Below, piece after piece: positions 1 to 64,000 of a DNA stretch of 64,000 bases. Source of the DNA: Pseudomonas moorei (GTDB taxonomy: Bacteria; Pseudomonadota; Gammaproteobacteria; Pseudomonadales; Pseudomonadaceae); contig NZ_VZPP01000001.1 in the NCBI RefSeq assembly GCF_008801475.1, positions 124,001 through 188,000 on the forward strand. The letters are read 5' to 3'. A program made the translations under genes and the position numbers. Every line of letters begins with the position of its first letter. The stretch's first letter is position 1. The notes beneath the pieces were generated by a model. That model saw only the letters and a program-made list of their open reading frames with translations, was not told where the DNA came from and did no database searches.

Positions 1-603
1 CTGGCCGATGACGCCGAGGGCATTCGTACAAGGTTGATGCATTCGTCCTATTCGCGTCTGCCATTGATTCGTGACGGTGCCGTGGATGAGCCGCTGGGCT
101 TCGTGCACAAGAAGGAACTGCTGAAGGAATACCTGGCCGGTAACGAGCCTGATCTTGCGCATCTGGCGCGCCAGACCATCAACTTGCTGGACAGTTATTC
201 GATCCTCAATGCCCTGGAGCAGATGCGCAAGGCATCGACCCACATCGCCTTTGTGGTCAATGAATTCGGGGATTTCGTCGGCGTGCTGACCATGACCGAC
301 ATTCTGGAGTCGATTGCCGGCGAGTTACCCGATGCCAGCGAAATCGAAGGCCCGGATGTGCTCCAGGACAATGGCGGGTTTGTGGTCAGTGGCGCCTTGA
401 ACCTGGCGCGGGTGCGGCAACGCACAGGATTTGCCGCGCCACCGACGGACGACTATCAAACCCTCGCCGGATTGGTGATGAGCTTGTTGGATCGCCTGCC
501 GATGATCGGTGACAGCCATGAGTGGCAGGGCTGGCGCATGACCGTCCTCAAGGTCGAAGAGCGGCGGGTGACGCGAGTGTTTCTGGCGCGTGTCGACGGG
601 TGA
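1..603 (+). CDS. CBS-pair / CorC-HlyC domain membrane protein, C-terminal part
   Basis: The reading frame is open from the first base, so the N-terminus lies outside the window. About 200 residues are visible. Residues ~15-95 form a CBS-domain pair (a 'SRLPLIRD' strand, then 'THIAFVVNEFGDFVGVLT'), which binds adenine nucleotides in this family. Residues ~115-200 match the small CorC/HlyC transporter-associated domain, with its 'DDYQTLAGLVM' and 'WRMTVLKVEERRVTRVFL' segments. In pseudomonads this tail occurs on inner-membrane proteins with either a TerC-like or a DUF21/CNNM membrane part. Which one applies here cannot be decided from the fragment. Ion transport or tolerance is the family role, and the substrate is unknown. 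Confidence 0.8.
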   Translation: MADDAEGIRTRLMHSSYSRLPLIRDGAVDEPLGFVHKKELLKEYLAGNEPDLAHLARQTINLLDSYSILNALEQMRKASTHIAFVVNEFGDFVGVLTMTDILESIAGELPDASEIEGPDVLQDNGGFVVSGALNLARVRQRTGFAAPPTDDYQTLAGLVMSLLDRLPMIGDSHEWQGWRMTVLKVEERRVTRVFLARVDG

Positions 604-639
604 TGTTGGGGCGGGCCCGAGGGCACTGCGCTGGCATAT

Positions 640-676
640 CCGTGCCTACAGGCTGTTGATGTATCTGTAGGCACGG
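640..676. repeat. 12-bp perfect inverted repeat (hairpin) after the CBS gene
   Basis: Arms CCGTGCCTACAG / CTGTAGGCACGG are separated by 13 nt, about 37 nt after the stop codon. It could be a transcription terminator without a long T-run or a REP-type palindrome. Its 'cctacag' arm resembles the ends of other REP units in the window. Confidence 0.6.
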
Positions 677-736
677 CTTGACCGATGAGGCCCAGATGTC
701 GTGGCGGTGTTCACTCCGTGTCGGTCTGTTGGCGTG

Positions 737-1468
737 TTACTTGTCGCCTGGCAAAACAGTCTGGGTCACCGGGTAGGCGAACGATTCTTCGTTAATGTTT
801 ACCGTCGCATAAACGGTTTGCGCCTCTCCGGGTTTGAGTGGCGCAGGGACATTGGGCAAGCGGCCGATGGCTTTGCCTGGCCGCCAGTTAATAACGTTCA
901 AGCCAACAAAATGCGGCAACAGCGTTGGCGCGCGAAAGGTATCGCCCGATGGAACCGAAAAGAGGGTGGTAACGGAATTTTTAATCGGGAAGAAAATTGC
1001 ACCCGGATAGGTTCCGCATAACGGGTAGTTCGGTGTGCCGCGAACGCACTTGACCGCAGGCTCTTGCCCAACGACCAGTCTGGTAGGAGGCGAACTGATT
1101 CCATTTACAAACACCGAGAACGAAATCCCCTTGCCTGGCAGGCTCGAGAGGTTCAACTGAGTCATCGTGAAATCTCCGTTGGCAAGCGTGGTTGCCTGTC
1201 TCAGGATATCTCCGTCGCTTGTTAACGCCGTTACCATGAACGGCCCCGCCGAGTCGACGCCGACGATAGTTCCCGCAATGGATGTGTCGCTTTTGGACAG
1301 TGGCGTCGTGACACAAACTTCCGCACCGTTTTGGCCAATGTACTTTGCGCTGACGAGGCTCGCGCATTCTTCGTTTACCGTGGCAATGCTGTTGGTCTGT
1401 TCGATGTCGCAACCCGATAAAAAAGCCCCGAGTGCGGTAGTTATAAAAAACATCCTTGCTGTATTCAC
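737..1468 (-). CDS. Hypothetical lipoprotein, 243 aa
   Basis: No family recognised. A GTG start is chosen because AGGGA lies 7 nt upstream. An ATG five codons further in has AAGG directly abutting it, so it is less likely. The N-terminus is a type II signal peptide: hydrophobic FFITTALGAF followed by the lipobox LSGC, so a lipidated outer-membrane or periplasmic protein is expected. The mature part is rich in beta-prone Val/Thr/Pro segments with two short Ig-like stretches (around residues 50-110 and 150-240), plus a Cys pair around 'VKCVRGTPNYPLCG'. It stands alone between convergent and divergent neighbours, and nothing in the context suggests a role. Confidence 0.65.
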   Translation of the reverse strand: MNTARMFFITTALGAFLSGCDIEQTNSIATVNEECASLVSAKYIGQNGAEVCVTTPLSKSDTSIAGTIVGVDSAGPFMVTALTSDGDILRQATTLANGDFTMTQLNLSSLPGKGISFSVFVNGISSPPTRLVVGQEPAVKCVRGTPNYPLCGTYPGAIFFPIKNSVTTLFSVPSGDTFRAPTLLPHFVGLNVINWRPGKAIGRLPNVPAPLKPGEAQTVYATVNINEESFAYPVTQTVLPGDK

Positions 1469-1790
1469 ATTTAATTCCCTGGAGAGGCGATGTTTATAAG
1501 TGACATGCCGAGCCAGTATTTCCTCAGGGCTTGCGGGGCGTCTACTGTCAGAGTTGACAGGTTGGCAAGGGTTTTGACTGCTTGATGTACCCACCGCCCT
1601 GCCGCGTGAGTGTCGGTTTGCGTGACACGTACTGCTTCCCGCGCACTCAAACGAAGCGCATTGCCCACGACCTGTAGCCAACGGTAGCACCCGCTCGTTG
1701 AGTGACCGGGTAACGCCAGCGACGGCGTTTCCGTGCATGCCGTTGATTCAACTGAACTTTCAGTTGCACTAGGTTTTCTCTGCGAGGCTG

Positions 1791-1806
1791 TGGCACACTT
1801 TCTGCT
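1791..1806 (+). promoter_or_regulatory. Candidate sigma54 (-24/-12) promoter of the ABC-transporter operon
   Basis: TGGCAC-N5-CTGC keeps the GG-N10-GC spacing of sigma54 promoters and lies about 67 bp before the substrate-binding protein start. The -24 half is perfect and the -12 half deviates by one base (C for T). No other gene is seen in the 404-nt gap 1469-1872. Confidence 0.45.
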
Positions 1807-1831
1807 GTCTATTCCGTTGTTACATACCAAG

Positions 1832-1847
1832 TTCCGGTATAGCGGAA
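1832..1847. promoter_or_regulatory. Candidate IclR-type operator, TTCCG-N6-CGGAA
   Basis: This is a perfect 5-bp inverted repeat with a 6-nt spacer, 26-41 bp before the start codon of the importer operon. A related CCG-N6-CGG palindrome (5443-5460) precedes the iclR-type gene of the same locus, so both are plausible sites for that regulator. Confidence 0.4.
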
Positions 1848-1872
1848 TAAACATCATCCTGGAGTGCTTGCC

Positions 1873-2721
1873 ATGCATCGCCGACCTTCCTTGTTCAAAG
1901 CGTGTGTTTTTCTGTTCGCAGCCTCTGCTGCTGCCGTGGGCGTGGCCCAGGCGGCCGACAGCAAGCTCGATAGCGTTCTGGCCCGCGGCAAACTGATCGT
2001 GGGTACCGGCAGCACCAACGCGCCGTGGCACTTTCAGGGGGCGGATGGCAAGTTGCAGGGTTTCGATATCGATATCGGGCACATGATTGCCAAGGGCTTG
2101 TTCAACGATCCGAGCAAGGTTGAGTACGTGGTGCAGTCGTCCGATGCGAGGATTCCCAACCTGCTGACCGACAAGGTCGACATCAGTTGCCAGTTCATCA
2201 CCGTGACCGCCAGCCGTGCCCAGCAAGTGGCGTTCACGCTGCCGTACTACCGCGAAGGGGTTGGCCTGTTGCTGCCAGCCAATAGCAAGTACAAGGAAAT
2301 CGATGACATGAAGGCCGCCGGTGACAGCCTCACCGTGGCCGTGTTGCAAAACGTCTATGCCGAGGAATTGGTGCATCAGGCGTTGCCCAAGGCCAAGGTC
2401 GATCAGTACGACAGCGTGGACCTGATGTACCAAGCGGTGAACTCGGGCCGTGCCGACGCGGCAGCCACCGACCAGTCCTCGGTGAAATACCTGATGGTGC
2501 AAAACCCCGGTCGCTACCGCAGCCCGGCCTACGCCTGGAGCCCGCAGACCTACGCGTGTGCCGTGAAACGCGGCGATCAGGATTGGCTGAACTTCGTCAA
2601 TACCACGCTGCATGAAGCCATGACCGGTGTTGAGTTCCCGGCTTACGCGGCGTCGTTCAAGCAGTGGTTTGGTGTCGATCTGCCTACTCCGGCGATTGGC
2701 TTCCCTGTCGAATTCAAATGA
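1873..2721 (+). CDS. ABC transporter substrate-binding protein (polar amino acid / amino-sugar acid type)
   Basis: A periplasmic solute receptor of family 3 (282 aa). The ATG at 1873 is chosen because GGAG sits 8 nt upstream; an in-frame GTG at 1864 overlaps that RBS. Residues 1-28 form a Sec signal peptide ending AQA. The mature protein starts with the family pattern 'LARGKLIVGTGSTNAPWHF' and has 'GFDIDIGHMIAKGLF' and a hinge region typical of the HisJ/GlnH fold. It is the first gene of an operon with two permeases, an ATPase, RidA, an IclR regulator, a PLP dehydratase and a sugar-acid kinase. The ligand is therefore probably an amino-sugar acid or D-amino acid rather than a standard amino acid (inference). 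Confidence 0.85.
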   Translation: MHRRPSLFKACVFLFAASAAAVGVAQAADSKLDSVLARGKLIVGTGSTNAPWHFQGADGKLQGFDIDIGHMIAKGLFNDPSKVEYVVQSSDARIPNLLTDKVDISCQFITVTASRAQQVAFTLPYYREGVGLLLPANSKYKEIDDMKAAGDSLTVAVLQNVYAEELVHQALPKAKVDQYDSVDLMYQAVNSGRADAAATDQSSVKYLMVQNPGRYRSPAYAWSPQTYACAVKRGDQDWLNFVNTTLHEAMTGVEFPAYAASFKQWFGVDLPTPAIGFPVEFK

Positions 2722-2772
2722 TCCCGTGAGAGTGGGGCGCCGAAATGCGCCCCGCTCAAGGTACTGCCAACC

Positions 2773-3435
2773 ATGAACTATCAGTTGAACTTTGCCGCCG
2801 TGTGGCGCGATTTCGACACCTTGCTGGCGGGGCTCGGCCTGGGCCTCGAGCTGGCGTTGGTGTCTATCGCCATCGGTTGCGTGATCGGCCTGATGATGGC
2901 GTTTGCTTTGCTGTCGAAGCACCGCGCATTGCGGGTGCTGGCATCGGTGTATGTGACGGTGATTCGCAACACGCCGATTCTGGTGTTGATTCTGTTGATC
3001 TACTTTGCCTTGCCGAGCCTCGGTATTCGGCTGGACAAGATTCCCTCGTTCATCATCACGCTGTCGCTGTACGCCGGGGCGTATCTGACCGAAGTGTTCC
3101 GTGGCGGGCTGCTGAGCATCCCCAAGGGCCAGCGTGAAGCGGGGCTGGCGATCGGCCTGGGCGAGTGGCAGGTCAAGGCTTACGTCACCGTGCCGGTGAT
3201 GTTGCGCAATGTGTTGCCGGCCTTGTCGAACAACTTCATTTCGCTGTTCAAGGACACTTCGCTGGCCGCCGCGATTGCCGTGCCGGAGCTGACCTATTAC
3301 GCGCGCAAGATCAACGTCGAGAGCTACCGGGTGATCGAAACCTGGCTGGTGACCACGGCGCTCTATGTCGCGGCCTGTTACCTCATTGCCATAATGCTGC
3401 GTTACCTCGAGCAGCGCCTGGCGATCCGCCGATAG
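2773..3435 (+). CDS. ABC transporter permease (amino-acid type), first subunit
   Basis: Inner-membrane subunit of the same importer, 220 aa, the usual size for HisM/HisQ-type permeases. Four to five hydrophobic segments are visible. The cytoplasmic EAA loop that docks on the ATPase is clear at about residues 122-141 (EAGLAIGLGEWQVKAYVTVP). Segment 'SVYVTVIRNTPILVLILLIY' is the conserved family block before it. It lies 51 nt after the receptor gene and 8 nt before the second permease, so the heteromeric membrane pair is encoded together. Confidence 0.87.
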   Translation: MNYQLNFAAVWRDFDTLLAGLGLGLELALVSIAIGCVIGLMMAFALLSKHRALRVLASVYVTVIRNTPILVLILLIYFALPSLGIRLDKIPSFIITLSLYAGAYLTEVFRGGLLSIPKGQREAGLAIGLGEWQVKAYVTVPVMLRNVLPALSNNFISLFKDTSLAAAIAVPELTYYARKINVESYRVIETWLVTTALYVAACYLIAIMLRYLEQRLAIRR

Positions 3436-3443
3436 GAGGCCCC

Positions 3444-4106
3444 ATGTACGAATCCCCCAGTTGGTTGCATGAGTTGTGGGTCGCGCGGGAAGTGCTGTGG
3501 CAAGGCTTTCTGACCAGTGTTCAGGTATCGGCCCTGGCGATCTTGCTCGGCACGGTGGTTGGCGTATTCGCCGGTCTGGTGTTGACCTACGGCAGGTTCT
3601 GGATGCGCGCGCCGTTTCGTTTCTACGTGGACGTGATTCGCGGTACCCCGGTGTTTGTGCTGGTGCTGGCCTGCTTCTATATGGCGCCGGCGCTGGGCTG
3701 GCAGATCAGCGCGTTTCAGGCAGGTGCACTAGGCCTGACGCTGTTTTGCGGTTCCCACGTCGCCGAGATCGTGCGCGGTGCACTGCAAGCATTGCCCCGT
3801 GGGCAGATGGAAGCGAGCAAGGCCATCGGCCTGACGTTCTATCAGGCCCTCGGTTACGTGCTATTGCCCCAGGCACTGCGGCAAATCCTGCCGACCTGGG
3901 TCAACTCGTCCACCGAGATCGTCAAGGCCTCGACGCTGCTGTCGGTGATCGGCGTGGCCGAATTGCTGCTCAGCACCCAGCAGATCATCGCCCGGACCTT
4001 CATGACCCTGGAGTTTTACCTGTTCGCCGGTTTTCTGTTTTTTGTCATCAACTACGGCATCGAATTACTCGGCCGGCACATTGAAAAGCGGGTGGCCCTG
4101 CCATGA
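3444..4106 (+). CDS. ABC transporter permease (amino-acid type), second subunit
   Basis: Partner permease of 220 aa. The start ATG at 3444 follows TAGGAGG with 4 nt spacing, which excludes the longer upstream frame. The block '[19 protein letters not shown]' and an EAA loop at ~123-142 ([20 protein letters not shown]) identify the family. Its stop codon overlaps the ATPase start by 4 nt (ATGA), which suggests translational coupling. Confidence 0.87.
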
Positions 4107-4900
4107 CTCAAGTACAACAATCCAACGTCCCGAGCGGACAGCCTCTGCTGGACATTCGCGGCCTGCACAAACAATACGGCCCGCTGGAAGTGCTCAAGGG
4201 CGTCGACCTGACGATGCAGCGCGGCAACGTGGTCACGCTGATCGGCTCCAGCGGCTCGGGCAAGACCACGCTGCTGCGCTGCGTGAACATGCTTGAAGAC
4301 TTTCAGGGTGGGCAGATCATGCTCGACGGCGAATCCATCGGGTATGACGAGGTCAATGGCAAACGCATCCGCCACCCGGAAAAAGTCATCGCCCGTCATC
4401 GCGCCATGACTGGCATGGCTTTCCAGCAATTCAACCTGTTCCCGCACCTCACCGCGTTGCAAAACGTCACCCTGGGCTTGCTCAAGGTGAAAAAACTGCA
4501 CAAGGACGAGGCCGTGGCGCTGGCGGAAAAATGGCTGGAACGCGTCGGTTTGCTGGAACGTCGCGATCACTATCCTGGCCAGCTGTCCGGCGGTCAGCAG
4601 CAGCGCGTGGCGATTGCCCGGGCGATTGCGATGAACCCGAGCCTGATGCTGTTCGACGAAGTGACTTCGGCGCTGGACCCGGAGCTGGTTGGCGAAGTGC
4701 TCAACGTCATCAAGGGTCTGGCCGAAGACGGCATGACCATGCTGCTGGTGACCCACGAAATGCGCTTCGCGTTCGAAGTCTCGGACAAGATCGTGTTCAT
4801 GAATCAGGGGCGCATCGAAGAGCAGGGGCCGCCCAAGGAACTGTTCGAGCGTCCGAAATCGCCACGCCTGGCGGAATTCCTCAAGAACACGCGCTTTTAA
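4103..4900 (+). CDS. ABC transporter ATP-binding protein (amino-acid type)
   Basis: Energy-coupling ATPase of 265 aa. Visible motifs are Walker [10 protein letters not shown]-loop '[13 protein letters not shown]', signature LSGGQQQR, Walker B '[14 protein letters not shown]' and switch His in 'LLVTHEM'. All catalytic residues are present. The residue after the Walker B Glu is Val rather than the commoner Pro, which does not affect catalysis in the family. The extra stretch '[14 protein letters not shown]' between Walker A and the Q-loop is typical of the GlnQ/HisP subgroup. It forms one importer with the three preceding genes. Confidence 0.9.
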
Positions 4901-4930
4901 ACATTCGATTTTCAATCAGGAGAAACACTC

Positions 4931-5320
4931 ATGAGCATTACTCGTTACGGCACCGGCAGCACCGCCGCTGGCGGTCAGCCTCGCCCGTTCGCCCGAGCCG
5001 TTGAAGCCGATGGCTGGCTGCACGTTTCCGGGCAGGTGCCGGCGGTGGATGGCGAGATCATCACCGGCGGCATCGTCGAGCAGACCCACCAGACCATGAA
5101 GAACCTGATCGCGATTCTGCAAGAGGCCGGTTATGGCCTGGAAGATGTGGTGCGTGCTGGCGTGTGGCTGGAGGACCCGCGGGATTTCACCAGTTTCAAC
5201 AAGGTCTTCTCCGAGTACTTCAAACCCGAACACGCCCCGGCCCGGGCCTGCGTGCAGGCGAACATGATGGTCGACTGCAAGGTCGAGATCGACTGCATCG
5301 CGTACAAGAAAAAGGCATGA
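4931..5320 (+). CDS. RidA/YjgF family enamine/imine deaminase
   Basis: A small cytosolic trimer-forming protein of 129 aa. Family landmarks are 'GWLHVSGQVPAV', 'QTHQTMKNLIAILQEAG' and the C-terminal 'RACVQANMMVDCKVEIDCIA' core; the Arg of 'PARACVQ' is the conserved residue that binds the carboxylate of the substrate. RidA proteins hydrolyse the 2-aminoacrylate-like enamines and imines released by PLP dehydratases. Here it sits in one operon with exactly such a PLP enzyme (6296-7513), so it probably finishes the deamination reaction. AGGAG lies 6 nt before the ATG. Confidence 0.9.
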   Translation: MSITRYGTGSTAAGGQPRPFARAVEADGWLHVSGQVPAVDGEIITGGIVEQTHQTMKNLIAILQEAGYGLEDVVRAGVWLEDPRDFTSFNKVFSEYFKPEHAPARACVQANMMVDCKVEIDCIAYKKKA

Positions 5321-5334
5321 ATCGAGTCGCGCCC

Positions 5335-5431
5335 ATCGCGGGCAAGCCACGCTCCCACAGGCTCTGCAGGCTGGCACAGATTGCAGATACACCATCAACA
5401 CCTGTGGGAGCTGGCTTGCCAGCGAAGACGG
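5335..5431. repeat. REP-type palindrome pair
   Basis: Two inverted copies of the pseudomonad REP motif (GCAAGCCACGCTCCCACAG and CTGTGGGAGCTGGCTTGCC) are separated by about 40 nt. They form a large stem-loop between ridA and the iclR-type gene. Confidence 0.8.
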
Positions 5432-5442
5432 CCTAACAGTCG

Positions 5443-5460
5443 TTACCGCACTCTCGGTAA
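5443..5460. promoter_or_regulatory. Candidate IclR-type operator, TTACCG-N6-CGGTAA
   Basis: This is a perfect 6-bp inverted repeat with a 6-nt spacer, 32-49 bp before the iclR-type start codon. It shares the CCG-N6-CGG core with the palindrome at 1832-1847 before the importer operon. Autoregulation is inferred. Confidence 0.4.
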
Positions 5461-5491
5461 ACTCCCGGCACTTTGAATGGGAACCACTGAC

Positions 5492-6256
5492 ATGACCGAA
5501 GACACCATCAAACGCCGGGCGCGCGGTCTGGACCGGGCGTTCGACATCCTCGATTTCCTCAAGGAGATCGGCCAGCCCCTGCGACCGAATGAAATCGCCA
5601 GTGGCATCGGCAGCCCCAAATCCACGGTCTACGAACTGGTGGCCTCGTTGCTGGAGCGACGGATTCTGGAGCCGGTGGGCAAGGACGGTCACGTTTACCT
5701 CGGGCGCCAGCTGTACTTTCTCGGACAGGCGCATCTGCGCCATTTCGACCTGACCCGCGAGGCCGATCACGCCTTGCAGGAAATCGTCAGCCAAACCCAT
5801 GAAACCGCGCAGATGTGCCTGCTCAACGGGCGCAAATACACTGTGGCGTTGATGAAAGAGGGGGAGCGGCATTTCCGTATCTCCTCGGACATCGGCGAAA
5901 ACGCACCGATCCCCTGGACTGCGTCCGGGCGCCTGTTGCTGGCGCACCTGAGCGACCAGGAAATCATCGATCTGATCGACCATGACGACTTCATCCTGCC
6001 CGATGGTGAACGCCTGCCGCTGGAGCAGTTTCTCAAGGAGATCCGTCAGGCCGGCATCGATGGTTTTTTCTCCTTCGATAGCGTCGCCGACACCTTTACC
6101 CATTGCTTCGCCGCGCCGGTCAAAGACCCCGGCGGCGTGGCCATCGCGACCCTGTGCATCGTCGCCCCCCGGGCCGATGCCAAGAAAAATTACGACGACT
6201 ACCGCCGGGTGCTGATCGAAAGCGCCAACAGCCTGGCCCGTCGTATCAACGAATAA
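5492..6256 (+). CDS. IclR family transcriptional regulator
   Basis: DNA-binding regulator of 254 aa. The ATG at 5492 is preferred (GGGAA 8 nt upstream) over an in-frame ATG at 5477 that lacks a clear RBS. Residues ~8-70 are the winged helix-turn-helix (LDRAFDILDFLKEIGQPLRP, then 'ASGIGSPKSTVYELVASLLER'). Residues ~80-250 are the IclR effector-binding domain with the conserved C-terminal 'AIATLCIVAP' and 'IESANSLARRINE'. It sits inside the catabolic locus and probably senses the pathway substrate or a 2-keto-3-deoxy sugar-acid intermediate. CCG-N6-CGG palindromes near 1832 and 5443 are candidate sites. Confidence 0.9.
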   Translation: MTEDTIKRRARGLDRAFDILDFLKEIGQPLRPNEIASGIGSPKSTVYELVASLLERRILEPVGKDGHVYLGRQLYFLGQAHLRHFDLTREADHALQEIVSQTHETAQMCLLNGRKYTVALMKEGERHFRISSDIGENAPIPWTASGRLLLAHLSDQEIIDLIDHDDFILPDGERLPLEQFLKEIRQAGIDGFFSFDSVADTFTHCFAAPVKDPGGVAIATLCIVAPRADAKKNYDDYRRVLIESANSLARRINE

Positions 6257-6295
6257 CAGCGGCTGCTTGCGGCCGCGAATGTGAGGAGTTCGACC

Positions 6296-7513
6296 ATGAT
6301 TACTGCCGAAAATACCGCCGCCGTGGAAAAGGGTTTTGCCCGCACGGGCGCCAGTCTTGTCCGTGACGTCAGCCTGCCCGCGCTGGTGCTGCATCGTGAA
6401 GCGCTGGAGCACAACATTCGCTGGATGCAGGATTTCGTCAGCAACAGCGGCGCCGAGCTCGCGCCCCACGGCAAGACCAGCATGACCCCGGCGCTGTTTC
6501 GTCGGCAGCTGGACGCCGGTGCCTGGGGCATTACCCTGGCCAGCGCCACGCAAACCCGCGCCGCCTATGCCCATGGTGTGCGTCGGGTGCTGATGGCCAA
6601 CCAACTGGTCGGCACACCGAACATGGCGCTGATCGCCGATCTGCTGGCCGATCCGACGTTCGACTTCTACTGCATGGTCGATCACCCGGACAACGTTGCC
6701 GACCTCGGTGCCTATTTCGCCTCGCGCGGTGTGCGCCTGAACGTGATGATCGAGTACGGCGTGGTCGGCGGGCGTTGCGGCTGCCGCAGCGAACAGGAAG
6801 TGATCGACCTGGCGAAAGCCATCGCCGCGCAACCGGCACTGGCCCTGACCGGGATCGAAGGCTATGAAGGGGTGATTCATGGTGATCACGCCATCAGCGG
6901 CATTCGCGCGTTCGCCGGTTCCCTGGTGCGCCTGGCGGTGCAGTTGCAGGACAGCGGCGCATTCGCGATCGCCAAGCCGATCATCACCGCTTCGGGCTCG
7001 GCCTGGTATGACCTGATCGCCGAGGAATTCGAAGCGCAGAACGCTGCAGGGCGCTTCCTCAGCGTGCTGCGTCCTGGCAGTTATGTCGCCCACGACCATG
7101 GCATCTACAAGGAGGCGCAATGCTGCGTACTCGACCGCCGCAGCGACCTGCACGAAGGGTTGCGCCCGGCGCTGGAAGTCTGGGCGCACGTGCAGTCGCT
7201 GCCGGAGCCGGGCTTCGCGGTGATTGCCCTGGGCAAGCGTGACGTGGCCTACGACGCCGGTTTGCCGGTGCCGTTGCTGCGTTACAAGGCCGGCGTGCTG
7301 CCCGCCAAAGGCGACGACGTGAGTGCCTGCAAGGTGACGGCGGTGATGGACCAGCATGCATTCATGACCGTGGCGCCGGGCGTCGAGTTGCGGGTAGGCG
7401 ACATCATTTCATTCGGCACTTCGCACCCGTGCCTGACGTTCGACAAGTGGCGCACGGGGTGTCTGGTGGATGAGCAATTGAACGTCATCGAAACCATGGA
7501 AACCTGTTTCTAA
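6296..7513 (+). CDS. PLP-dependent D-amino-acid dehydratase/deaminase (alanine-racemase fold, DSD1-like); possible D-glucosaminate dehydratase
   Basis: Fold-type III PLP enzyme of 405 aa. The start is set by GAGGAG 6 nt before ATG 6296. The N-terminal alanine-racemase barrel carries the Schiff-base lysine in APHGKTSMTP (about residue 60). The C-terminal D-serine-dehydratase-like domain ends with the metal-binding His-x-Cys pattern in 'FGTSHPCLTFDKW'. Family members act on D-threonine, D-serine or related D-2-amino-3-hydroxy acids. Neighbours RidA and a KDG-type kinase suggest elimination of ammonia from D-glucosaminate to give 2-keto-3-deoxygluconate. A P. fluorescens D-glucosaminate dehydratase of the D-threonine-aldolase type has been reported, as I recall. 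Substrate assignment is inference. Confidence 0.8.
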   Translation: MITAENTAAVEKGFARTGASLVRDVSLPALVLHREALEHNIRWMQDFVSNSGAELAPHGKTSMTPALFRRQLDAGAWGITLASATQTRAAYAHGVRRVLMANQLVGTPNMALIADLLADPTFDFYCMVDHPDNVADLGAYFASRGVRLNVMIEYGVVGGRCGCRSEQEVIDLAKAIAAQPALALTGIEGYEGVIHGDHAISGIRAFAGSLVRLAVQLQDSGAFAIAKPIITASGSAWYDLIAEEFEAQNAAGRFLSVLRPGSYVAHDHGIYKEAQCCVLDRRSDLHEGLRPALEVWAHVQSLPEPGFAVIALGKRDVAYDAGLPVPLLRYKAGVLPAKGDDVSACKVTAVMDQHAFMTVAPGVELRVGDIISFGTSHPCLTFDKWRTGCLVDEQLNVIETMETCF

Positions 7514-7535
7514 GGTTTGAGACTGCGCAGAGCCC

Positions 7536-7555
7536 TTCGCTGGCCTGCCAGCGAA
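7536..7555. repeat. Short palindrome (REP core) between dehydratase and kinase genes
   Basis: TTCGCTGG-N4-CCAGCGAA is a perfect 8-bp inverted repeat. It is the core of the same REP type seen at 5401 and 8562. Confidence 0.7.
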
Positions 7556-7599
7556 GAGGCCCGACCAGACAACAAAGAACACCAGAGACCCCCACAACC

Positions 7600-8532
7600 A
7601 TGAACACCCTCAACACCCTGGGTCCCCACGCCCCGCGCATCGCCCTGATCGGCGAATGCATGATCGAGCTGCAACACCGTGCAGATGGCAGCCTGCAACA
7701 GAGCTTCGGTGGCGATACCTTGAACACTGCGGTGTACCTGTCCCGAGAACTGGCCGGCGCTGGCACGGTGGACTACGTCACAGCTTTGGGCGATGACAGT
7801 TTCAGCGATGCCATGTGCCGGAGCTGGGCCGAGGAAAACATCGGCCTGGGCATGGTCCAGCGCCTGCCCGGACGTTTACCAGGGCTGTATTGCATCCAGA
7901 CCGACGCCGCTGGCGAGCGTCGTTTCCTCTATTGGCGCAATGAAGCTGCGGTGCGTGATTGCTTCACTACGCCGGCCGCCGCGCCGATCCTGGCGGCGCT
8001 TCTAGACTATGACGTGCTGTATTTCAGCGGCATTACCCTGGCGGTACTGGGCGTGAAGGGCCGGGAAAAATTGCTGGAAACCCTGATCCAGGCCCGGCAG
8101 CGCGACGCCCGAATCGTCTTCGACAACAACTACCGGCCACGGCTGTGGGGCTCGGTCGAGGAAGCGCGAGCGGCCTACCGCAGCGTGCTGCCTTATGTCG
8201 ATCTGGCGTTGTTGACCGTCGATGACGAACAGGCGCTGTTCCACTTCTCCGATTGCGCGGCGGTGTTTGACGCCTATGAGCAGATCGGCACGCCCGAAGT
8301 GGTGCTCAAGCGTGGCGCCGAGGCGTGCCTGATTCGGTGTGAGGGGGAGGCGTTCGAAGTGCCGGCGCAGAAAGTCGAGCGAGTAGTGGACACCACGGCG
8401 GCGGGGGATTCGTTCAGTGCGGCGTACCTGGCGGCGCGGCTCAAGGGCGCTAGCCCGGTCGAAGCGGCCGAGGCGGGGCACCGGTTGGCGAGTCGGGTGA
8501 TCCAGGTGCCGGGGGCGCTTATTCCAAAGTAG
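7600..8532 (+). CDS. kdgK: PfkB-family sugar kinase, probably 2-dehydro-3-deoxygluconokinase
   Basis: Ribokinase/PfkB fold kinase of 310 aa. The N-terminal strand 'IALIGECMIELQHRADGSL' and 'FGGDTLNTAVYLSREL' are characteristic of KDG kinases. The second PfkB signature DTTAAGDSFSAAYLAAR (about residues 266-282) holds the catalytic Asp and the anion hole. It would phosphorylate 2-keto-3-deoxygluconate to KDPG, feeding the Entner-Doudoroff aldolase. It is the last gene of the locus, 86 nt after the dehydratase, and supports a sugar-acid substrate for the pathway. The RBS is weak. Confidence 0.82.
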   Translation: MNTLNTLGPHAPRIALIGECMIELQHRADGSLQQSFGGDTLNTAVYLSRELAGAGTVDYVTALGDDSFSDAMCRSWAEENIGLGMVQRLPGRLPGLYCIQTDAAGERRFLYWRNEAAVRDCFTTPAAAPILAALLDYDVLYFSGITLAVLGVKGREKLLETLIQARQRDARIVFDNNYRPRLWGSVEEARAAYRSVLPYVDLALLTVDDEQALFHFSDCAAVFDAYEQIGTPEVVLKRGAEACLIRCEGEAFEVPAQKVERVVDTTAAGDSFSAAYLAARLKGASPVEAAEAGHRLASRVIQVPGALIPK

Positions 8533-8561
8533 AAGGTGGATGACCGCTTGCTGTGCAATCG

Positions 8562-8630
8562 GCTCGCTGGCAAGCCAGCTCCCACAGGAACGAAGCGGGA
8601 CCTGCAGGCGCTGGCTTGCCAGCGAAAAGG
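8562..8630. repeat. REP-type palindrome pair
   Basis: Two REP units (GCTCGCTGGCAAGCCAGCTC and GCTGGCTTGCCAGCGA) lie between the convergent kinase and parvulin genes. They may also act as a bidirectional terminator. Confidence 0.75.
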
Positions 8631-8646
8631 CCCACCAGCCAACCGA

Positions 8647-8922
8647 TCAATCCCGGTAAAACACCTGCACCAGGTGATAACCGAACTTGCTCTTGATCGG
8701 GCCGTGCACCACCCGCAGCGGCTTCTTGAAAATCACCGCATCGATGGCGCCGACCATCTGCCCCGGCCGCACTTCGCCCAGGTCACCGCCGCGCTTGCCG
8801 GACGGGCAGGTGGAATACTTCTTGGCCAGCACATCGAAGGCTTCGCCCTTGGCGATGCGTTGTTTGAGCTGCTCGGCTTCTTCCGAGGTTTTCACCAGAA
8901 TATGGCGGGCTTGGGCTTTCAT
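8647..8922 (-). CDS. Parvulin-type peptidyl-prolyl cis-trans isomerase (PpiC-like)
   Basis: Minimal single-domain parvulin of 91 aa with no signal peptide, so cytosolic. The start ATG at 8922 has AAGG 10 nt upstream; six upstream residues in the open frame are excluded. Family blocks are 'ARHILVKTSEEAEQLKQRI', 'YSTCPSGKRGGDLGEVRPGQM' and 'HGPIKSKFGYHLVQV'. It catalyses prolyl bond isomerisation. A second, separate member lies at 24897-25178, and the two are clearly divergent paralogues. Confidence 0.92.
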   Translation of the reverse strand: MKAQARHILVKTSEEAEQLKQRIAKGEAFDVLAKKYSTCPSGKRGGDLGEVRPGQMVGAIDAVIFKKPLRVVHGPIKSKFGYHLVQVFYRD

Positions 8923-8987
8923 GGGGCGGGTACCTTGCAACGGTGGTGGCGTGGGTGGTGAAGCGGGGCGCGCGATTATGCCCTATC

Positions 8988-11525
8988 TCAGTGGGGTTGG
9001 CCGATCATCGTGCGAATCTTGGTGGCCAATAGATCAATCGAAAACGGTTTGGCCACCATGTCCATGCCTTCCTCAAGAAAACCCTGACGCTCGGCGGCTT
9101 TTTCCGCGTAACCGGTCATGAACAGCACCTTGAGTTCAGGTCGGTGCTGACGGGCAATTTCCGCCAGTTGCCGGCCATTCATGCCGGGCAACCCGACATC
9201 GGTCACCAGCAAATCGACCCGCAGTTCGGACTCGAGCAAGGGCAGGGCGCTCTTCGCGTCTTCGGCTTCGTAGGCGTGATAGCCCAGCTCCTTGAGCAGG
9301 TCGAACACCAGCATGCGCACGGCCGGGTCGTCCTCCACCAGGACCACGGTTTCACCGGCAATCGCCGAGGGCGCCTCGCTGATGACCGGCGATAACACGT
9401 CTTGCGGTTCCATGCCGTGCAGGCGCGGCAGGTACAGGCGCACGCTGGTGCCCTGGTCGGGCATGCTGAACAGGGTCACATGGCCGCCGGACTGCTGGGC
9501 GAAACCATAAATCATCGACAGGCCCAGCCCGGTGCCCTGGCCGATGGGTTTGGTGGTGAAAAACGGATCGAACGCCTTGGCCAGCACCTTCGGGGTCATG
9601 CCCGTGCCGTTGTCGCTGACGGCGATCATCAGGTAATCCCCGGCCTTGACCGGTTCCAGGGTGGTGATGTCGCTGCCGTCGAGGTGGACGTTCGCGGTTT
9701 CAATGCACAACTCGCCGCCATCGGGCATGGCGTCCCGGGCGTTGATCACCAGGTTCAGCAGGGCGTTTTCCAGTTGGCTGACGTCAGTGCTGACCATCCA
9801 GGCGTCTTTGGCCAGGCGCAGTTTGAGCGCGATATGGTCACCCTTGGTGCGGCTGAACAGGTCTTCCAGGGAGTGAATCAGGTCGTTGGGGTTCAGCGGT
9901 TTGCGGTCCAGCGACTGACGCCTGGAGAACGCCAGCAGACGATGGGTCAGCGCGGCGGCGCGGTTGGCCGAGGACACCGCGGCCTCGGTGAAACGGGCGA
10001 TCTCGGCGGCACGGCCGTCGGCGATGTAGCGTTGCATCAGATCCAGGCTGCCGATGATCCCCGTGAGCATGTTGTTGAAGTCATGGGCGATGCCACCGGT
10101 GAGCTGGCCGACTGCTTCCATCTTCTGGGCATGGCGCAGGGCTTCTTCGGCGCGCTCGCGTTCGAACATCTCTTTGAGCAGTTTTTCATTGGCTTCGGCC
10201 AGTTGCCGGGTGCGGGCGCTGACCCGCTCTTCGAGGGTTTCATTGAGGTTGCGCAGGGCTTCTTCAGTCTGTTTACGCTCGGTTTCGTCGATCACGAAGA
10301 TGTAAAAACCGTTTACCGCGCCGTCCGCACCGTGGCGCGGCAAATAGTTCATCAGTGCATGACGGATGCTGCCATCACGGTGCGGCGTGTTGATGCTGAA
10401 ACAGCAGGACCTGCCGGACAGGGCCTCGGCGATGTGCTCGGCGCGCAGGGCGTAGGCCTCGTCGCCCAGCACCTCGCGAATGGTGCGGCCATAGAGTTCC
10501 TGAGGGGTCAGACCGTACCAGTCCAGATAAGCGGCATTGTTCAGGCGAAAGCGTTCCTCGCGGTCGACGTAGCTGATCAGGATCGGCATGGCGTTGATGA
10601 TCAGTTGCAGCTCGGTCTGGCTCTGGCGCAGGGCCTGCTCGGTGTTTTTGCGTTCGGTGAGGTCCAGGGCCGCGCCCAGGAAACGGATCGGCCGGCCATG
10701 GTGGTCCTTGTAGCAACGACCGCGAGCAAATACCCAACGCAATTCGCCGTTGGGTTGCAGCAGGCGGTACTCCTCGGCGTATTCGGTGCCATGGGCGATG
10801 CAATGTTTGATGCTGCGGGCGATCAAGGCACGGTCTTCCGGGTGCACGCCGTGCAGATACTCGGTGATCGGCAGCTGGCTGGCCATGGCCGGGTCGATGC
10901 CGTGTAATTGGGCGAAATGGGCGTCGGCCAGGAAGCGGTCCTCGCTGATGTCCCAGTCCCAGGTGCCGACCGCGTCGGTGGCGGCGAGGGCCAGTTGCAG
11001 GCGTTCCTCGGTTTCTTGCTGGGCCTTGAGGCTGGCAGCCGAGCGCTGTTCCAGTTCAAGCGCGATGCGTCGACGCTCGTTGGTTTCGATGGCCGTGACC
11101 AGAATCCCGGCCACCTCGGCGCTTTCGTCGCGAATGGGGCTGTAGGTCAGGTCGAGCCAGAAGTCGGAATCCTTGCCATCGCGCTGCAGGGTGAAGCGTT
11201 GTTCGCTGTAGGTCCGCACCTGTCCTTGTAGGACGGCTCGGTAAATCGGGTCGGTAAAATCCTTTAACTCTGGCCAGATATCGTGTGTTGGCTGTCCGAA
11301 AGCGTACGGGTGCTTGTTGCCTGCGAGCAGGGCGAAGCCGTCGTTGTAGATTTGCGTCAACTGCGGCCCCCAGAGCAACAGCATCGGCATCGGTGAATGA
11401 ATCACGATGTCCACGGCGGTTTTCAGGCTCTGTGGCCAGGTACTGGCCGCGCCTAGTGGGCTGCTTTCCCAGTCCAGTCTGGCAATCAGGGCCTGGGCAT
11501 CGCTGCCGGTTGGTGAGGCGTTCAT
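8988..11525 (-). CDS. PAS-domain hybrid sensor histidine kinase with C-terminal receiver
   Basis: A sensor kinase of 845 aa without membrane segments. ATG 11525 (AGGA 7 nt upstream) is preferred over an in-frame TTG at 11543. Order: N-terminal PAS/GAF-like segment (~10-150, '[16 protein letters not shown]', common in pseudomonad blue-light/redox kinases), two PAS/PAC domains (~175-300 and ~305-425), a coiled coil, HisKA with phospho-acceptor His in [13 protein letters not shown] (~485), HATPase with N-box '[10 protein letters not shown]' and G-box '[12 protein letters not shown]', and a REC domain (~730-845) with Asp in '[13 protein letters not shown]'. No LOV cysteine motif (NCRFLQ) is visible. 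No partner regulator is adjacent, so the output is unknown. Confidence 0.88.
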
Positions 11526-11655
11526 CAAGGTGTCCTGCTTCAAGTCGGTGTGACGGCGTCTACTAAGCTGGCTGAGCGGTAGACGCTGGATGACCCGGCG
11601 CCTCAGAGGTTCGGGTCATTTTTATTCATTGAATGCATCGTAGGTGTGTTTTGCC

Positions 11656-12765
11656 ATGGAAATCGACGCGTTATTAAGACAACTGGCCAGCCGCAATGGC
11701 GCCGACCTTTACTTGTCCACGGGCGCACCACCCTGTGCGCGGTTCGACGGTGTTCTCACCTCGCTGGCGGATCAGCCGTGCAGGCCCGGAGAACTCGCGG
11801 CCATCGCCGCGTCCATTATGGACGCCGAACAGCGACTTGAGTTCGAACGGGAACTGGAGATGAACCTGGTAATTTCCCTGCCGGACATCGGACGCTTTCG
11901 GCTCAATATCTTCAAACAGCGTAACGATGTGTCGATGGTGGTGCGTAATGTCAAACTCGACATTCCACGCTTCGAAGATCTCAAATTGCCACCAGTGCTG
12001 CTCGAAACCGTGATGCTCAAGCAGGGCTTGATGCTGTTCGTCGGTGCCACCGACTCCGGCAAGTCTACCTCGCTGGCGGCACTGATTGACTACCGCAATC
12101 GCCACGATCATGGGCATATCGTCACCATCGAAGACCCGATCGAGTACCTTCATCGGCACAAAAAATCGATCATCAACCAGCGCGAAGTCGGTGTCGACAC
12201 CCGCAGCTTTCAGGCCGCATTGAAAAACACCCTGCGCCAGGCGCCGGACGTGGTGCTGATCGGCGAAATCCGCGACCGCGAAACCATGGAGCACGCGTTG
12301 GCGTTTGCCGATTCCGGGCATCTGGTGCTCTCCACGCTGCACGCCCACAGCGCCAGTCAGGCGCTGGATCGCATCATCAACTTCTTTCCCGAGCAGCGCC
12401 GCGGGCAATTGCTCAATGACCTGGGCAACCACCTCAAGGCGTTCGTATCCCAACGCCTGGTTCGCACCCGGGAGGGGCAGCGGCGGGCGGCGGTGGAGGT
12501 GATGCTGGGCACGCCAACCATTGGCGATCTGATTCGGCGTAACCGGTTTTCCGAGCTCAAGGGCGTGATGGAAAAGTCGACGAGCCTGGGGATGCAGACG
12601 TTTGACGGGGCGCTGTTTGAGTTGGTCGCAGAGGGTGCGATTGATCAGGTCGAAGCGTTGAAGCATGCGGATTCGGCGAACAACCTGCGCTTGCGCTTGA
12701 AGTTGCATGCGGAGGGATCGACAGGTCTGGATGCACCAACGGGTGAGTGGGGACTGGTGGACTAA
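11656..12765 (+). CDS. PilT/PilU-family ATPase (orphan PilU-like)
   Basis: Hexameric secretion/retraction-type ATPase of 369 aa. The N-terminal PAS-like domain is followed by RecA-like motifs: Walker A GATDSGKS, Asp-box 'IVTIEDPIEYLHRHKKSII', Walker B 'DVVLIGEIRDRETMEHAL' and His-box 'HLVLSTLHAHSA'. 'LDRIINFFPEQRRGQLLNDL' and 'MEKSTSLGMQTFDGALFEL' resemble PilU more than PilT. It stands alone with no other pilus gene nearby, whereas canonical pilU follows pilT. It may be a paralogue of the chromosomal pilTU pair and assist twitching, or have another secretion role. Walker A has Asp where PilU has Gly. Confidence 0.85.
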   Translation: MEIDALLRQLASRNGADLYLSTGAPPCARFDGVLTSLADQPCRPGELAAIAASIMDAEQRLEFERELEMNLVISLPDIGRFRLNIFKQRNDVSMVVRNVKLDIPRFEDLKLPPVLLETVMLKQGLMLFVGATDSGKSTSLAALIDYRNRHDHGHIVTIEDPIEYLHRHKKSIINQREVGVDTRSFQAALKNTLRQAPDVVLIGEIRDRETMEHALAFADSGHLVLSTLHAHSASQALDRIINFFPEQRRGQLLNDLGNHLKAFVSQRLVRTREGQRRAAVEVMLGTPTIGDLIRRNRFSELKGVMEKSTSLGMQTFDGALFELVAEGAIDQVEALKHADSANNLRLRLKLHAEGSTGLDAPTGEWGLVD

Positions 12766-12837
12766 CGCTCATTCGCCGGTTGGGGTGAGCCTGGCCAATA
12801 TGGCTGGGGGAGCTGGTGACTACGTCGACTGAACCGA

Positions 12838-13135
12838 CGCTATCGCGGGCAATCCACATACACAGGTTTTGTGGCGGGCGCGGTATGTGCATGCACCGCC
12901 AATCCCCTGTGGGAGCGAGCCTGCTCGCGATGAACTGGACACCGCCGCGGAGTATCAGGCTCCCCGCGTTATCGTTCACAACCATCGCGATCAGGCTCGC
13001 TCCTACAGGGATAGTGGTTGTATGCGCATTTTGCATCTGACAAGCAATTCCTGTGGGAGCGGGCTTGCCCGCGATGAGGGCGGCACATTCAACTTTGACA
13101 TTGATTGACACGCCGCCCTCGCGAGCAGGCCTTAT
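12838..13135. repeat. Cluster of REP-type palindromes filling the pilU-like/aacS gap
   Basis: Within the 379-nt gap 12766-13144 there are at least four REP units. These are a GTGGGAGCGAGCCTGCTCGC copy near 12908, an inverted partner near 12989-13012, GTGGGAGCGGGCTTGCCCGC near 13053, and partial copies near 12840 and 13118. No gene is supported in the gap. Confidence 0.85.
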
Positions 13136-13144
13136 TGGAGCACT

Positions 13145-15100
13145 TTAATCCCGCAGCTCCGGGCGGTCGCGGAATTGCGCCAAAGCCTCGGGATTGGCCA
13201 GTGCATCGGTGTTCTTCACCTTTTGCCCATGCACCACATTGCGCACTGCCAATTCGACGATTTTGCCGCTGATGGTCCGCGGAATATCCGTGACCGCGAC
13301 AATCTTCGCCGGTACATGGCGTGGCGTGGTATTGGCGCGGATGGTCTGGCGAATCTGTTGCTCAAGCGCTTCATTCAGTTCGACGCCTTCACGCAGCCGC
13401 ACGAACAGCACCACTCGCACGTCATCCTGCCACTGCTGCCCGATGGCCACGCTGTCGAGTACTTGCGGAATTTTTTCCACCTGGCGGTAAATTTCCGCCG
13501 TGCCGATACGCACGCCGCCGGGGTTGAGCACGGCGTCGGAGCGGCCGTGGATCAACATCGCGCCGTGGGGCAGTTGTTCGGCGTAGTCGCCTTGCGCCCA
13601 GACGCCGGGGAACTGGCTGAAATACGACGCCCGCAGCTTTTCGCCGTCGGGGTCGTTCCACAAGCCGATGGGCATCGCCGGGAAGTGTCGGACGCACACC
13701 AAATCGCCTTTTTCGCCAATGACCGGTCGGCCTTCGTCGTTCCACACTTCAACCGCCATGCCCAGGCTCTTGCCCTGCATCTCGCCGCGCCGCACCGGTT
13801 GCAACGGGTTGCCGTTGACAAAGCAGGAGACGATATCAGTGCCGCCCGACATCGACGCCAGGCACACGTCAGCCTTGAAATCGCGGTAGACGTAGTCGTA
13901 ACTCTGCGGCGATAGCGCGGAACCGGTGCAAAGCAGGGTTTTCAGGCTGCTCAAGTCATGGCTTTGCCGGGGTTTGACGCCGTTGGCTTCCAGCGTGGCG
14001 AGGTACTTGGGGCTGGTGCCGAAAACACTGATGCGCTCGTCATCGATCAGGTCGATCAAGCGTTCGGGATCGGGATGAAACGGTGAGCCGTCGTACAGCA
14101 CCACGGCACTGCCGACTGCCAGGGCCGAGACCAGCCAGTTCCACATCATCCAGCCGCAAGTGGTGTAGTAAAACAAGCGTTCGCCGGGGCCGAGATCGCT
14201 GTGCAAACCGTGCTCTTTCACGTGTTGCAGCAGCACGCCACCAGTGCTGTGGATGATGCATTTGGGCACGCCGGTAGTGCCGCTGGAATAGAGGATGTAC
14301 AGCGGATGGGCGAAGGGCACGGCGACGAAATCCGGCTCGCCGCCGGGGTCGTAGAAATCGTCCCACAGCGTCACATTGGCGGCTGTGCGGAAGTCTTCGA
14401 TGCGAGCCTGCGGCCGGGCGTAGGGCACTACGATCAACTGCTGCAGCGATGGCAGGCGTTCGAGGATTTCGTTGACCTTGACGGTCTGGTCGATCTCCTT
14501 GCCGGCGTAGCGATAGCCGGCACAGGTGACCAGCACTTTCGGCTCGATCTGGCCGAAACGGTCGATCACGCCTTGGGTGCCGAAGTCCGGCGAAGAGCAG
14601 GACCAGATCGCCCCGAGGCTGGTGGTGGCGAGCATCGCCACCAATGTTTGCCAGGTGTTGGGCATGCACGCGGCCACCCGGTCGCCGAGGCCGACACCGG
14701 CGGCGATCAGACCGTTTTGAAAGCCGGCGACATGCTCGGCCAGCTCACCCCAGGTCAAGTGTTCGCGCTGACCATTTTCTGCCACGGCCACGACGGCCAC
14801 GGCATCGTCGCGACGGCGCAGCAGGTGTTCAGCGAAGTTCAGGGTGGCGCCGGGGAACCACTGGGCGTCGGGCATTTTCGGGCCTTCAACCAGCACCGCG
14901 TCGGGTTGCTGATGGAAGCGGATATCGAAGAAGTCGACGATGGCCTGCCAGAAGTCCGCGCGTTGATCGATCGACCATTGGTGCAGGGCAGGGTAGTCAT
15001 CGATGTGCAGGTGGTGCCGCTGATTGATGAAGCGTCGAAAGGCCTCGATGCGGGTCTTGCCGATGCGTTTGGCACTCGGTTGCCAGAGGATGTCGGACAT
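13145..15100 (-). CDS. aacS: Acetoacetate--CoA ligase (acetoacetyl-CoA synthetase)
   Basis: Adenylate-forming enzyme of 651 aa, the family's usual length. The start MSDILWQPS is family-typical, and the long upstream extension of the frame is excluded. ANL motifs: phosphate loop 'YSSGTTGVPKCI', 'SMSGGTDIVSCF' (A5-like), 'GVWAQGDYAEQLPHG' (adenylation Asp) and the C-terminal 'TISGKIVELAVRNVVHG' with the catalytic Lys. It converts acetoacetate, ATP and CoA into acetoacetyl-CoA. It lies downstream of 3-hydroxybutyrate dehydrogenase and a permease on the same strand, so the three form a 3-hydroxybutyrate use pathway. The 83-nt gap to bdhA contains a palindrome. Confidence 0.93.
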   Translation of the reverse strand: MSDILWQPSAKRIGKTRIEAFRRFINQRHHLHIDDYPALHQWSIDQRADFWQAIVDFFDIRFHQQPDAVLVEGPKMPDAQWFPGATLNFAEHLLRRRDDAVAVVAVAENGQREHLTWGELAEHVAGFQNGLIAAGVGLGDRVAACMPNTWQTLVAMLATTSLGAIWSCSSPDFGTQGVIDRFGQIEPKVLVTCAGYRYAGKEIDQTVKVNEILERLPSLQQLIVVPYARPQARIEDFRTAANVTLWDDFYDPGGEPDFVAVPFAHPLYILYSSGTTGVPKCIIHSTGGVLLQHVKEHGLHSDLGPGERLFYYTTCGWMMWNWLVSALAVGSAVVLYDGSPFHPDPERLIDLIDDERISVFGTSPKYLATLEANGVKPRQSHDLSSLKTLLCTGSALSPQSYDYVYRDFKADVCLASMSGGTDIVSCFVNGNPLQPVRRGEMQGKSLGMAVEVWNDEGRPVIGEKGDLVCVRHFPAMPIGLWNDPDGEKLRASYFSQFPGVWAQGDYAEQLPHGAMLIHGRSDAVLNPGGVRIGTAEIYRQVEKIPQVLDSVAIGQQWQDDVRVVLFVRLREGVELNEALEQQIRQTIRANTTPRHVPAKIVAVTDIPRTISGKIVELAVRNVVHGQKVKNTDALANPEALAQFRDRPELRD

Positions 15101-15143
15101 GGTTTGCCTCTTCTTATTCATGAATTCAAACGGGCATTTGTAA

Positions 15144-15163
15144 CGAGGGAGCGAGCTCCCTCG
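15144..15163. repeat. Perfect palindrome between bdhA and aacS
   Basis: CGAGGGAGC-GA-GCTCCCTCG is a 9-bp-arm hairpin in the intercistronic gap. It may be a REP variant or an attenuating or RNA-stabilising stem within the operon. Confidence 0.6.
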
Positions 15164-15183
15164 CCACAACGGGCAGCGGTGCC

Positions 15184-15957
15184 TTACTGCGCCAACCAGC
15201 CACCGTCTATGTTCCATGCCGCACCGCGCACCTGACTGCCCGCTTCGCTGCACAGGAACAGCACCAGTTCCCCCAGTTGCGGCGGCGTCACGAACTCCAG
15301 CGATGGCTGCTTTTCGGCCAGAAGATCATGCTGTGCCTGTTGCGGATCAATCCCGGTGGCGGCGCGGTCATCGATCTGCTTCTGCACCAGCGGTGTCAGC
15401 ACCCAGCCAGGACAAATGGCATTGCAGGTGACGTTGCTGGTAGCGGTTTCCAGGGCGACCACCTTGGTCAAGCCGATGACCCCGTGCTTGGCCGCGACAT
15501 AAGCCGCTTTGCCCACCGATCCGACCAGGCCATGCACCGAAGCAATGTTGATCACCCGGCCCCAGCCCTTGGCGCGCATGCCCGGCAGGCTCAGGCGAGT
15601 GCTGTGGAACACCGACGACAGGTTGATCGCGATGATCGAATCCCAGCGCTCCACGGGGAACTCTTCCACCGGCGCCACATACTGGATGCCGGCGTTGTTG
15701 ACCAGAATGTCGATGCCACCGAATTCCCGTTCGGCATAGGCAATCATCTCGGCGATCTGTGCCGGGTCGCTGACATCGGCCGGGTGATGGCCGACCTTGC
15801 CGCCGTACTGCGCCACTTCGGCTATCACCTGGGAGGCGTCGCCGAAGCCGTTGAGGATCAGGTTGGCGCCGGCCTTGGCCAGGCTGAGGGCGATGCCCAG
15901 GCCAATGCCGCTGGTGGAACCGGTAACCAGTGCGGTCTTGCCCGAAAGAGTCGTCAT
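15184..15957 (-). CDS. bdhA: 3-hydroxybutyrate dehydrogenase (SDR)
   Basis: Short-chain dehydrogenase of 257 aa, the standard length. The start is ATG 15957 with GAGG close upstream. Cofactor motif TGSTSGIG (Gly-rich), NNAG in 'ILVNNAGIQYVAPVEEF', catalytic Ser in 'VINIASVHGLVG' and Tyr-x3-Lys in 'KAAYVAAKHGVIGLTKVVAL' are all present. It oxidises (R)-3-hydroxybutyrate to acetoacetate with NAD+. It is preceded by a permease gene 7 nt upstream and followed by aacS. Confidence 0.95.
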   Translation of the reverse strand: MTTLSGKTALVTGSTSGIGLGIALSLAKAGANLILNGFGDASQVIAEVAQYGGKVGHHPADVSDPAQIAEMIAYAEREFGGIDILVNNAGIQYVAPVEEFPVERWDSIIAINLSSVFHSTRLSLPGMRAKGWGRVINIASVHGLVGSVGKAAYVAAKHGVIGLTKVVALETATSNVTCNAICPGWVLTPLVQKQIDDRAATGIDPQQAQHDLLAEKQPSLEFVTPPQLGELVLFLCSEAGSQVRGAAWNIDGGWLAQ

Positions 15958-15964
15958 GAATACC

Positions 15965-17356
15965 TCACACAATGCCAGTGGCGTAGAAAGTGCCGATCAC
16001 CACGAAAACCGCCAGGGTCTTGATCAGCGTAATACAGAAAATATCTTTGTAAGCCTCGCGGTGGGTCAGGCCGGTGACCGCCAGCAGGGTGATCACCGCA
16101 CCGTTGTGCGGCAGGGTGTCCATGCCGCCACTGGCCATTGCGGCCACGCGGTGCAGCACTTCCAGGGGGATGTTGGCGGCGTGGGCAGCGGCGATAAATT
16201 GTTCGGACATGGCCGCCAACGCAATGCTCATGCCGCCCGATGCCGAACCGGTGATGCCGGCCAGCAGGGTCACGGTGATCGCTTCGTTGACCAGCGGGTT
16301 GGGAATGCTCTTGAGCCAGTCAGCCAGGACCAGAAAACCCGGCAGCGAAGCAATGACCGCACCGAAGCCGTATTCCGACGCGGTGTTCATTGCCGCCAGC
16401 AACGCACCGCTGACCGCGCTTTTACTGCCTTCGGCGAGTTTGCTGCGGATCGCCTGGAAGCCGAACGCCAGCACCATGACGATGCCCACCAGCAGCGCCG
16501 CCTGCACCGCCCAGATCGCCGTCAGTTTGGCAATGTCGGTGGTCACAGGCGCCGCCATGCCCGGCAGCGCGAGGCTGTGGGTCTTGCCGTACCACTGTGG
16601 AATCCACTGGGTGAACAGCAGGTTCATGATGCCTACGGCCAGCAGCGGCGAGAGGGCGATCCATGGGTTGGGCAGCTTGATGTCGGCGGCGGTTTCCGGC
16701 TCGTTGCGCAGTTTGGTGCCATAGCCTTCACCGGCGCGCTGGGCCTTGTTGCGTTGGCGCTGCAGAAACAGCATGCCGGCGCAGAACACGAAGATCGTAC
16801 CGATCAAGCCCAGCCAGGGCGCGGCCCAGGCCGTGGTGTTGAAAAAGGTGCTGGGAATGATGTTCTGGATCTGCGGGGTGCCGGGCAGGGCGTCCATGGT
16901 GAAGGAGAACGCGCCGAGGGCAATCGTCGCTGGAATCAGGCGCTTGGGGATGTTGCTCTGGCGGAACATTTCAGCGGCAAAGGGGTAGACCGCGAACACC
17001 ACGACAAACAGGGACACGCCGCCGTAAGTGAGCAGGACGCAAACCAGCACGATCACCAGCATCGCCTGGCGAGTGCCCAGCAAGCGAATGGCCGCGGCGA
17101 CGATCGAGCGCGAGAAACCCGACAACTCGATCAGCTTGCCGAACACGGCACCGAGCAGGAACACCGGGAAATACAGTTTGATGAAACCGACCATTTTCTC
17201 CATGAACACGCCGGTGAACGCGGGCGCGACAGCAGAGGGGTCGGTGAGCAGAACGGCGCCGAGGGCGGCGATCGGGGCAAAAAGGATAACGCTGTAGCCA
17301 CGGTAAGCAGCCAGCATCAACAGCGCGAGAGCTGCCAAGGCAATGATCACACTCAT
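15965..17356 (-). CDS. GntP-family permease, probably 3-hydroxybutyrate uptake
   Basis: Inner-membrane transporter of 463 aa with about 12 hydrophobic segments. GntP-family blocks are 'GIFMEKMV'-like N-terminal loops, 'SNIPKRLIPATIALGAF', 'DALPGTPQIQNIIPSTFF' and 'GITGSASGGMSIAL'. Members transport gluconate or other small acids. Position at the head of the bdhA-aacS operon, directly after a sigma54-type promoter, implies 3-hydroxybutyrate (or acetoacetate) as substrate, matching the known P. aeruginosa PA2004-PA2003 arrangement. AGGAGA lies 6 nt before the ATG. Confidence 0.88.
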   Translation of the reverse strand: MSVIIALAALALLMLAAYRGYSVILFAPIAALGAVLLTDPSAVAPAFTGVFMEKMVGFIKLYFPVFLLGAVFGKLIELSGFSRSIVAAAIRLLGTRQAMLVIVLVCVLLTYGGVSLFVVVFAVYPFAAEMFRQSNIPKRLIPATIALGAFSFTMDALPGTPQIQNIIPSTFFNTTAWAAPWLGLIGTIFVFCAGMLFLQRQRNKAQRAGEGYGTKLRNEPETAADIKLPNPWIALSPLLAVGIMNLLFTQWIPQWYGKTHSLALPGMAAPVTTDIAKLTAIWAVQAALLVGIVMVLAFGFQAIRSKLAEGSKSAVSGALLAAMNTASEYGFGAVIASLPGFLVLADWLKSIPNPLVNEAITVTLLAGITGSASGGMSIALAAMSEQFIAAAHAANIPLEVLHRVAAMASGGMDTLPHNGAVITLLAVTGLTHREAYKDIFCITLIKTLAVFVVIGTFYATGIV

Positions 17357-17413
17357 GGTGTGTCTCCTGGGTTGTTATTTTTGTAGGGTGGATCTTTTGT
17401 AGGAGAGCGCTAT

Positions 17414-17430
17414 AGCGAATTGTGTGCCAG
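17414..17430 (-). promoter_or_regulatory. Sigma54 (-24/-12) promoter of the 3-hydroxybutyrate operon
   Basis: On the minus strand TGGCAC-N5-TCGC gives GG-N10-GC spacing, about 60 bp upstream of the permease start. The -24 element is perfect; the -12 has C for T in TTGC. The adjacent sigma54 activator gene supports it. Confidence 0.65.
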
Positions 17431-17491
17431 ATGCTTAAGTGTCTGAAATATAAAGAGATATATAGATTTTTTTTAGCTGAGCCTGGACTTT

Positions 17492-17509
17492 TGTCTCTAT
17501 ATTGAGACA
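17492..17509. promoter_or_regulatory. Candidate activator site, TGTCTC-N6-GAGACA
   Basis: A perfect inverted repeat with 6-bp arms sits about 65 bp upstream of the -24 element. It shares the GTCTC-N6-GAGAC core with the repeat at 17636-17655. It is the likely enhancer site of the sigma54 activator encoded next door. Confidence 0.55.
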
Positions 17510-17526
17510 TTTGTTTGCAGGATCGG

Positions 17527-17613
17527 CCTCATCGCGAGCAGGCTCGCTCCCACAGTTGATCGCATTCTTGCTTTCGATCCAATAAACCTGTGGGAGCGAG
17601 CTTGCTCGCGATG
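17527..17613. repeat. REP-type palindrome pair
   Basis: Inverted copies ATCGCGAGCAGGCTCGCTCC and GTGGGAGCGAGCTTGCTCGC lie between the two GTCTC-N6-GAGAC repeats. Confidence 0.8.
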
Positions 17614-17635
17614 TTTTGTCTAATAATGGAGATGC

Positions 17636-17655
17636 GAGTCTCTTTATGGAGACTC
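17636..17655. promoter_or_regulatory. Second activator-type site, GAGTCTC-N6-GAGACTC
   Basis: A perfect 7-bp-arm inverted repeat overlaps the stop codon of the regulator gene. It has the same core and spacer as 17492-17509. It lies about 210 bp upstream of the -24 element, within normal enhancer distance. Confidence 0.5.
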
Positions 17656-19059
17656 CGCAATCCCCAACGCCAGCATCTTCTTGTACAGCGTAGATCGCCC
17701 TAGCCCCAGCCGCGCCGCCGCTTCAATTACCTTGCCCCCGCATTGCGCCAGGGTGGTCTCAATCAATTCCCGATCAAAGCGTGCCCGGGCAGCGCTGAAG
17801 GTCTCATGCTCCACCGGTTCGACTGGTGCCAACGCCATGCGCTGCACGGGTGTAAACGTCCCGATTGCCGCGCGGATATCCGCCACCGTGAGCCGCAGGT
17901 CGTCACTGAGCAATGCGGCCCGTTCCAGCACGTTGCGCAGTTCGCGGATATTCCCCGGCCAGGCGTGCTCTCCCAACAGATTCAAGGCCTCGCCGTTGAG
18001 TTCGTGTTGACTGCGTAGCTCCTCAAGGATCGCTTCGCTGAGGGCGGGCAGGTCGTCGAGGCGGTCGCGCAGCGGCGGAACCTGGATGGGCAGGACGTTG
18101 AGGCGGTAATACAAGTCGGCGCGAAATTCGCCGCGCTTGATGGCGGCTTCCAGATCGGTTGAAGTCGCGGCAATCACCCGCACATCGCTCTGGATCACGT
18201 CGTTGGAACCTACTGGTTCGAATTCCTTTTCCTGCAGCACCCGCAGCAGTTTGCTTTGCAGCGGCAGGGGCATGTCACCGATCTCGTCGAGAAACAGCGT
18301 CCCGCCCTGGGCGATCTGCAATTTGCCGGCACGTGCCTTGCGGTCGGCGCCGGTAAAGGCGCCGGGCGCGGTGCCGAAGAATTCAGCTTCCAGCAGCGAT
18401 TCGGGGATCGCGGCGCTGTTGATGCTGACAAACGCCTTGTGCGCGCGCGGCGAAGCATTGTGGATTGCCTGCGCCAGCAATTCCTTACCGGTGCCGGTTT
18501 CACCGAGCAGCAACACCGGCGAATCGGTACTGGCGCTGCGGCGGGCGCGGCGTTTGACTTCCAGGCTGGCGGCGCTGGTGCCGATGAAATGGGCGAAGTT
18601 GTATTTGGTCTGCCGCGCTCGCAACAGTGAGCGCGTCGATGCCAGTTCTTCCTGCATGCTCATGTAGCGCTTGAGCATGGGCGACAGGCTGCGCAGTTCG
18701 TCGAACAGGGCAAAGCCGATGGCGCCGATCACCTCGCCGGCATCGTCTTGAATCGGCAGACGCATGACCACCAACGGTTCTTTGGGGGTGTCCTGCATGT
18801 CGAGCAAAATCGGGCGTCCGGTGCGCACCACTTCGCGTAACAGGCTGCCGGGGATTACGCTTTCGCAGGCCTTGCCGATCGCATTTTGCGCCGACTGCAG
18901 GCCGAAACGCTTGGCGTAGCGCTCGTTCATCCACACGATATTGGCGTCGCGGTCGACAATCACCGTGCCCTCGCTCGACTGCTCGATAATCTCGAACAAT
19001 GAGCGGATCGCCAGCAGCCGTACACGCTGGTAGTCCTTGAGGCTTTCGGTGGTGTTCAT
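17644..19059 (-). CDS. Sigma54-dependent Fis-family activator of 3-hydroxybutyrate genes (HbcR-like)
   Basis: Enhancer-binding protein of 471 aa. Residues ~15-130 are a PAS domain ('IIEQSSEGTVIVDRDANIVWMN'). Residues ~150-385 are the AAA+ domain with Walker A GETGTGKE, the sigma54-contact GAFTGA loop, Walker B 'GGTLFLDEIGDM' and the Arg finger region. The C-terminal Fis helix-turn-helix is 'VIEAAARLGLGRSTLYKKML'. In P. aeruginosa the equivalent neighbour (PA2005) is known to activate (R)-3-hydroxybutyrate use with RpoN. Here the same gene order, a -24/-12 promoter and two inverted repeats support that role. The signal sensed by the PAS domain is unknown. Confidence 0.92.
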   Translation of the reverse strand: MNTTESLKDYQRVRLLAIRSLFEIIEQSSEGTVIVDRDANIVWMNERYAKRFGLQSAQNAIGKACESVIPGSLLREVVRTGRPILLDMQDTPKEPLVVMRLPIQDDAGEVIGAIGFALFDELRSLSPMLKRYMSMQEELASTRSLLRARQTKYNFAHFIGTSAASLEVKRRARRSASTDSPVLLLGETGTGKELLAQAIHNASPRAHKAFVSINSAAIPESLLEAEFFGTAPGAFTGADRKARAGKLQIAQGGTLFLDEIGDMPLPLQSKLLRVLQEKEFEPVGSNDVIQSDVRVIAATSTDLEAAIKRGEFRADLYYRLNVLPIQVPPLRDRLDDLPALSEAILEELRSQHELNGEALNLLGEHAWPGNIRELRNVLERAALLSDDLRLTVADIRAAIGTFTPVQRMALAPVEPVEHETFSAARARFDRELIETTLAQCGGKVIEAAARLGLGRSTLYKKMLALGIAESP

Positions 19060-19098
19060 GGGTGCAGATCCTGATGGTGTGTTGTCAGTGCCGGCCCT

Positions 19099-19191
19099 AT
19101 CGCGGGCAAGCCCGCTCCCACAGGGTATGAGGCTACCGCTGAATTCGGACGTAACAGAAACTCTGTGGGAGCGGGCTTGCCCGCGATGGCG
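19099..19191. repeat. REP-type palindrome pair
   Basis: GCGGGCAAGCCCGCTCCCAC and its inverted copy GTGGGAGCGGGCTTGCCCGC fill the gap between the sigma54 activator and the yejF-like gene. Confidence 0.85.
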
Positions 19192-19219
19192 GCGAACCGG
19201 TCTATCGACATGCGCCGGA

Positions 19220-20797
19220 TCATGCCTGCCCCGTATGCGCCGCCGCCAACAGCTCCTTGGTATACGGGTGCTGTGGCGAGTCGAAAACGTCGTGGCTGGC
19301 GCCGCTTTCGACGACCTTGCCGTCCTTGACCACGATCATGTCGTGCGCCAGGGCGCGGACCACGGCCAGGTCATGGCTGATGAACAGATAGGTCAGGCCA
19401 TGTTTTTCCTGAAGCTGGCGGAGCAGGGCCACCACTTGCTTTTGCACGGTGCGGTCCAGGGCCGAGGTCGGTTCGTCCAGCAGGATCAACGCCGGTTTCA
19501 GCACCAGTGCCCGGGCGATGGCAATGCGTTGACGTTGGCCTCCGGAAAACTCGTGGGGATAGCGATGGCGGCTCTGCGGGTCGAGGCCGACTTCTTGCAG
19601 TGCCCGTATCACTTCGGCTTCGCATTCGTCGGCGCTCAACTGGCTGTGCACTTCCAGGCCTTCACTGATGATCTGTGCCACGGACATCCGTGGGCTGAGG
19701 CTGCCGAAGGGGTCCTGGAACACCACCTGCATTTTCTTGCGCCATGGCCGCAGCTGTTTCTGCGTCAAGCCATTCAATGCGTGACCCTGGAAGCGAATAC
19801 TGCCCTCGGAGTCGAGCAGGCGCAGGATGGCCTGGCCGAGGGTGGATTTGCCGGAACCGGATTCGCCTACGATGCCCAGGGTTTTGCCGCGCTGGACATT
19901 CAGGCTGATGCCGTCCACGGCCTTGAGGTAAGTCTTGCGCTGAAACAACCCGCCGCTGACGGCAAACTGCACCCGCAGGTCCTGCACCTCCAGGACCTTT
20001 TCGCGCTCGTCCCGGGGCAGGGCTTCGCCTTCCGGCTCGGCATTGAGCAGGATGCAACTGTAAGGGTGCTGCGGTTCGGTGAAGAGCGTTTCGCAGGGCG
20101 CCTGCTCGACGATTTCGCCGGCCTTCATCACGCACACCCGCTGGGCGATGCTGCGTACCAGGTTGAGGTCGTGACTGATCAACAGCAATGACATGCCCAA
20201 GCGTTGTTGCAGGGATTTGAGCAGCAGCAGGATCTTGCGCTGCACGGTCACATCCAGGGCCGTGGTGGGTTCGTCCGCAATCAGCAATTCCGGTTCGCAG
20301 GCCAGGGCCATGGCGATCATCACCCGTTGACGCTGGCCGCCGGACAGTTGATGGGGATAAGCCTTGAGCCGCTCCTTGGGTTTCTGGATGCCGACCAGAT
20401 GCAGCAACTCCAGAATCCGCGCTTGCGCCGCCTTGCCGGCCAGGCCCTTGTGCACCAGCAGGGTTTCGCCGATCTGCTTTTCGATGCTGTGCAGCGGATT
20501 GAGCGAGGTCATCGGCTCCTGGAAAATCATCGCGATGCGGTTACCACGCAACTCGCGCAACACCCTGGAGGGGGCGCCGAGCAGTTCACGGCCTCGATAG
20601 CGGATGCTGCCACGGCTTTCGGTGCCGCCCTCGGGCAGCAATTGCAGGATCGAGTGCGCGGTTACCGATTTGCCGGAGCCCGACTCGCCCACCAGCGCCA
20701 GGCATTCGCCGGGGCGGATGTCCAGACACAGATTGCGCACCACAGTCTGGCCGCTGAAGGCCACGCTGAGGTCACGGATTTCGATCAGGTTGGTCAT
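19220..20797 (-). CDS. yejF: Peptide ABC transporter, dual ATP-binding protein (YejF-like)
   Basis: ATPase of 525 aa with two nucleotide-binding domains in one chain, as in YejF (about 529 aa). Each half has Walker A (GESGSGKS, both copies), signature LSGGQRQR / FSGGQRQR, Walker B with DEPT and a switch His ('LLISHDL', 'LFISHDL'). The C-terminal oligopeptide-binding tails '[17 protein letters not shown]' and '[11 protein letters not shown]' are of the Opp/Dpp type. Start MTNLIEI is chosen at 20797; the 18 preceding codons of the frame are excluded. It powers the yejABE importer encoded upstream. Confidence 0.93.
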
Positions 20798-20810
20798 ATC
20801 AATATCCGCA

Positions 20811-21833
20811 TCAGGATCGGGGATCGAAGGCGTCGCGCAGCGCTTCGCCAATGAACACCAGTAACGAAAGAATCAACGCCAGGGTGAAAAACGCCGTCAG
20901 CCCCAGCCATGGCGCTTGCAGGTTCTGCTTGCCCTGACCGATCAGTTCGCCCAGGGAGGCGCTGCCCGCGGGCATGCCGAAGCCGAGGAAATCCAGCGCC
21001 GTCAGGGTGGAAATGGCGCCGGTGAGAATGAACGGCAGGTAACTCAACGTCGCGTTCATGGCGTTGGGCAGGATATGCCGCACGATCACCTTGCGATCGC
21101 TTAGCCCCAGCGCCCGGGCGGCCTTGACGTATTCAAGATTGCGCCCGCGCAGGAATTCGGCACGCACCACGTCCACCAGCGCCAACCAGGAAAACAGCGC
21201 CATGATCCCCAGCAACCACCAGAAATTCGGTTCGACGAAGCCCGACAGGATGATCAGCAGGTATAGCACCGGCAACCCGGACCAGACCTCCAGCAGCCGC
21301 TGACCCATGAGGTCGACCCAGCCGCCGTAGTAGCCTTGCAGGGCCCCGGCAGCGATGCCGATCAGCGCGCTGACGAATGTCAGCATCAAGGCAAACAGAA
21401 TCGACACCCGCGCGCCGAAAATAACCCGTGCCAATACGTCCCGCGCCTGGTCGTCAGTGCCCAGCCAGTTCACGCTCGTGGGCGGGCTCGGAGCCGGTTT
21501 GTTCAGGTCATAGTTCGGCGTGTCGTCACTGAACGGAATGGGCGGGAACAGCAGCCAGCCTCCGTCCTTCTTGATAAGGTTCTGCACGTAGTCGCTGCGG
21601 TAGTCGGCCTGGAACGGCAGTTGCCCGCCGAACTCCTGCTCGGTGTAGCGCTTGAGGGCCGGGAAGTACAACGAGCCCTGGTAACTGACGATCAACGGTT
21701 TGTCGTTGGCGATCAGTTCGCCACCCAGGCTCAACATGAACAGACCGACAAACAGCCACAGCGACCACCAGCCACGACGGTTCTTCTTGAAGCGTTCGAA
21801 GCGACGACGGCCCAACGGCGAAAGCTTGAACAT
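20811..21833 (-). CDS. yejE: Peptide ABC transporter permease (YejE-like)
   Basis: Inner-membrane permease of 340 aa (E. coli YejE is 341). The start [20 protein letters not shown] at 21833 overlaps the yejB stop by one base (TGATG). The N-terminal basic segment is followed by a TM helix, a periplasmic loop containing 'GQLPFQADYRSDYVQNLI', and a C-terminal BPD_transp domain with EAA-like loop 'VKAARALGLSDRKVIVRHIL'. Confidence 0.93.
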   Translation of the reverse strand: MFKLSPLGRRRFERFKKNRRGWWSLWLFVGLFMLSLGGELIANDKPLIVSYQGSLYFPALKRYTEQEFGGQLPFQADYRSDYVQNLIKKDGGWLLFPPIPFSDDTPNYDLNKPAPSPPTSVNWLGTDDQARDVLARVIFGARVSILFALMLTFVSALIGIAAGALQGYYGGWVDLMGQRLLEVWSGLPVLYLLIILSGFVEPNFWWLLGIMALFSWLALVDVVRAEFLRGRNLEYVKAARALGLSDRKVIVRHILPNAMNATLSYLPFILTGAISTLTALDFLGFGMPAGSASLGELIGQGKQNLQAPWLGLTAFFTLALILSLLVFIGEALRDAFDPRS

Positions 21834-22894
21834 CAGGCGTTCCTCGCGGCGAAGTCGATGCGCGGGTCGACCAGGGTGTAGCACAGGTCACCCACCAGTT
21901 TTATCAGCAGGCCGAACAAGGTGAAGATGAACAGCGATCCGAACACCACCGGATAGTCCCGCGAAACCGCCGCTTCGTAGCTCATGCGGCCCAGGCCGTC
22001 GAGGGAGAAAATCACTTCGATCAGCAGCGAACCGGCAAAAAACACGCTGATAAACGCCTGGGGAATCCCCGATACCACCAGCAGCATCGCATTGCGGAAC
22101 ACATGGCCGTACAGCACGCGGCGCTCGCTCAAGCCCTTGGCGCGGGCGGTGACCACGTACTGTCGGGTGATTTCGTTGAGGAATGAGTTTTTGGTCAGGA
22201 TCGTCAGGGTTGCGAAACCACCGATCACCAGTGACGTCACCGGCAGTACGAGGTGCCAGAAGTAGTCGACGACCTTGCCCAGGGTCGACAGCGACTCGAA
22301 ATTGTCCGAGACCAGCCCGCGCACCGGGAACCAGTTCAGCGATGTACCCCCGGCGAACACCACGATCAGGAACATCGCGAACAGGAACGCCGGCATCGCG
22401 TAGCCGATGATGATCGCAGTGCTGCTCCAGATATCGAAATGGCTACCGTGGTGCACGGCCTTGCGGATGCCCAGCGGGATCGATACCAGGTAAGTGATCA
22501 ACGTCGCCCAGAGCCCGAGGGAGATGGTCACCGGCATTTTTTCCAGGATCAGGTCGGTGACGGTGGCGCCACGGAAGAAGCTCTTGCCGAAGTCCAGGCG
22601 CGCGTAGCTGGTGAGCATCAGCCAGAGGCGTTCGTGGGCCGGCTTGTCGAAACCGTATTGTTTTTCGATGTCCTTGATCAGTTGCGGATCGAGGCCGCGG
22701 CTGGCCCGCGAGCTGCCGCTGGAGGCTTCGCGGGCGCCACCGCCGACACTGACCCCGCCGATGCCTTGCAGGTGGGCGATGGCCTGTTCGACCGGCCCGC
22801 CGGGCGCGGCCTGGACGATCACGAAGTTGACCAGAAGGATGATGACCAGCGTCGGAATGATCAGCAGCAGGCGCCGCAGTATGTAAGCCCACAT
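21833..22894 (-). CDS. yejB: Peptide ABC transporter permease (YejB-like)
   Basis: Inner-membrane permease of 353 aa. The start [19 protein letters not shown] is family-typical and overlaps the yejA stop by one base (TGATG). It has the OppB/DppB architecture: an N-terminal helix, a family insert rich in Gly/Ser/Arg around residues 45-65, and an EAA loop '[20 protein letters not shown]'. Confidence 0.93.
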
Positions 22895-24762
22895 CAGTGT
22901 GGTCCTCCGGGTCTGCCACGGCGAATGCGCTCGGCGGTCATCTGCTGGTTGGTCAGTGGCGTGGTGCTCACTTCCCACCAGCTCTCGATGGCTTCGTCAT
23001 TGCTCGCTTGCACGTCGGGTATGCCAAAGCGATTCCACCACACGGTGGAGGTGCCCGGCGGGTAGTAGTTGGGAATCCAGTAGTAGTTCCACTGCAACAC
23101 CCGGTCCAGGGCATGGGCGTAGCGCAACATGTCAGCCTGGGTGTTGGCGCGAATCAGCCCGCTGATCAGGGTGTCTACGGCCGGGTTCTTCAGGACCATG
23201 TAGTTGTTGGAACCGGGGTCGGTGGCCGCCGCCGAGCCGAAATAGTTGAGCAGTTCGCCTCCCGGAGAGGTGGTGACCGGGTAGCCGGTGACGATCATGT
23301 CGTAGTCGCGGCTCATCAGGCGATTGACGTACTGCGAGGAGTCGATGCGGCGGATGTTCATGTCGATGCCGATCTGTTTCAGGGTGCGCTTGTAGGGCAG
23401 CAGCAAACGGTCCATGCCGTTCTGGCTGACCAGGAAGGTGAAGCTCAGCGGCTCCCCGTCAGCGTTGACCAATTGATCGCCATCCGGTTTCCAGCCGGCC
23501 TGTTCCAGCAGGTCCAGGGCCTGCAGCTGCTTGTCGCGGATCACGCCACTGCCATCGGTTTTTGGCGCTTCGAACACGGTGGTGAACACTTCGTCGGGCA
23601 CTTGCCCGCGCAGGGGTTCGAGAATCGCCCGTTCGCCGGCGTCCGGCAGTTGCCGGGCGGCGAGGATGGTATTGGAAAAGAAACTCTGCTGGCGGATGTA
23701 CATGTTGCGCATCATCTGCCGGTTGCTCCATTCGAAATCCCAGAGCATGGCCAGTGCCTGACGCACCCGGCGATCCTGGAACATGGGCTTTTGCAGGTTA
23801 AACACAAAGCCCTGGCTCGGTTGCGGCGCTTCAGTGGCCAGATGTGCTTTTTGCAGGCGACCGTCGCTCAATGCCGGACTTTCATAACCGATGGAGTAAC
23901 CGGTGGCGGAAAACTCGCGGTTGTAATCATAGGCACCACCGCGCAGCACCTGGCGCGCGACATCGGTGTCGCCGAAGTACTCGATGCTGAAATGATCGAA
24001 ATTGTAGAGGCCGCGGCTGACGGGCAGGTCCTTGCCCCACCAGTCAGGGTTGCGCTCGAAGGTGATACTGCGGCCGGAGTCGACCTTGCTCACTCGATAG
24101 GGTCCGCTGCCCAGTGGTGCCTCGTAACCGCCGCCACCGGCGAAGTCGCGGGTCTTCCACCAATGCTCGGGAAACACCGGCAAGGTCGCGATGTCCAGCG
24201 GCAGCGTGCGGTTTTCGTTGTTTTTGAAGTTGAAGCGAATGGTCAAGGGCCCCTCGACCTCAACGCCCTTGACGTCTGCGAATTGGGTGCGATAGCGCAG
24301 GCTGCCCTGGGTCATCAGCAGATCGAAGGTGTAGCGCACGTCTTCGGCAGTGATCGGCTTGCCATCGGCAAAGCACGCCTTGGGGTTCAGATAGAAGCGC
24401 AGGGACAAACCGTCATCGGAGCGCTCCATCTGTTGCGCCACCAGGCCGTACACGGTGTAGGGTTCATCCAGCGAACGCTGGGCCAGGGGCGAATAGATCA
24501 GGCCGTCAATCTGTGAGACGCCTATGCCTTTGTCGATGTACGGCAATACATGATCGAATTGCCCGATTTCGATCGCCGAACGACGCATGGTGCCACCCTT
24601 GGGGGCTTGGGGGTTGGTGTAGGCAAAATGGCTGAAGCCGGCAGGGTATTTGGCCGGTTCGCCATAGACGGTCAACGCATGTTGCGGTGCGGCATTCACG
24701 CCTGCGGCGCCCAACAGCAAGGCCACGGCAGTGAATATTAAAGTCGGGAAAGCCAGTCGCAT
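22894..24762 (-). CDS. yejA: Peptide ABC transporter substrate-binding protein (YejA-like)
   Basis: Periplasmic receptor of 622 aa (SBP family 5). A Sec signal peptide ends VNAAP. The mature start '[19 protein letters not shown]' and '[16 protein letters not shown]' are YejA hallmarks. YejABEF imports oligopeptides, including microcin C and some cell-wall-derived peptides in enterobacteria; the ligand here is not known. First gene of a four-gene operon with one-base stop/start overlaps to yejB and yejE. Confidence 0.93.
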
Positions 24763-24846
24763 TGTCAGCCTTAGAGCCGGGTGGTCGTTAACGACAATTT
24801 GTACGCTAGAGGCGCGTCCCTCGCCAGCCTGTTACGCGTCGCAAAC

Positions 24847-24876
24847 GCAACGGCCCACCAAAAGGCGGGCCGTTGC
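24847..24876 (-). terminator. Hairpin terminator candidate after the parvulin gene
   Basis: A 13-bp stem (one A-C mismatch) with an AAAA loop lies between the parvulin stop and yejA start. The minus-strand tail is GTTT, so any U-run is short. Confidence 0.5.
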
Positions 24877-24896
24877 GCGCAGAGCTCGGGTGTCGA

Positions 24897-25178
24897 TCAG
24901 TCCTGACGGCTGGTCACTTCCAGCAGGTGGTAGCCGAACTGGGTCTTGACCGGACCTTGCACCACGTTGATCGGTGCGCTGAACACCACGGTGTCGAATT
25001 CCTTGACCATCTGGCCTGGACCGAAGGAACCCAGGTCACCGCCCTGGCGGCTGGAAGGGCAGGTGGAGTTGGCTTTGGCAACTTCGGCGAAGTCTGCGCC
25101 AGCTTCGATTTGGGCCTTGAGTTCGTTGCACTTGGCTTCGCTGGCAACAAGGATATGACGGGCAGTGGCTTTAGCCAT
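24897..25178 (-). CDS. ppiC: Parvulin-type peptidyl-prolyl cis-trans isomerase (PpiC)
   Basis: Cytosolic single-domain parvulin of 93 aa, close in size to E. coli PpiC. AGGAG lies 9 nt before the ATG. Blocks 'TARHILVASEAKCNELKAQI', 'STCPSSRQGGDLGSFGPGQM' and 'GPVKTQFGYHLLEVTSRQD' are canonical. It is a clear paralogue of the protein at 8647-8922 and is flanked by hairpins on both sides, so it is probably monocistronic. Confidence 0.94.
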   Translation of the reverse strand: MAKATARHILVASEAKCNELKAQIEAGADFAEVAKANSTCPSSRQGGDLGSFGPGQMVKEFDTVVFSAPINVVQGPVKTQFGYHLLEVTSRQD

Positions 25179-25214
25179 GGGAAAATGCTCCTTTCAATAT
25201 TCGGAAAAGTGTTG

Positions 25215-25236
25215 AGCCTACCGGATTCGGTAGGCT
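25215..25236. terminator. Hairpin between lipase and parvulin genes
   Basis: AGCCTACCG-GATT-CGGTAGGCT is a perfect 9-bp stem. It could terminate the lipase transcript (minus strand), although the minus-strand tail CAACACTTTT is only partly T-rich. Confidence 0.5.
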
Positions 25237-25284
25237 ATTTCTCCTCAAAGTTCCCTTCGAGTCGCCTGGACGGCGGTGTGATGG

Positions 25285-26172
25285 TCAGAGACCGGCTTTT
25301 TTAAGACGTTCGGCGTGTTGTACATAGAGGTCGACGGGGTCGACTTTTTTGCCGATCTGAACAGCGGGCTGGCGGAGCGTGCCCAGATGGTCCAGCGCAT
25401 GGTCGGAGCGGATGACAGTGCCCAGATGGGAGCTGTAGCGGCCGACCATGCCATCGTTCTGCGCCGCTTCGGTGGTGAAATATTGAGAGAAGGCCCGCAA
25501 GAAACCGTGCAGCGGATCAAGTGCATGGGCTCCCTCGTCCAGGATGTTTCCCTGAAGGATGCCGCTCCAGGAGTAGTAGCGTACGCCGTTGACCAGTTCG
25601 CGCCCCTTGCCGCCCCAGGTTCTCGGCAGCCCCTGGGGGTACTTTTCATTGAAGGCGCCCACGCCTTCGGTGGTCAGGGCGTTCAGAGCGGCAATGGCAT
25701 TTTGCGGCAGCTGACGATTGCCGCTGATTAAAGAGAGAAAGTCTGCGAACAGGTTCACGATCGTCTCCGCCACCTGTTCCGGCAGACGTCCGGGCGTTAA
25801 TGCCTTGCGCAGGTAGTCGGCCAATTCCGAGCCATGGTTGGGGCCACTGACCGACGTCACCGAAGCCACGGCGTATGGTGCAACCGCTCCCGCGTAGCGC
25901 GCGGCGAGTGCGCCCTGACTGTGACCGATCAGGTTGACTTTATTCGCGCCAGCCCCTTCCAGAACCCGTTCGATCTGCGACAGCAACTGCTCGCCCCGCG
26001 TTTCGTTGCTGTGGGTTGCCGACAGGTGCGGCACGAACACCCTCGCGCCAGCATTGCGCAGCGCTTGCTTGATGTCATGAAAGAGCTCGAAGGTGCCGAT
26101 TCGCTCGAAGCCGAAGAGCCCGTGGACCAGCAGGATAGGATATTGAGTGTCTGCATTCCGTTGCATGTTCAT
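25285..26172 (-). CDS. Triacylglycerol lipase, alpha/beta-hydrolase (family I.1, cysteine-free type)
   Basis: Lipase of 295 aa. Oxyanion loop HGLFG (residues 17-21), nucleophile Ser85 in GHSQG, acid Asp in 'AQNDGMVGRYSSHLG' and the catalytic His in 'SDHALDHLG' are visible. No cysteine occurs in the whole protein, so the disulphide of P. aeruginosa LipA is absent. There is no N-terminal signal peptide and no foldase (lif) gene nearby. These traits match the smaller P. fragi/Proteus-type lipases, some of which leave the cell without a classical signal. Substrate range is unknown. A palindrome lies downstream. Confidence 0.88.
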   Translation of the reverse strand: MNMQRNADTQYPILLVHGLFGFERIGTFELFHDIKQALRNAGARVFVPHLSATHSNETRGEQLLSQIERVLEGAGANKVNLIGHSQGALAARYAGAVAPYAVASVTSVSGPNHGSELADYLRKALTPGRLPEQVAETIVNLFADFLSLISGNRQLPQNAIAALNALTTEGVGAFNEKYPQGLPRTWGGKGRELVNGVRYYSWSGILQGNILDEGAHALDPLHGFLRAFSQYFTTEAAQNDGMVGRYSSHLGTVIRSDHALDHLGTLRQPAVQIGKKVDPVDLYVQHAERLKKAGL

Positions 26173-26438
26173 ACCTTATTTCAGCCTTTCAGGGAGGTGA
26201 TTGGTGCCTCACTCTAAAGCACTCCAATGCCTCGGCGATGTATGAAAAAGCCGCGCTAACCTGATGAAAACGGAATAGAAGCAGTATGAGAGTTCGGATG
26301 TGGATGAGGTCTGGATCGGAATGTCCGGCCATCCATTCAACCCGCGCCGAGTGCGTTTGAATAAATGACCTACCTGTCGCCAGTCGTTTTTCCGTGCCGT
26401 CGAGGGAGGTCGCGATTTCGGTGGATGCAGCGAATCGC

Positions 26439-26476
26439 CCCGCCGACCAGTTCCCGAATGAAAACTGGTCGGCGGG
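26439..26476 (-). terminator. Strong 14-bp hairpin downstream of the DAHP synthase gene
   Basis: Arms CCCGCCGACCAGTT / AACTGGTCGGCGGG begin a few bases after the stop codon. No U-run follows on the minus strand, so it may protect the 3' end of the mRNA rather than terminate. The rest of the gap 26173-26482 (upstream of the lipase gene) shows no gene. Confidence 0.55.
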
Positions 26477-26482
26477 CGAGAT

Positions 26483-27571
26483 TCATGCCATTGCTTGAAT
26501 GCCGCGCTTCACGCGCAGGCGTCCAGCTGCCTGACGCAGCAGCTCTTCAGTACCATCCCAGCCCAGGCAACCGTCGGTGACTGAAACGCCGTATTTCAGC
26601 GACGGGCTCAGTGGCTGGCAGCCTTCGAACAAATGACTTTCGATCATCATGCCAATCAGCGAGCGATCACCTTGCAGGCGTTGTTCAAGTACATCGTTGA
26701 ACACTGCCGGTTGGCGCAGCGGATCTTTTGCACTGTTGGCATGGCTGCAGTCGACCATGATCCGTGCCGGGATCTTCAGCCGGGTCAAATCAGCCTGCAC
26801 CCTGGCGACGCTGGCCCGGTCGTAGTTCGGCCCGCCATGACCGCCGCGCAATACCAGGTGAGTGTCCGCGTTGCCCGGAGTCTGGATGATCGCCGGGTGT
26901 CCCTGGCTATCGACGCCGAAATGACGATGCGGATGCGCTGCCGAGCGCATGGCGTCGCTGGCGACCCCGACTCCGCCGTCGGTGCCGTTCTTGAAACCGA
27001 CCGGCATGCCCAGGCCGCTGGCCATTTCGCGATGGATCTGCGATTCCGTGGTGCGGGCGCCAATGGCCACCCAGCTCAGCAGGTCGTCGAAGTAACCGGC
27101 AGCCATGGGCTGCAGCAACTCGGTGGCAACCGGTAAACCCATGAGGAGCATTTCGCGCATCAGTTGGCGAGACAGGGTCAGGCCGCCGGCCATGTCGTCG
27201 CTGCCGTCCAGGTGCGGATCATAGGCCAGGCCTTTCCAGCCGATGGTGGTCCGGGGTTTTTCGACGTAGGCACGCATCACCAGGAGCATCTCGTCGCTGA
27301 CGTCGGCGGCGAGTCGAGCCAGTTTGCCGGCGTATTCGAGCGCGGACTCAGGATCATGGATCGAGCAGGGGCCGACGATGACCAGCAGACGGGAGTCTTC
27401 ACCGTCGAGGATCGCCCGAACCGCCTGGCGGTGGGCTGCGACTTGCTGGGTCAGGGCGCTGGTGAGGGGCAATTGCTGTTTGAGTTGCAACGAGCTTGGC
27501 AGACGCAGGGTCAGCGCTTCATTGGCAGGACTCAGGGTAGACAGTGGCAGAGTAGAGACGGACGAATTCAT
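26483..27571 (-). CDS. aroF: 3-deoxy-7-phosphoheptulonate synthase, class I (DAHP synthase)
   Basis: First enzyme of the shikimate pathway (362 aa): condenses phosphoenolpyruvate and erythrose 4-phosphate. Class I landmarks are 'LLVIVGPCSIHDPESALEYA', 'MRAYVEKPRTTIGWKGL', 'SWVAIGARTTESQIHRE', 'FKNGTDGGVGVASDAM', 'IMVDCSHANSAK' and 'YGVSVTDGCLGWDGTEELL'. The isozyme type (Tyr, Phe or Trp sensitive) cannot be fixed by reading. The 636-nt upstream region carries an aromatic-codon leader peptide, a terminator and a second Tyr-rich small frame, implying attenuation by aromatic amino acids. AGGA lies 9 nt before the ATG. The letter of the symbol is tentative. Confidence 0.93.
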   Translation of the reverse strand: MNSSVSTLPLSTLSPANEALTLRLPSSLQLKQQLPLTSALTQQVAAHRQAVRAILDGEDSRLLVIVGPCSIHDPESALEYAGKLARLAADVSDEMLLVMRAYVEKPRTTIGWKGLAYDPHLDGSDDMAGGLTLSRQLMREMLLMGLPVATELLQPMAAGYFDDLLSWVAIGARTTESQIHREMASGLGMPVGFKNGTDGGVGVASDAMRSAAHPHRHFGVDSQGHPAIIQTPGNADTHLVLRGGHGGPNYDRASVARVQADLTRLKIPARIMVDCSHANSAKDPLRQPAVFNDVLEQRLQGDRSLIGMMIESHLFEGCQPLSPSLKYGVSVTDGCLGWDGTEELLRQAAGRLRVKRGIQAMA

Positions 27572-27618
27572 GTTCAGGCTTCCTGGGCGGATGGCGGGTT
27601 GTTCCCGCGCACTCGGCC

Positions 27619-27771
27619 CTACTGGGGTGTTCGACAGTTGGCCGGATTGGCTACGTGTGTGTGCTTGCCACCTGTGGGTGACCGATCGGAGGCGGCAGGC
27701 TGTCCCGAGCGGAGGGTGGTAAATCGCCAGGCGGTAAAGCTGTCGTAACGGTAATAAGTGGCGTAGTTCAT
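27619..27771 (-). CDS. Small Tyr/aromatic-rich open frame upstream of DAHP synthase (possible second leader peptide)
   Basis: A frame of 50 codons starting MNYATYYRYDSFTAWRF: four Tyr, two Phe and one Trp in the first 17 residues. GAGG lies 9 nt before the ATG. It begins about 60 nt after the attenuator terminator and ends 47 nt before aroF. The rest of the frame (Ser/Pro/Thr/His) looks non-selected. It may be a second leader peptide or a translational relay. I see no second terminator with a U-run after it, so its regulatory role is weaker than that of the first leader. Confidence 0.45.
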   Translation of the reverse strand: MNYATYYRYDSFTAWRFTTLRSGQPAASDRSPTGGKHTHVANPANCRTPQ

Positions 27772-27833
27772 TGCGTTGATCCTCAAGTTGTCGGGTGTCG
27801 CTAAAAGTGTTTGGGGCTGTTTGTTCCGGGCCA

Positions 27834-27872
27834 GAAAAACAAAACCCCCGGTCGGGAGGCCGACCGGGGGTT
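27834..27872 (-). terminator. Attenuator terminator upstream of DAHP synthase
   Basis: A 13-bp perfect GC-rich stem (AACCCCCGGTCGG / CCGACCGGGGGTT) with loop CCTC on the minus strand is followed by TTTTGTTTTT. It lies 48 nt after the stop codon of the aromatic-rich leader peptide and 263 nt before aroF. It is a textbook intrinsic terminator placed for attenuation. Confidence 0.85.
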
Positions 27873-27919
27873 GAGAATTCTCTGGTGGCGACCCGTTTAA
27901 AGTGGGCGCCGTGTGGGTA

Positions 27920-28048
27920 TCAGGCGCGCCAGTGGCTAAACCAATACCCAAAATAAAAGCTGACCGGAGCACACATGTCGTTCACCCGGGCAGCCGCAAC
28001 CGAGCGCAGGGCGCTGACGGTACTAAGCGGCGAGAGGGCGTTGATCAT
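27920..28048 (-). CDS. Aromatic-rich leader peptide of the DAHP synthase attenuator, 42 aa
   Basis: ATG at 28048 has GGAGA 6 nt upstream. Residues 31-40 read FYFGYWFSHW: three Phe, two Tyr, two Trp and one His in ten codons, just before the stop TGA. Codons 34-35 (GGG TAT) can pair with ATACCC directly after the stop, so a ribosome stalled at the Tyr/Trp codons would disrupt that stem. The terminator follows. This is the layout of trp/phe-type attenuators, here for aroF. The frame is too short to be found by length-based gene calling. Confidence 0.78.
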   Translation of the reverse strand: MINALSPLSTVSALRSVAAARVNDMCAPVSFYFGYWFSHWRA

Positions 28049-28207
28049 GGTGTGTCTCCGATGCATTGCCCGAGCTTACTAGAGCCAGGCACGAGGATTC
28101 AATCAGAAATTGCTATCGATGATTCAGGGCATTTTCTATCACTTGAGCGCGCTGGAGGTTGTGACACACTCTGCGCTCTCGAAAACATCACGTCATAAGG
28201 ACGGAAC

Positions 28208-28966
28208 ATGCCGCCTCTGATCATCGCTGCCGCGCAATCGTCATCCATTGCTGGCGACCTTGCGGGCAACATCGCCCGGCATCAACGCTTCATGAAGGTG
28301 GCGGCCGAGCAAGGGGTGCAATTGCTGGTGTTTCCGGAGTTGTCGTTGACCGGTTACGAGCGCGGGCTCGCGGGTGAGTTGGCGCTCGCGCCGGACGCTG
28401 CCGCGTTGCAACCACTGCGTGATTTTGCGCAGGAAGTCGGGGTGACGACGGTGGTCGGGATGCCGATTCGTCTGTCGGACACTGCTCCGGTATTGATCGG
28501 AGCGCTTGTGATGGGCACCGACGGTTCACTGGGGGTTTATAGCAAGCAGCATTTGCACCTGGGAGAAGAGGTCGCATTCGCACCTGGATATGGCGGCGAG
28601 ACGCTGCTTGTCGGTGCCGATACCGTCGCCCTGGCGGTGTGTGCAGACTTCACCCATGCCTCCCATGCCGCTGCGGCGGCAGAGAAGGGTGCCGATGTTT
28701 ACGCTGCCGGGGTGTTGATCACGGAGAAGGGCTATGGCCCGGATACGGGGTTGTTGAAAGGCTATGCGCAAACCCATTCGATGGTCGTGCTGATGGCTAA
28801 CCATGGGGGTGCCACGGGAGGTTGGGAATCCGCAGGGCGCAGCGCAATCTGGTCGGCGAACGGTTCGTTGATTGCTGCCGCACCGGGTACTGGCGACTTG
28901 ATCGTCGTTGCACGTCGCGACGCTGACGGCTGGAACGGACAAGTGGTGTCGGTCATGGAGGCTTGA
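28208..28966 (+). CDS. Carbon-nitrogen hydrolase (nitrilase/omega-amidase superfamily)
   Basis: Hydrolase of 252 aa with the Glu-Lys-Cys triad of the superfamily visible: Glu in 'LLVFPELSLTGYE' (~47), Lys in 'VYSKQHLHLGEE' (~115) and Cys in 'ALAVCADFTHASHA' (~146). Members cleave amide or nitrile C-N bonds of small molecules. AAGGACGGAAC precedes the ATG. Its stop overlaps the start of a GNAT gene by one base, so the two are co-translated. The substrate is unknown. Confidence 0.88.
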   Translation: MPPLIIAAAQSSSIAGDLAGNIARHQRFMKVAAEQGVQLLVFPELSLTGYERGLAGELALAPDAAALQPLRDFAQEVGVTTVVGMPIRLSDTAPVLIGALVMGTDGSLGVYSKQHLHLGEEVAFAPGYGGETLLVGADTVALAVCADFTHASHAAAAAEKGADVYAAGVLITEKGYGPDTGLLKGYAQTHSMVVLMANHGGATGGWESAGRSAIWSANGSLIAAAPGTGDLIVVARRDADGWNGQVVSVMEA

Positions 28967-29409
28967 TGGGCTTCGAATGGTGCGCGGCGACTGCGGGTGA
29001 TATCGATTTCGCCCGCGACCTGACCCGAAGGAACATGCTGCGCTATTACATTTGGCACGACTTGTTATGGCAGGACGAGGCGTTCGATGTCGCCTGGGCG
29101 GGGCGTGAAAACTGGATCATCATGCATGACGACAGTCGAGTGGGTTTTGTCAGCCTGAGTCGGGATGCCAGGGCCCTGTACATTCGCGAACTGCACATTC
29201 TCGAAACGTACCGGGGGCAGGGCGCTGGCTCCTGGGTGATCGATCAGGTATTTGCCATGGCTCGCCAGGAACGACGCCCGGCATTGCGCTTGACGGTCTT
29301 TGAAAGTAATCCGGCGCGAACTTTGTATGAAAGAAAGGGCCTACACGTGGTGGGCACGGACGAATGTTTCCTGAGAATGCAGCGCGATGTCGATGGTTCG
29401 CATCGCTGA
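28966..29409 (+). CDS. GNAT family N-acetyltransferase
   Basis: Acetyltransferase of 147 aa. The start ATG overlaps the preceding TGA by one base, with GGAGG just upstream. The acetyl-CoA binding motif is 'RELHILETYRGQGAGSWVID' (~73-92, Q/R-x-x-G-x-A/G pattern), followed by the C-terminal 'LTVFESNPARTLYERKGLHV' typical of small-molecule GNATs. The N-terminal 'RRNMLRYYIWHDLLWQDE' resembles pseudomonad GNATs of unknown substrate. Its pairing with an amidase suggests a shared small substrate (inference). Confidence 0.85.
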   Translation: MGFEWCAATAGDIDFARDLTRRNMLRYYIWHDLLWQDEAFDVAWAGRENWIIMHDDSRVGFVSLSRDARALYIRELHILETYRGQGAGSWVIDQVFAMARQERRPALRLTVFESNPARTLYERKGLHVVGTDECFLRMQRDVDGSHR

Positions 29410-29535
29410 AACACGCATGCCACAGGCCTTTCAAGATGAATTGAAACTTTTTATATAGCGCTTGGCGCTAGGTCTGCCAGTTGCTTTTTGCTAAGGTGTC
29501 GGCAACCCAATAAGACCATATCGCGAGGTGTCTGC

Positions 29536-30177
29536 TTGATTAGGGTTCTAGTAGTCGATGACCATGATCTCGTTCGTACAGGCATTACACGAATGCTGGC
29601 TGACATCGATGGCCTGCAAGTAGTCGGCCAGGCTGAATCGGGGGAGGAATCCCTGCTCAAGGCGCGTGAGCTGAAACCTGATGTGGTGTTGATGGATGTC
29701 AAAATGCCCGGTATTGGCGGTCTTGAAGCCACTCGCAAATTGTTGCGCAGTCATCCGGACATCAAAGTCGTAGCCGTGACCGTGTGCGAGGAAGATCCGT
29801 TCCCTACACGGCTGCTGCAGGCCGGTGCTGCCGGGTACCTGACCAAGGGCGCCGGGTTGCCGGAAATGGTCCAGGCCATCCGCCTGGTGTTCGCCGGGCA
29901 GCGCTATATCAGTCCGCAGATCGCCCAGCAGTTGGCGATCAAATCCTTTCAACCGACCAACGACTCGCCCTTCGATGCCTTGTCGGAGCGTGAAATCCAG
30001 ATCGCGCTGATGATTGTCGGTTGCCAGAAAGTCCAGATCATCTCCGACAAGCTGTGCCTGTCGCCGAAGACCGTGAATACGTACCGTTACCGCATATTCG
30101 AAAAGCTTTCGATCAGCAGTGACGTCGAGTTGACGCTGTTGGCGGTTCGTCACGGCATGGTCGATGCCAGCCTCTGA
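29536..30177 (+). CDS. gacA: Response regulator GacA (LuxR/NarL family), TTG start
   Basis: Global regulator of secondary metabolism acting through the small RNAs RsmX/Y/Z. The protein begins [17 protein letters not shown], which fixes a TTG start at 29536 (AGGTG upstream); longer in-frame starts are not conserved. Receiver domain residues 1-120 have acidic pocket D8/D9, phospho-acceptor D54 ('[10 protein letters not shown]') and a Lys near 104. The C-terminal LuxR helix-turn-helix has '[19 protein letters not shown]' and '[17 protein letters not shown]'. Length 213 aa is normal. uvrC follows one base after the stop, the conserved gacA-uvrC order of gamma-proteobacteria. Confidence 0.96.
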
Positions 30178-30178
30178 A

Positions 30179-32002
30179 ATGACTGATAATTTTGATCCCG
30201 GCGCCTTTCTGTCGACCGTCAGTGGGCGTCCCGGCGTATATCGCATGTTCGACAGCGATGCCCGCCTGCTCTATGTCGGCAAGGCCAAGAACCTCAAGAA
30301 TCGCCTGTCCAGTTACTTCCGTAAAACCGGCCTGGCACCCAAGACCGCTGCATTAGTGGCGCGAATCGCCCAGGTCGAAACGACCATCACGGCCAATGAA
30401 ACCGAAGCCCTGTTGCTTGAGCAGACGTTGATCAAGGAATGGCGTCCGCCGTACAACATCCTGCTGCGTGACGACAAATCCTACCCCTACGTTTTCCTTT
30501 CCGACGGCCAGTTCCCGCGCTTGAGCATCCATCGCGGCGCGAAAAAGGCCAAGGGCAAATATTTTGGTCCTTACCCCAGTGCCGGCGCCATTCGCGAAAG
30601 CCTGAGCCTGTTGCAGAAGGCCTTTTTCGTCCGGCAGTGTGAAGACAGTTACTACAAGAACCGTACGCGGCCTTGCCTGCAATACCAGATCAAACGCTGC
30701 AAGGCGCCTTGTGTCGGTCTGGTGGAGCCCGAGGTGTATGCCGAAGACGTGCGACACTCGGTGATGTTCCTGGAAGGCCGCAGCAATGCACTGAGTGACG
30801 AGTTGTCCGCTGCAATGGAAGAGGCGGCGATCAATCTCGAGTTCGAACGCGCCGCAGAACTGCGTGACCAGATCGCATTACTGCGTCGGGTACAGGATCA
30901 GCAAAGCATGGAAGGCGGGACGGGCGATGTCGATGTGATCGCGGCGTTCGTCAATCCCGGCGGTGCCTGCGTTCACTTGATCAGCGTGCGCGGTGGGCGA
31001 GTGCTGGGAAGCAAGAACTTCTTTCCGCAGGTCGGTATTGAAGAGGACGTTTCCGAAGTCATGGCGGCGTTTCTCGGCCAGTATTTCATCAGCAGCCCGG
31101 AACGCGACTTGCCGAGCGAGCTGATCGTCAACGTGGTTCACGAAGACTTCCCGACGCTTATTGCGGCCATTGTTGAGCTGCGCGGTCGCGAACTGACCAT
31201 CAGTCACCGGGTGCGTGGCACACGAGCGCGCTGGCAGCAATTGGCAGTGACCAATGCCGAACAGGCACTGGGCGCGCGCCTGGCCAACCGCCAGCACGTT
31301 GCCGAGCGCTTTGAAGCGCTGGCGCAGGTGCTGAAACTGGACGAACCGCCTCAGCGCCTTGAGTGCTACGACATCAGTCACTCCAGCGGCGAGGCGACCG
31401 TCGCCTCCTGCGTGGTGTTCGGCCCTGAGGGGCCGATCAAGTCCGACTACCGTCGCTACAACATCGAAGGCGTGACGGCGGGCGATGACTACGCGGCGAT
31501 GCATCAGGCGCTGACTCGGCGCTTCAGCAAGCTGAAAGACGGGGAGGGCAAGCTGCCGGACATTTTACTGGTGGATGGCGGCAAGGGGCAGTTGTCCATG
31601 GCGCGCGACGTGCTCAATGAGTTGGCGGTGCCGGATCTGATCCTGCTTGGCGTGGCCAAGGGTGCGACGCGCAAGGCCGGTTTCGAAACCCTGTACCTCA
31701 ATGATGCCGCTCATGAGTTCACGTTGCGCGGTGATTCCCCCGCGCTTCATTTGATCCAGCAGATTCGCGACGAAGCTCACCGTTTTGCTATCACCGGGCA
31801 CCGCGCCCGTCGTGGCAAAACCCGGCGTACGTCTACACTGGAGGGCGTTGCCGGCGTTGGACCGACACGTCGCCGCGATTTGTTGAAACATTTTGGTGGA
31901 TTGCAGGAGCTGTCTCGTGCCAGCATCGACGAGATCGCCAAAGCACCCGGGATCAGTAAAAAGCTCGCAGAGTTGATTTATGCAAATCTGCACAGCGAGT
32001 AG
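30179..32002 (+). CDS. uvrC: UvrABC system protein C (excinuclease)
   Basis: Dual-incision nuclease of nucleotide excision repair, 607 aa. N-terminal GIY-YIG domain ('[20 protein letters not shown]', ~15-95), UVR motif around 205-240 ('[17 protein letters not shown]'), C-terminal RNase H-like domain ('[20 protein letters not shown]', '[19 protein letters not shown]') and final helix-hairpin-helix pair ('[20 protein letters not shown]'). The start is ATG 30179, one base after the gacA stop, making one transcript with gacA and probably pgsA. Confidence 0.97.
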
Positions 32003-32034
32003 AATGCCACCTCACCTCGTAGCCAGTTGTGCCG

Positions 32035-32595
32035 ATGAATATCCCTAATCTGATTACCGTTCTACGCGTCCTGCTCATCCCGATCTTCATTTTACTGTTC
32101 TACCTGCCTTACCAATGGAGCTACGTGGCATCAGCCTCTGTCTTCGCATTTGCCGCTGCCACGGACTGGCTGGACGGGTACCTGGCCCGCCGTCTGGAGC
32201 AAAGCACGCCGTTCGGGGCTTTTCTCGATCCCGTAGCCGACAAGTTGATGGTTGCCGTTGCATTGGTGCTGTTGGTGCAGGAACACGGCAACCTCTGGCT
32301 GACGCTGCCGGCTGCCGTCATCATCGGTCGCGAAATCGTCGTCTCTGCCTTGCGGGAGTGGATGGCGGAACTCGGTGCCCGCGCTCACGTCGCGGTGTCG
32401 AACCTGGGCAAGTGGAAGACCGCCGCGCAAATGCTGGCGCTGGTGATCCTGCTGGCCAATCCGTCGGATTTCAGCTTCTGGGTTCTGATGGGGTATGCCT
32501 TGCTGATGGTGTCTGCAGGCCTGACTTTGTGGTCCATGGTCCAATACTTACGGGCAGCGTGGCCACATCTGAAGACCGACGTGGAAAAGAAATAA
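32035..32595 (+). CDS. pgsA: CDP-diacylglycerol--glycerol-3-phosphate 3-phosphatidyltransferase
   Basis: Inner-membrane enzyme making phosphatidylglycerophosphate, 186 aa as usual. The CDP-alcohol phosphotransferase motif D-G-x2-A-R-x8-G-x3-D-x3-D is complete at about residues 43-65. Four to five hydrophobic segments are present. ATG 32035 ([16 protein letters not shown]) is the family start; an in-frame GTG two codons earlier is less likely. It follows uvrC by 32 nt and precedes tRNA-Gly, a conserved pseudomonad order. Confidence 0.96.
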
Positions 32596-32615
32596 AACTT
32601 TTTTGAATCAAGGGG

Positions 32616-32643
32616 TTGACGGGGCTTCCAGATTCTATAGAAT
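32616..32643 (+). promoter_or_regulatory. Promoter of tRNA-Gly
   Basis: TTGACG-N16-TAGAAT lies 15 bp before the tRNA. The upstream block (TTTTTTGAATCAAGGGG) closely matches the one before the tRNA-Cys promoter at 52021. Confidence 0.7.
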
Positions 32644-32658
32644 GCGCCACACCAAGAC

Positions 32659-32734
<76 letters not shown>

Positions 32735-32780
32735 AACATTGCCTGGCAGCGCTTCATTGAAGACTGTAGGGCTAAAAAAG

Positions 32781-32805
32781 AAAGAGGCTTAGGCCTCTTT
32801 TTTTT
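32781..32805 (+). terminator. Intrinsic terminator after tRNA-Gly
   Basis: AAAGAGGC-TTAG-GCCTCTTT is followed by a T-run, about 46 nt after the tRNA. Confidence 0.85.
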
Positions 32806-32995
32806 CGTCCGGCGAATTTTATCGGCTTCGGCCAGCCATGCATTTCAAGTACATCAATCAGTACGTTGAAATCCGGGTTCGCGCGTAGCAGTGTCCCGAT
32901 AGATAAAGCATTGCCGGATCAGTACATCTCTCGTCATTTGATCGAGACGAGGCGGCAGGTAGCAGGCGAGGAGAAGACCCTCAGATGACGGTAAC

Positions 32996-33106
32996 TCACC
33001 GCGACCTTTCCTTTGAATTGACGAAGTCGGTAGCACCCAGCTGTTTGGCGGTCTCGAGCTTCGCTGGATTGATATCCGCCTCAACGACCCCACCGGCCTC
33101 GACCTT
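32996..33106 (-). pseudogene. Remnant of a zinc-type alcohol/formaldehyde dehydrogenase
   Basis: A 36-codon stretch ending in TGA reads 'ADINPAKLETAKQLGATDFV', the NAD-binding segment of class III zinc alcohol dehydrogenases (compare the family pattern DINPAKFxxAKxLGATD). Nothing upstream or downstream continues the gene, so only a fragment remains between the tRNA-Gly terminator and the reductase gene. Further down the minus strand no convincing coding frame is seen (rest of 32806-33133). Confidence 0.6.
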
Positions 33107-33133
33107 GAGCGGTGGTGATCGTAATAGGGCATA

Positions 33134-34273
33134 TCACTGCCGAAAATCCACCGTTACTGCAGTGGTCGGCCGTGTACAACAAAGCAAAATATTGCCGTCT
33201 TCAGGAGTGTCCAGCGGCGTTTCGAAATACTCGACGGAGCCTTCTCGAAGGGTGACCTGACAGGTATTACACAGGCCGGCCCGACAGTTGAATGGCGGCG
33301 TCAGACCGGCCTCTTCAGCAAGTTCGAGAAGTGATTGGCAGTTCTGATTCCAGACCACACGGGTGCCCGTCGGAAGAAACTCTACGATCGGTGCACCTTC
33401 AGTTGTCCCGATCGGTGTCTTGGGCTCGGTTACCGCGGGTATTGATGACGTCACTGGTATGACGTCGTCTTCTTCGAGGATGGTCGCAGGGCCGAAGAAT
33501 TCATAATGGATGCGCTCGCCGGCGATCCCAAGGCTGCGTAGCAGGCGCCAGTTCGCCTGCATAAAGAGCCTGGGGCCACAGAGGTAGATGTCGTAGTCAT
33601 CCAGCGGAAGCAGCTGTTGCAAGGTATCCCGGCTGACCAGGCCCTGGCTGTGAAAGGCATCATTGGCCTGGTCGTCGGCATCAGGGTTACGGTAGCAGAA
33701 GTGCACGCTGATCCCTGGGCGACGGCTGGCCAGTGACAACACCTCGTCGCGAAAAGCATGCACTGCACCATTTTCACAGGCATGAATGAAATACACCGGC
33801 CGCGACGAACGATTACTCAGTTGATGAAGCATGCTCAGCATCGGCGTGAGTCCCACGCCACCACTGAACAGCACCACGGGCTTCGAACTCTCTTCGTCCA
33901 GCACGAAGGTGCCCGTGGGGCCAGCGATCTCGAGTAAATCACCGACCTGCACATGGTCGTGCAGGTGATTGGAGCCTTGGCCCGGCGGCAGTTCGGGTCG
34001 GTCGAAAGGTGCAGGTTCGCGCTTGACCGAAATGCGTATGCGCGACCTGTCGTTAGCGTCCCCGGAGAGACTGTAGTTGCGCAGCACCTTGACACCGCCG
34101 TCCAGCATGAGGCGAACGATGAGGTACTGCCCCGGGCGAAAGCCAGGGTTGGAAACGCCATCGACCGCAGTCAGGACGAAGGAGGTGATGACGGCGCTTT
34201 CTTGTGTCTTCTCAATCACCCGAAAACTTTTAAAGCCTTGAGGAGGGTGCTGTGTCCGAGATTCAGTGCCCAT
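33134..34273 (-). CDS. Oxygenase reductase component: FAD/NAD(P) oxidoreductase with C-terminal 2Fe-2S ferredoxin
   Basis: Reductase of 379 aa. The FAD-binding barrel (~15-130) has 'FRPGQYLIVRLMLDGGV' and 'RNYSLSG' (RxYS motif). The NAD(P) domain (~135-260) has 'VVLFSGGVGLTPMLSMLHQL' and 'YLCGPRLFMQ'. A linker of ~30 residues leads to a plant-type ferredoxin with Cys330, Cys335, Cys338 (C-x4-C-x2-C) and a fourth Cys at 366/367. The order FAD-NAD-2Fe2S is that of Hmp-like/GbcB-type reductases. It starts 1 nt after the Rieske oxygenase stop, so it is its electron donor. Confidence 0.9.
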   Translation of the reverse strand: MGTESRTQHPPQGFKSFRVIEKTQESAVITSFVLTAVDGVSNPGFRPGQYLIVRLMLDGGVKVLRNYSLSGDANDRSRIRISVKREPAPFDRPELPPGQGSNHLHDHVQVGDLLEIAGPTGTFVLDEESSKPVVLFSGGVGLTPMLSMLHQLSNRSSRPVYFIHACENGAVHAFRDEVLSLASRRPGISVHFCYRNPDADDQANDAFHSQGLVSRDTLQQLLPLDDYDIYLCGPRLFMQANWRLLRSLGIAGERIHYEFFGPATILEEDDVIPVTSSIPAVTEPKTPIGTTEGAPIVEFLPTGTRVVWNQNCQSLLELAEEAGLTPPFNCRAGLCNTCQVTLREGSVEYFETPLDTPEDGNILLCCTRPTTAVTVDFRQ

Positions 34274-34274
34274 C

Positions 34275-35348
34275 TCACGCCTCCATCTTTTGTTCCGCGG
34301 TGTGTTGTTCGGTCAGCGGAATCAAGCTGCCATGCTGTTCCTGAGCAATTAACTTACTTAGGTTGCGACGAAAACGTAGCGGCCCTGAGTCGGAGGCAAG
34401 ATCGATGTTGGGGCTGCGTTTATTGGCCATGCCCTTGTGTACGGCACTCAGAACTACTCGATCTTCGGCGAAGGCGTGGCGCACGTCTTCGTCAAACTGG
34501 CGGGAAACATCTTCGTTTTCGGTATCGAAATTACGCACCTGGAACCAGTAGTAACGCGTGTTCGATTCGTCGATGGGTGTCATGAAGTTGTAGGAGTTCA
34601 TGAGGAACACATGTTCGTGCAGTGCACCTTCGTCGGAACCTGTCCCTGCCGGGGTGAACAAGGCCTTGATAATGGCCTGTGCGGGGTAGTGCACCTCATA
34701 GTGCTGCTTGCGATCGCAATTGCCTTTGAACTTGACGAACTTGGCATAAAAAGGTGCCACTTCGACATCGCGCATCCAGCGAGAAACTATCACGCCGGCA
34801 TCCGTTACTGTCGTTTGCAGCGGTTCTTCTGCACAGGCGGAGTTACCAAAAGAGGATTGATGCACCCACGCTACATGAGCCGGATCGAGCAGGTTGTCGG
34901 TCATGTAAAGGTAGTTGCAAGGAATGACCATGCTATCGCCACGATTGAGTCCCCATGCCGGGTCACCCCATTCCGGCACATGGCAAATTTTCGTTTCGTC
35001 TGCCAGTTCGAGATCGCCCATCCAGATCCAGATCAAACCGTAGCGTACTGCCAGAGGATAACTGCGAACCTTGGCTCCTTGTGGAATGCGTCGGCTACCA
35101 GGAGCACGGACACAGCTGCCAGAGCAGTCGAAGGTCAGTCCATGATAGCCGCACTCGATGTTATCCCCCTTGCGACGGCCCATCGATAACGGGAGCTTGC
35201 GGTGTGGACAGGCATCTTCGAGGGCTACCGGTGTGCCGTCACTCTTGCGGTAAAGCACCACAGGTTCATTAAGAAGGGTGACGGGATACAACTCTTCGCC
35301 TAGCTCAGCTTCACTGGCAGCTACATACCATGCGTTTCGTAAAAACAT
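34275..35348 (-). CDS. Rieske non-haem iron oxygenase, VanA/demethylase-like
   Basis: Aromatic-ring or heteroatom-dealkylating oxygenase of 357 aa. Rieske cluster ligands are C47-P-H49 and C66-x2-H69. Mononuclear iron ligands are H158 and H163 in the block DPAHVAWVH, with bridging D155. The length and single-subunit layout match vanillate O-demethylase, caffeine N-demethylase and similar monooxygenases rather than ring dioxygenases with a beta subunit. It is co-transcribed with its reductase and an amino-acid-type receptor gene, suggesting an imported N- or O-methylated, amino-acid-like substrate (inference). Confidence 0.88.
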   Translation of the reverse strand: MFLRNAWYVAASEAELGEELYPVTLLNEPVVLYRKSDGTPVALEDACPHRKLPLSMGRRKGDNIECGYHGLTFDCSGSCVRAPGSRRIPQGAKVRSYPLAVRYGLIWIWMGDLELADETKICHVPEWGDPAWGLNRGDSMVIPCNYLYMTDNLLDPAHVAWVHQSSFGNSACAEEPLQTTVTDAGVIVSRWMRDVEVAPFYAKFVKFKGNCDRKQHYEVHYPAQAIIKALFTPAGTGSDEGALHEHVFLMNSYNFMTPIDESNTRYYWFQVRNFDTENEDVSRQFDEDVRHAFAEDRVVLSAVHKGMANKRSPNIDLASDSGPLRFRRNLSKLIAQEQHGSLIPLTEQHTAEQKMEA

Positions 35349-35418
35349 GGGCTCTCTCCCTATTATTTTGTTGTTGGCCTTTTACAGGCGAGGATGGTTA
35401 ACGACCTTTGCTCATGCT

Positions 35419-36195
35419 TCATTCATAAATATCGAAGGTGAAGTACTTCTTCTGAATCGCGTCGTAGGTGCCGTTTTTGTGCATTTCCGCCAGCGCGCCA
35501 TTGATCGCGTTAATCAGCTCCTGGTCTTCCTTGCGCAGGCCTATCGCGATTCCACTTCCTAGTAGCTTTTCGTCTTGGACGGTATCGCCCGCAAAGGCAA
35601 AACCAGTGTTTCTGGGTGTTTGCAAAAAGCCGATATCCGCTACTACCGCATCAGTCAAGGTGGCATCGATACGACCGCTGACAAGGTCTGGGTACAGTAG
35701 GTCCTGGTTCGTGTAAGAGACCATGGTGACCCCGTGCGGCGCCCAGGCGGCTCTAACGTAGGCTTCCTGGGTGCTGCCTTGGGCCACGCCGATTCGCTTG
35801 CCCTTGAGCGACTCTACGGTGGGAATCAGACCGCTGTCGGACTTGGCGATGAGACGATTGGGTGAGTTGTAAAGCTTGTCAGAGAACGCGACATTTTCTT
35901 TGCGCTTTTCGTTTACGGTCATCGCCGAAAGGATGCCATCAAACTTTTTCGCCTTGAGTGCCGGGATGATGCTGTCGAAAGCGATTTCAACCCAGACACA
36001 CTTAGCCTTGAGTTGAGCGCAAATAGCGTTACCAAGATCAATATCGAAACCGACCAATTGCCCATCTGGTGCTTTTGATTCGAAGGGTGCAAATGTCGGA
36101 TCTACACCGAATCGAATGACACTGAGGTCTTTGGCCTGGACGCCGGTGGAAGCGGAAGCGAATGCGAATAAAGCCGCAAGGACAAATTTTTTCAT
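35419..36195 (-). CDS. Orphan ABC substrate-binding protein (Lys/Arg/Orn/His-type)
   Basis: Periplasmic receptor of 258 aa with a signal peptide ending VQA. It has 'IRFGVDPTFAPFESKAPDGQ' and 'GFDIDLGNAICAQLKAKCVW', hallmarks of ArgT/HisJ proteins, including the Cys pair. No permease or ATPase gene accompanies it. It lies upstream of the Rieske oxygenase on the same strand and divergent from a LysR gene. It may borrow the membrane parts of a chromosomal HisQMP-type importer or of the cluster at 39-41 kb. Confidence 0.87.
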   Translation of the reverse strand: MKKFVLAALFAFASASTGVQAKDLSVIRFGVDPTFAPFESKAPDGQLVGFDIDLGNAICAQLKAKCVWVEIAFDSIIPALKAKKFDGILSAMTVNEKRKENVAFSDKLYNSPNRLIAKSDSGLIPTVESLKGKRIGVAQGSTQEAYVRAAWAPHGVTMVSYTNQDLLYPDLVSGRIDATLTDAVVADIGFLQTPRNTGFAFAGDTVQDEKLLGSGIAIGLRKEDQELINAINGALAEMHKNGTYDAIQKKYFTFDIYE

Positions 36196-36407
36196 TTTTA
36201 TTTTCCTTTGTCTGTCATAGGGTTTTGCGCTGTATGTTGCTTGAGCAACGTTATGGCCGTTGCCTGACTGTGTTGTTCACTGCCTTCGGAGCCGGCAGTG
36301 ACAGGACCAGAATACGAGAGTCTGAATATTCGAAAAGATGTTAAAAACTGTTGCTTCGTGTAGCTGAGCTAAAGTATTAATCGGCGAGTTCGTTACCAGA
36401 GACGCTT

Positions 36408-37358
36408 ATGAACAGCTTGCCTTCCCTGCGTGCTTTACAGGTTTTCGAGGCCGTAGGCCGCTATGGTGGAATTGTCGAAGCTGCAAGGCGCCTCGGCATC
36501 TCTGCCGGTGCCGTCAGTCAGCAAATGCGCTTGTTGGAAGACAGCCTGGGTTTGAGCTTGACCTTCAAAGTAGGCAAGCGCATTCGCTTGACGGCGGCGG
36601 GCCAGCGATATCACGACAGCTGCGTGGCAGCGTTTGAAATACTGCGCATTGCCCAGGTAGACGTCGAGAGGTCGAAGAGCGCCAGCAACTTACGCATCAG
36701 TGCATTGCCCTCCTTATTGTCAGATTGGTTGGCGCCGCTTATCTACACTTGGCAGAGCGATCACCCGGAACTCAATCTCTTCCTCGACGGCAGCCATGCG
36801 GAGCCCGCGCCCGATGGCTACGAAATCGATTTTCGGGTCACTTACGGGGACTATGAGTCTACCGAGCACGCTATTGAACTGTTCCGCGATTGCGTCGTTC
36901 CGGTCTGTAGTCCAACTATGTTGCGAGCCGATGCACCGCTAAGGACTCCGGCCGACTTGCTGGCCTATCCACTGTTGTCGATTGACTGGTTGCCGAAGTT
37001 CGCCTCTCCGCCCTCGTGGCGTGATTGGTTCAGCGCCCAAGCAGTTGACAGTTCACAAATACGCGATGGTTATCGTGTCTATTCGTTGTCATCAATGGCT
37101 GTTCAGGCCGCGATATCGGGACAGGGCGTAGTGTTGGCGCAATGTTCAATGATTACCGATGCGTTAACGGATGGGCGTTTGATAATGCCATTCGCCCAGG
37201 CGTTGCAATTGCCGTCATCCTATTTTTTAGTCGGGGCCAAGGATGTTTTCGACAAGGCTCACTGCCGCGATTTCCATCGATGGCTGGTAGCGCGTGGGCG
37301 GGATCAGATGGCAATCAATGAGCAGCTGTTGACCCGATCAGGGGCTCAAGAAGAGTGA
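36408..37358 (+). CDS. LysR family transcriptional regulator (GcvA-like)
   Basis: Regulator of 316 aa. The N-terminal helix-turn-helix (LRALQVFEAVGRYGGIVEAA, then 'RLGISAGAVSQQMRLLEDSL') and C-terminal effector domain with 'PLIYTWQSDHPELNLFL' and 'YRVYSLSSMAVQAAISGQGV' match the GcvA/AmpR-type subgroup. It is divergent from the receptor-Rieske-reductase operon (212-nt gap), which it probably controls. Confidence 0.88.
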   Translation: MNSLPSLRALQVFEAVGRYGGIVEAARRLGISAGAVSQQMRLLEDSLGLSLTFKVGKRIRLTAAGQRYHDSCVAAFEILRIAQVDVERSKSASNLRISALPSLLSDWLAPLIYTWQSDHPELNLFLDGSHAEPAPDGYEIDFRVTYGDYESTEHAIELFRDCVVPVCSPTMLRADAPLRTPADLLAYPLLSIDWLPKFASPPSWRDWFSAQAVDSSQIRDGYRVYSLSSMAVQAAISGQGVVLAQCSMITDALTDGRLIMPFAQALQLPSSYFLVGAKDVFDKAHCRDFHRWLVARGRDQMAINEQLLTRSGAQEE

Positions 37359-37382
37359 CACACAGGGTTCAATACACAGGCC

Positions 37383-38120
37383 TTAACTGTCTCTGTGTGC
37401 GCCATTTACCGGCAGGCGACTTCCCAGGCGATAGCGTGAGGAGGGATGGATCAGGCGCACGTAGGTGACAATTTTGCCCTGACTCCAGGTCCGGCGCATG
37501 AGGACCAGGCAGGGTTCATTGGCATCGATTTGCATGTGTTTGCTTTCGTCGCTGCTGGGGTGGCTGGCTTCGACGATATGCTCCATTTCATCGGGCCTGA
37601 TGATTTGCAGAAGGTATCTGGCGGGTTGCAGGTGTTCGCCAAAGTCTTGCTGCAAAAAATCCGGCACCAGCTCGGGATTGACGTAACGATCTTCGAGCTG
37701 CACCGGCACGCCTTCTTCGCAATGCACACAGACCAGATGAAAAACCGAAGAGCCGGTGGGCAGCGCCAGGGCGGCGGCCACCGGCATGGAAGCCGCCTCG
37801 CGTCCCAGGTGCAGGACGCGGCAGGTGTAGCTGTGACCTCGAGCGAGGATTTCGTCAGCGATGTTGGTGATTCGCAGCAGATTCGATTGCGGTTTGCTTT
37901 CGGCGACGAAGGTGCCTACGCCTGAAATCCTCACCAGGTGCCCTTCTTCAGTCAGTTCGCGCAATGCCCGGTTGACGGTCATGCGCGACATGCCCAGTTC
38001 TTGCACCAAGCGGTTCTCTGAAGGGATCAGGTCGCCGGGTTTCCAAACGCCCGCGCGAAGCTGGCCTTGCACAAAATCCTTCGCGCGCTGATAGAGCGCT
38101 TGCGGTGCATTTTTAATCAT
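37383..38120 (-). CDS. GntR/HutC-family regulator, HutC paralogue
   Basis: Repressor of 245 aa. The GntR winged helix (~5-70) contains 'IPSENRLVQELGMSRMTVNR' and 'VRISGVGTFVAE'. The UTRA effector domain (~95-240) contains 'NIADEILARGHSYTCRVLHL', 'VHCEEGVPVQLEDRYVNPEL' and 'LIHPSSRYRLGSRLPV'. These are nearly the same blocks as in HutC of the histidine-utilisation operon, which responds to urocanate. Last gene of the importer/aminotransferase operon (1-nt overlap). TGTA-N2-TACA-like boxes at 42501, 46761 and 47050 are candidate operators. No hutUIG genes are nearby, so this is a satellite regulator. Confidence 0.92.
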   Translation of the reverse strand: MIKNAPQALYQRAKDFVQGQLRAGVWKPGDLIPSENRLVQELGMSRMTVNRALRELTEEGHLVRISGVGTFVAESKPQSNLLRITNIADEILARGHSYTCRVLHLGREAASMPVAAALALPTGSSVFHLVCVHCEEGVPVQLEDRYVNPELVPDFLQQDFGEHLQPARYLLQIIRPDEMEHIVEASHPSSDESKHMQIDANEPCLVLMRRTWSQGKIVTYVRLIHPSSRYRLGSRLPVNGAHRDS

Positions 38121-39256
38121 TAGTCGGTCCGTAATGCTTGTGCGGCAAGTACTTTTGCCAGTGCCTGGAGAAAAAGGTCGTTATCCTCACAGCTTCCGAT
38201 GGATACCCGCAAGTGCTGAGAATAGCCGGCTTCGCGCCATGGCTTGATGATGACGCCTTCGCGTAGCAGTGCCTGATTGATGTCTTCGGCAGGATAAGGC
38301 GTGCGGAAGTACAGAAAGTTTGCCATGGAGGGTGCCGTCACGATGCCTTGCTCTTGCAGCGCGACGGCCACCCTCCGGCGTTCGCTGGCGACATGGGAAA
38401 GACAGGCTTGCAGGTATTCATCGTCGGCCAGCGCAGCAACCGCCGCGGCTTGGGCCACGCGGTTAACGTTAAAGGGCGTGCGAACGCGGTTGATCAAATC
38501 GGCCAGTAGTGGATCGCTGACGATTCCGTAACCAACTCGCAAGCCCGCCAGGGAGTATGCCTTGGAGAAGGTCCGCAGCAGTATGAAGGGTTTGCCGCTG
38601 GCCTGAATCAAGCCCAGGCAATCCGGATAGTCGGCCTCCCATCTGGCGTATTCGTAATAGGCCTCATCGAATACCAGCAAACACTGTGCGGGCAATGCGC
38701 CGAGCAACTGCTGCAATTCGTCGGCGCTCAGGGTGCAACCCACCGGATTGGACGGACAGGAAAACATCAACAAACGCGTGCGGGGCGTGAGCGCGGCGAC
38801 CATGCCCGCCACATCGAACGTGCCTTCATCGGTCATCGGCACGCCCACTACCCGGGCACCGGCAGCCATTGGGTAGATGAAATGCAGTCCAAAGGACGGC
38901 ACCACGGTGACGACTTCATCGTCATGGTCCAGGAACACGCGACTGATAACGCTCAGTAAATCTTCCGAACCATTGCCGAAGACCAATTGATCTTCTGGTA
39001 CGTCGAGTTTTTTCGAGAGTGCGGCGCGTAATGCCTGGCAACCGGCATCGGGATACAGCGCGATCTCACTGCAGGCCTGGGTCATCGCGGGGGTGACGGC
39101 GCGTGCCGGCCCCATCGGGTTTTCATTGCTGCCCAGTTTGGCGATGCGGGTCAGGCCAAAGCGCTTGCGCACCGCGTCCGAGCCCAGGCCCGCGTTGTAG
39201 CTGGCCAGGTCACGCACTTCGGCGCGGGCCAGCAGATTCAGGTCGTTGGAATTCAT
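38120..39256 (-). CDS. HisC-like class I/II aminotransferase
   Basis: PLP aminotransferase of 378 aa in the histidinol-phosphate aminotransferase family. Family points are '[15 protein letters not shown]' (SNENP at 43-47), '[20 protein letters not shown]', Asp in '[12 protein letters not shown]', Schiff-base Lys232 in '[17 protein letters not shown]' and C-terminal Arg 'LRVSIG'. It is catabolic by context: between an ABC ATPase gene (4-nt ATGA overlap) and the HutC paralogue. A HisC-type active site accepts imidazole side chains, so interconversion of imidazole-pyruvate and histidine is plausible; aromatic 2-keto acids are an alternative. Confidence 0.87.
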
Positions 39257-40092
39257 ACCGGGCTAACCTCTTTGGTGTCCTGCCAGAAGGCGTTGCGGTC
39301 CAGGTAGTTCTGCAAGAATTGCTGCAGACGTGGCTGTTCGGCGTTGTGAAAGATTTCGTGAGGGGTACCCTGAGCGACCACTTGGCCTTGATCGAGGAAC
39401 ACCACCGAGTCGGCGACCTGAGCGGCGAAACCCATCTCATGGGTGACCACCACCATGGTCATGCCTTCTTTGGCGAGGGTTTTCATGACCTGCAGTACTT
39501 CACCGACCAGTTCCGGGTCGAGGGCAGAGGTGGGTTCATCGAACAGCATGATGTGCGGCTCCATGGCCAATGCCCTGGCAATCGCCACGCGCTGTTGCTG
39601 GCCACCGGACAACTGCGCCGGATAGGCCGAGGCCTTATGGGCCAGACCGACTTTATCCAGCATCGCCATGCCGCGTTGCCGAGCCTCATCGGCGGACAGC
39701 TTTCGCACACGCAGCAAGGCTTCACTGACATTGCCAAGGGCGGTCATGTGCGGCCACAGGTTGAATTGCTGAAAGACCATGCCAACATTGCGCCGCACCT
39801 GATTGATCTGCGACTGCGCCGCGCGCTTGCGGCCTCTGCCGTTGTCCGGTACCCAGCCAAGCAACTGGCCTTCGATATAGATTTCGCCCTCGTCGTACTC
39901 CTCAAGAAACGCCATGCTGCGCAGCAGGGTGCTTTTGCCCGAGCCGGAAGGGCCGATCAGGCACACCACTTCAGAATGCCGGACCTGCAAGTCGATACCC
40001 TTGAGCACACGCAGGTTGCCGAAGCTCTTGCCGACATTGTGCAGTTTCAGCATCGGCGCGCTGTTGTCGGAGAGTGTTTTTGAAGTCTTCAT
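39253..40092 (-). CDS. ABC transporter ATP-binding protein (amino-acid type)
   Basis: ATPase of 279 aa from ATG 40092, chosen because AGGTGA lies 6 nt upstream. An ATG at 40161 that overlaps the permease stop (ATGA) would add 23 low-complexity residues and remains possible. Motifs: Walker [10 protein letters not shown]-loop '[20 protein letters not shown]', signature LSGGQQQR, Walker B '[20 protein letters not shown]', His-switch '[17 protein letters not shown]'. The insert '[18 protein letters not shown]' is longer than in HisP. Confidence 0.88.
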
Positions 40093-40157
40093 CGCTTCAC
40101 CTGATTCGTTCAATACGGATGAGTGTGGTGCAGCAGTCGGTGTCGAATGGAGGTGGC

Positions 40158-40829
40158 TCATTGCGGCTGCTTCTGCATGAATCGCCCTACGCGTACTTCC
40201 AGCAGCATGCCCAGCCGCGAGCAGGCTTCCACCAAGAGCAGGTAGCCGATGCACAGCACCAGCAGGGTTTCGACAAAGGCGAAGGTTTCCGAGCCAATGC
40301 CGGTGAGGACCATCGTCAGTTCGGGGATGGTGATGATCGACAGCACGGCGGTTTCCTTGCACAGGATGGTGATCAGATTGACCAGCGCGGGCAGGATGAT
40401 CACCAGCATTTGTGGGATCTGGATGCGCGTGATGCATTGCAGGCGGGTGATGCCCAGGCAGTCGGCGGCTTCCAGTTGCCCGCGGGCGACGGATTCAAAA
40501 CCGGTACGGAAAATTTCCGCGAAATAAACACTGCCATAAATGCCCAAACCGAGGATGCCGGCCGGAATGGGGTCCAGGCTCAAACCGAAAGACGGGCCGC
40601 CGTAGTACACCAGGAACAACTGGACCAGAAACGGCGTACTTCGAATCATCTCGATGAACACTCGCAACGGCGCGCGCACCAGGCTGTTGCCGAACAGTTG
40701 CGCGACGGCAATCAATAAGCCCAGCAATAGACCCAGTGCGACACCGGCGGACCAGGTGCCGAGCGTAACCATGAAGCCCTGGCCGATGTCGGCGAGGTGA
40801 TGGGTGATGATCGTGGGGTCGAAGATCAT
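40158..40829 (-). CDS. ABC transporter permease (amino-acid type)
   Basis: Permease of 223 aa. The start ATG 40829 overlaps the preceding permease stop by 4 nt, with GGAG 8 nt upstream. It has '[20 protein letters not shown]' and an EAA loop '[20 protein letters not shown]'. It forms the membrane pair with the product of 40826-41485. Confidence 0.88.
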
Positions 40830-41485
40830 GCCGTGCGCTCCTTCAGATGGCGTTCCAGCAGGCCGCCGAAGAACGCCAGCGGGATGTTGATCAGGCAATA
40901 GAAGCCGGCCAGCATCAGGTAGTCCTGAACGAACATGTAGTCGCTGGCCGCAATGTTCTGCGCTGTGCGGGTCAGGTCGGCCAGACCGACCACCGACACC
41001 AGCGACGAAGCCTTGATCAGCAGGATCATTTCATTGACCAGTGCCGGCAGTGTCAGGCGCACGGCTTGAGGGACGCGAATGCGCACCAGCATTTGCCCTG
41101 AACTCAGACCCAGTAGACCGGCCGCTTCCAACTGACCGCCGGGGATGGCGAGAAAGCCACCGCGCATGATTTCAGCGATATAGGCGCCGGCCGCCAGGGA
41201 CAGCCCGATCACCGCCGCCACCATGGGCGAAACGTTGGGCAGGCCGATACGCGGCAGGAAGTAATAGATGAACAGCAGTTGCACCAGCAGCGGTATGCCA
41301 CGGAACACGAATATATAAGCTCCCCCCAAACGTCTGAGCAGCGGCAGGGGGGAAAGACGCAGGCTGCCCACAATAACGCCGATGACAAAGCCGATGGCCA
41401 GTGCCGCGACGGAAATCTCGAGGGTCACCAGCAGGCTGTCCAGTAGAAGGGGCAGGTTTTGCAGCAGTAAAGGCCAATCGAACAT
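40826..41485 (-). CDS. ABC transporter permease (amino-acid type)
   Basis: Permease of 219 aa with GGAGG 7 nt before the ATG. 'AYIFVFRGIPLLVQLLFIYY' and an EAA loop 'EAAGLLGLSSGQMLVRIRVP' identify it as a HisM/HisQ-type subunit. It lies 73 nt after the receptor gene. Confidence 0.88.
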   Translation of the reverse strand: MFDWPLLLQNLPLLLDSLLVTLEISVAALAIGFVIGVIVGSLRLSPLPLLRRLGGAYIFVFRGIPLLVQLLFIYYFLPRIGLPNVSPMVAAVIGLSLAAGAYIAEIMRGGFLAIPGGQLEAAGLLGLSSGQMLVRIRVPQAVRLTLPALVNEMILLIKASSLVSVVGLADLTRTAQNIAASDYMFVQDYLMLAGFYCLINIPLAFFGGLLERHLKERTA

Positions 41486-41558
41486 CGTCGTGCCTCCAGT
41501 GGATAAATCGCCGGCTCGGCTGAGCCGGCGATCCGTTCATGAACCCTGCAATCCTTGT

Positions 41559-42395
41559 TTACCAGGTGGGCTCGAAGTCGGCTTTTGGCACGTCCATCTC
41601 GGTACCCAGCCATTTCTTCTGCAGGGCGGCAAGACGACCGTCTTCGTGCATTTTCAGCATGGCGGCGTCGAGAGCGGCGATCAGGCTGTTGGCGTCGTCA
41701 TCCTTGCGTCCCAGGTAGGCGAAGTAGGATTTCTTGCCAAAGGGAGGCATCACCACTTTGTACTTGTCCGGGTGTTGGGCGGCGACGTAGGAGATGTTCG
41801 GCAGTGAGTTGGCGACGGCGACGATGCGCTTGGTCCCCAGTTCTGCGTAGGCCTGGTTGTTGTCGATGTATTCACGCACATCGACCTTTTTCGGCAGGGT
41901 GGCAGCGAAGGTTTTCAGTTCTTCGAGTTGCGCCGAACCTTTGCCGGCGCCCACGACTTTGCCGGCGATGTCTTCAGGTTTGCTGACGGGGCTGTCCTTG
42001 GCGCTGACCAGCAACGCTACGGTTGCCTCGGCGATCGGCATGACAAAGTGGTAACGCTCCTTGCGTGCCTTGGTCACGATGATAGGACCGGCGACGATGT
42101 CGAATTTCTTGGCTTCCAGCCCTGGCAACACACTCGGCCATGGCAGGTCCATGAACCTGACCTTGACCCCCAATTCTTTGCCCAACTGCTCGAACAGCTC
42201 GGAGTTCAGGCCTTTCTGTTTACCGTTCTCGGTGAAGTCGAAAGGCGCAAATTGCAGTTCGGTGCCCACCACCAGTTCACCGGATTTTTTCACGTCGGCG
42301 AGTTGATCGGCCTGGGCTGCCATGCAGGCGCCAGTCAGGGCCAAAGCGATACACAGGCTGTTGAATTTTTTACTGAACAGAGAATCGAGTTGCAT
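41559..42395 (-). CDS. ABC transporter substrate-binding protein of the HutC-paralogue operon
   Basis: Periplasmic receptor of 278 aa. The signal peptide ends AAQA. Mature blocks are 'KKSGELVVGTELQFAPFDF', 'GLNSELFEQLGKELGVKVRF' and 'YVAAQHPDKYKVVMPPFGKK'. AAGGAG lies 7 nt before the ATG. First gene of a six-gene operon (receptor, two permeases, ATPase, aminotransferase, HutC paralogue). Imidazole-lactate or a similar histidine-derived hydroxy acid is the inferred ligand. Confidence 0.87.
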   Translation of the reverse strand: MQLDSLFSKKFNSLCIALALTGACMAAQADQLADVKKSGELVVGTELQFAPFDFTENGKQKGLNSELFEQLGKELGVKVRFMDLPWPSVLPGLEAKKFDIVAGPIIVTKARKERYHFVMPIAEATVALLVSAKDSPVSKPEDIAGKVVGAGKGSAQLEELKTFAATLPKKVDVREYIDNNQAYAELGTKRIVAVANSLPNISYVAAQHPDKYKVVMPPFGKKSYFAYLGRKDDDANSLIAALDAAMLKMHEDGRLAALQKKWLGTEMDVPKADFEPTW

Positions 42396-42481
42396 GGTGT
42401 AACTCCTTCATCAGGTGCAGTGAGGCTTATGGTGTGTGTGTTGGTTCTGGTTATGTGTTGCAGGTCAATCAATGCTGCTAA

Positions 42482-42498
42482 AGCAGTTAACGTGCCAC
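42482..42498 (-). promoter_or_regulatory. Candidate sigma54 promoter of the importer/aminotransferase operon
   Basis: TGGCACG followed by N4-CTGC on the minus strand gives GG-N10-GC with a perfect -24 half, about 85 bp before the receptor gene. Sigma54 and CbrB control of hut operons is known in fluorescent pseudomonads. Confidence 0.5.
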
Positions 42499-42500
42499 AG

Positions 42501-42512
42501 CGGTATATACAG
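42501..42512. promoter_or_regulatory. HutC-type operator, GGTATATACA
   Basis: The box CGGTATATACAG keeps one perfect and one imperfect half of TGTA-N2-TACA. It lies 4 bp upstream of the -24 element of the importer operon. Confidence 0.5.
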
Positions 42513-42525
42513 CTTGAATCGTCAC

Positions 42526-43902
42526 TCAACCGAGGATTTTTCCCGGGTTGAGGATGCCCTTGGGGTCGAAGCAATCCTTGAGTTGCTGCATCGCCTGGCG
42601 AGCCTCGGGGCTGACTGAGTGGTGGAGAAACTCGCGTTTGAGCAGGCCGATGCCGTGTTCGGCCGAGACCGAGCCGCCCAGTTCGCCGACCGCGCTGTAA
42701 ACCAGCTCTTCGACCTCCAGGATGGGGGCCGGCTGGGGCAAGGAGGCACAGTCGAGAGTCAGGTGCAGGTTGCTGTCACCGATGTGACCGAAATACACGC
42801 TGTGGTTAGCCGGCCAGCGTTGCCCCAGGCGCTGGCGACAGCGTTCGGCGAAGTCGCCGATCAGGCCGATCGGCAGGCTGACGTCGAAGTTCAATGGGGT
42901 CATGCGCAGGGGAAACTCGCCGGTTGCTTCACGGATTTTCCAGAGTGCCCGAGCCTGGGTCTGGGAGCTGGCCAGTACCGCGTCAACCACTTCACCGGCG
43001 GCAAAGGCCTGCTCCAGTGTTTCTTCAAGCAGGTTCCGGGGGCCGGCCGACTCGAGCAATACATACAGCGGATGATCCAGCGACATCGGTACGGTCGGGT
43101 TTTCCAGCCAGGAGACCCCCAGGCGGAAGAAGTCTTGCCACATCAATTCATACGCTTGCGGCGTACCGACGCTGCGTTGCACCCGGCGCAGCAGGTTGAC
43201 CGCGCTGGGGTAGTCGGGCAGGGCGCAAAGCAGGGTGGTGGTTTCGCCGGGTGTCGGCGCCAGTTTCAATACCGCGCGGGTGATCACCCCAAGAGTGCCT
43301 TCACTGCCGATGAAGCACTGTTTCAGGTCATAACCGCAGTTGTTCTTGATCATTTTGTTGAGCAGGTTGAGCACCCGGCCATCGGCCAGGACCACCTCCA
43401 GGCCGAGTACCAGGTCTCGAGTCATGCCGTAGCGGATGACGGCGTTGCCGCCAGCATTGGTGGCGATGTTGCCGCCGATCTGGCATGAACCACGCGCGCC
43501 GAGATCGAGGGGAAACACAAAGCCGGCCTCGAGAACCGCTTGCTGAATCTCCTCCAGCGTAGTGCCGGCCCAGACGCTAATGGTTGCTGCCGCCGGGTCG
43601 ATTTCTTCGATGCCGCGCAGGCGCTCAAGGGACAGGGCGATGTCTGTCTCGCGAGGCACTGCGCCACCGGCCAACCCGGTCATGCCGCCTTGGGGCACCA
43701 CCGATTGCTCTGCCTCATTGCAGATGCGCAAGGCGCTTGCGACCTGCTCCGTGGTGCGCGGCAGCAACAGCGCGGCAGGACAGGCCGGCGCGTGGCCGGT
43801 CCAGTCGCTGTAGTGCCGTTGACTGATATCGGCACCGGTCACCACTGCGGCATCACCCAGCGCCAGGCGCAATTGTTCGAGGGTCTGTTGCAAATCGTTC
43901 AT
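42526..43902 (-). CDS. FAD-binding D-2-hydroxyacid dehydrogenase (GlcD/D-lactate type)
   Basis: VAO-fold flavoprotein of 458 aa. FAD-binding blocks are 'SVVPQGGMTGLAGGAVP' (~70-86), 'LDLGARGSCQIGGNIATNAG' and 'GYDLKQCFIGSEGTLGVITR'. The C-terminal substrate domain has 'GHIGDSNLHLTL' (metal/substrate His) and 'VSAEHGIGLLKREFL'. Relatives oxidise D-lactate, D-2-hydroxyglutarate or other D-2-hydroxy acids to 2-keto acids. It follows an L-type FMN dehydrogenase by 4 nt in the hutH operon, so the pathway can probably use both enantiomers. Confidence 0.87.
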   Translation of the reverse strand: MNDLQQTLEQLRLALGDAAVVTGADISQRHYSDWTGHAPACPAALLLPRTTEQVASALRICNEAEQSVVPQGGMTGLAGGAVPRETDIALSLERLRGIEEIDPAAATISVWAGTTLEEIQQAVLEAGFVFPLDLGARGSCQIGGNIATNAGGNAVIRYGMTRDLVLGLEVVLADGRVLNLLNKMIKNNCGYDLKQCFIGSEGTLGVITRAVLKLAPTPGETTTLLCALPDYPSAVNLLRRVQRSVGTPQAYELMWQDFFRLGVSWLENPTVPMSLDHPLYVLLESAGPRNLLEETLEQAFAAGEVVDAVLASSQTQARALWKIREATGEFPLRMTPLNFDVSLPIGLIGDFAERCRQRLGQRWPANHSVYFGHIGDSNLHLTLDCASLPQPAPILEVEELVYSAVGELGGSVSAEHGIGLLKREFLHHSVSPEARQAMQQLKDCFDPKGILNPGKILG

Positions 43903-43906
43903 CGGT

Positions 43907-45103
43907 TCAACTCACGGTGAAGGATGTGGAGGGCGTCGCGGACAGCTGGCGACGGTGAAGCTGGTTCAGGTCGGGTGTTCCGAGCAGTGACAGGGCCAGG
44001 CGCAACTCTTGTGCAAGCAGGTCGAGTGCATGTCCGGCACCTGCCTGCCCGCTGACTGCCACTCCATACAAGGTAGCGCGCCCGAGCAAAACCGCGTCAG
44101 CACCCAGAGCGCAGGCTTTGAGAATGTCGGTGCCACGGCGGATGCCACTGTCGAGCAATAGCGTGAGCTTGCCTTTGGCGACGGCGGCAATCGCTGGCAG
44201 GCAGTCGATGCTTGCAGGGACGCCATCGAGTTGCCGGCCGCCGTGGTTGCTGACCACCACGCCATCAAGACCCAGTGCGATGGCTTTCTCGGCATCCATC
44301 GGGTGCAGCACCCCTTTGAGCAACAACCGTTGTGGCCAGCGGTCGCGCAAGCGGGCGAGGGCATCCCAATCGAGACCGGTGTCCATTTGCGAGCCGATGA
44401 AATGGGCAGCACCTTCGATAGTGCGTTTCCCGGATGGCAGATAGCGTTCGATGTTGCCCAGATTTGGCAGGCCATGTGGCCACAGCGTCTGGGCCATCCA
44501 CCGTGGATGATTCAACACGTCGAGCTTGTTGCGCAGGCTCAGTTGCCGGGGGCGGATGAAGTTTCGTTTGTCCCACTCCCGGTTGCCCAGCAGTACCGCG
44601 TCGCTGGTCAGCAACAAGGTCTTGCAGCCCACGGCGGCCGCGCGCAGGAGCAGGTCTTCCTGGACCTTTGGGTCACGCAGGCAATAGAGCTGGAACCAGA
44701 GATTCACCTCCGGCACCGCCGCGACCACTTGCTCCAGAGAGCTGGTGGAAACGGTACTCAGGGTAAAGGGCAGGCCGCGCTCCGTTGCAGCGCGGGCCAG
44801 GTGAATATCGGCATCGCGATAAAGCATGGCGTTGTAGCCGGTGGGACCGATCGCCATGGGCAACGGCAGCTCTCGACCAAGCAGCAAGCGCTGGGGGTGC
44901 GTTACCGAGCAGGGCACCAGGGTCTGCGGCAGCAGGGCAATGTCCGCGAAGCCTTGGTGGTTGCGGCGCAAGGTCAATTCTTCTTCGGCACCACCCTCCA
45001 GGTATTCCCACGCGAAATGCGGCAAGCGTCGGCGGGCCATCACTGCCAGCTCGGCAATGCTATGGGCTCGACGATAGTCCGGGCCTGAATAATAGCGGCG
45101 CAT
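43907..45103 (-). CDS. FMN-dependent L-2-hydroxyacid dehydrogenase/oxidase (LldD/mandelate dehydrogenase family)
   Basis: Flavoenzyme of 398 aa with the FMN-dehydrogenase TIM barrel. The start at 45103 is preferred (GGGAT upstream) over ATG 45115. Conserved points: Tyr/Glu-rich 'FAWEYLEGGAEEELTL', 'AIGPTGYNAMLYRDADI', active-site Lys 'RLLLKGVLHPMDAEKAI', catalytic His 'VVSNHGGRQLDGV' and phosphate site 'LLDSGIRRGTDILKACALGA'. It converts an L-2-hydroxy acid to the 2-keto acid. Second gene of the hutH operon, 77 nt after hutH with a strong hairpin in the gap. Confidence 0.88.
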   Translation of the reverse strand: MRRYYSGPDYRRAHSIAELAVMARRRLPHFAWEYLEGGAEEELTLRRNHQGFADIALLPQTLVPCSVTHPQRLLLGRELPLPMAIGPTGYNAMLYRDADIHLARAATERGLPFTLSTVSTSSLEQVVAAVPEVNLWFQLYCLRDPKVQEDLLLRAAAVGCKTLLLTSDAVLLGNREWDKRNFIRPRQLSLRNKLDVLNHPRWMAQTLWPHGLPNLGNIERYLPSGKRTIEGAAHFIGSQMDTGLDWDALARLRDRWPQRLLLKGVLHPMDAEKAIALGLDGVVVSNHGGRQLDGVPASIDCLPAIAAVAKGKLTLLLDSGIRRGTDILKACALGADAVLLGRATLYGVAVSGQAGAGHALDLLAQELRLALSLLGTPDLNQLHRRQLSATPSTSFTVS

Positions 45104-45133
45104 GGCATATCCCATCGGCTACGTAAGAGTCGG

Positions 45134-45159
45134 CGTTCGCCGCAAAAAGGCGGCGAACG
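45134..45159. repeat. 10-bp perfect hairpin in the hutH-like/FMN-dehydrogenase gap
   Basis: CGTTCGCCGC-N6-GCGGCGAACG has no U-run on either strand. It is probably an intercistronic mRNA stability or partial-attenuation element. Confidence 0.6.
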
Positions 45160-45180
45160 GGTTCAGCTCAGTTGTACGAA

Positions 45181-46710
45181 TCAGGCATGCAGGCGTTCTG
45201 CGGGCAACCAGCGAGTGAACGCCGCGTTCTCGACCCAGGCTCGCGCCGTGGCGATATCCGGGGCGAAATAGCGATCTTCATCGTAGTGAGCCACTTCACG
45301 GCGAATCATCGTCAGCACCTCTCTGAGTTTTTCCGAAGTCTGCAATGGCGCATGCAAATCCACGCCTTGAGCTGCGCCCAGCAGTTCGATCGCGACCACC
45401 GCACTGCTGTTGCCGGCCATGTCCAGCAATCGACGTGCCGCAAAGGTCGCCATCGAGACATGATCTTCCTGGTTGGCTGAGGTTGGCAGGCTATCGACTG
45501 ACGCTGGATGCGCCAGGGTCTTGTTCTCCGAAGCGAGGGCGGCAGCGGTGACCTGGGCGATCATGAAGCCGGAGTTCAGGCCGCCTTCGCGCACCAGAAA
45601 GGCCGGCAGGCCCGACAGTGCCGGATCAACCAGTTGTGCGATTCGCCGCTCGGACAGGGCGCCGATCTCGGAGATGGCCAAAGCCAGTACATCGGCGGCC
45701 ATGGCCACCGGTTCGGCGTGGAAGTTGCCGCCGGAGAGCACGTCGCCGTCGGCGCAGAACACCAGCGGGTTGTCCGAAACGGCGTTGGCTTCACGCAGAA
45801 AGACCCCGGCGGCGAAGCGCATGTGGTCCAGGCACGCGCCCATGACCTGAGGCTGGCAACGCAGCGAGTAAGGGTCCTGCACCCGGTCGCAGTCGCGATG
45901 GGATTCACGGATCTCGCTCGTGGCCAGCAGATCACGGTAGAACATTGCCACGTCGATTTGCCCTGGTTGTCCACGAACCGCCTGGATGCGTGGATCAAAA
46001 GGCACGTCTGAGCCCTTCAGGGCTTCCACGCTCAGGCTGCCGGCGACCACCGCTGCGCTGAACAGCTTTTCGCAGGCGAACAGACCGCGCAGGGCCAGCG
46101 CCGTCGAAACCTGGGTGCCATTGATCAGCGCCAGGCCTTCCTTCGGGCCCAGCACCATGGGTTCGAGACCGGCAATCGCCAGGCCTTCGACGGCATCCAT
46201 TTCACGGCCTTCATGGCGCACCCGACCGACGCCGATCAACACGGCGGACATATGCGCCAGTGGTGCCAGATCGCCGGAAGCGCCGACCGAGCCTTGTGAC
46301 GGTATGCACGGATAAACCCTGGCGGCATAGAGCTTGCTCAGGGCCTGAATGACTTCCCAGCGAATCCCGGAAAAGCCACGGGCAAGGGAGCCAATCTTGA
46401 GCGCCATGATCAAGCCGACACTGGCGTCATCCAATAGAGGGCCGGTGCCCGTGCAGTGCGACAGCAGGAGGTTGCGTTGCAGTTTGGCCAACGAATCGGT
46501 GGGGATCGAGGTTCGTGCCAGCAGGCCGAAACCGGTGTTGATGCCGTAGACCGTGCGCTGGTTTTCGATGATCTCGTCTACTGTACGGGTACTGGCTTCG
46601 ACAACGTCGCGTGCGGCCGGGTCCAGTTCGAAAGGACTTTGCAGCTGGTAAATGGCGCGCAATTGATCGAGGGTGAGTTGACCGGGTTTGAGCTGCAGCG
46701 ATGCGTACAT
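45181..46710 (-). CDS. hutH: Histidine ammonia-lyase (HutH paralogue)
   Basis: MIO-dependent lyase of 509 aa, the family length. The start [10 protein letters not shown] at 46710 aligns with HutH; the upstream extension is excluded. The MIO-forming triad Ala-Ser-Gly is at 144-146 in [16 protein letters not shown]. Tyr in '[10 protein letters not shown]' (55-62), Ser84-His85 and '[20 protein letters not shown]' (with the Glu that marks HALs rather than PAL/TAL) are present. It deaminates L-histidine to urocanate. It is not next to hutU, hutI or hutG but heads an operon with two 2-hydroxyacid dehydrogenases, downstream of a perfect HutC-type box. Confidence 0.92.
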
Positions 46711-46760
46711 TGAGAGTGTCCTGAGGTCAGGGTGGTGGGAAACAGTGTAGCTATATGCTC

Positions 46761-46772
46761 CTGTATATACAG
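46761..46772. promoter_or_regulatory. HutC-type operator, CTGTATATACAG
   Basis: A perfect 12-bp palindrome containing TGTA-N2-TACA, the known HutC recognition pattern in P. fluorescens. It lies about 50 bp before the hutH start and near the expected start point of the sigma54-like promoter at 46778. Confidence 0.7.
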
Positions 46773-46777
46773 GTAAG

Positions 46778-46792
46778 GCAAGATGCAGGCCA
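46778..46792 (-). promoter_or_regulatory. Candidate sigma54 promoter of the hutH operon
   Basis: TGGCC-N6-TTGC on the minus strand has GG-N10-GC spacing, with a perfect -12 and a weaker -24. It is directly upstream of the HutC box. The remainder of the 416-nt gap 46711-47126 shows no gene. Confidence 0.4.
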
Positions 46793-47028
46793 AAGTCACA
46801 ATTTCGCTCGCCGGTCAGCGTTCCAGACCCTGTTAACCCAAGACTGAAAGACAATTACAGGCGCCTCATTGGGCAGGCCTGTAACCAAAAGTTGCACCAA
46901 ATGGGAACTCTGCGCGCCCTGATGGGGCAATGGAAACAGGCGGGTAACAGATCGATTGGCATCTTTTTCTGTTATCGGAAAGTGCTTTTCGCTTTAGCCC
47001 GAGGATCGCCGCCGCCTGCCTGGATAAG

Positions 47029-47046
47029 CGGCACAGTAAATGCTTT
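47029..47046 (+). promoter_or_regulatory. Candidate sigma54 promoter of the 2OG-oxygenase-type gene
   Basis: CGGCAC-N5-ATGC keeps GG-N10-GC and is followed 7 bp later by a HutC-type box, mirroring the hutH promoter layout. Confidence 0.4.
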
Positions 47047-47049
47047 ATC

Positions 47050-47061
47050 CTGTATATACCG
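47050..47061. promoter_or_regulatory. HutC-type operator, CTGTATATACCG
   Basis: One perfect half (TGTA) and one degenerate half (TACC) of TGTA-N2-TACA, 66 bp before the oxygenase start codon. Confidence 0.5.
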
Positions 47062-47126
47062 GTTCGTCATTCGCTGACGCACCCTGTTCTCCCACCACGG
47101 TATGCACGATGCACCCAGGAGTTAAC

Positions 47127-48098
47127 ATGACCTCTAGCGCCAATCTGCCCCTGATCGATATGTCCGGTGTCCGCGAAGGTGATCAGGCGAGTATTCGTCG
47201 AGCCGGTGACGCCATCCGAAAAGCCTGTAGCGAGACCGGCTTCTTCTACATCATCAATCACGGCGTACCGCAAACGGTGATTGACAAAGCCATGGCCGCT
47301 GCCGGGCAGTTTTTTGCCTTTCCGGTTGAGGTCAAACGCCAGGTGGCAGTGAATAACCGCCATCGAGGCTGGCATGCACTGGGTGGGGCGACCATGTATG
47401 AAGCCACCAAGCCGGACCACAAAGAGTTCTTCAGTATGGGTCTTGAGCTGGCGGAAGATGATCCTTGCGTTCTTGCCGGCGAGGCCTTGCGTGGGCCGAA
47501 CCAGTGGCCCGCATTCATGCCACAGCTGCGTGAGGCATTGGCTGAATACTATGAGGAAATCGGTAAGGCCGGCGCTGATCTGTTACGCGCCGTGGCGGTC
47601 GGGTTGGGAATCGAAGAGGGTTTTTTCACGGATAAATACACAAAACCGCTGCAGCGTACGCAGATGGTCTATTACCCTCCGCAGCCGCCCAAGGCTGAGG
47701 CCGACCAGTTCGGTGTGGCCCCGCACACCGATTACGGCTGCATCACCTTGCTCTATCAAGATAACAGCGGTGGTTTGCAAGTCCGCGAACTGGGCTCCAA
47801 TCGCTGGATCGAAGCCACGCCGATCCCGGGTAGCCTGGTCGTGAATGTCGGGGATCTGCTGGCGCATTGGTCCAATGATCGTTTTCGTTCAACCCTGCAC
47901 CGAGTGATCAACAGCTCAGGTCATGAACGCTACTCCATCGCGACCTTCTATGACCCGACCTACAGTGCGGTTGTCGATCCTTGTGACTTGGGCATTGACC
48001 CGGCCCAGAGTCTGTATCCGCCGGTGGCCGCGGGTGATTACATTCTCAAGCGTATCGATGACTCGATGGCCTATCGTAAAAAAGCCAGTGCCAAGTAG
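47127..48098 (+). CDS. 2-oxoglutarate/Fe(II)-type oxygenase, isopenicillin-N-synthase family
   Basis: Non-haem iron oxygenase of 323 aa. AGGAG 5 nt before ATG 47127 fixes the start. The N-terminal DIOX_N part has 'IRKACSETGFFYIINHGVPQ'. The C-terminal jelly roll carries the iron triad His200-x-Asp202 ('APHTDYGCITLLYQDNSGGL') and His258 ('FRSTLHRVINS'), and Arg268-x-Ser270 to bind the cosubstrate carboxylate. It is divergent from the hutH operon and shares the HutC-type box and sigma54-like layout, so it is probably in the same regulon. Its substrate is unknown; hydroxylation or desaturation of a histidine-related compound is only a suggestion. Confidence 0.85.
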   Translation: MTSSANLPLIDMSGVREGDQASIRRAGDAIRKACSETGFFYIINHGVPQTVIDKAMAAAGQFFAFPVEVKRQVAVNNRHRGWHALGGATMYEATKPDHKEFFSMGLELAEDDPCVLAGEALRGPNQWPAFMPQLREALAEYYEEIGKAGADLLRAVAVGLGIEEGFFTDKYTKPLQRTQMVYYPPQPPKAEADQFGVAPHTDYGCITLLYQDNSGGLQVRELGSNRWIEATPIPGSLVVNVGDLLAHWSNDRFRSTLHRVINSSGHERYSIATFYDPTYSAVVDPCDLGIDPAQSLYPPVAAGDYILKRIDDSMAYRKKASAK

Positions 48099-48339
48099 AG
48101 GATCCAGTTTCTGGGGGACGCGCAGGTTTGGAAATGAGGTGTTTGAGGAAGTCTCCTGAGGCCGAATGTGAGGCATGAGGCCGAGGGAGCTTCCTCCTAT
48201 CAAGGAATTGCGCGCCATCGTTGGCACAAAGCGAATAAATCTATTGAAAAAAACCTCAGCAGGCTTTAAACGGAAGGCTCACTGGCATTGCCAATAACAG
48301 GCAAACAGGTATCGCCAGTTTTTGGCTCAGGGAGCGCTG

Positions 48340-51234
48340 ATGAGTTTTCGTCCTTTGACAGACTCCCCGCAGCAATCGAAAGACTGCGACGTGGCCGCAT
48401 CTCAATTGAAAGGGAACTCGGATACGGTCGGGATGGCATACGCGGGCAACGAGGACACGATCGAACAATTGCTGGACTCAGCGCGTCACTGGGCCCACAC
48501 CACCGGGTGGGCGGTTTACCGCGCCGGTGAGCAAATGCATTTGGTCGGGCAGGGTGACCCAGGGATGCAGTGGCCATCCAGCGTCGCAAACGAAGCGTTT
48601 GAAGCCTTTTGCTCGAGCCGGCGCTTGCAACGCTGGCCGACCGGCAGAGGGGAAGGTGTACTGGGTTGGTTGTTGGCGCCAGTCGATGATCCTGCGCAAC
48701 CTGCGCTCGCCGAGCTTGCCCTGCGCCTGGGCATTGAGCTACAGACCAATACCCTGGCCCGTGCGCAAATTACCCAGCGCGTGCTGTATGAAATTACCTA
48801 CCTGGCCAGTTCGACCCGCGATCGCTCAGTATTTCTCGTAGGGGTGCACCGGCTGCTGGCCAGCCTGATCGATGCCGAGAACTTCTATCTCGCGCTGTAT
48901 GACCCACGCACGGGCAAGATTGACTACCCGTATTACGTCGACATCATCGACGTTGACGCCCTGGAGGCCGAAAACTACGAATACCTGGACCGCTCGCGCC
49001 TGTCGTTGACCGGCCAGGTGTTGACCACCGAGCAGCCGTTGCTGATCGATGCCGCCGGCATCCTCGCGGCTGAGGCCGAAGGCCGTTTCTATTGCGTGGG
49101 TGACCGTCCCGAGTTCTGGATGGGCGCCCCGTTGAAAAACGCATCGGATGACGTGTTTGGCATGCTCGCGATGCAGGTCTACGACGTTTCTCGTATCTAC
49201 AGCGCTGAAGACCGCGCGCTGTTCCTTGTGGTGGCGCGCCACGTCGCCATGGCCCTGGACCGGATTCTGCACCGCGAGGACCTTGAAGAGACGGTGATAC
49301 GTCGCACCCTCGAGCTGTCGGCAGTCAACGATGCACTTAGGCAGGAAGTGGCCGACCGGGAGCGAGCCGAGCATCTGCAGAGCGCGTTATTCCAGATTGC
49401 AGAATTGTCCAGCCAACCGGGCGACATGGCTGAGTTGTTTCAATCCTTGCATGGCATCGTCGGTGATCTGCTGTTCGCGCAGAACTTTTACATCGCGCTG
49501 TTCGACGACGCGACCAGTGAAGTGACCTTTCCCTATTATGTCGATGAGCGGCAGACGACCTGCCCGCCGGCGCGGCGTGGTCGTCGCGGCTTGACCGAGT
49601 ACGTCATTCGCCAGCGTCGACCTTGCCTGATTGACGTCGGCGAGGCTGAACGCTTGTCCGCAGTCGGCGAAATTGAAATTGCCCAGGAGTCTGTCCGATC
49701 CTACTCGTGGCTGGGCATTCCCTTGTTCGATGGCGACGTCGTGCGTGGCGTGCTTGCGGTGCAAAGCTATACCTCCCAGGTGCGCTATACCCTGCGTGAC
49801 CAGGAACTGCTGACCTTTGTGTCGCGCCACATCGACACCGCACTGTCGCGACGCACGGCCGCCGAAGCAATCCATGCCGCCAACCTCAAGCTGGAAGCCC
49901 GGGTGCAGAGCCGCACCCGCGAACTCGATCACGCCAATGCCAAGTTGCAACACGAAAACTCCCACGATGCCCTGACCGGGCTACCCAATCGCACCTACCT
50001 TCAGCAGCGTCTCAATCTGGCGTGGACGCGGTTCGGCAGCGAAGGCGGGCACCTGGCGGTGATGTTCATCGACCTCGACCGTTTCAAACTGGTCAACGAC
50101 AGCCTCGGTCACCATTTTGGCGACCTGCTGTTGATGCAGGCCGCCCACCGTTTGCGCGGTTGCCTGCGCGACACCGACATGCTGGCTCGCCTGGGCGGCG
50201 ATGAGTTTTCGGTACTTGCGCCCGAGGCACCGCTGGATGTGTTGATCGACATCGCCGAACGGATCCTGGTGGCGTTCGACCTGCCGTTTTTCATCAATGG
50301 CCATGAAGTTTTTTCGTCCTGCAGCATCGGCATTGTCAGCGCCGACAGCCAGTTCCATCACGAGCCAGCCGACTTGCTGCGCGATGCCGACGCGGCGATG
50401 TACCGGGTCAAGAGTGCCGGGCGCGACAGCTACGCGGTGTTCAACCAGGAAGTGCGCCGTGAAGTCTCGGACCAGGTTGAGCGAGAAGGGGCCTTGCGCA
50501 ACGCGCTCAAGCGTACCGACGAACTGCTGCCGTATTTCCAGCCGATTGTCAGCGTCGAAAGCGGCGAACTGTTGGCCCTTGAAGCGCTGGTGCGTTGGCA
50601 TCAGCCCGGCGGCCGGGTGATCGCGCCGGGCGAGTTTTTGCCGGATTTCGAGGGCTTGCGACTGATCGGGCGGCTGGATCTTTACATGCTCACCAGCGTT
50701 GCAGTGATCCTCGCACAGCCACGGCACGCCAATTGGCCGCCAGTGCACGTCAATTGCTCCAGCTACAGCATGACGCGGCCTGACTTCGCCAATGATGTAC
50801 TTGCGTTGCTGGCGCGGTATCAGGTCTCGCCGTCGCGGATCTGCCTGGAGTTGACCGAAGGTGCGCTGGTCGCGGAGCCGGCGATCGCCCGACTGACCAT
50901 GCAGCAATTGGCCGACAACGGCATGTCGGTGGTGCTCGATGACTTCGGTGCCGGGTTCTCATCCCTGAGCTATGTGCATCAATACCGTTTCAGCGGCTTG
51001 AAGATCGACAAGTCGTTCATCCTCGAACTGACCACCAGTGCCCGCAGTCGCGCGATCGTCCGGGCGATTGTGCGGATGGCCGAATCGCTGGACCTGAGTG
51101 TGGTGGCCGAAGGTGTCGAAGACGAGGCGACACTGGACTTGCTGCGTGAAATGGGCGCAGGGCAGGCCCAGGGTTATTATTTCGCCAAACCGATGGGGTT
51201 GGAGGCGTTGCTGGCGAGTTCGCTGATCCGTTGA
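48340..51234 (+). CDS. GAF-GAF-GGDEF-EAL cyclic-di-GMP turnover protein
   Basis: Large soluble signalling protein of 964 aa; no membrane segment is seen. GGGAG 7 nt before ATG 48340 sets the start. Two GAF-like domains (~145-330 and ~350-510) repeat the block 'ENFYLALYDPRTGKIDYPYY' / 'QNFYIALFDDATSEVTFPYY'. Coiled-coil linkers lead to a GGDEF domain with intact GGDEF at ~618-622 and to an EAL domain with EAL at ~747-749, DDFGAG and the C-terminal 'AQGYYFAKPM'. Both the diguanylate cyclase and phosphodiesterase motifs look intact, so net output cannot be predicted. No I-site (RxxD five residues before GGDEF) was confirmed: the preceding residues are 'RDTDMLARLGGDEF', which does give R-x2-D. 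Confidence 0.92.
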   Translation: MSFRPLTDSPQQSKDCDVAASQLKGNSDTVGMAYAGNEDTIEQLLDSARHWAHTTGWAVYRAGEQMHLVGQGDPGMQWPSSVANEAFEAFCSSRRLQRWPTGRGEGVLGWLLAPVDDPAQPALAELALRLGIELQTNTLARAQITQRVLYEITYLASSTRDRSVFLVGVHRLLASLIDAENFYLALYDPRTGKIDYPYYVDIIDVDALEAENYEYLDRSRLSLTGQVLTTEQPLLIDAAGILAAEAEGRFYCVGDRPEFWMGAPLKNASDDVFGMLAMQVYDVSRIYSAEDRALFLVVARHVAMALDRILHREDLEETVIRRTLELSAVNDALRQEVADRERAEHLQSALFQIAELSSQPGDMAELFQSLHGIVGDLLFAQNFYIALFDDATSEVTFPYYVDERQTTCPPARRGRRGLTEYVIRQRRPCLIDVGEAERLSAVGEIEIAQESVRSYSWLGIPLFDGDVVRGVLAVQSYTSQVRYTLRDQELLTFVSRHIDTALSRRTAAEAIHAANLKLEARVQSRTRELDHANAKLQHENSHDALTGLPNRTYLQQRLNLAWTRFGSEGGHLAVMFIDLDRFKLVNDSLGHHFGDLLLMQAAHRLRGCLRDTDMLARLGGDEFSVLAPEAPLDVLIDIAERILVAFDLPFFINGHEVFSSCSIGIVSADSQFHHEPADLLRDADAAMYRVKSAGRDSYAVFNQEVRREVSDQVEREGALRNALKRTDELLPYFQPIVSVESGELLALEALVRWHQPGGRVIAPGEFLPDFEGLRLIGRLDLYMLTSVAVILAQPRHANWPPVHVNCSSYSMTRPDFANDVLALLARYQVSPSRICLELTEGALVAEPAIARLTMQQLADNGMSVVLDDFGAGFSSLSYVHQYRFSGLKIDKSFILELTTSARSRAIVRAIVRMAESLDLSVVAEGVEDEATLDLLREMGAGQAQGYYFAKPMGLEALLASSLIR

Positions 51235-51328
51235 TGTTTCGATGTCGGGCGGCTCCAGGTGTTCGGCGTGCATCCCCCCAACAACCTGATCGAGATTTAC
51301 CCCTGTCCCCCAAAAAAGGCCCCTGAAG

Positions 51329-51865
51329 ATGACCACCGCACATGTTTTCATCGCCACCAGTCTGGACGGTTTCATCGCTCGCCCCGATGGCGACATTGAC
51401 TGGCTTTTGCAACGCGATGATCAGACCGAGGATCATGGCTACTCAGCTTTCATCGCCGACAAGGATGTGATCGTGATGGGGCGGGGCAGCTATGAGAAGG
51501 TGCGGACCTTCGATAGCTGGTTCTACGACCTGCCCGTGGTGGTGCTGTCCGAACAACTGGCCAATTCGCCGGTGCCCGAGGCGCTGGAGGGCAAACTGCG
51601 ATTTTCCAACCTCGCTCCGAAGGAGGTAATGGCAGAGCTGGAGAGGCAAGGCATGCGCCGGGTCTATGTCGATGGCGGGCAACTGGTGCAATCATTCCTT
51701 CGCGATGGGTTAGTCGCTGATATGGTAATCACCACCGTGCCGGTGCTGATCGGGTCGGGAAGGCCATTGTTCGGTGGCCTTGAGCAAGATGTAGATTTGA
51801 AGCTGGTGTCCAGCCGCTGTTTTCCCTCGGGTCTGGTGCAGTCCACTTACCGGCTGACGCCATGA
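51329..51865 (+). CDS. Dihydrofolate-reductase-fold protein (RibD C-terminal family)
   Basis: Protein of 178 aa with the RibD_C/DHFR-like fold: 'VFIATSLDGFIARPDGDIDW' at the N-terminus, 'DVIVMGRGSYEKV', and 'RRVYVDGGQLVQSFLRDGL' with 'TTVPVLIGSGRPLFG'. NADPH-dependent reductase is the family activity; the substrate of these stand-alone YyaP/YwjB-like proteins is unknown. It is monocistronic between the c-di-GMP gene and tRNA-Cys. Confidence 0.88.
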   Translation: MTTAHVFIATSLDGFIARPDGDIDWLLQRDDQTEDHGYSAFIADKDVIVMGRGSYEKVRTFDSWFYDLPVVVLSEQLANSPVPEALEGKLRFSNLAPKEVMAELERQGMRRVYVDGGQLVQSFLRDGLVADMVITTVPVLIGSGRPLFGGLEQDVDLKLVSSRCFPSGLVQSTYRLTP

Positions 51866-52020
51866 TCTGCTCGAGTGATCGAAACCCGCTAATCGAGTCA
51901 TAGGCTGTCATTTTCCAGCCTTGTATGGGGCCATGGGGGTGATTGCGCCGCAATGGAAGGGGATCGCACCTCGTTGGAGTAATGAAACCAGGCCCCAGAA
52001 TTTTTTTTGAAATCAAGGGG

Positions 52021-52049
52021 TTGCCAGCCTCAAGAAATGAGTACATAAT
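52021..52049 (+). promoter_or_regulatory. Promoter of tRNA-Cys
   Basis: TTGCCA-N17-CATAAT is preceded by TTTTTTTGAAATCAAGGGG, near-identical to the block before the tRNA-Gly promoter at 32616. The tRNA starts about 120 nt later. The gap 51866-52179 holds nothing else I can support. Confidence 0.6.
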
Positions 52050-52179
52050 TCACGCCATCGAAAGCACTGACCGCTGAAAAAGCTCAATGTTTTCAATGAG
52101 ATAGACGCTAATCAATGCGTGGTATCTCACCCAGGTTTGTACGCATTTGTTGTTGTGCTACTGACAGCAAATGTTTTGA

Positions 52180-52253
52180 GGCCGAGTAGCAAAATGGTTA
52201 TGCAGCGGATTGCAAATCCGCCTACGCCGGTTCGATTCCGACCTCGGCCTCCA
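52180..52253 (+). tRNA. tRNA-Cys (anticodon GCA)
   Basis: 74 nt including CCA. The acceptor stem is GGCCGAG / CTCGGCC, anticodon GCA is at 52212-52214, and the T-arm is CCGGTTCGATTCCGA. Its 3' part is the left copy of a 45-bp direct repeat flanking the prophage remnant, so this gene was rebuilt by integration. Confidence 0.97.
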
Positions 52254-52255
52254 CT
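52211..52255. repeat. attL: left copy of a 45-bp direct repeat (3' half of tRNA-Cys)
   Basis: Runs from the anticodon to two bases past the CCA and is identical to 56990-57034. This is the usual signature of phage integration into a tRNA 3' end. Confidence 0.9.
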
Positions 52256-52263
52256 ATTAAAAG

Positions 52264-52293
52264 CCCCGCAGATTAACGTCTGCGGGGTTTTTT
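52264..52293 (+). terminator. Intrinsic terminator after tRNA-Cys
   Basis: CCCCGCAGA-N6-TCTGCGGGG is followed by T6. The chromosomal equivalent after the right att copy is at 57043. Confidence 0.88.
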
Positions 52294-52327
52294 ATTGGGC
52301 GCAGGAAAGTGCAGGAGTTCCGAAACT

Positions 52328-52840
52328 TTAGGGGGTGGAGCTCTGTTTTTTGTTCCTCTCAATGATTTCCTCTATGAGAAGGCCCAGGCTATTTTTCACG
52401 CCATCGGCCTGCATCTGGATTCGAAAGTGCTTGCTGGTTTTTCCTTGCTGCACCGTCAAGTAATCCCCTTCGATGTCGCCACTCGTCATTGCGATAACGT
52501 CGGCTGGGCGCTGCCCCGTTAAATAGGCCAGGTCCATCGCGTCCCTCAGCTCCTGCGGAGCTTGTTCATATACTGCCGCCCAGGCCATGTCGTTTGCGTA
52601 GTAGTCCCTAATCTTTTCCTTGTTTTTTCGAACGCCTGCGCACGGGTTCTCCCGGTCGGTGAAACCCCATTCCCGCGCCATGTTGAACACATAGTACAGA
52701 AGGGCGATTTCCCTATTCGCCCTGGTCTTGGCCATCCTTGCATCCCGATACTGCGCAACCATGGACGGGGTGATGGCATCGATCGGCGCGTCATCAAACG
52801 CATCCCGTAAGGGATAATGACCTATGTCGCAACATGACAT
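52328..52840 (-). pseudogene. Tyrosine-recombinase integrase fragment
   Basis: A frame of 170 codons covers the core-binding domain ('TPSMVAQYRDARMAKTRANR', 'VFNMAREWGFTDRENPCAGV') and the first catalytic Arg in 'LAYLTGQRPADVIAMTSGDI', then 'TVQQGKTSKHFRIQM'. The C-terminal H-x-x-R and Tyr nucleophile are missing, and the N-terminal arm-binding domain is cut where it meets the tail-fibre gene. It lies next to attL, as expected for the integrase of the resident element, but cannot be active. Confidence 0.85.
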
Positions 52841-54140
52841 GAACCTTGCAAATGGCCCCGGCGCGACATTCAGAGTGGACCTGAATGGTGCGTTATCAGC
52901 GCTAGTGTCACAGAGTAGTGGGGCAACGACTCCAAGCCCTGCATTCCCTTGTCAGCTGTGGGCCAACACGGGGACTGGAAGGCTTAAGCAGCGGGACAGT
53001 GCAAACACCCAATGGCTGGACAGGGGAGGGCTTGATACCGCTCGCGCTCCATTCGGCGGTTACACCGGGATTACTGCGGTTTCGACAAACACAGGGCTTA
53101 CCGCTACAAACCTCGGGCAGTTGGTCCTTGTCACTGCTGTTGGAACAACGCAGACACTGCCACCTTTGGCAAGTTCGCCAGCGGGAGCTTCAGTAACTTT
53201 CGCTGTATTTGCTGCTACTACCATCAAAGGTAGCGGCACCGAATTGATCACGAATATCTACAACACCAGCTCGCCAAATTCTATGGTGCTGTGTGCTGTG
53301 TGCTGTGTGCTGTGTGCTGTGTGCTGTGTGCTGGCGAGCTGACTACGCTCACTAGCAACGGCAGCGGCGGGGTCAATTGGGTCACTGCGTCATACGAGCG
53401 GGCAGAGCGCCCCGGTTGGCAGTGCGTCCAACGTTAAAATGGCGGTCGCTTCAGCCTCAGCGATAGCGTCTATTACCAATGACGAGATTGTCGTGGGGAC
53501 GGCATTGGGGGGGCAGTCCGGGGGGCAGTCCTACAGGCTGGCAGCTTTCAACAACGCTATAAATTTGGGGATTACCGGCCCTGCGGGGATGGACGTCGGC
53601 TCATCCCCGGCTAACGGCTGGGTTGCGATCTACGCGATTTATGATCCTACAACAGGCGTCTCAAGGTTGTTGGCAGTAAACGCGACCAGCGCTGTGGCAC
53701 CAACGGTTTACGGCGGCGCAAATATGCCTGCGGGTTTCACCGCCTCGGCGTTGGTTAGCGTATGGAGGACTACCGGTGCAGGACTGTTTGATGTCGGAAC
53801 TCAGCAGGGGCGTATCGTTTCAACCATCGAAGTGTCCGTGCTCAGCAGGTTGATACAGCAAGCATCTTTCACCTCCCTGAGTATTTCGGCAGCAGTACCG
53901 CCAATTGCAAAGTTTGCAGCTGGGTACATGCGTATAGGCTCAAACAGTGCAGGCGACTATCTCGGGCAGCTCTCATCGAATACTACAGGGATAGGGTCGA
54001 CCCAGATCGGCGGAGGGTACACGAACGCTTCTGGTGCATTCAATCTCGCCTTGATCACGGCACAAAATATCTGGTATGCCGCTACCGTTACAGTTGGCAC
54101 TATGAGCGCGTCCTTCTTTATTACGTCATACACTTTTTAA
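52824..54140 (+). pseudogene. Phage tail fibre gene, disrupted by two frameshifts
   Basis: The N-terminus (MSQHDMNLANGPGATFRVDL, 'NTGTGRLKQRDSANTQWLDR') is typical of Pseudomonas phage tail fibres; the C-terminal part (53439 on, 'VYGGANMPAGFTASALVSVW') belongs to the same protein type. Between them, a heptanucleotide repeat (53286-53333, six copies) puts the frame into an early stop. One extra T near 53393 separates 'NWVTAS' from 'TSGQSAPVGSASNVKM'. A 12-bp tandem duplication (53508-53531) stays in frame. Its 5' end overlaps the integrase fragment, marking a deletion junction near 52840. Confidence 0.8.
53286..53333. repeat. Heptanucleotide tandem repeat (GTGCTGT) x6 plus 6 nt
   Basis: Six perfect 7-bp units and a partial seventh inside the tail-fibre gene. 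One, four or seven units would keep the downstream frame 'GELTTLTSNGSGG' open; six units lead to a stop two codons later. Confidence 0.9.
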
Positions 54141-54150
54141 GGCGGCCCAT

Positions 54151-54522
54151 ATGCAATACGTTCAGTTTTCTGATTCGTCCGAAGTTGCAGTTGTCTCCGT
54201 CTTTGGAAATCCGCAAGACCCCGGAGAATATCCGAATCAGGGTGAAGTCCAAGATGATGATCCGCGTTACCTGGAGTTCATGACTCCTAAAGTGGGCCCG
54301 GTCATAACTGACCCCATCGAGAAACTTAAGGCGTTCCTCGACGAAGGCGGCTTCGATAGGACTACATGCGCGAGATTTTGTGATGCACAGACTGTGGCGA
54401 TCCTTGATTTATTGCTCTCTCGATCTTTGGGGCAAGAATCTCAACAATCTTTTTGTATCCTTCTATATTGGGATGAAGTCCAGCGTCCCAGTAATACTGG
54501 TCTTTATTCTCCAGTTTTCTAA
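54151..54522 (+). CDS. Tail fibre assembly-like protein, C-terminus replaced
   Basis: A frame of 123 codons just after the tail fibre. The first ~65 residues (MQYVQFSDSSEVAVVSVFGN, 'YPNQGEVQDDDPRYLEFM') match small proteins that follow tail fibres in Pseudomonas prophages. After about residue 70 (position ~54350) the sequence no longer fits and runs for 161 nt antisense through the 3' end of the SGNH hydrolase gene. The native 3' end was probably lost by a deletion or by insertion of the SGNH gene. Product probably non-functional. Confidence 0.6.
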   Translation: MQYVQFSDSSEVAVVSVFGNPQDPGEYPNQGEVQDDDPRYLEFMTPKVGPVITDPIEKLKAFLDEGGFDRTTCARFCDAQTVAILDLLLSRSLGQESQQSFCILLYWDEVQRPSNTGLYSPVF

Positions 54523-55429
54523 AGTCTTGATCTAGATCTACAATCTGACAGTTGCAACCTTTGCCATTCCAGGTTTGAAGTAATTTGTTTACTTCTACAT
54601 TGGTTGCGTCGTGCTTGTCCATGCGCGGTAAAAGAGTAGAAATAATAACTGATCCGCCTTTTTTACTAAGGTAGTTGGCAATTATTTTAATGTTTTTTAC
54701 GGTTTTTTGTGGTGACTTAATTTGCCAGTCATTGGTTCCGGCCAAAATAAAATAGTAGTCTGAGCGTTTTATTTTGTTAATCCTCGCAATTATCTGCTTG
54801 GTTTTATTGCCGCCTTCTCCAGCATGGCCGAACCCGTAAATATCTGTATGGGGACCAGTAAATCCAATGTCTGGGATTTGTTTTTCCAGCATGCACCTGA
54901 AATAACGACCGCTGCTCCACCATGTTATGGAGTCACCCACCATAGTGATGGATTTCTCGTGTATTTTTTTCTTTGTTTTGACTTCGTAGAATCTATAAAA
55001 ACCGGGCTCTGTTAAGGATTTACCGTCTACCCATGCCATGTTTCCGATATAAGAAGAACCATTGATAAAGTTTGTTTCGTTGATTCTGAAACGAGCGCTT
55101 TCCGTGCCATTGCTCATTTCGTAAAGCGAGTCTAGGTTGAACATTCCTCTTTTTCCGACGATTCTGCCGACCTTCGGAGAAAAACCAATCCAACCTGGTG
55201 GTGAGGCTATGGTTTCCAAACTCCCCATTGGAATTTTTCCATAGTCTGCTTCCGGCTTTAGTTTGCAATACTGCTGAGGCGATTCAAATAAATTGTTCTG
55301 CTCAGCATGGTCAGCAAGTGCTGTGCATGAAATAAAAAAAGAAGTTAATGCAGTAACCGACTTTGTGAGCAATTTAAATACTTCCTTGTAAGATGCGCGA
55401 TGTAAAAAATCGACGCTATTGGCTTCCAT
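54362..55429 (-). CDS. Secreted SGNH/GDSL hydrolase, AT-rich prophage cargo
   Basis: Hydrolase of 355 aa. ATG 55429 (GGGA 7 nt upstream) is preferred over ATG 55486. A signal peptide is likely (hydrophobic SVTALTSFFISCTALAD, ~24-40). SGNH blocks are present: Ser167 in MVGDSITWW, Gly/Asn in ILAGTNDW (~229-236), and Asp315-x3-His319 in YWDAGLHPN. The family deacetylates or de-esterifies carbohydrates or lipids. It is markedly more AT-rich than neighbours and lies on the opposite strand between tail-fibre and lysis genes, the classic position of a lysogenic-conversion gene. It is the only apparently intact gene of the element. Surface-polysaccharide modification is inferred. Confidence 0.8.
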   Translation of the reverse strand: MEANSVDFLHRASYKEVFKLLTKSVTALTSFFISCTALADHAEQNNLFESPQQYCKLKPEADYGKIPMGSLETIASPPGWIGFSPKVGRIVGKRGMFNLDSLYEMSNGTESARFRINETNFINGSSYIGNMAWVDGKSLTEPGFYRFYEVKTKKKIHEKSITMVGDSITWWSSGRYFRCMLEKQIPDIGFTGPHTDIYGFGHAGEGGNKTKQIIARINKIKRSDYYFILAGTNDWQIKSPQKTVKNIKIIANYLSKKGGSVIISTLLPRMDKHDATNVEVNKLLQTWNGKGCNCQIVDLDQDFRKLENKDQYYWDAGLHPNIEGYKKIVEILAPKIERAINQGSPQSVHHKISRM

Positions 55430-55535
55430 GCGGCATCCCGACGAATTATTTAGAAGAAATGCTGGAGCCGAGCATTCTAACAGCACTGCAAGAATTTACC
55501 GCCTTTTAGCTGTTTTCTATCGACTGGTGAAAAAC

Positions 55536-56073
55536 ATGCCCATCACTCAGCAGCAGCAGCTGCTGCTGCGAATCCCGAACGCCGGCGCCAAAGCCGGCGT
55601 TTTTGCAGCTGTTCTCAACACCGCCATGCAGCGCTACCAGATAGTCGGTGCGAAGCGTATAGCGGCGTTCATCGCCCAGATCGGGCATGAGTCCGGGCAA
55701 CTGCTTTACGTCCGCGAGATTTGGGGGGCCGACGCCTACCCAAGTCAAACATGAAGGGCGGGCAGACCTGGGCAACACTGTGGCGGGCGATGGCTCCAAG
55801 TACCGCGGCCGTGGCCTGATCCAGATCACCGGCCGGGCCAACTATGCAGCATGCGGCGAGGCGCTGGGAGTAGGCCTGGTGAACCAACCTGAGCGGCTAG
55901 AGCAGCCGCAGTACGCCTGCATGTCCGCCGCCTGGTTCTGGGCGACGAAGGGGCTGAACACCCTGGCAGATGCCGGTAATTTCGAGCGGATCACTCGGCG
56001 TATCAACGGCGGCCTCAATGGTCAGGACGACCGGTTGGCGCTGTGGAAGAAGGCCTCGGATGTGCTGGCATGA
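55536..56073 (+). pseudogene. Phage endolysin (glycoside hydrolase 19-like), frameshifted
   Basis: The first 67 codons (MPITQQQQLLLRIPNAGAKA, catalytic Glu in 'IGHESGQLLYVREIWG') and the rest in the next frame ('PTPTQVKHEGRADLGNTVAG', 'YRGRGLIQITGRANYAACGE', 'RRINGGLNGQDDRLALWKKA') together make a full-length lysozyme-like endolysin. A G6 run at 55723-55728 has one base too many. Removing one G restores 'REIWGPTPTQ'. Either a true mutation or a homopolymer sequencing error. Confidence 0.85.
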
Positions 56074-56177
56074 CTGCCTTCACCAAGGTTTCCCGCGTGC
56101 TTGCCACCACTGAGGAAGGGAGTCTGTGGTTCGAGTGCTGGACAGACAGTTGACCTGCCGCCTTGGGAGGATGAGGT

Positions 56178-56582
56178 ATGACAGCTGCGTCAATGAAGTT
56201 GGCGCTGGCCGGCGTGCTGGCGCTGTTGCTGCAGGACTGGCGCTACGGCAAGCAACTGGCCGAACAGGCCGGCAGTCATCAGGTAGACCTGACCGCTATC
56301 TGCAACGCAGCTGCCGCCCAAGTCCGTGCCGATCAGGACAAGCGGTTGGCGCTCGAGCAACGCTTGTCGGCAAGTGACCAAACCCATCATGAGGCATTGA
56401 CCAACGCTCAAAAAGACCAGGCTCGCTTGCGCGATCGCATTGCCACTTCTGATTTGCGGCTGTCAGTCCTTCTCGACGCGGCAGATTCCGCCAGTGGCTG
56501 CGCAGTGCCAGGCAGGTACCGGCACCGGCGGCGTGGTTCATCGGCACGAGCTTTTAGTTCGGCAGGTGGTGTAGCGGGTTGA
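56178..56582 (+). pseudogene. Rz-like inner-membrane spanin, 3' end altered
   Basis: The frame begins with a TM/signal-anchor helix (MKLALAGVLALLLQDWRYGK) and an Ala/Gln/Asp-rich coiled coil to residue ~100 ('QDKRLALEQRLSASDQTHHE'), as in phage Rz proteins that follow the endolysin. After 'LLDAADSASGCAVP' the reading frame turns Arg/Ser-rich, while the +1 frame continues 'TGTGGVVHR' as expected, so a frameshift lies near 56505-56515. The remainder of the usual C-terminus is missing. Confidence 0.6.
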
Positions 56583-56653
56583 AGAGGAGCACAGGCGGTA
56601 ACTGACAATGCGACGCACGTAACAAGCAGTTTTTTATGCGGTTGCATATTCAT
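56408..56653 (-). CDS. Short lipoprotein-like frame at the prophage edge, probably truncated
   Basis: A frame of 81 codons starting MNMQPHKKLLVTCVALSVTAC. The first 21 residues form a convincing lipoprotein signal with a VTAC lipobox, followed by a Pro-rich 'APLQPATPPAEL'. After about residue 40 it is antisense to the spanin remnant and looks random. It may be the 5' stub of a lipoprotein gene cut by the deletion that damaged the spanin. Expression is uncertain. The stretch 56690-56942 shows no gene. Confidence 0.35.
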   Translation of the reverse strand: MNMQPHKKLLVTCVALSVTACAPLQPATPPAELKARADEPRRRCRYLPGTAQPLAESAASRRTDSRKSEVAMRSRKRAWSF

Positions 56654-56942
56654 ACTCTCGGAGAAAGGAATAAACCATTGGCGTGCCATTAGGGGACCCT
56701 AAAACAGCGCTTCACATGTCAGCCTGCTGTGGATTTGCGGCCGCTAAGGGAAAGTGAGTGAGAATTTGGCATCGTGAATCCTCCGAATAGGTGAGCGTAG
56801 CATCTGGGAAATGGAGTGTTCAGGGGGAGTGGCATTCGGTCGGCAGAACGCCGGAGGAGGGGGTAAAATCAGTTCCCAAACTCAAAGACGAGCCCGCATT
56901 CTACGCGGTCTGTAGAGCATCTGTTTCGCCTTAGTTTCGGAA

Positions 56943-56971
56943 CTAAAAAAGGCTACAGGCCGCAGCCTGTA
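56943..56971 (-). terminator. Intrinsic terminator-like hairpin, minus strand
   Basis: TACAGG-N6-CCTGTA is followed on the minus strand by GCCTTTTTT, just inside attR. Confidence 0.5.
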
Positions 56972-56989
56972 TGCGTTTGACTATCGGAA

Positions 56990-57034
56990 TGCAAATCCGC
57001 CTACGCCGGTTCGATTCCGACCTCGGCCTCCACT
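56990..57034. repeat. attR: right copy of the 45-bp tRNA-Cys repeat
   Basis: Identical to 52211-52255 and lacking the tRNA 5' half. It defines the right end of the 4.8-kb prophage remnant. Confidence 0.9.
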
Positions 57035-57042
57035 CTTTAAAA

Positions 57043-57073
57043 CCCCGTAGATCAGTGATCTACGGGGTTTTTT
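57043..57073 (+). terminator. Original terminator of tRNA-Cys
   Basis: A 12-bp perfect stem CCCCGTAGATCA / TGATCTACGGGG with a one-base loop is followed by T6. Confidence 0.85.
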
Positions 57074-57233
57074 ATTGCCTTCAAAAAATTCATTTGTCTG
57101 CAAAACCTTGAAGACTTAGGTCCAGTGGATTCTTGTCGGCGCCAGCCGTTCAACCTGGCGGTCCCCCCCACAAACCGGATCACAGCCAAATGGCACCGGA
57201 CGTCATTCAACGATGCCCCGGCTGCGCGCAGGT

Positions 57234-57247
57234 TGATCCAGATCAAA
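57234..57247. promoter_or_regulatory. ANR/FNR box TTGATCCAGATCAA
   Basis: Perfect TTGAT-N4-ATCAA consensus about 56 bp before the start of the gene at 57303. It implies oxygen-limited activation by ANR. Confidence 0.75.
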
Positions 57248-57302
57248 CGCCATACGGCGATCAGCGCCATGCTTTTGATAAACATGGGCGCGAGATCCGG
57301 TC

Positions 57303-57758
57303 ATGGCTTACGACAAACTCATCAGCGGGGTTCACGCAGTCGGGCACTGGGGCCGGGGTACCGTGCTCAGGCTGCTGCGCTGGCCAGGCACAAGGTCCTG
57401 GAAACGCGAGGCCACCATCCTGATGTCAATTTTGCTGACGCTGACGGTGGGATATCTCACGGCGTTTCGCTATGCCTCCTATACGGTGCAGGACTTGGTG
57501 GGGACATGCACTGCGCGTTTGGAGATTGAGCTTGAAGGATCCGACATGGCCCCCCTCGAAAGCGCGCTGCCTCGGTCCTTGTGCCAATGCCTGGCTCAGG
57601 CGCTTCTCGACAAGAACGGTATTGTTCGCCTGGCCATGGTCAACAGGCACTGGTTTGATCCGGTGTCCCTTGAACCGGTGACGGAAGCGGACGAGACGGC
57701 CTGCATCAATACCTTGTGGGTGCCCAATGCCGAATTGGCCACGCGCCTCACACTGTGA
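57303..57758 (+). CDS. Hypothetical protein with one transmembrane segment, 151 aa
   Basis: Not recognised. The N-terminal ~35 residues are basic (WGRGTVLRLLRWPGTRSWKR), then one hydrophobic helix (~40-58, ILMSILLTLTVGYLTAF), then a ~90-residue domain with three Cys ('LVGTCTARLE', 'SLCQCLAQALL') and 'VRLAMVNRHWFDPVSLEP'. Orientation with a cytoplasmic N-terminus and periplasmic C-terminus is expected from the positive-inside rule. A perfect ANR box lies upstream and a universal stress protein follows, so it is probably induced at low oxygen. Confidence 0.6.
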   Translation: MAYDKLISGVHAVGHWGRGTVLRLLRWPGTRSWKREATILMSILLTLTVGYLTAFRYASYTVQDLVGTCTARLEIELEGSDMAPLESALPRSLCQCLAQALLDKNGIVRLAMVNRHWFDPVSLEPVTEADETACINTLWVPNAELATRLTL

Positions 57759-57897
57759 GTCAAGTTGTCGAAATGTTCCGGGTAGCGGCCAGGCCGCCCC
57801 TGTTCTCGCGCCAAAGAGTTGCTGCGTGCGGTTGAGCGTGGCGCACGCTGTATTTACGCAGGGATGCCGACTGTTTCATCCGATGCTGAGGTGTGAA

Positions 57898-58812
57898 ATG
57901 TTCCTTCCAATGCGTTTGCTTTTTCTCGCCTATCCCCAGGCGGTCCACAGCGCCGGCCTGGAATATGCCGGTCATCTGGCATTGACCCTGGGTGTTCCCT
58001 TGCACCTCACGGCGTTCATCGATCCTCACGGGGCTGAGCTCGCCAGCCAGACGGGCGCAGAAAGCCCTGACATGGCACGCGAACGGGTGATGGCGCAGCG
58101 TCACCAATGGCTCAAGAGCGAAAGCATTCGCCTGCAGGCCAAGGGCGTGGAGGTCCACCCAGACGTGATCTGTTCCAGCGCGGTGGAGTGCGCTGCCTAC
58201 GCGCAACGCGTCGAAGCGGACTTGATCATCAAGGACATGCAGGCGCGGCCCGGATTGTCAGCGCTGGATTGGGAGTTATTGAGTGCCAGTCCGGTTTCCG
58301 TACTTTTCGTCCGGCCGGGGCCGATCCAGACCTGCGGCAAGTTTTTGGTCGCGGTCGACATGGCGTTTCAGTCAAAGGCTGAGGACAACGGCAATCACTC
58401 GATCATTGAGGTTGCGCGGCACCTGGCGAACGCCTGTGGTGCTGCGTTGCACCTGATCAGTGTTTACGACAGCGGTACCAGCAGTCACGGCGACCTGGCC
58501 TTGTTCGATGCCCGCAAGCAGGCGTTCGATGCCTTGGCCAGTCAGCATGGTATCGCCAGTGAACATCGGCACTTCATTCCCGGTGCTCCGGCCAATGCCA
58601 TTCGTTTTTACCTGCAGCGCAGTGCCTACGACCTGCTGGTCATTGGCGCGGCCAATCACCATCTGCTGGCGTCCGATATTGGCTTGACCGCTGAAGGGAT
58701 TCTCGAAGGCGCCGGTTGCAGCGTCCTGGCAATCAAACTGCCAGCGGGCGCCCAATCGCCCAAAGCCGTCGAAGAGGCGCGGCAGTTGGAACCGGACTTG
58801 ATCAGGAGCTAG
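57898..58812 (+). CDS. Tandem universal stress protein (two UspA domains)
   Basis: Cytosolic protein of 304 aa. Start ATG 57898 follows GAGGTG. Domain 1 (~1-140) starts MRLLFLAYPQAVHSAGLEYA and has 'VEADLIIKDMQARPG'. Domain 2 (~145-295) has 'KFLVAVDMAFQS' and ends with 'ERHFIPG'-like and 'YDLLVIGAANHHLLASDIGL', a degenerate form of the G-x2-G-x9-G-S/T ATP-binding loop. Such tandem Usp proteins are typical ANR targets in pseudomonads and aid survival without oxygen. It follows the hypothetical membrane gene by 139 nt. Confidence 0.87.
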   Translation: MFLPMRLLFLAYPQAVHSAGLEYAGHLALTLGVPLHLTAFIDPHGAELASQTGAESPDMARERVMAQRHQWLKSESIRLQAKGVEVHPDVICSSAVECAAYAQRVEADLIIKDMQARPGLSALDWELLSASPVSVLFVRPGPIQTCGKFLVAVDMAFQSKAEDNGNHSIIEVARHLANACGAALHLISVYDSGTSSHGDLALFDARKQAFDALASQHGIASEHRHFIPGAPANAIRFYLQRSAYDLLVIGAANHHLLASDIGLTAEGILEGAGCSVLAIKLPAGAQSPKAVEEARQLEPDLIRS

Positions 58813-58921
58813 CAGGTGAATGGCGATTGCCATTTGGCTTGATTGCCCAGGGCGCCCGGTTTCAAGCAAACCGCAGCGCCAGGGCTGATCCAGGCAGGGT
58901 CAGCGACAACCATGCCTGGTG

Positions 58922-59419
58922 CTATTCGTCACGCTTCCAACTGACGGTCAAAACATACTCATCATCGCCGTACTGGTAGTCAGAGTCGCCATTGTAGGCG
59001 GCTTCCAGTGCATGGCCCAGGCGACTGGCAAGATGGATGCCGGTGGTGGTGACGATCAAGTCATCCCCTGAGTCGGTCATTTTGATGATGCGCTCCAGGG
59101 CATGATCGGCCTTTTCCTTTTTCTCGGTGTTTTCGATCAGGTTGATGATTTCATTGCGATGGTTGAGTAAGAAGCTGCCCGATAGCGTCAGCGTACCCGC
59201 AGGCATGTTGTCATCGATGCGTCGGCATGCCGGGCACGTCACTGTTTGCGCGTCGTGGATCACCGTGTTTTCAGGGCTTTTCCAGGTCCAGTTGCCGGCA
59301 TGGTAAACCGAGTCGCACTGTGGGCAGATGGCGGAACCTTCAAAGCGCTGCGAACGATAAGGGTCGTGGGTATCCGTCTTGAACAGTTGGTTTTTCTGGC
59401 TCTGTTGATACTTGTCCAT
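58922..59419 (-). CDS. Zinc-ribbon protein of the BCAM0308 family
   Basis: Protein of 165 aa starting MDKYQQSQKNQLFKTDTHDP. Two CPxC knuckles (CPQC in 'SAICPQCDSVYHAGNW', CPAC in 'VTCPACRRIDD') probably bind one zinc. The C-terminal part ('NLIENTEKKEKADHALERII', 'LIVTTTGIHLASRLGHALE') resembles a translation- or ribosome-associated fold. Named after a Burkholderia cenocepacia gene of the low-oxygen-activated region; function unknown. It is divergent from the groEL-like gene across a perfect ANR box (59506-59519). Confidence 0.75.
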   Translation of the reverse strand: MDKYQQSQKNQLFKTDTHDPYRSQRFEGSAICPQCDSVYHAGNWTWKSPENTVIHDAQTVTCPACRRIDDNMPAGTLTLSGSFLLNHRNEIINLIENTEKKEKADHALERIIKMTDSGDDLIVTTTGIHLASRLGHALEAAYNGDSDYQYGDDEYVLTVSWKRDE

Positions 59420-59505
59420 GGTTTTTTCCTCGCCTGTGAGATCGAAAAAATCCAACCGTTGTGGATTTCGCCCATCCATTGGGACTCGATTTCTGGTCGC
59501 CCGGC

Positions 59506-59519
59506 TTGATTTTTATCAA
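59506..59519. promoter_or_regulatory. ANR/FNR box TTGATTTTTATCAA
   Basis: Perfect consensus in the 271-nt gap between the divergent zinc-ribbon and groEL-like genes, so it may serve both. Confidence 0.75.
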
Positions 59520-59607
59520 CTCGGGGGCGAGTGCTGACAGTCGGTCTAACCGTGCGGAGACTGACCTGCGGAGGTGCCGAAAAGGGCGCGGCGATGGGCC
59601 GACATTG

Positions 59608-59621
59608 TTGATAAAAGTCAA
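59608..59621. promoter_or_regulatory. ANR/FNR box TTGATAAAAGTCAA
   Basis: One mismatch from consensus. Its centre is about 76 bp before the groEL-like start codon; a TACAAG -10 candidate lies about 20 bp downstream of the box, near a class II position. Confidence 0.65.
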
Positions 59622-59690
59622 GGTCTCAGGGGGCATTTCCTACAAGCTGCAGGAAGGCATTTGTTAGCGAACTGGCAGGAGTACACCCTG

Positions 59691-61307
59691 ATGGCCCACA
59701 GCAAAATCGTGTTTCGCGCGACTGCTCGCGAGAAAATCCTGAGCGGCGCCACACAGTTGGCGGACGCCGTACGCGTGACGCTGGGACCGAAATCGAAATC
59801 GGTGCTGATCCAGAATAAATGGGGCAATCCGACGGTTTGCAATGACGGCGTGACCATCGCCAAGCGCATCGACCTGCTCGATCCCGAGGAAAACCTCGGC
59901 GCCCAAATGCTGCGACAAGCGGCGGAACGCACAGGCGAAGCGGTCGGGGACGGCACCAGTACCTCAACGGTACTGGCCCATGCCATCCTGGCCGATGGCA
60001 TACGCAACGTCGTTGCCGGTGCCAGTGCGATCGACCTCAAGCGCGGCCTGGATCTGGGGCTGTCGCTGGTCGTGGCATCACTGGCAGCCCAGTCGCGCCC
60101 GGTCAGCACACCCAGGGAAAAAGCTCAGGTCGCCACGCTGTCGGCGCATAACGATGCCGTGATCGGTCAACTGGTGGCAGACGCGCTGGAAAAGGTCGGC
60201 GTTGAAGGCGTCGTCAGCGTCGAGGAGTCCAAGACAACCGAAACCGTGGTCGAGGTCATGGAAGGGATGCGTTTTGACCGGGGTTATGTCTCTCCCTATT
60301 TCGTCACGGACGCCGAAAAGATGCAGGTCGAACTCGACGATGCCTACCTGCTGCTCTGTGACCACAAGATCGGTGCCCTCAAAGACTTGCTGCCGTTGCT
60401 TGAACTCATTGCCAAAAGCGGACAGCCGCTGGTGCTGATCGCCGACGACATCGAAGGTGAAGCGTTGACGACGATGGTCGTCAACCAGATACGCGGTGTC
60501 CTGCGGGCTGTAGCGATCAAAGCACCGGGCTTTGGTGATCGACGCAAGGAAATGCTCCAGGACATCGCCATTCTCACCGGGGCAACGGTGGCGTCCAATG
60601 ACCTGGGCATCACCCTTGAACAGATGGAGTTGAGCCAGTTGGGGCGAGCGCATCGAGTCGTGGTGCAAAAGGACAGTACCGCGTTGATTGGCGGTGCAGG
60701 CAGCACCGAGGCCATCGCAACGCGCCTGCAGCAGATCCGTGCGCAAATCGACAGCACCACCAGCGATTACGACCGTGAAAAACTCCAGGAACGTTTGGCG
60801 AGGTTGTCCGGCGGTGTCGCGGTGATTCGTGTCGGTGCGCCTTCGGAAGCAGAAATGAAAGCCCGCAAAGATGCACTCGATGATGCCATCAGCGCGACGC
60901 GGGCAGCGATCTCGGAAGGCATTGTTCCGGGAGGAGGGCTGGCACTGCTCAAGGCCGTGCCGATCATCGCCGCCGAGGAAGCGCGGTATGAGGGAGATGC
61001 CAGGACCGGCCTGCAGATTCTGCGTCGGGCACTGGAAACGCCGGCCCGGCTCATTGCCGAGAACTCGGCCGTGGATGCTGGCGTCGTGGTCGCGCGCATG
61101 CTGGCCGAACCCGGCAACATTGGTTTCGATGCGTCCGCCAATCGCTACGTGGACATGTACGAAGCCGGCATTATCGACCCGACCAAAGTGGTGCGCATCG
61201 CCCTCGAAAATGCCGTTTCAGTCGCCAGCATCCTGCTGTTGACCGAGGCGACCATCACCGACATTCCCGAAAAGGAATCACCCGCCCAGCCGGCGTTTCC
61301 TGAGTGA
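59691..61307 (+). CDS. Divergent GroEL-family chaperonin (Hsp60 paralogue)
   Basis: Chaperonin of 538 aa; AGGAG 10 nt before ATG 59691. ATPase signatures are kept: 'VTLGPKSKSVLIQ', 'CNDGVTIAKRIDL', 'GDGTSTSTVLAHAIL' and the catalytic Asp region 'KDALDDAISATRAAISEGIV' with 'PGGGLALLKA'. It differs from the housekeeping GroEL in most surface positions and lacks the C-terminal (GGM)n tail, ending KESPAQPAFPE. No groES is adjacent. Two ANR boxes upstream suggest low-oxygen expression. It lies in one direction with an acyl-CoA synthetase and a ThDP dehydrogenase, so a dedicated folding role for those enzymes is conceivable. Confidence 0.9.
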   Translation: MAHSKIVFRATAREKILSGATQLADAVRVTLGPKSKSVLIQNKWGNPTVCNDGVTIAKRIDLLDPEENLGAQMLRQAAERTGEAVGDGTSTSTVLAHAILADGIRNVVAGASAIDLKRGLDLGLSLVVASLAAQSRPVSTPREKAQVATLSAHNDAVIGQLVADALEKVGVEGVVSVEESKTTETVVEVMEGMRFDRGYVSPYFVTDAEKMQVELDDAYLLLCDHKIGALKDLLPLLELIAKSGQPLVLIADDIEGEALTTMVVNQIRGVLRAVAIKAPGFGDRRKEMLQDIAILTGATVASNDLGITLEQMELSQLGRAHRVVVQKDSTALIGGAGSTEAIATRLQQIRAQIDSTTSDYDREKLQERLARLSGGVAVIRVGAPSEAEMKARKDALDDAISATRAAISEGIVPGGGLALLKAVPIIAAEEARYEGDARTGLQILRRALETPARLIAENSAVDAGVVVARMLAEPGNIGFDASANRYVDMYEAGIIDPTKVVRIALENAVSVASILLLTEATITDIPEKESPAQPAFPE

Positions 61308-61375
61308 TGGCGATGAGTGGGCACCCGCCAGGGTGGCTGACTCGGTTGAACAGTACGCGACTGAAGGGGGCAATC

Positions 61376-63135
<1,760 letters not shown>

Positions 63136-63139
<4 letters not shown>

Positions 63140-64000
63140 GCCTGCCACGGCTGGCCCCGGAGTTCGCTCTCGACCTGTTACGGGACATGGTACGCATCCG
63201 CCGGCTCGAGGAGCGGGCGGGTGAGTTGTATGGGGAGGGCAAGATACGTGGTTTTCTGCACCTGTACATCGGCGAGGAGGCGGTCGCCGTCGGCGTTCTA
63301 CATGCACTGGCCGACAACGATGCGGTGGTCGCGACGTATCGAGAGCATGGCCACGCCCTGATCAAGGGGGTTGCAATGAACGCGATCATGGCCGAGATGT
63401 ATGGTCGCCAGGAAGGCTGCTCGCGAGGGCGTGGTGGTTCCATGCATCTGTTCGATGCCGATACACGATTCTTCGGCGGAAACGCCATCGTGGCAGGTGG
63501 CTTGCCCCTGACGGTCGGCCTGGCGCTCGCCGAGCGCATGCAGGGTGGATCGCGCCTGTGTGCCTGTTTCTTTGGCGAAGGCGCGATGGCCGAAGGGGCC
63601 TTTCATGAGTCCATCAACCTGGCCGCATTGTGGCAACTGCCGATGCTGTTTTGCTGCGAAAACAATCTCTATGCGATGGGGACTGCCCTGGAGCGTTCAC
63701 AATCGCAAACCGACCTGTGTGCTAAGGCCTCGGCGTACAACGTCGACAACCGGTCTGTGGATGGCATGGACGTGGTGGCCGTGTATGAAGCAACGTGTCA
63801 GGCGGTTGAACACATCCGCGCCGGGCATGGGCCTTTTTTCCTGGAGTTTCGTACTTATCGGTTCCGTGCTCACTCGATGTTCGATCCACAGCTTTACCGG
63901 GACAAGGAAGAGGTAGAGCAATGGAAGCTCCGTGGACCGATTCATACATACAGCGCCCAACTCAAGGCAGAAGGCCTTTTGGACGAACCTGGATTTCTGG
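63136..64000 (+). CDS. Pyruvate/acetoin dehydrogenase E1 component, alpha subunit (partial)
   Basis: The frame is open to the window end (288 codons seen; about 320-330 expected). It has '[20 protein letters not shown]', '[17 protein letters not shown]', '[14 protein letters not shown]', '[12 protein letters not shown]' and the thiamine-diphosphate motif from [20 protein letters not shown] to ENN, in which the usual Asp of GDG is Glu. '[19 protein letters not shown]' is the conserved phosphorylation-loop region. Layout is that of alpha2beta2-type E1 (PdhA/AcoA). The beta and E2 genes should follow beyond the window. It overlaps the synthetase stop by 4 nt. Confidence 0.88.

Follow-up and report, generated by a model that had tools for sequence, protein, structure and literature searches.

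The aroF transcript in the window, the whole 64-kb stretch of Pseudomonas moorei DNA analysed here, very probably carries two aromatic-sensing leader ORFs in series, the first being a his-like ribosome-mediated transcription attenuator, as judged from sequence comparison and computed folding. On every feature tested, leader 1 appears to work like the ribosome-mediated transcription attenuators and to belong with them. The first-pass annotation proposed an aromatic-codon attenuator of DAHP synthase, and conservation, compensatory changes and the absence of the element together with the gene lend this proposal strong support. It missed leader 2, a second aromatic leader between the terminator and aroF.

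DAHP synthase feeds Phe, Tyr, Trp and the chorismate-derived secondary metabolites, so the switch would matter for P. putida as an engineered aromatics producer. Aromatic attenuation of DAHP synthase genes is known in Corynebacterium and proposed in Acholeplasma, hence leader 1 alone is another case of a known mechanism. New here is the tandem with a pseudoknot-bearing second leader. If the reading is true, the Rfam family P15 is explained as the terminated leader of aroF, pseudomonads use attenuation to regulate how the shikimate pathway is entered, and the conserved tandem-leader design with a pseudoknot is opened to direct test.

Layout of the aroF leader region

On the minus strand, a weak promoter-like pair, leader 1 (28048-27920), an intrinsic terminator (27872-27843), leader 2 (27771-27619) and the aroF-like gene (27571-26483) follow in this order.

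28073..28102, minus strand: promoter-like pair found by eye, -35 TTGAAT (28102-28097), 18-nt spacer, -10 TAAGCT (28078-28073)
27920..28048, minus strand: leader 1 ORF of 42 codons, SD GGAG 28056-28059, ATG 28048-28046, TGA 27922-27920
27929..27958, minus strand: aromatic codons F31-Y-F-G-Y-W-F-S-H-W40 of leader 1, from the translation
27843..27872, minus strand: terminator stem E:F, its apical loop region 27853-27862 being the putative partner of segment D
27619..27771, minus strand: leader 2 ORF of 50 codons, starting MNYATYYRYDSFTAWRF..., SD GAGGA 27780-27784
26483..27571, minus strand: aroF-like DAHP synthase, type I, 362 aa (NCBIfam NF009395, TIGR00034, Pfam PF00793)

The promoter assignment is weak. 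The TTGAA.. and TA...T elements recur 17–18 nt apart in many rows of a 23-row alignment, some rows ending before the site, and a consensus promoter scan at 28073..28102 gave 0 promoters. The 42-codon frame with its own ribosome-binding site was read correctly in the first-pass annotation, as was the 13-bp GC-rich terminator with a U-rich tail (10 of 13 pairs G-C, loop of 4) between leader 1 and aroF. The distance from the tail (27834) to the aroF ATG at 27571 is about 263 nt, as it had given. The leader 2 stop lies 47 nt upstream of aroF in the window.

Leader 1 encodes the peptide MINALSPLSTVSALRSVAAARVNDMCAPVSFYFGYWFSHWRA. It has the densest aromatics, 7 in 10 codons, among the 126 SD-bearing ORFs of 15–75 codons in the 64-kb window, and leader 2 ranks second with 5 in 10. 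The region folds below its own shuffles with z = -7.2. Neither leader peptide has a Pfam or NCBIfam match at E ≤ 1. UGGCGAUUUAGC has 31 one-mismatch matches in its own genome versus 14 for the reversed control.

Upstream lie a divergent nitrilase-like gene (28208-28966, plus strand), whose matches fall short of the curated cut-offs, and an ORF (28963-29409) that was named GNAT-like by eye. The terminator scores as P15 also on the opposite strand (27842-27870, plus, 23.8 bits against a cut-off of 70), as a palindromic stem would, and may act in both directions. The second DAHP synthase of the genome is a 54% identical paralog (L274). No aromatic leader was seen by eye in the 420 nt upstream of it, hence the two isozymes probably differ in their regulation.

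The proposed leader 1 switch

The leader frame and its aromatic codons are kept in relatives, with YWF in 213 of the 214 distinct leader-1 sequences. The last 15 codons hold 3–8 aromatics with a median of 6 in these 214 sequences, at least 4 aromatics near the end being a detection condition. YWF is written with TAT for Tyr in 207 of the 213 and with TTT for Phe in 211, while TAT makes up 19% of the Tyr codons and TTT 6% of the Phe codons in the aroF genes (900-base stretches from 78 loci). The search for leader 1 asked for a TGG-TTT/TTC-type pattern, the aromatics just mentioned and a terminator pattern, and that for leader 2 asked for TGGCG.TT(T/C), an SD and a length of no more than 74 codons. 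Codon identity is thereby partly preset, but the third base of CGN and of TTY was left open.

The enterobacterial hisL attenuator has a leader peptide and segments A–F, of which C:D and E:F make the terminating structure and B:C and D:E the antiterminating one. Leader 1 resembles it in its leader peptide, the six segments, the terminating C:D and E:F and the antiterminating B:C. It differs in its aromatic codons, in its DAHP synthase target and in that D would pair with the apical loop of the terminator instead of its 5′ arm.

27941..27949, minus strand: segment A, GGGUAUUGG, its pairing with B weakly conserved
27915..27930, minus strand: segment B, GGCGCGCC-UGAUACCC, assigned by B:C pair counts
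27904..27910, minus strand: segment C, GGCGCCC, assigned by B:C and C:D pair counts
27887..27894, minus strand: segment D, GGGUCGCC, assigned by C:D and D:terminator-loop pair counts

In the proposed mechanism the segments would be laid out as in the his leader. When charged Phe, Tyr and Trp tRNAs are plentiful, the ribosome would reach the stop and cover A and B, so that C:D pairs, E:F terminates and P15 is released. When it stalls at Tyr35, Trp36, Phe37 or just upstream, it would cover A alone, B:C would pair and D would be freed. The freed D would pair with the apical loop of the terminator as this is being made, and the polymerase would read on. We infer both the starvation response and this direction of control.

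The switch helices were counted on an alignment of 36 diverse leader-1 regions with 500 shuffles per helix, relatedness being uncorrected; two of the 184 distinct regions (L106 and L137) were dropped from the segment analysis. B:C is 85.0% paired with 19 two-sided cells versus 5.6 in shuffles, C:D is 96.5% paired with 10 and the E:F terminator is 90.7% paired with 14, none of them reached by any of the 500 shuffles. D:loop is 86.5% paired (0/500) with 9 two-sided cells (7/500). Sliding by 1–3 columns lowers the pairing to at most 58.5% for D:loop, 56.8% for B:C, 68.8% for C:D and 62.3% for the terminator.

The GGGTAT/ATACCC stem, taken for the switchable structure in the first-pass annotation, has both arms present and intact in the window, ATACCC sharing its A with the TGA stop of leader 1. 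As a conserved switch this A:B stem fares worse, with 63.4% of cells paired (29/500 shuffles) and 8 two-sided cells (50/500), and the same slides lower its pairing only to 58.8%. By these counts B:C, C:D, D:loop and E:F are better supported than A:B as the putative switch helices.

Several controls are unbeaten. When the pairs with a two-sided change are counted, 440, 61, 344 and 173 of 500 shuffles reach D:loop, B:C, C:D and E:F, respectively, and the covariation score of D:loop is 0.108 in place versus 0.113 when slid by -3 columns. The D:loop duplex energy is -12.3 versus -10.6 for swapped partners (0/500; 49 distinct combinations), and the D and loop sequences in relatives include GGGUUGCC/GGCAACCC, GGGCUGCC/GGCAGCCC and GGGACGCC/GGCUUCCC. 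In the window 6 of the 8 D:loop pairs are formed. The predicted terminator and antiterminator structures are mutually exclusive and backed by compensatory changes, with those controls unbeaten.

In the folding computation the RNA ended at the terminator loop, and the ribosome edge was counted from the start of the A-site codon. At an edge of 11–12 nt in the window, a stall at Tyr35, Trp36 or Phe37 gives 0.00 for C:D and 0.75 for D:loop; without a ribosome, or with one at the stop, the values are 0.98–0.99 and 0.01–0.02. A stall at His39 or Trp40 leaves the terminating form with D:loop at 0.02 (12-nt edge). Over 182 distinct sequences at 12 nt, D:loop is 0.81, 0.81 and 0.78 for the Tyr, Trp and Phe stalls and 0.34 at the stop (174 of the 182 evaluated). 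Its mean without ribosome is an intermediate 0.58, the off-state being clear only in the window.

The predicted outcome depends on the assumed edge. At 13 nt D:loop is 0.63 at the stop in the window, a state that is ambiguous because C is masked. At 15 nt it is 0.81, 0.78 and 0.60 for the Tyr, Trp and Phe stalls and 0.70 at the stop in the 182 sequences. The computed window energies are -27.5 kcal/mol for the terminator alone and -14.0 for D:loop alone. Since the terminator alone is the stabler, the antitermination would have to be kinetic.

P15 and the distribution of the leaders

The element is already catalogued as the Pseudomonas 'sRNA P15'.

27845..27962, minus strand: match to Rfam RF00627 'P15', 125.6 bits against a gathering score of 70

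The window stretch is a full-length member of this family, whose consensus holds the A:B-, C:D- and E:F-type hairpins and one small hairpin but lacks B:C and D:loop. The match leaves out the start of leader 1 and all of leader 2. P15 is best seen as the terminated product of the leader 1 attenuator, and it may have a side role in trans.

It is very unlikely that P15 is instead a free-standing trans-acting sRNA gene merely located upstream of aroF. Rfam files it as an RNA 'Gene', and excerpts of two papers count it among sRNAs and report its detection in P. aeruginosa by Livny et al. (PMC2375449, PMC2527527), but a terminated leader would likewise show up as an sRNA. A bare sRNA gene accounts neither for the conserved aromatic ORF with its SD nor for the alternative helices around the terminator, and genomes in which the aroF orthologue was not found yielded no P15 either. 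A metabolite riboswitch, once suggested for P15 on the basis of synteny with a Listeria TPP riboswitch (excerpt of PMC2527527), would suit the strong nucleotide-level constraint. It is highly improbable, as a coding frame with aromatic codons forms the conserved core and the helices fit ribosome-position switching. The region has no Rfam riboswitch or T-box match even at E ≤ 1.

RF00627 is present in 182 of the 199 genomes of the genus Pseudomonas. Among the other 17, 16 have only a DAHP synthase paralog of 53–55% identity and one has no match at 1e-100. These P15-less genomes together with the leaderless 54% paralog imply that the element accompanies one particular DAHP synthase gene. In the order-wide sample RF00627 is found in 27 of 293 genomes, 15 of them above the family cut-off.

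Of the 273 sequences surveyed, 196 show both leaders, 43 leader 1 alone, 30 leader 2 alone and 4 neither, although these sequences are not independent (the 196 rows are 179 distinct pairs and the window locus recurs as L111). The four rows with neither (L219, L226, L238 and L253) were excluded from the later counts. An aromatic leader-1-like frame lies upstream in 25 of the 30 rows with leader 2 only, once the terminator pattern is dropped. An 80-locus subset has 67 loci with both leaders, 9 with leader 2 only and 4 with leader 1 only.

Absence of leader 2 means here absence of its search pattern. The pattern is absent in four Salinicola loci, where leader 1 is present. Among the 34 loci of the family f43, 28 have leader 1 without leader 2 by pattern, 5 have both and 1 has neither. 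In one locus of this family, L243, the place of leader 2 is taken by a short ORF that begins MYRYQ and lacks the UGGCGAUUUA pattern; this locus was scored as leader 1 only. Both leaders were detected in sequences apparently of Pseudomonadaceae and Halomonadaceae. A family look-up placed Salinicola and Chromohalobacter in Halomonadaceae and Halopseudomonas in Pseudomonadaceae; the remaining genera of the survey stand in the families that we take to be theirs.

At E ≤ 0.01 a wider purpose-built RNA model matches 113 of 371 order genomes and 35 of 274 class genomes, and most of its weak matches (about 22–30 bits) are taken to be terminators. Among 11 of its loci, a DAHP synthase stands behind the match in 9 (7 of family f20, 1 of f38 and 1 of f207) and none does in L357 and L358. 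An aromatic leader-1-like ORF is found in L354, L356 and L359 and is also readable in L349. L356, of family f20, has a divergent tandem, in which leader 1 ends in RWFGFGFYFSQTSGLL and the next ORF, ahead of aroF, contains SYRWRFRHG. The same scan found no second leader in the other six f20 loci.

An aromatic leader peptide attenuates the DAHP synthase operon aroR-aroF of Corynebacterium glutamicum (Neshat et al. 2014, as cited in an excerpt of PMC11802643). That system differs from leader 1 in belonging to an actinobacterium and in having Phe-Tyr-Phe in its peptide, and a second leader goes unmentioned in the excerpt. The Acholeplasma uORFC-13-1 motif is a predicted Phe-codon uORF plus terminator upstream of aroF in an unrelated phylum, and the excerpt of PMC8632094 describes neither a second leader nor a pseudoknot for it. 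The same excerpt cites an older attenuation hypothesis for E. coli aroF. We found no description of P15 as an aroF attenuator, or of a second leader, in the openly licensed literature among the matches listed.

The second leader and its pseudoknot

Two features mark the inside of leader 2.

27720..27729, minus strand: near-invariant UGGCGAUUUA, codons W-R-F (UGG-CGA-UUU), invariant in 29 aligned rows
27667..27712, minus strand: H-type pseudoknot, stem 1 27705-27712/27682-27689, stem 2 27691-27696/27667-27672

Up to W-R-F, leader 2 has 4–9 aromatics with a median of 6, and the median after it is 0. The residue shares in this block are 21% Tyr, 13% Arg, 10% Phe and 6% Trp, and the aromatic positions shift between groups. 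The Arg of W-R-F is CGA in 199 and the Phe is UUU in 200 of the 200 distinct leader-2 sequences, as compared with 3.6% CGA and 6.1% UUU in the aroF genes. CGA is a slowly decoded codon. The tail of leader 2 is conserved as RSGQPAASDRS..GG.

The pseudoknot begins 8 nt past the UUU codon. It fits at fixed spacing in 158 of the 200 distinct leader-2 sequences, a count that took all leaders, with 27 too short and 15 unfit; only 7 of 3460 mononucleotide shuffles fit it. The stretch after UGGCGAUUUA is ungapped in 137 distinct 'long' rows, which were chosen by motif. In 29 rows, partly preselected by motif, 95.3% of the cells are paired (stems 94.4% and 96.6%), with 19 two-sided cells versus 5.5 in shuffles (0/500), and 5 of the 14 pairs have two-sided changes (4/500). 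When the partners are slid, pairing never exceeds 49.5%, although 15 two-sided cells are counted at +3.

The pseudoknot is missing in a class including Stutzerimonas, P. citronellolis and P. nicosulfuronedens, which keeps leader 2 and UGGCGAUUUA. The motif is near-invariant even in this pseudoknot-less class.

We infer the whole mode of action of leader 2. Readthrough of the terminator would expose this leader, whose codons, mostly Tyr among the aromatics, end at the near-invariant UGG-CGA-UUU. A ribosome held there would sit at the edge of the H-type pseudoknot, and leader 2 may form a second checkpoint on the translation or elongation of aroF. Control through the pseudoknot is our leading guess for its action, one that we hold tentatively. 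The full reading, possible but short of probable, is that leader 2 is a ribosome-position sensor made of the aromatic codons, the CGA between UGG and UUU and the pseudoknot one ribosome footprint downstream, that it reports stalling to the aroF mRNA without a terminator and that it forms with the P15 attenuator a two-stage gate, transcriptional then post-transcriptional, at the shikimate entry in Pseudomonadaceae and Halomonadaceae.

Leader 2 might only couple translation to aroF by reinitiation or be a small coding gene, without aromatic sensing, which we consider rather unlikely. The stop of leader 2 only 4–7 nt before aroF in some halomonads and the conserved tail would fit such a role, but the distance to aroF varies and the tail conservation is explained by the pseudoknot. 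The concentration of aromatics before W-R-F, at positions that shift between groups, also speaks against it. It is less likely, and in our view improbable, that leader 2 is a second transcriptional attenuator in which the ribosome position controls the loading of Rho. The part after the pseudoknot is rich in C (0.335 versus 0.203 G in 155 distinct sequences with the GCC(A/G)CC motif), as is that after WRFS in 45 other leader 2 sequences (0.364 versus 0.231), leader 1 having 0.311 versus 0.289. However, base composition alone is weak evidence, and a stalled ribosome would expose the C-rich part, the wrong sign for a biosynthetic gene.

A programmed frameshift at UGGCGAUUUA and the pseudoknot, fusing leader 2 to AroF, is extremely improbable and was rejected. 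The pseudoknot does lie 8 nt after UUU and the -1 frame is open into aroF in the window, but no X-XXY-YYZ heptamer is seen by eye at the conserved site. The distance from the leader 2 stop to aroF is 0, 1 and 2 modulo 3 in 58, 40 and 64 of 162 sequences, hence no frame relation to aroF is conserved.

The masking of the aroF SD by nested structure found no support, the predicted exposure staying at 0.39–0.40 whatever the ribosome position in 118 'long' sequences; it is 0.49–0.51 in 34 'short' sequences. RNAfold cannot model the pseudoknot, so this null leaves room for control of translation. In alphaproteobacteria the odc1 uORF motif combines a small uORF with a conserved pseudoknot and has reporter evidence for control of the main ORF (excerpt of PMC8632094). 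Compared by that description only, it differs from leader 2 in fold, gene and peptide.

Leader 1 and leader 2 both carry UGG...UUUAGC. By eye, the end of leader 2 (27619-27640) holds a second recurrent block, CGAACAC with another CGA, at many Pseudomonas loci. This block is followed by UAG and often by a GC-rich hairpin ahead of the aroF SD.
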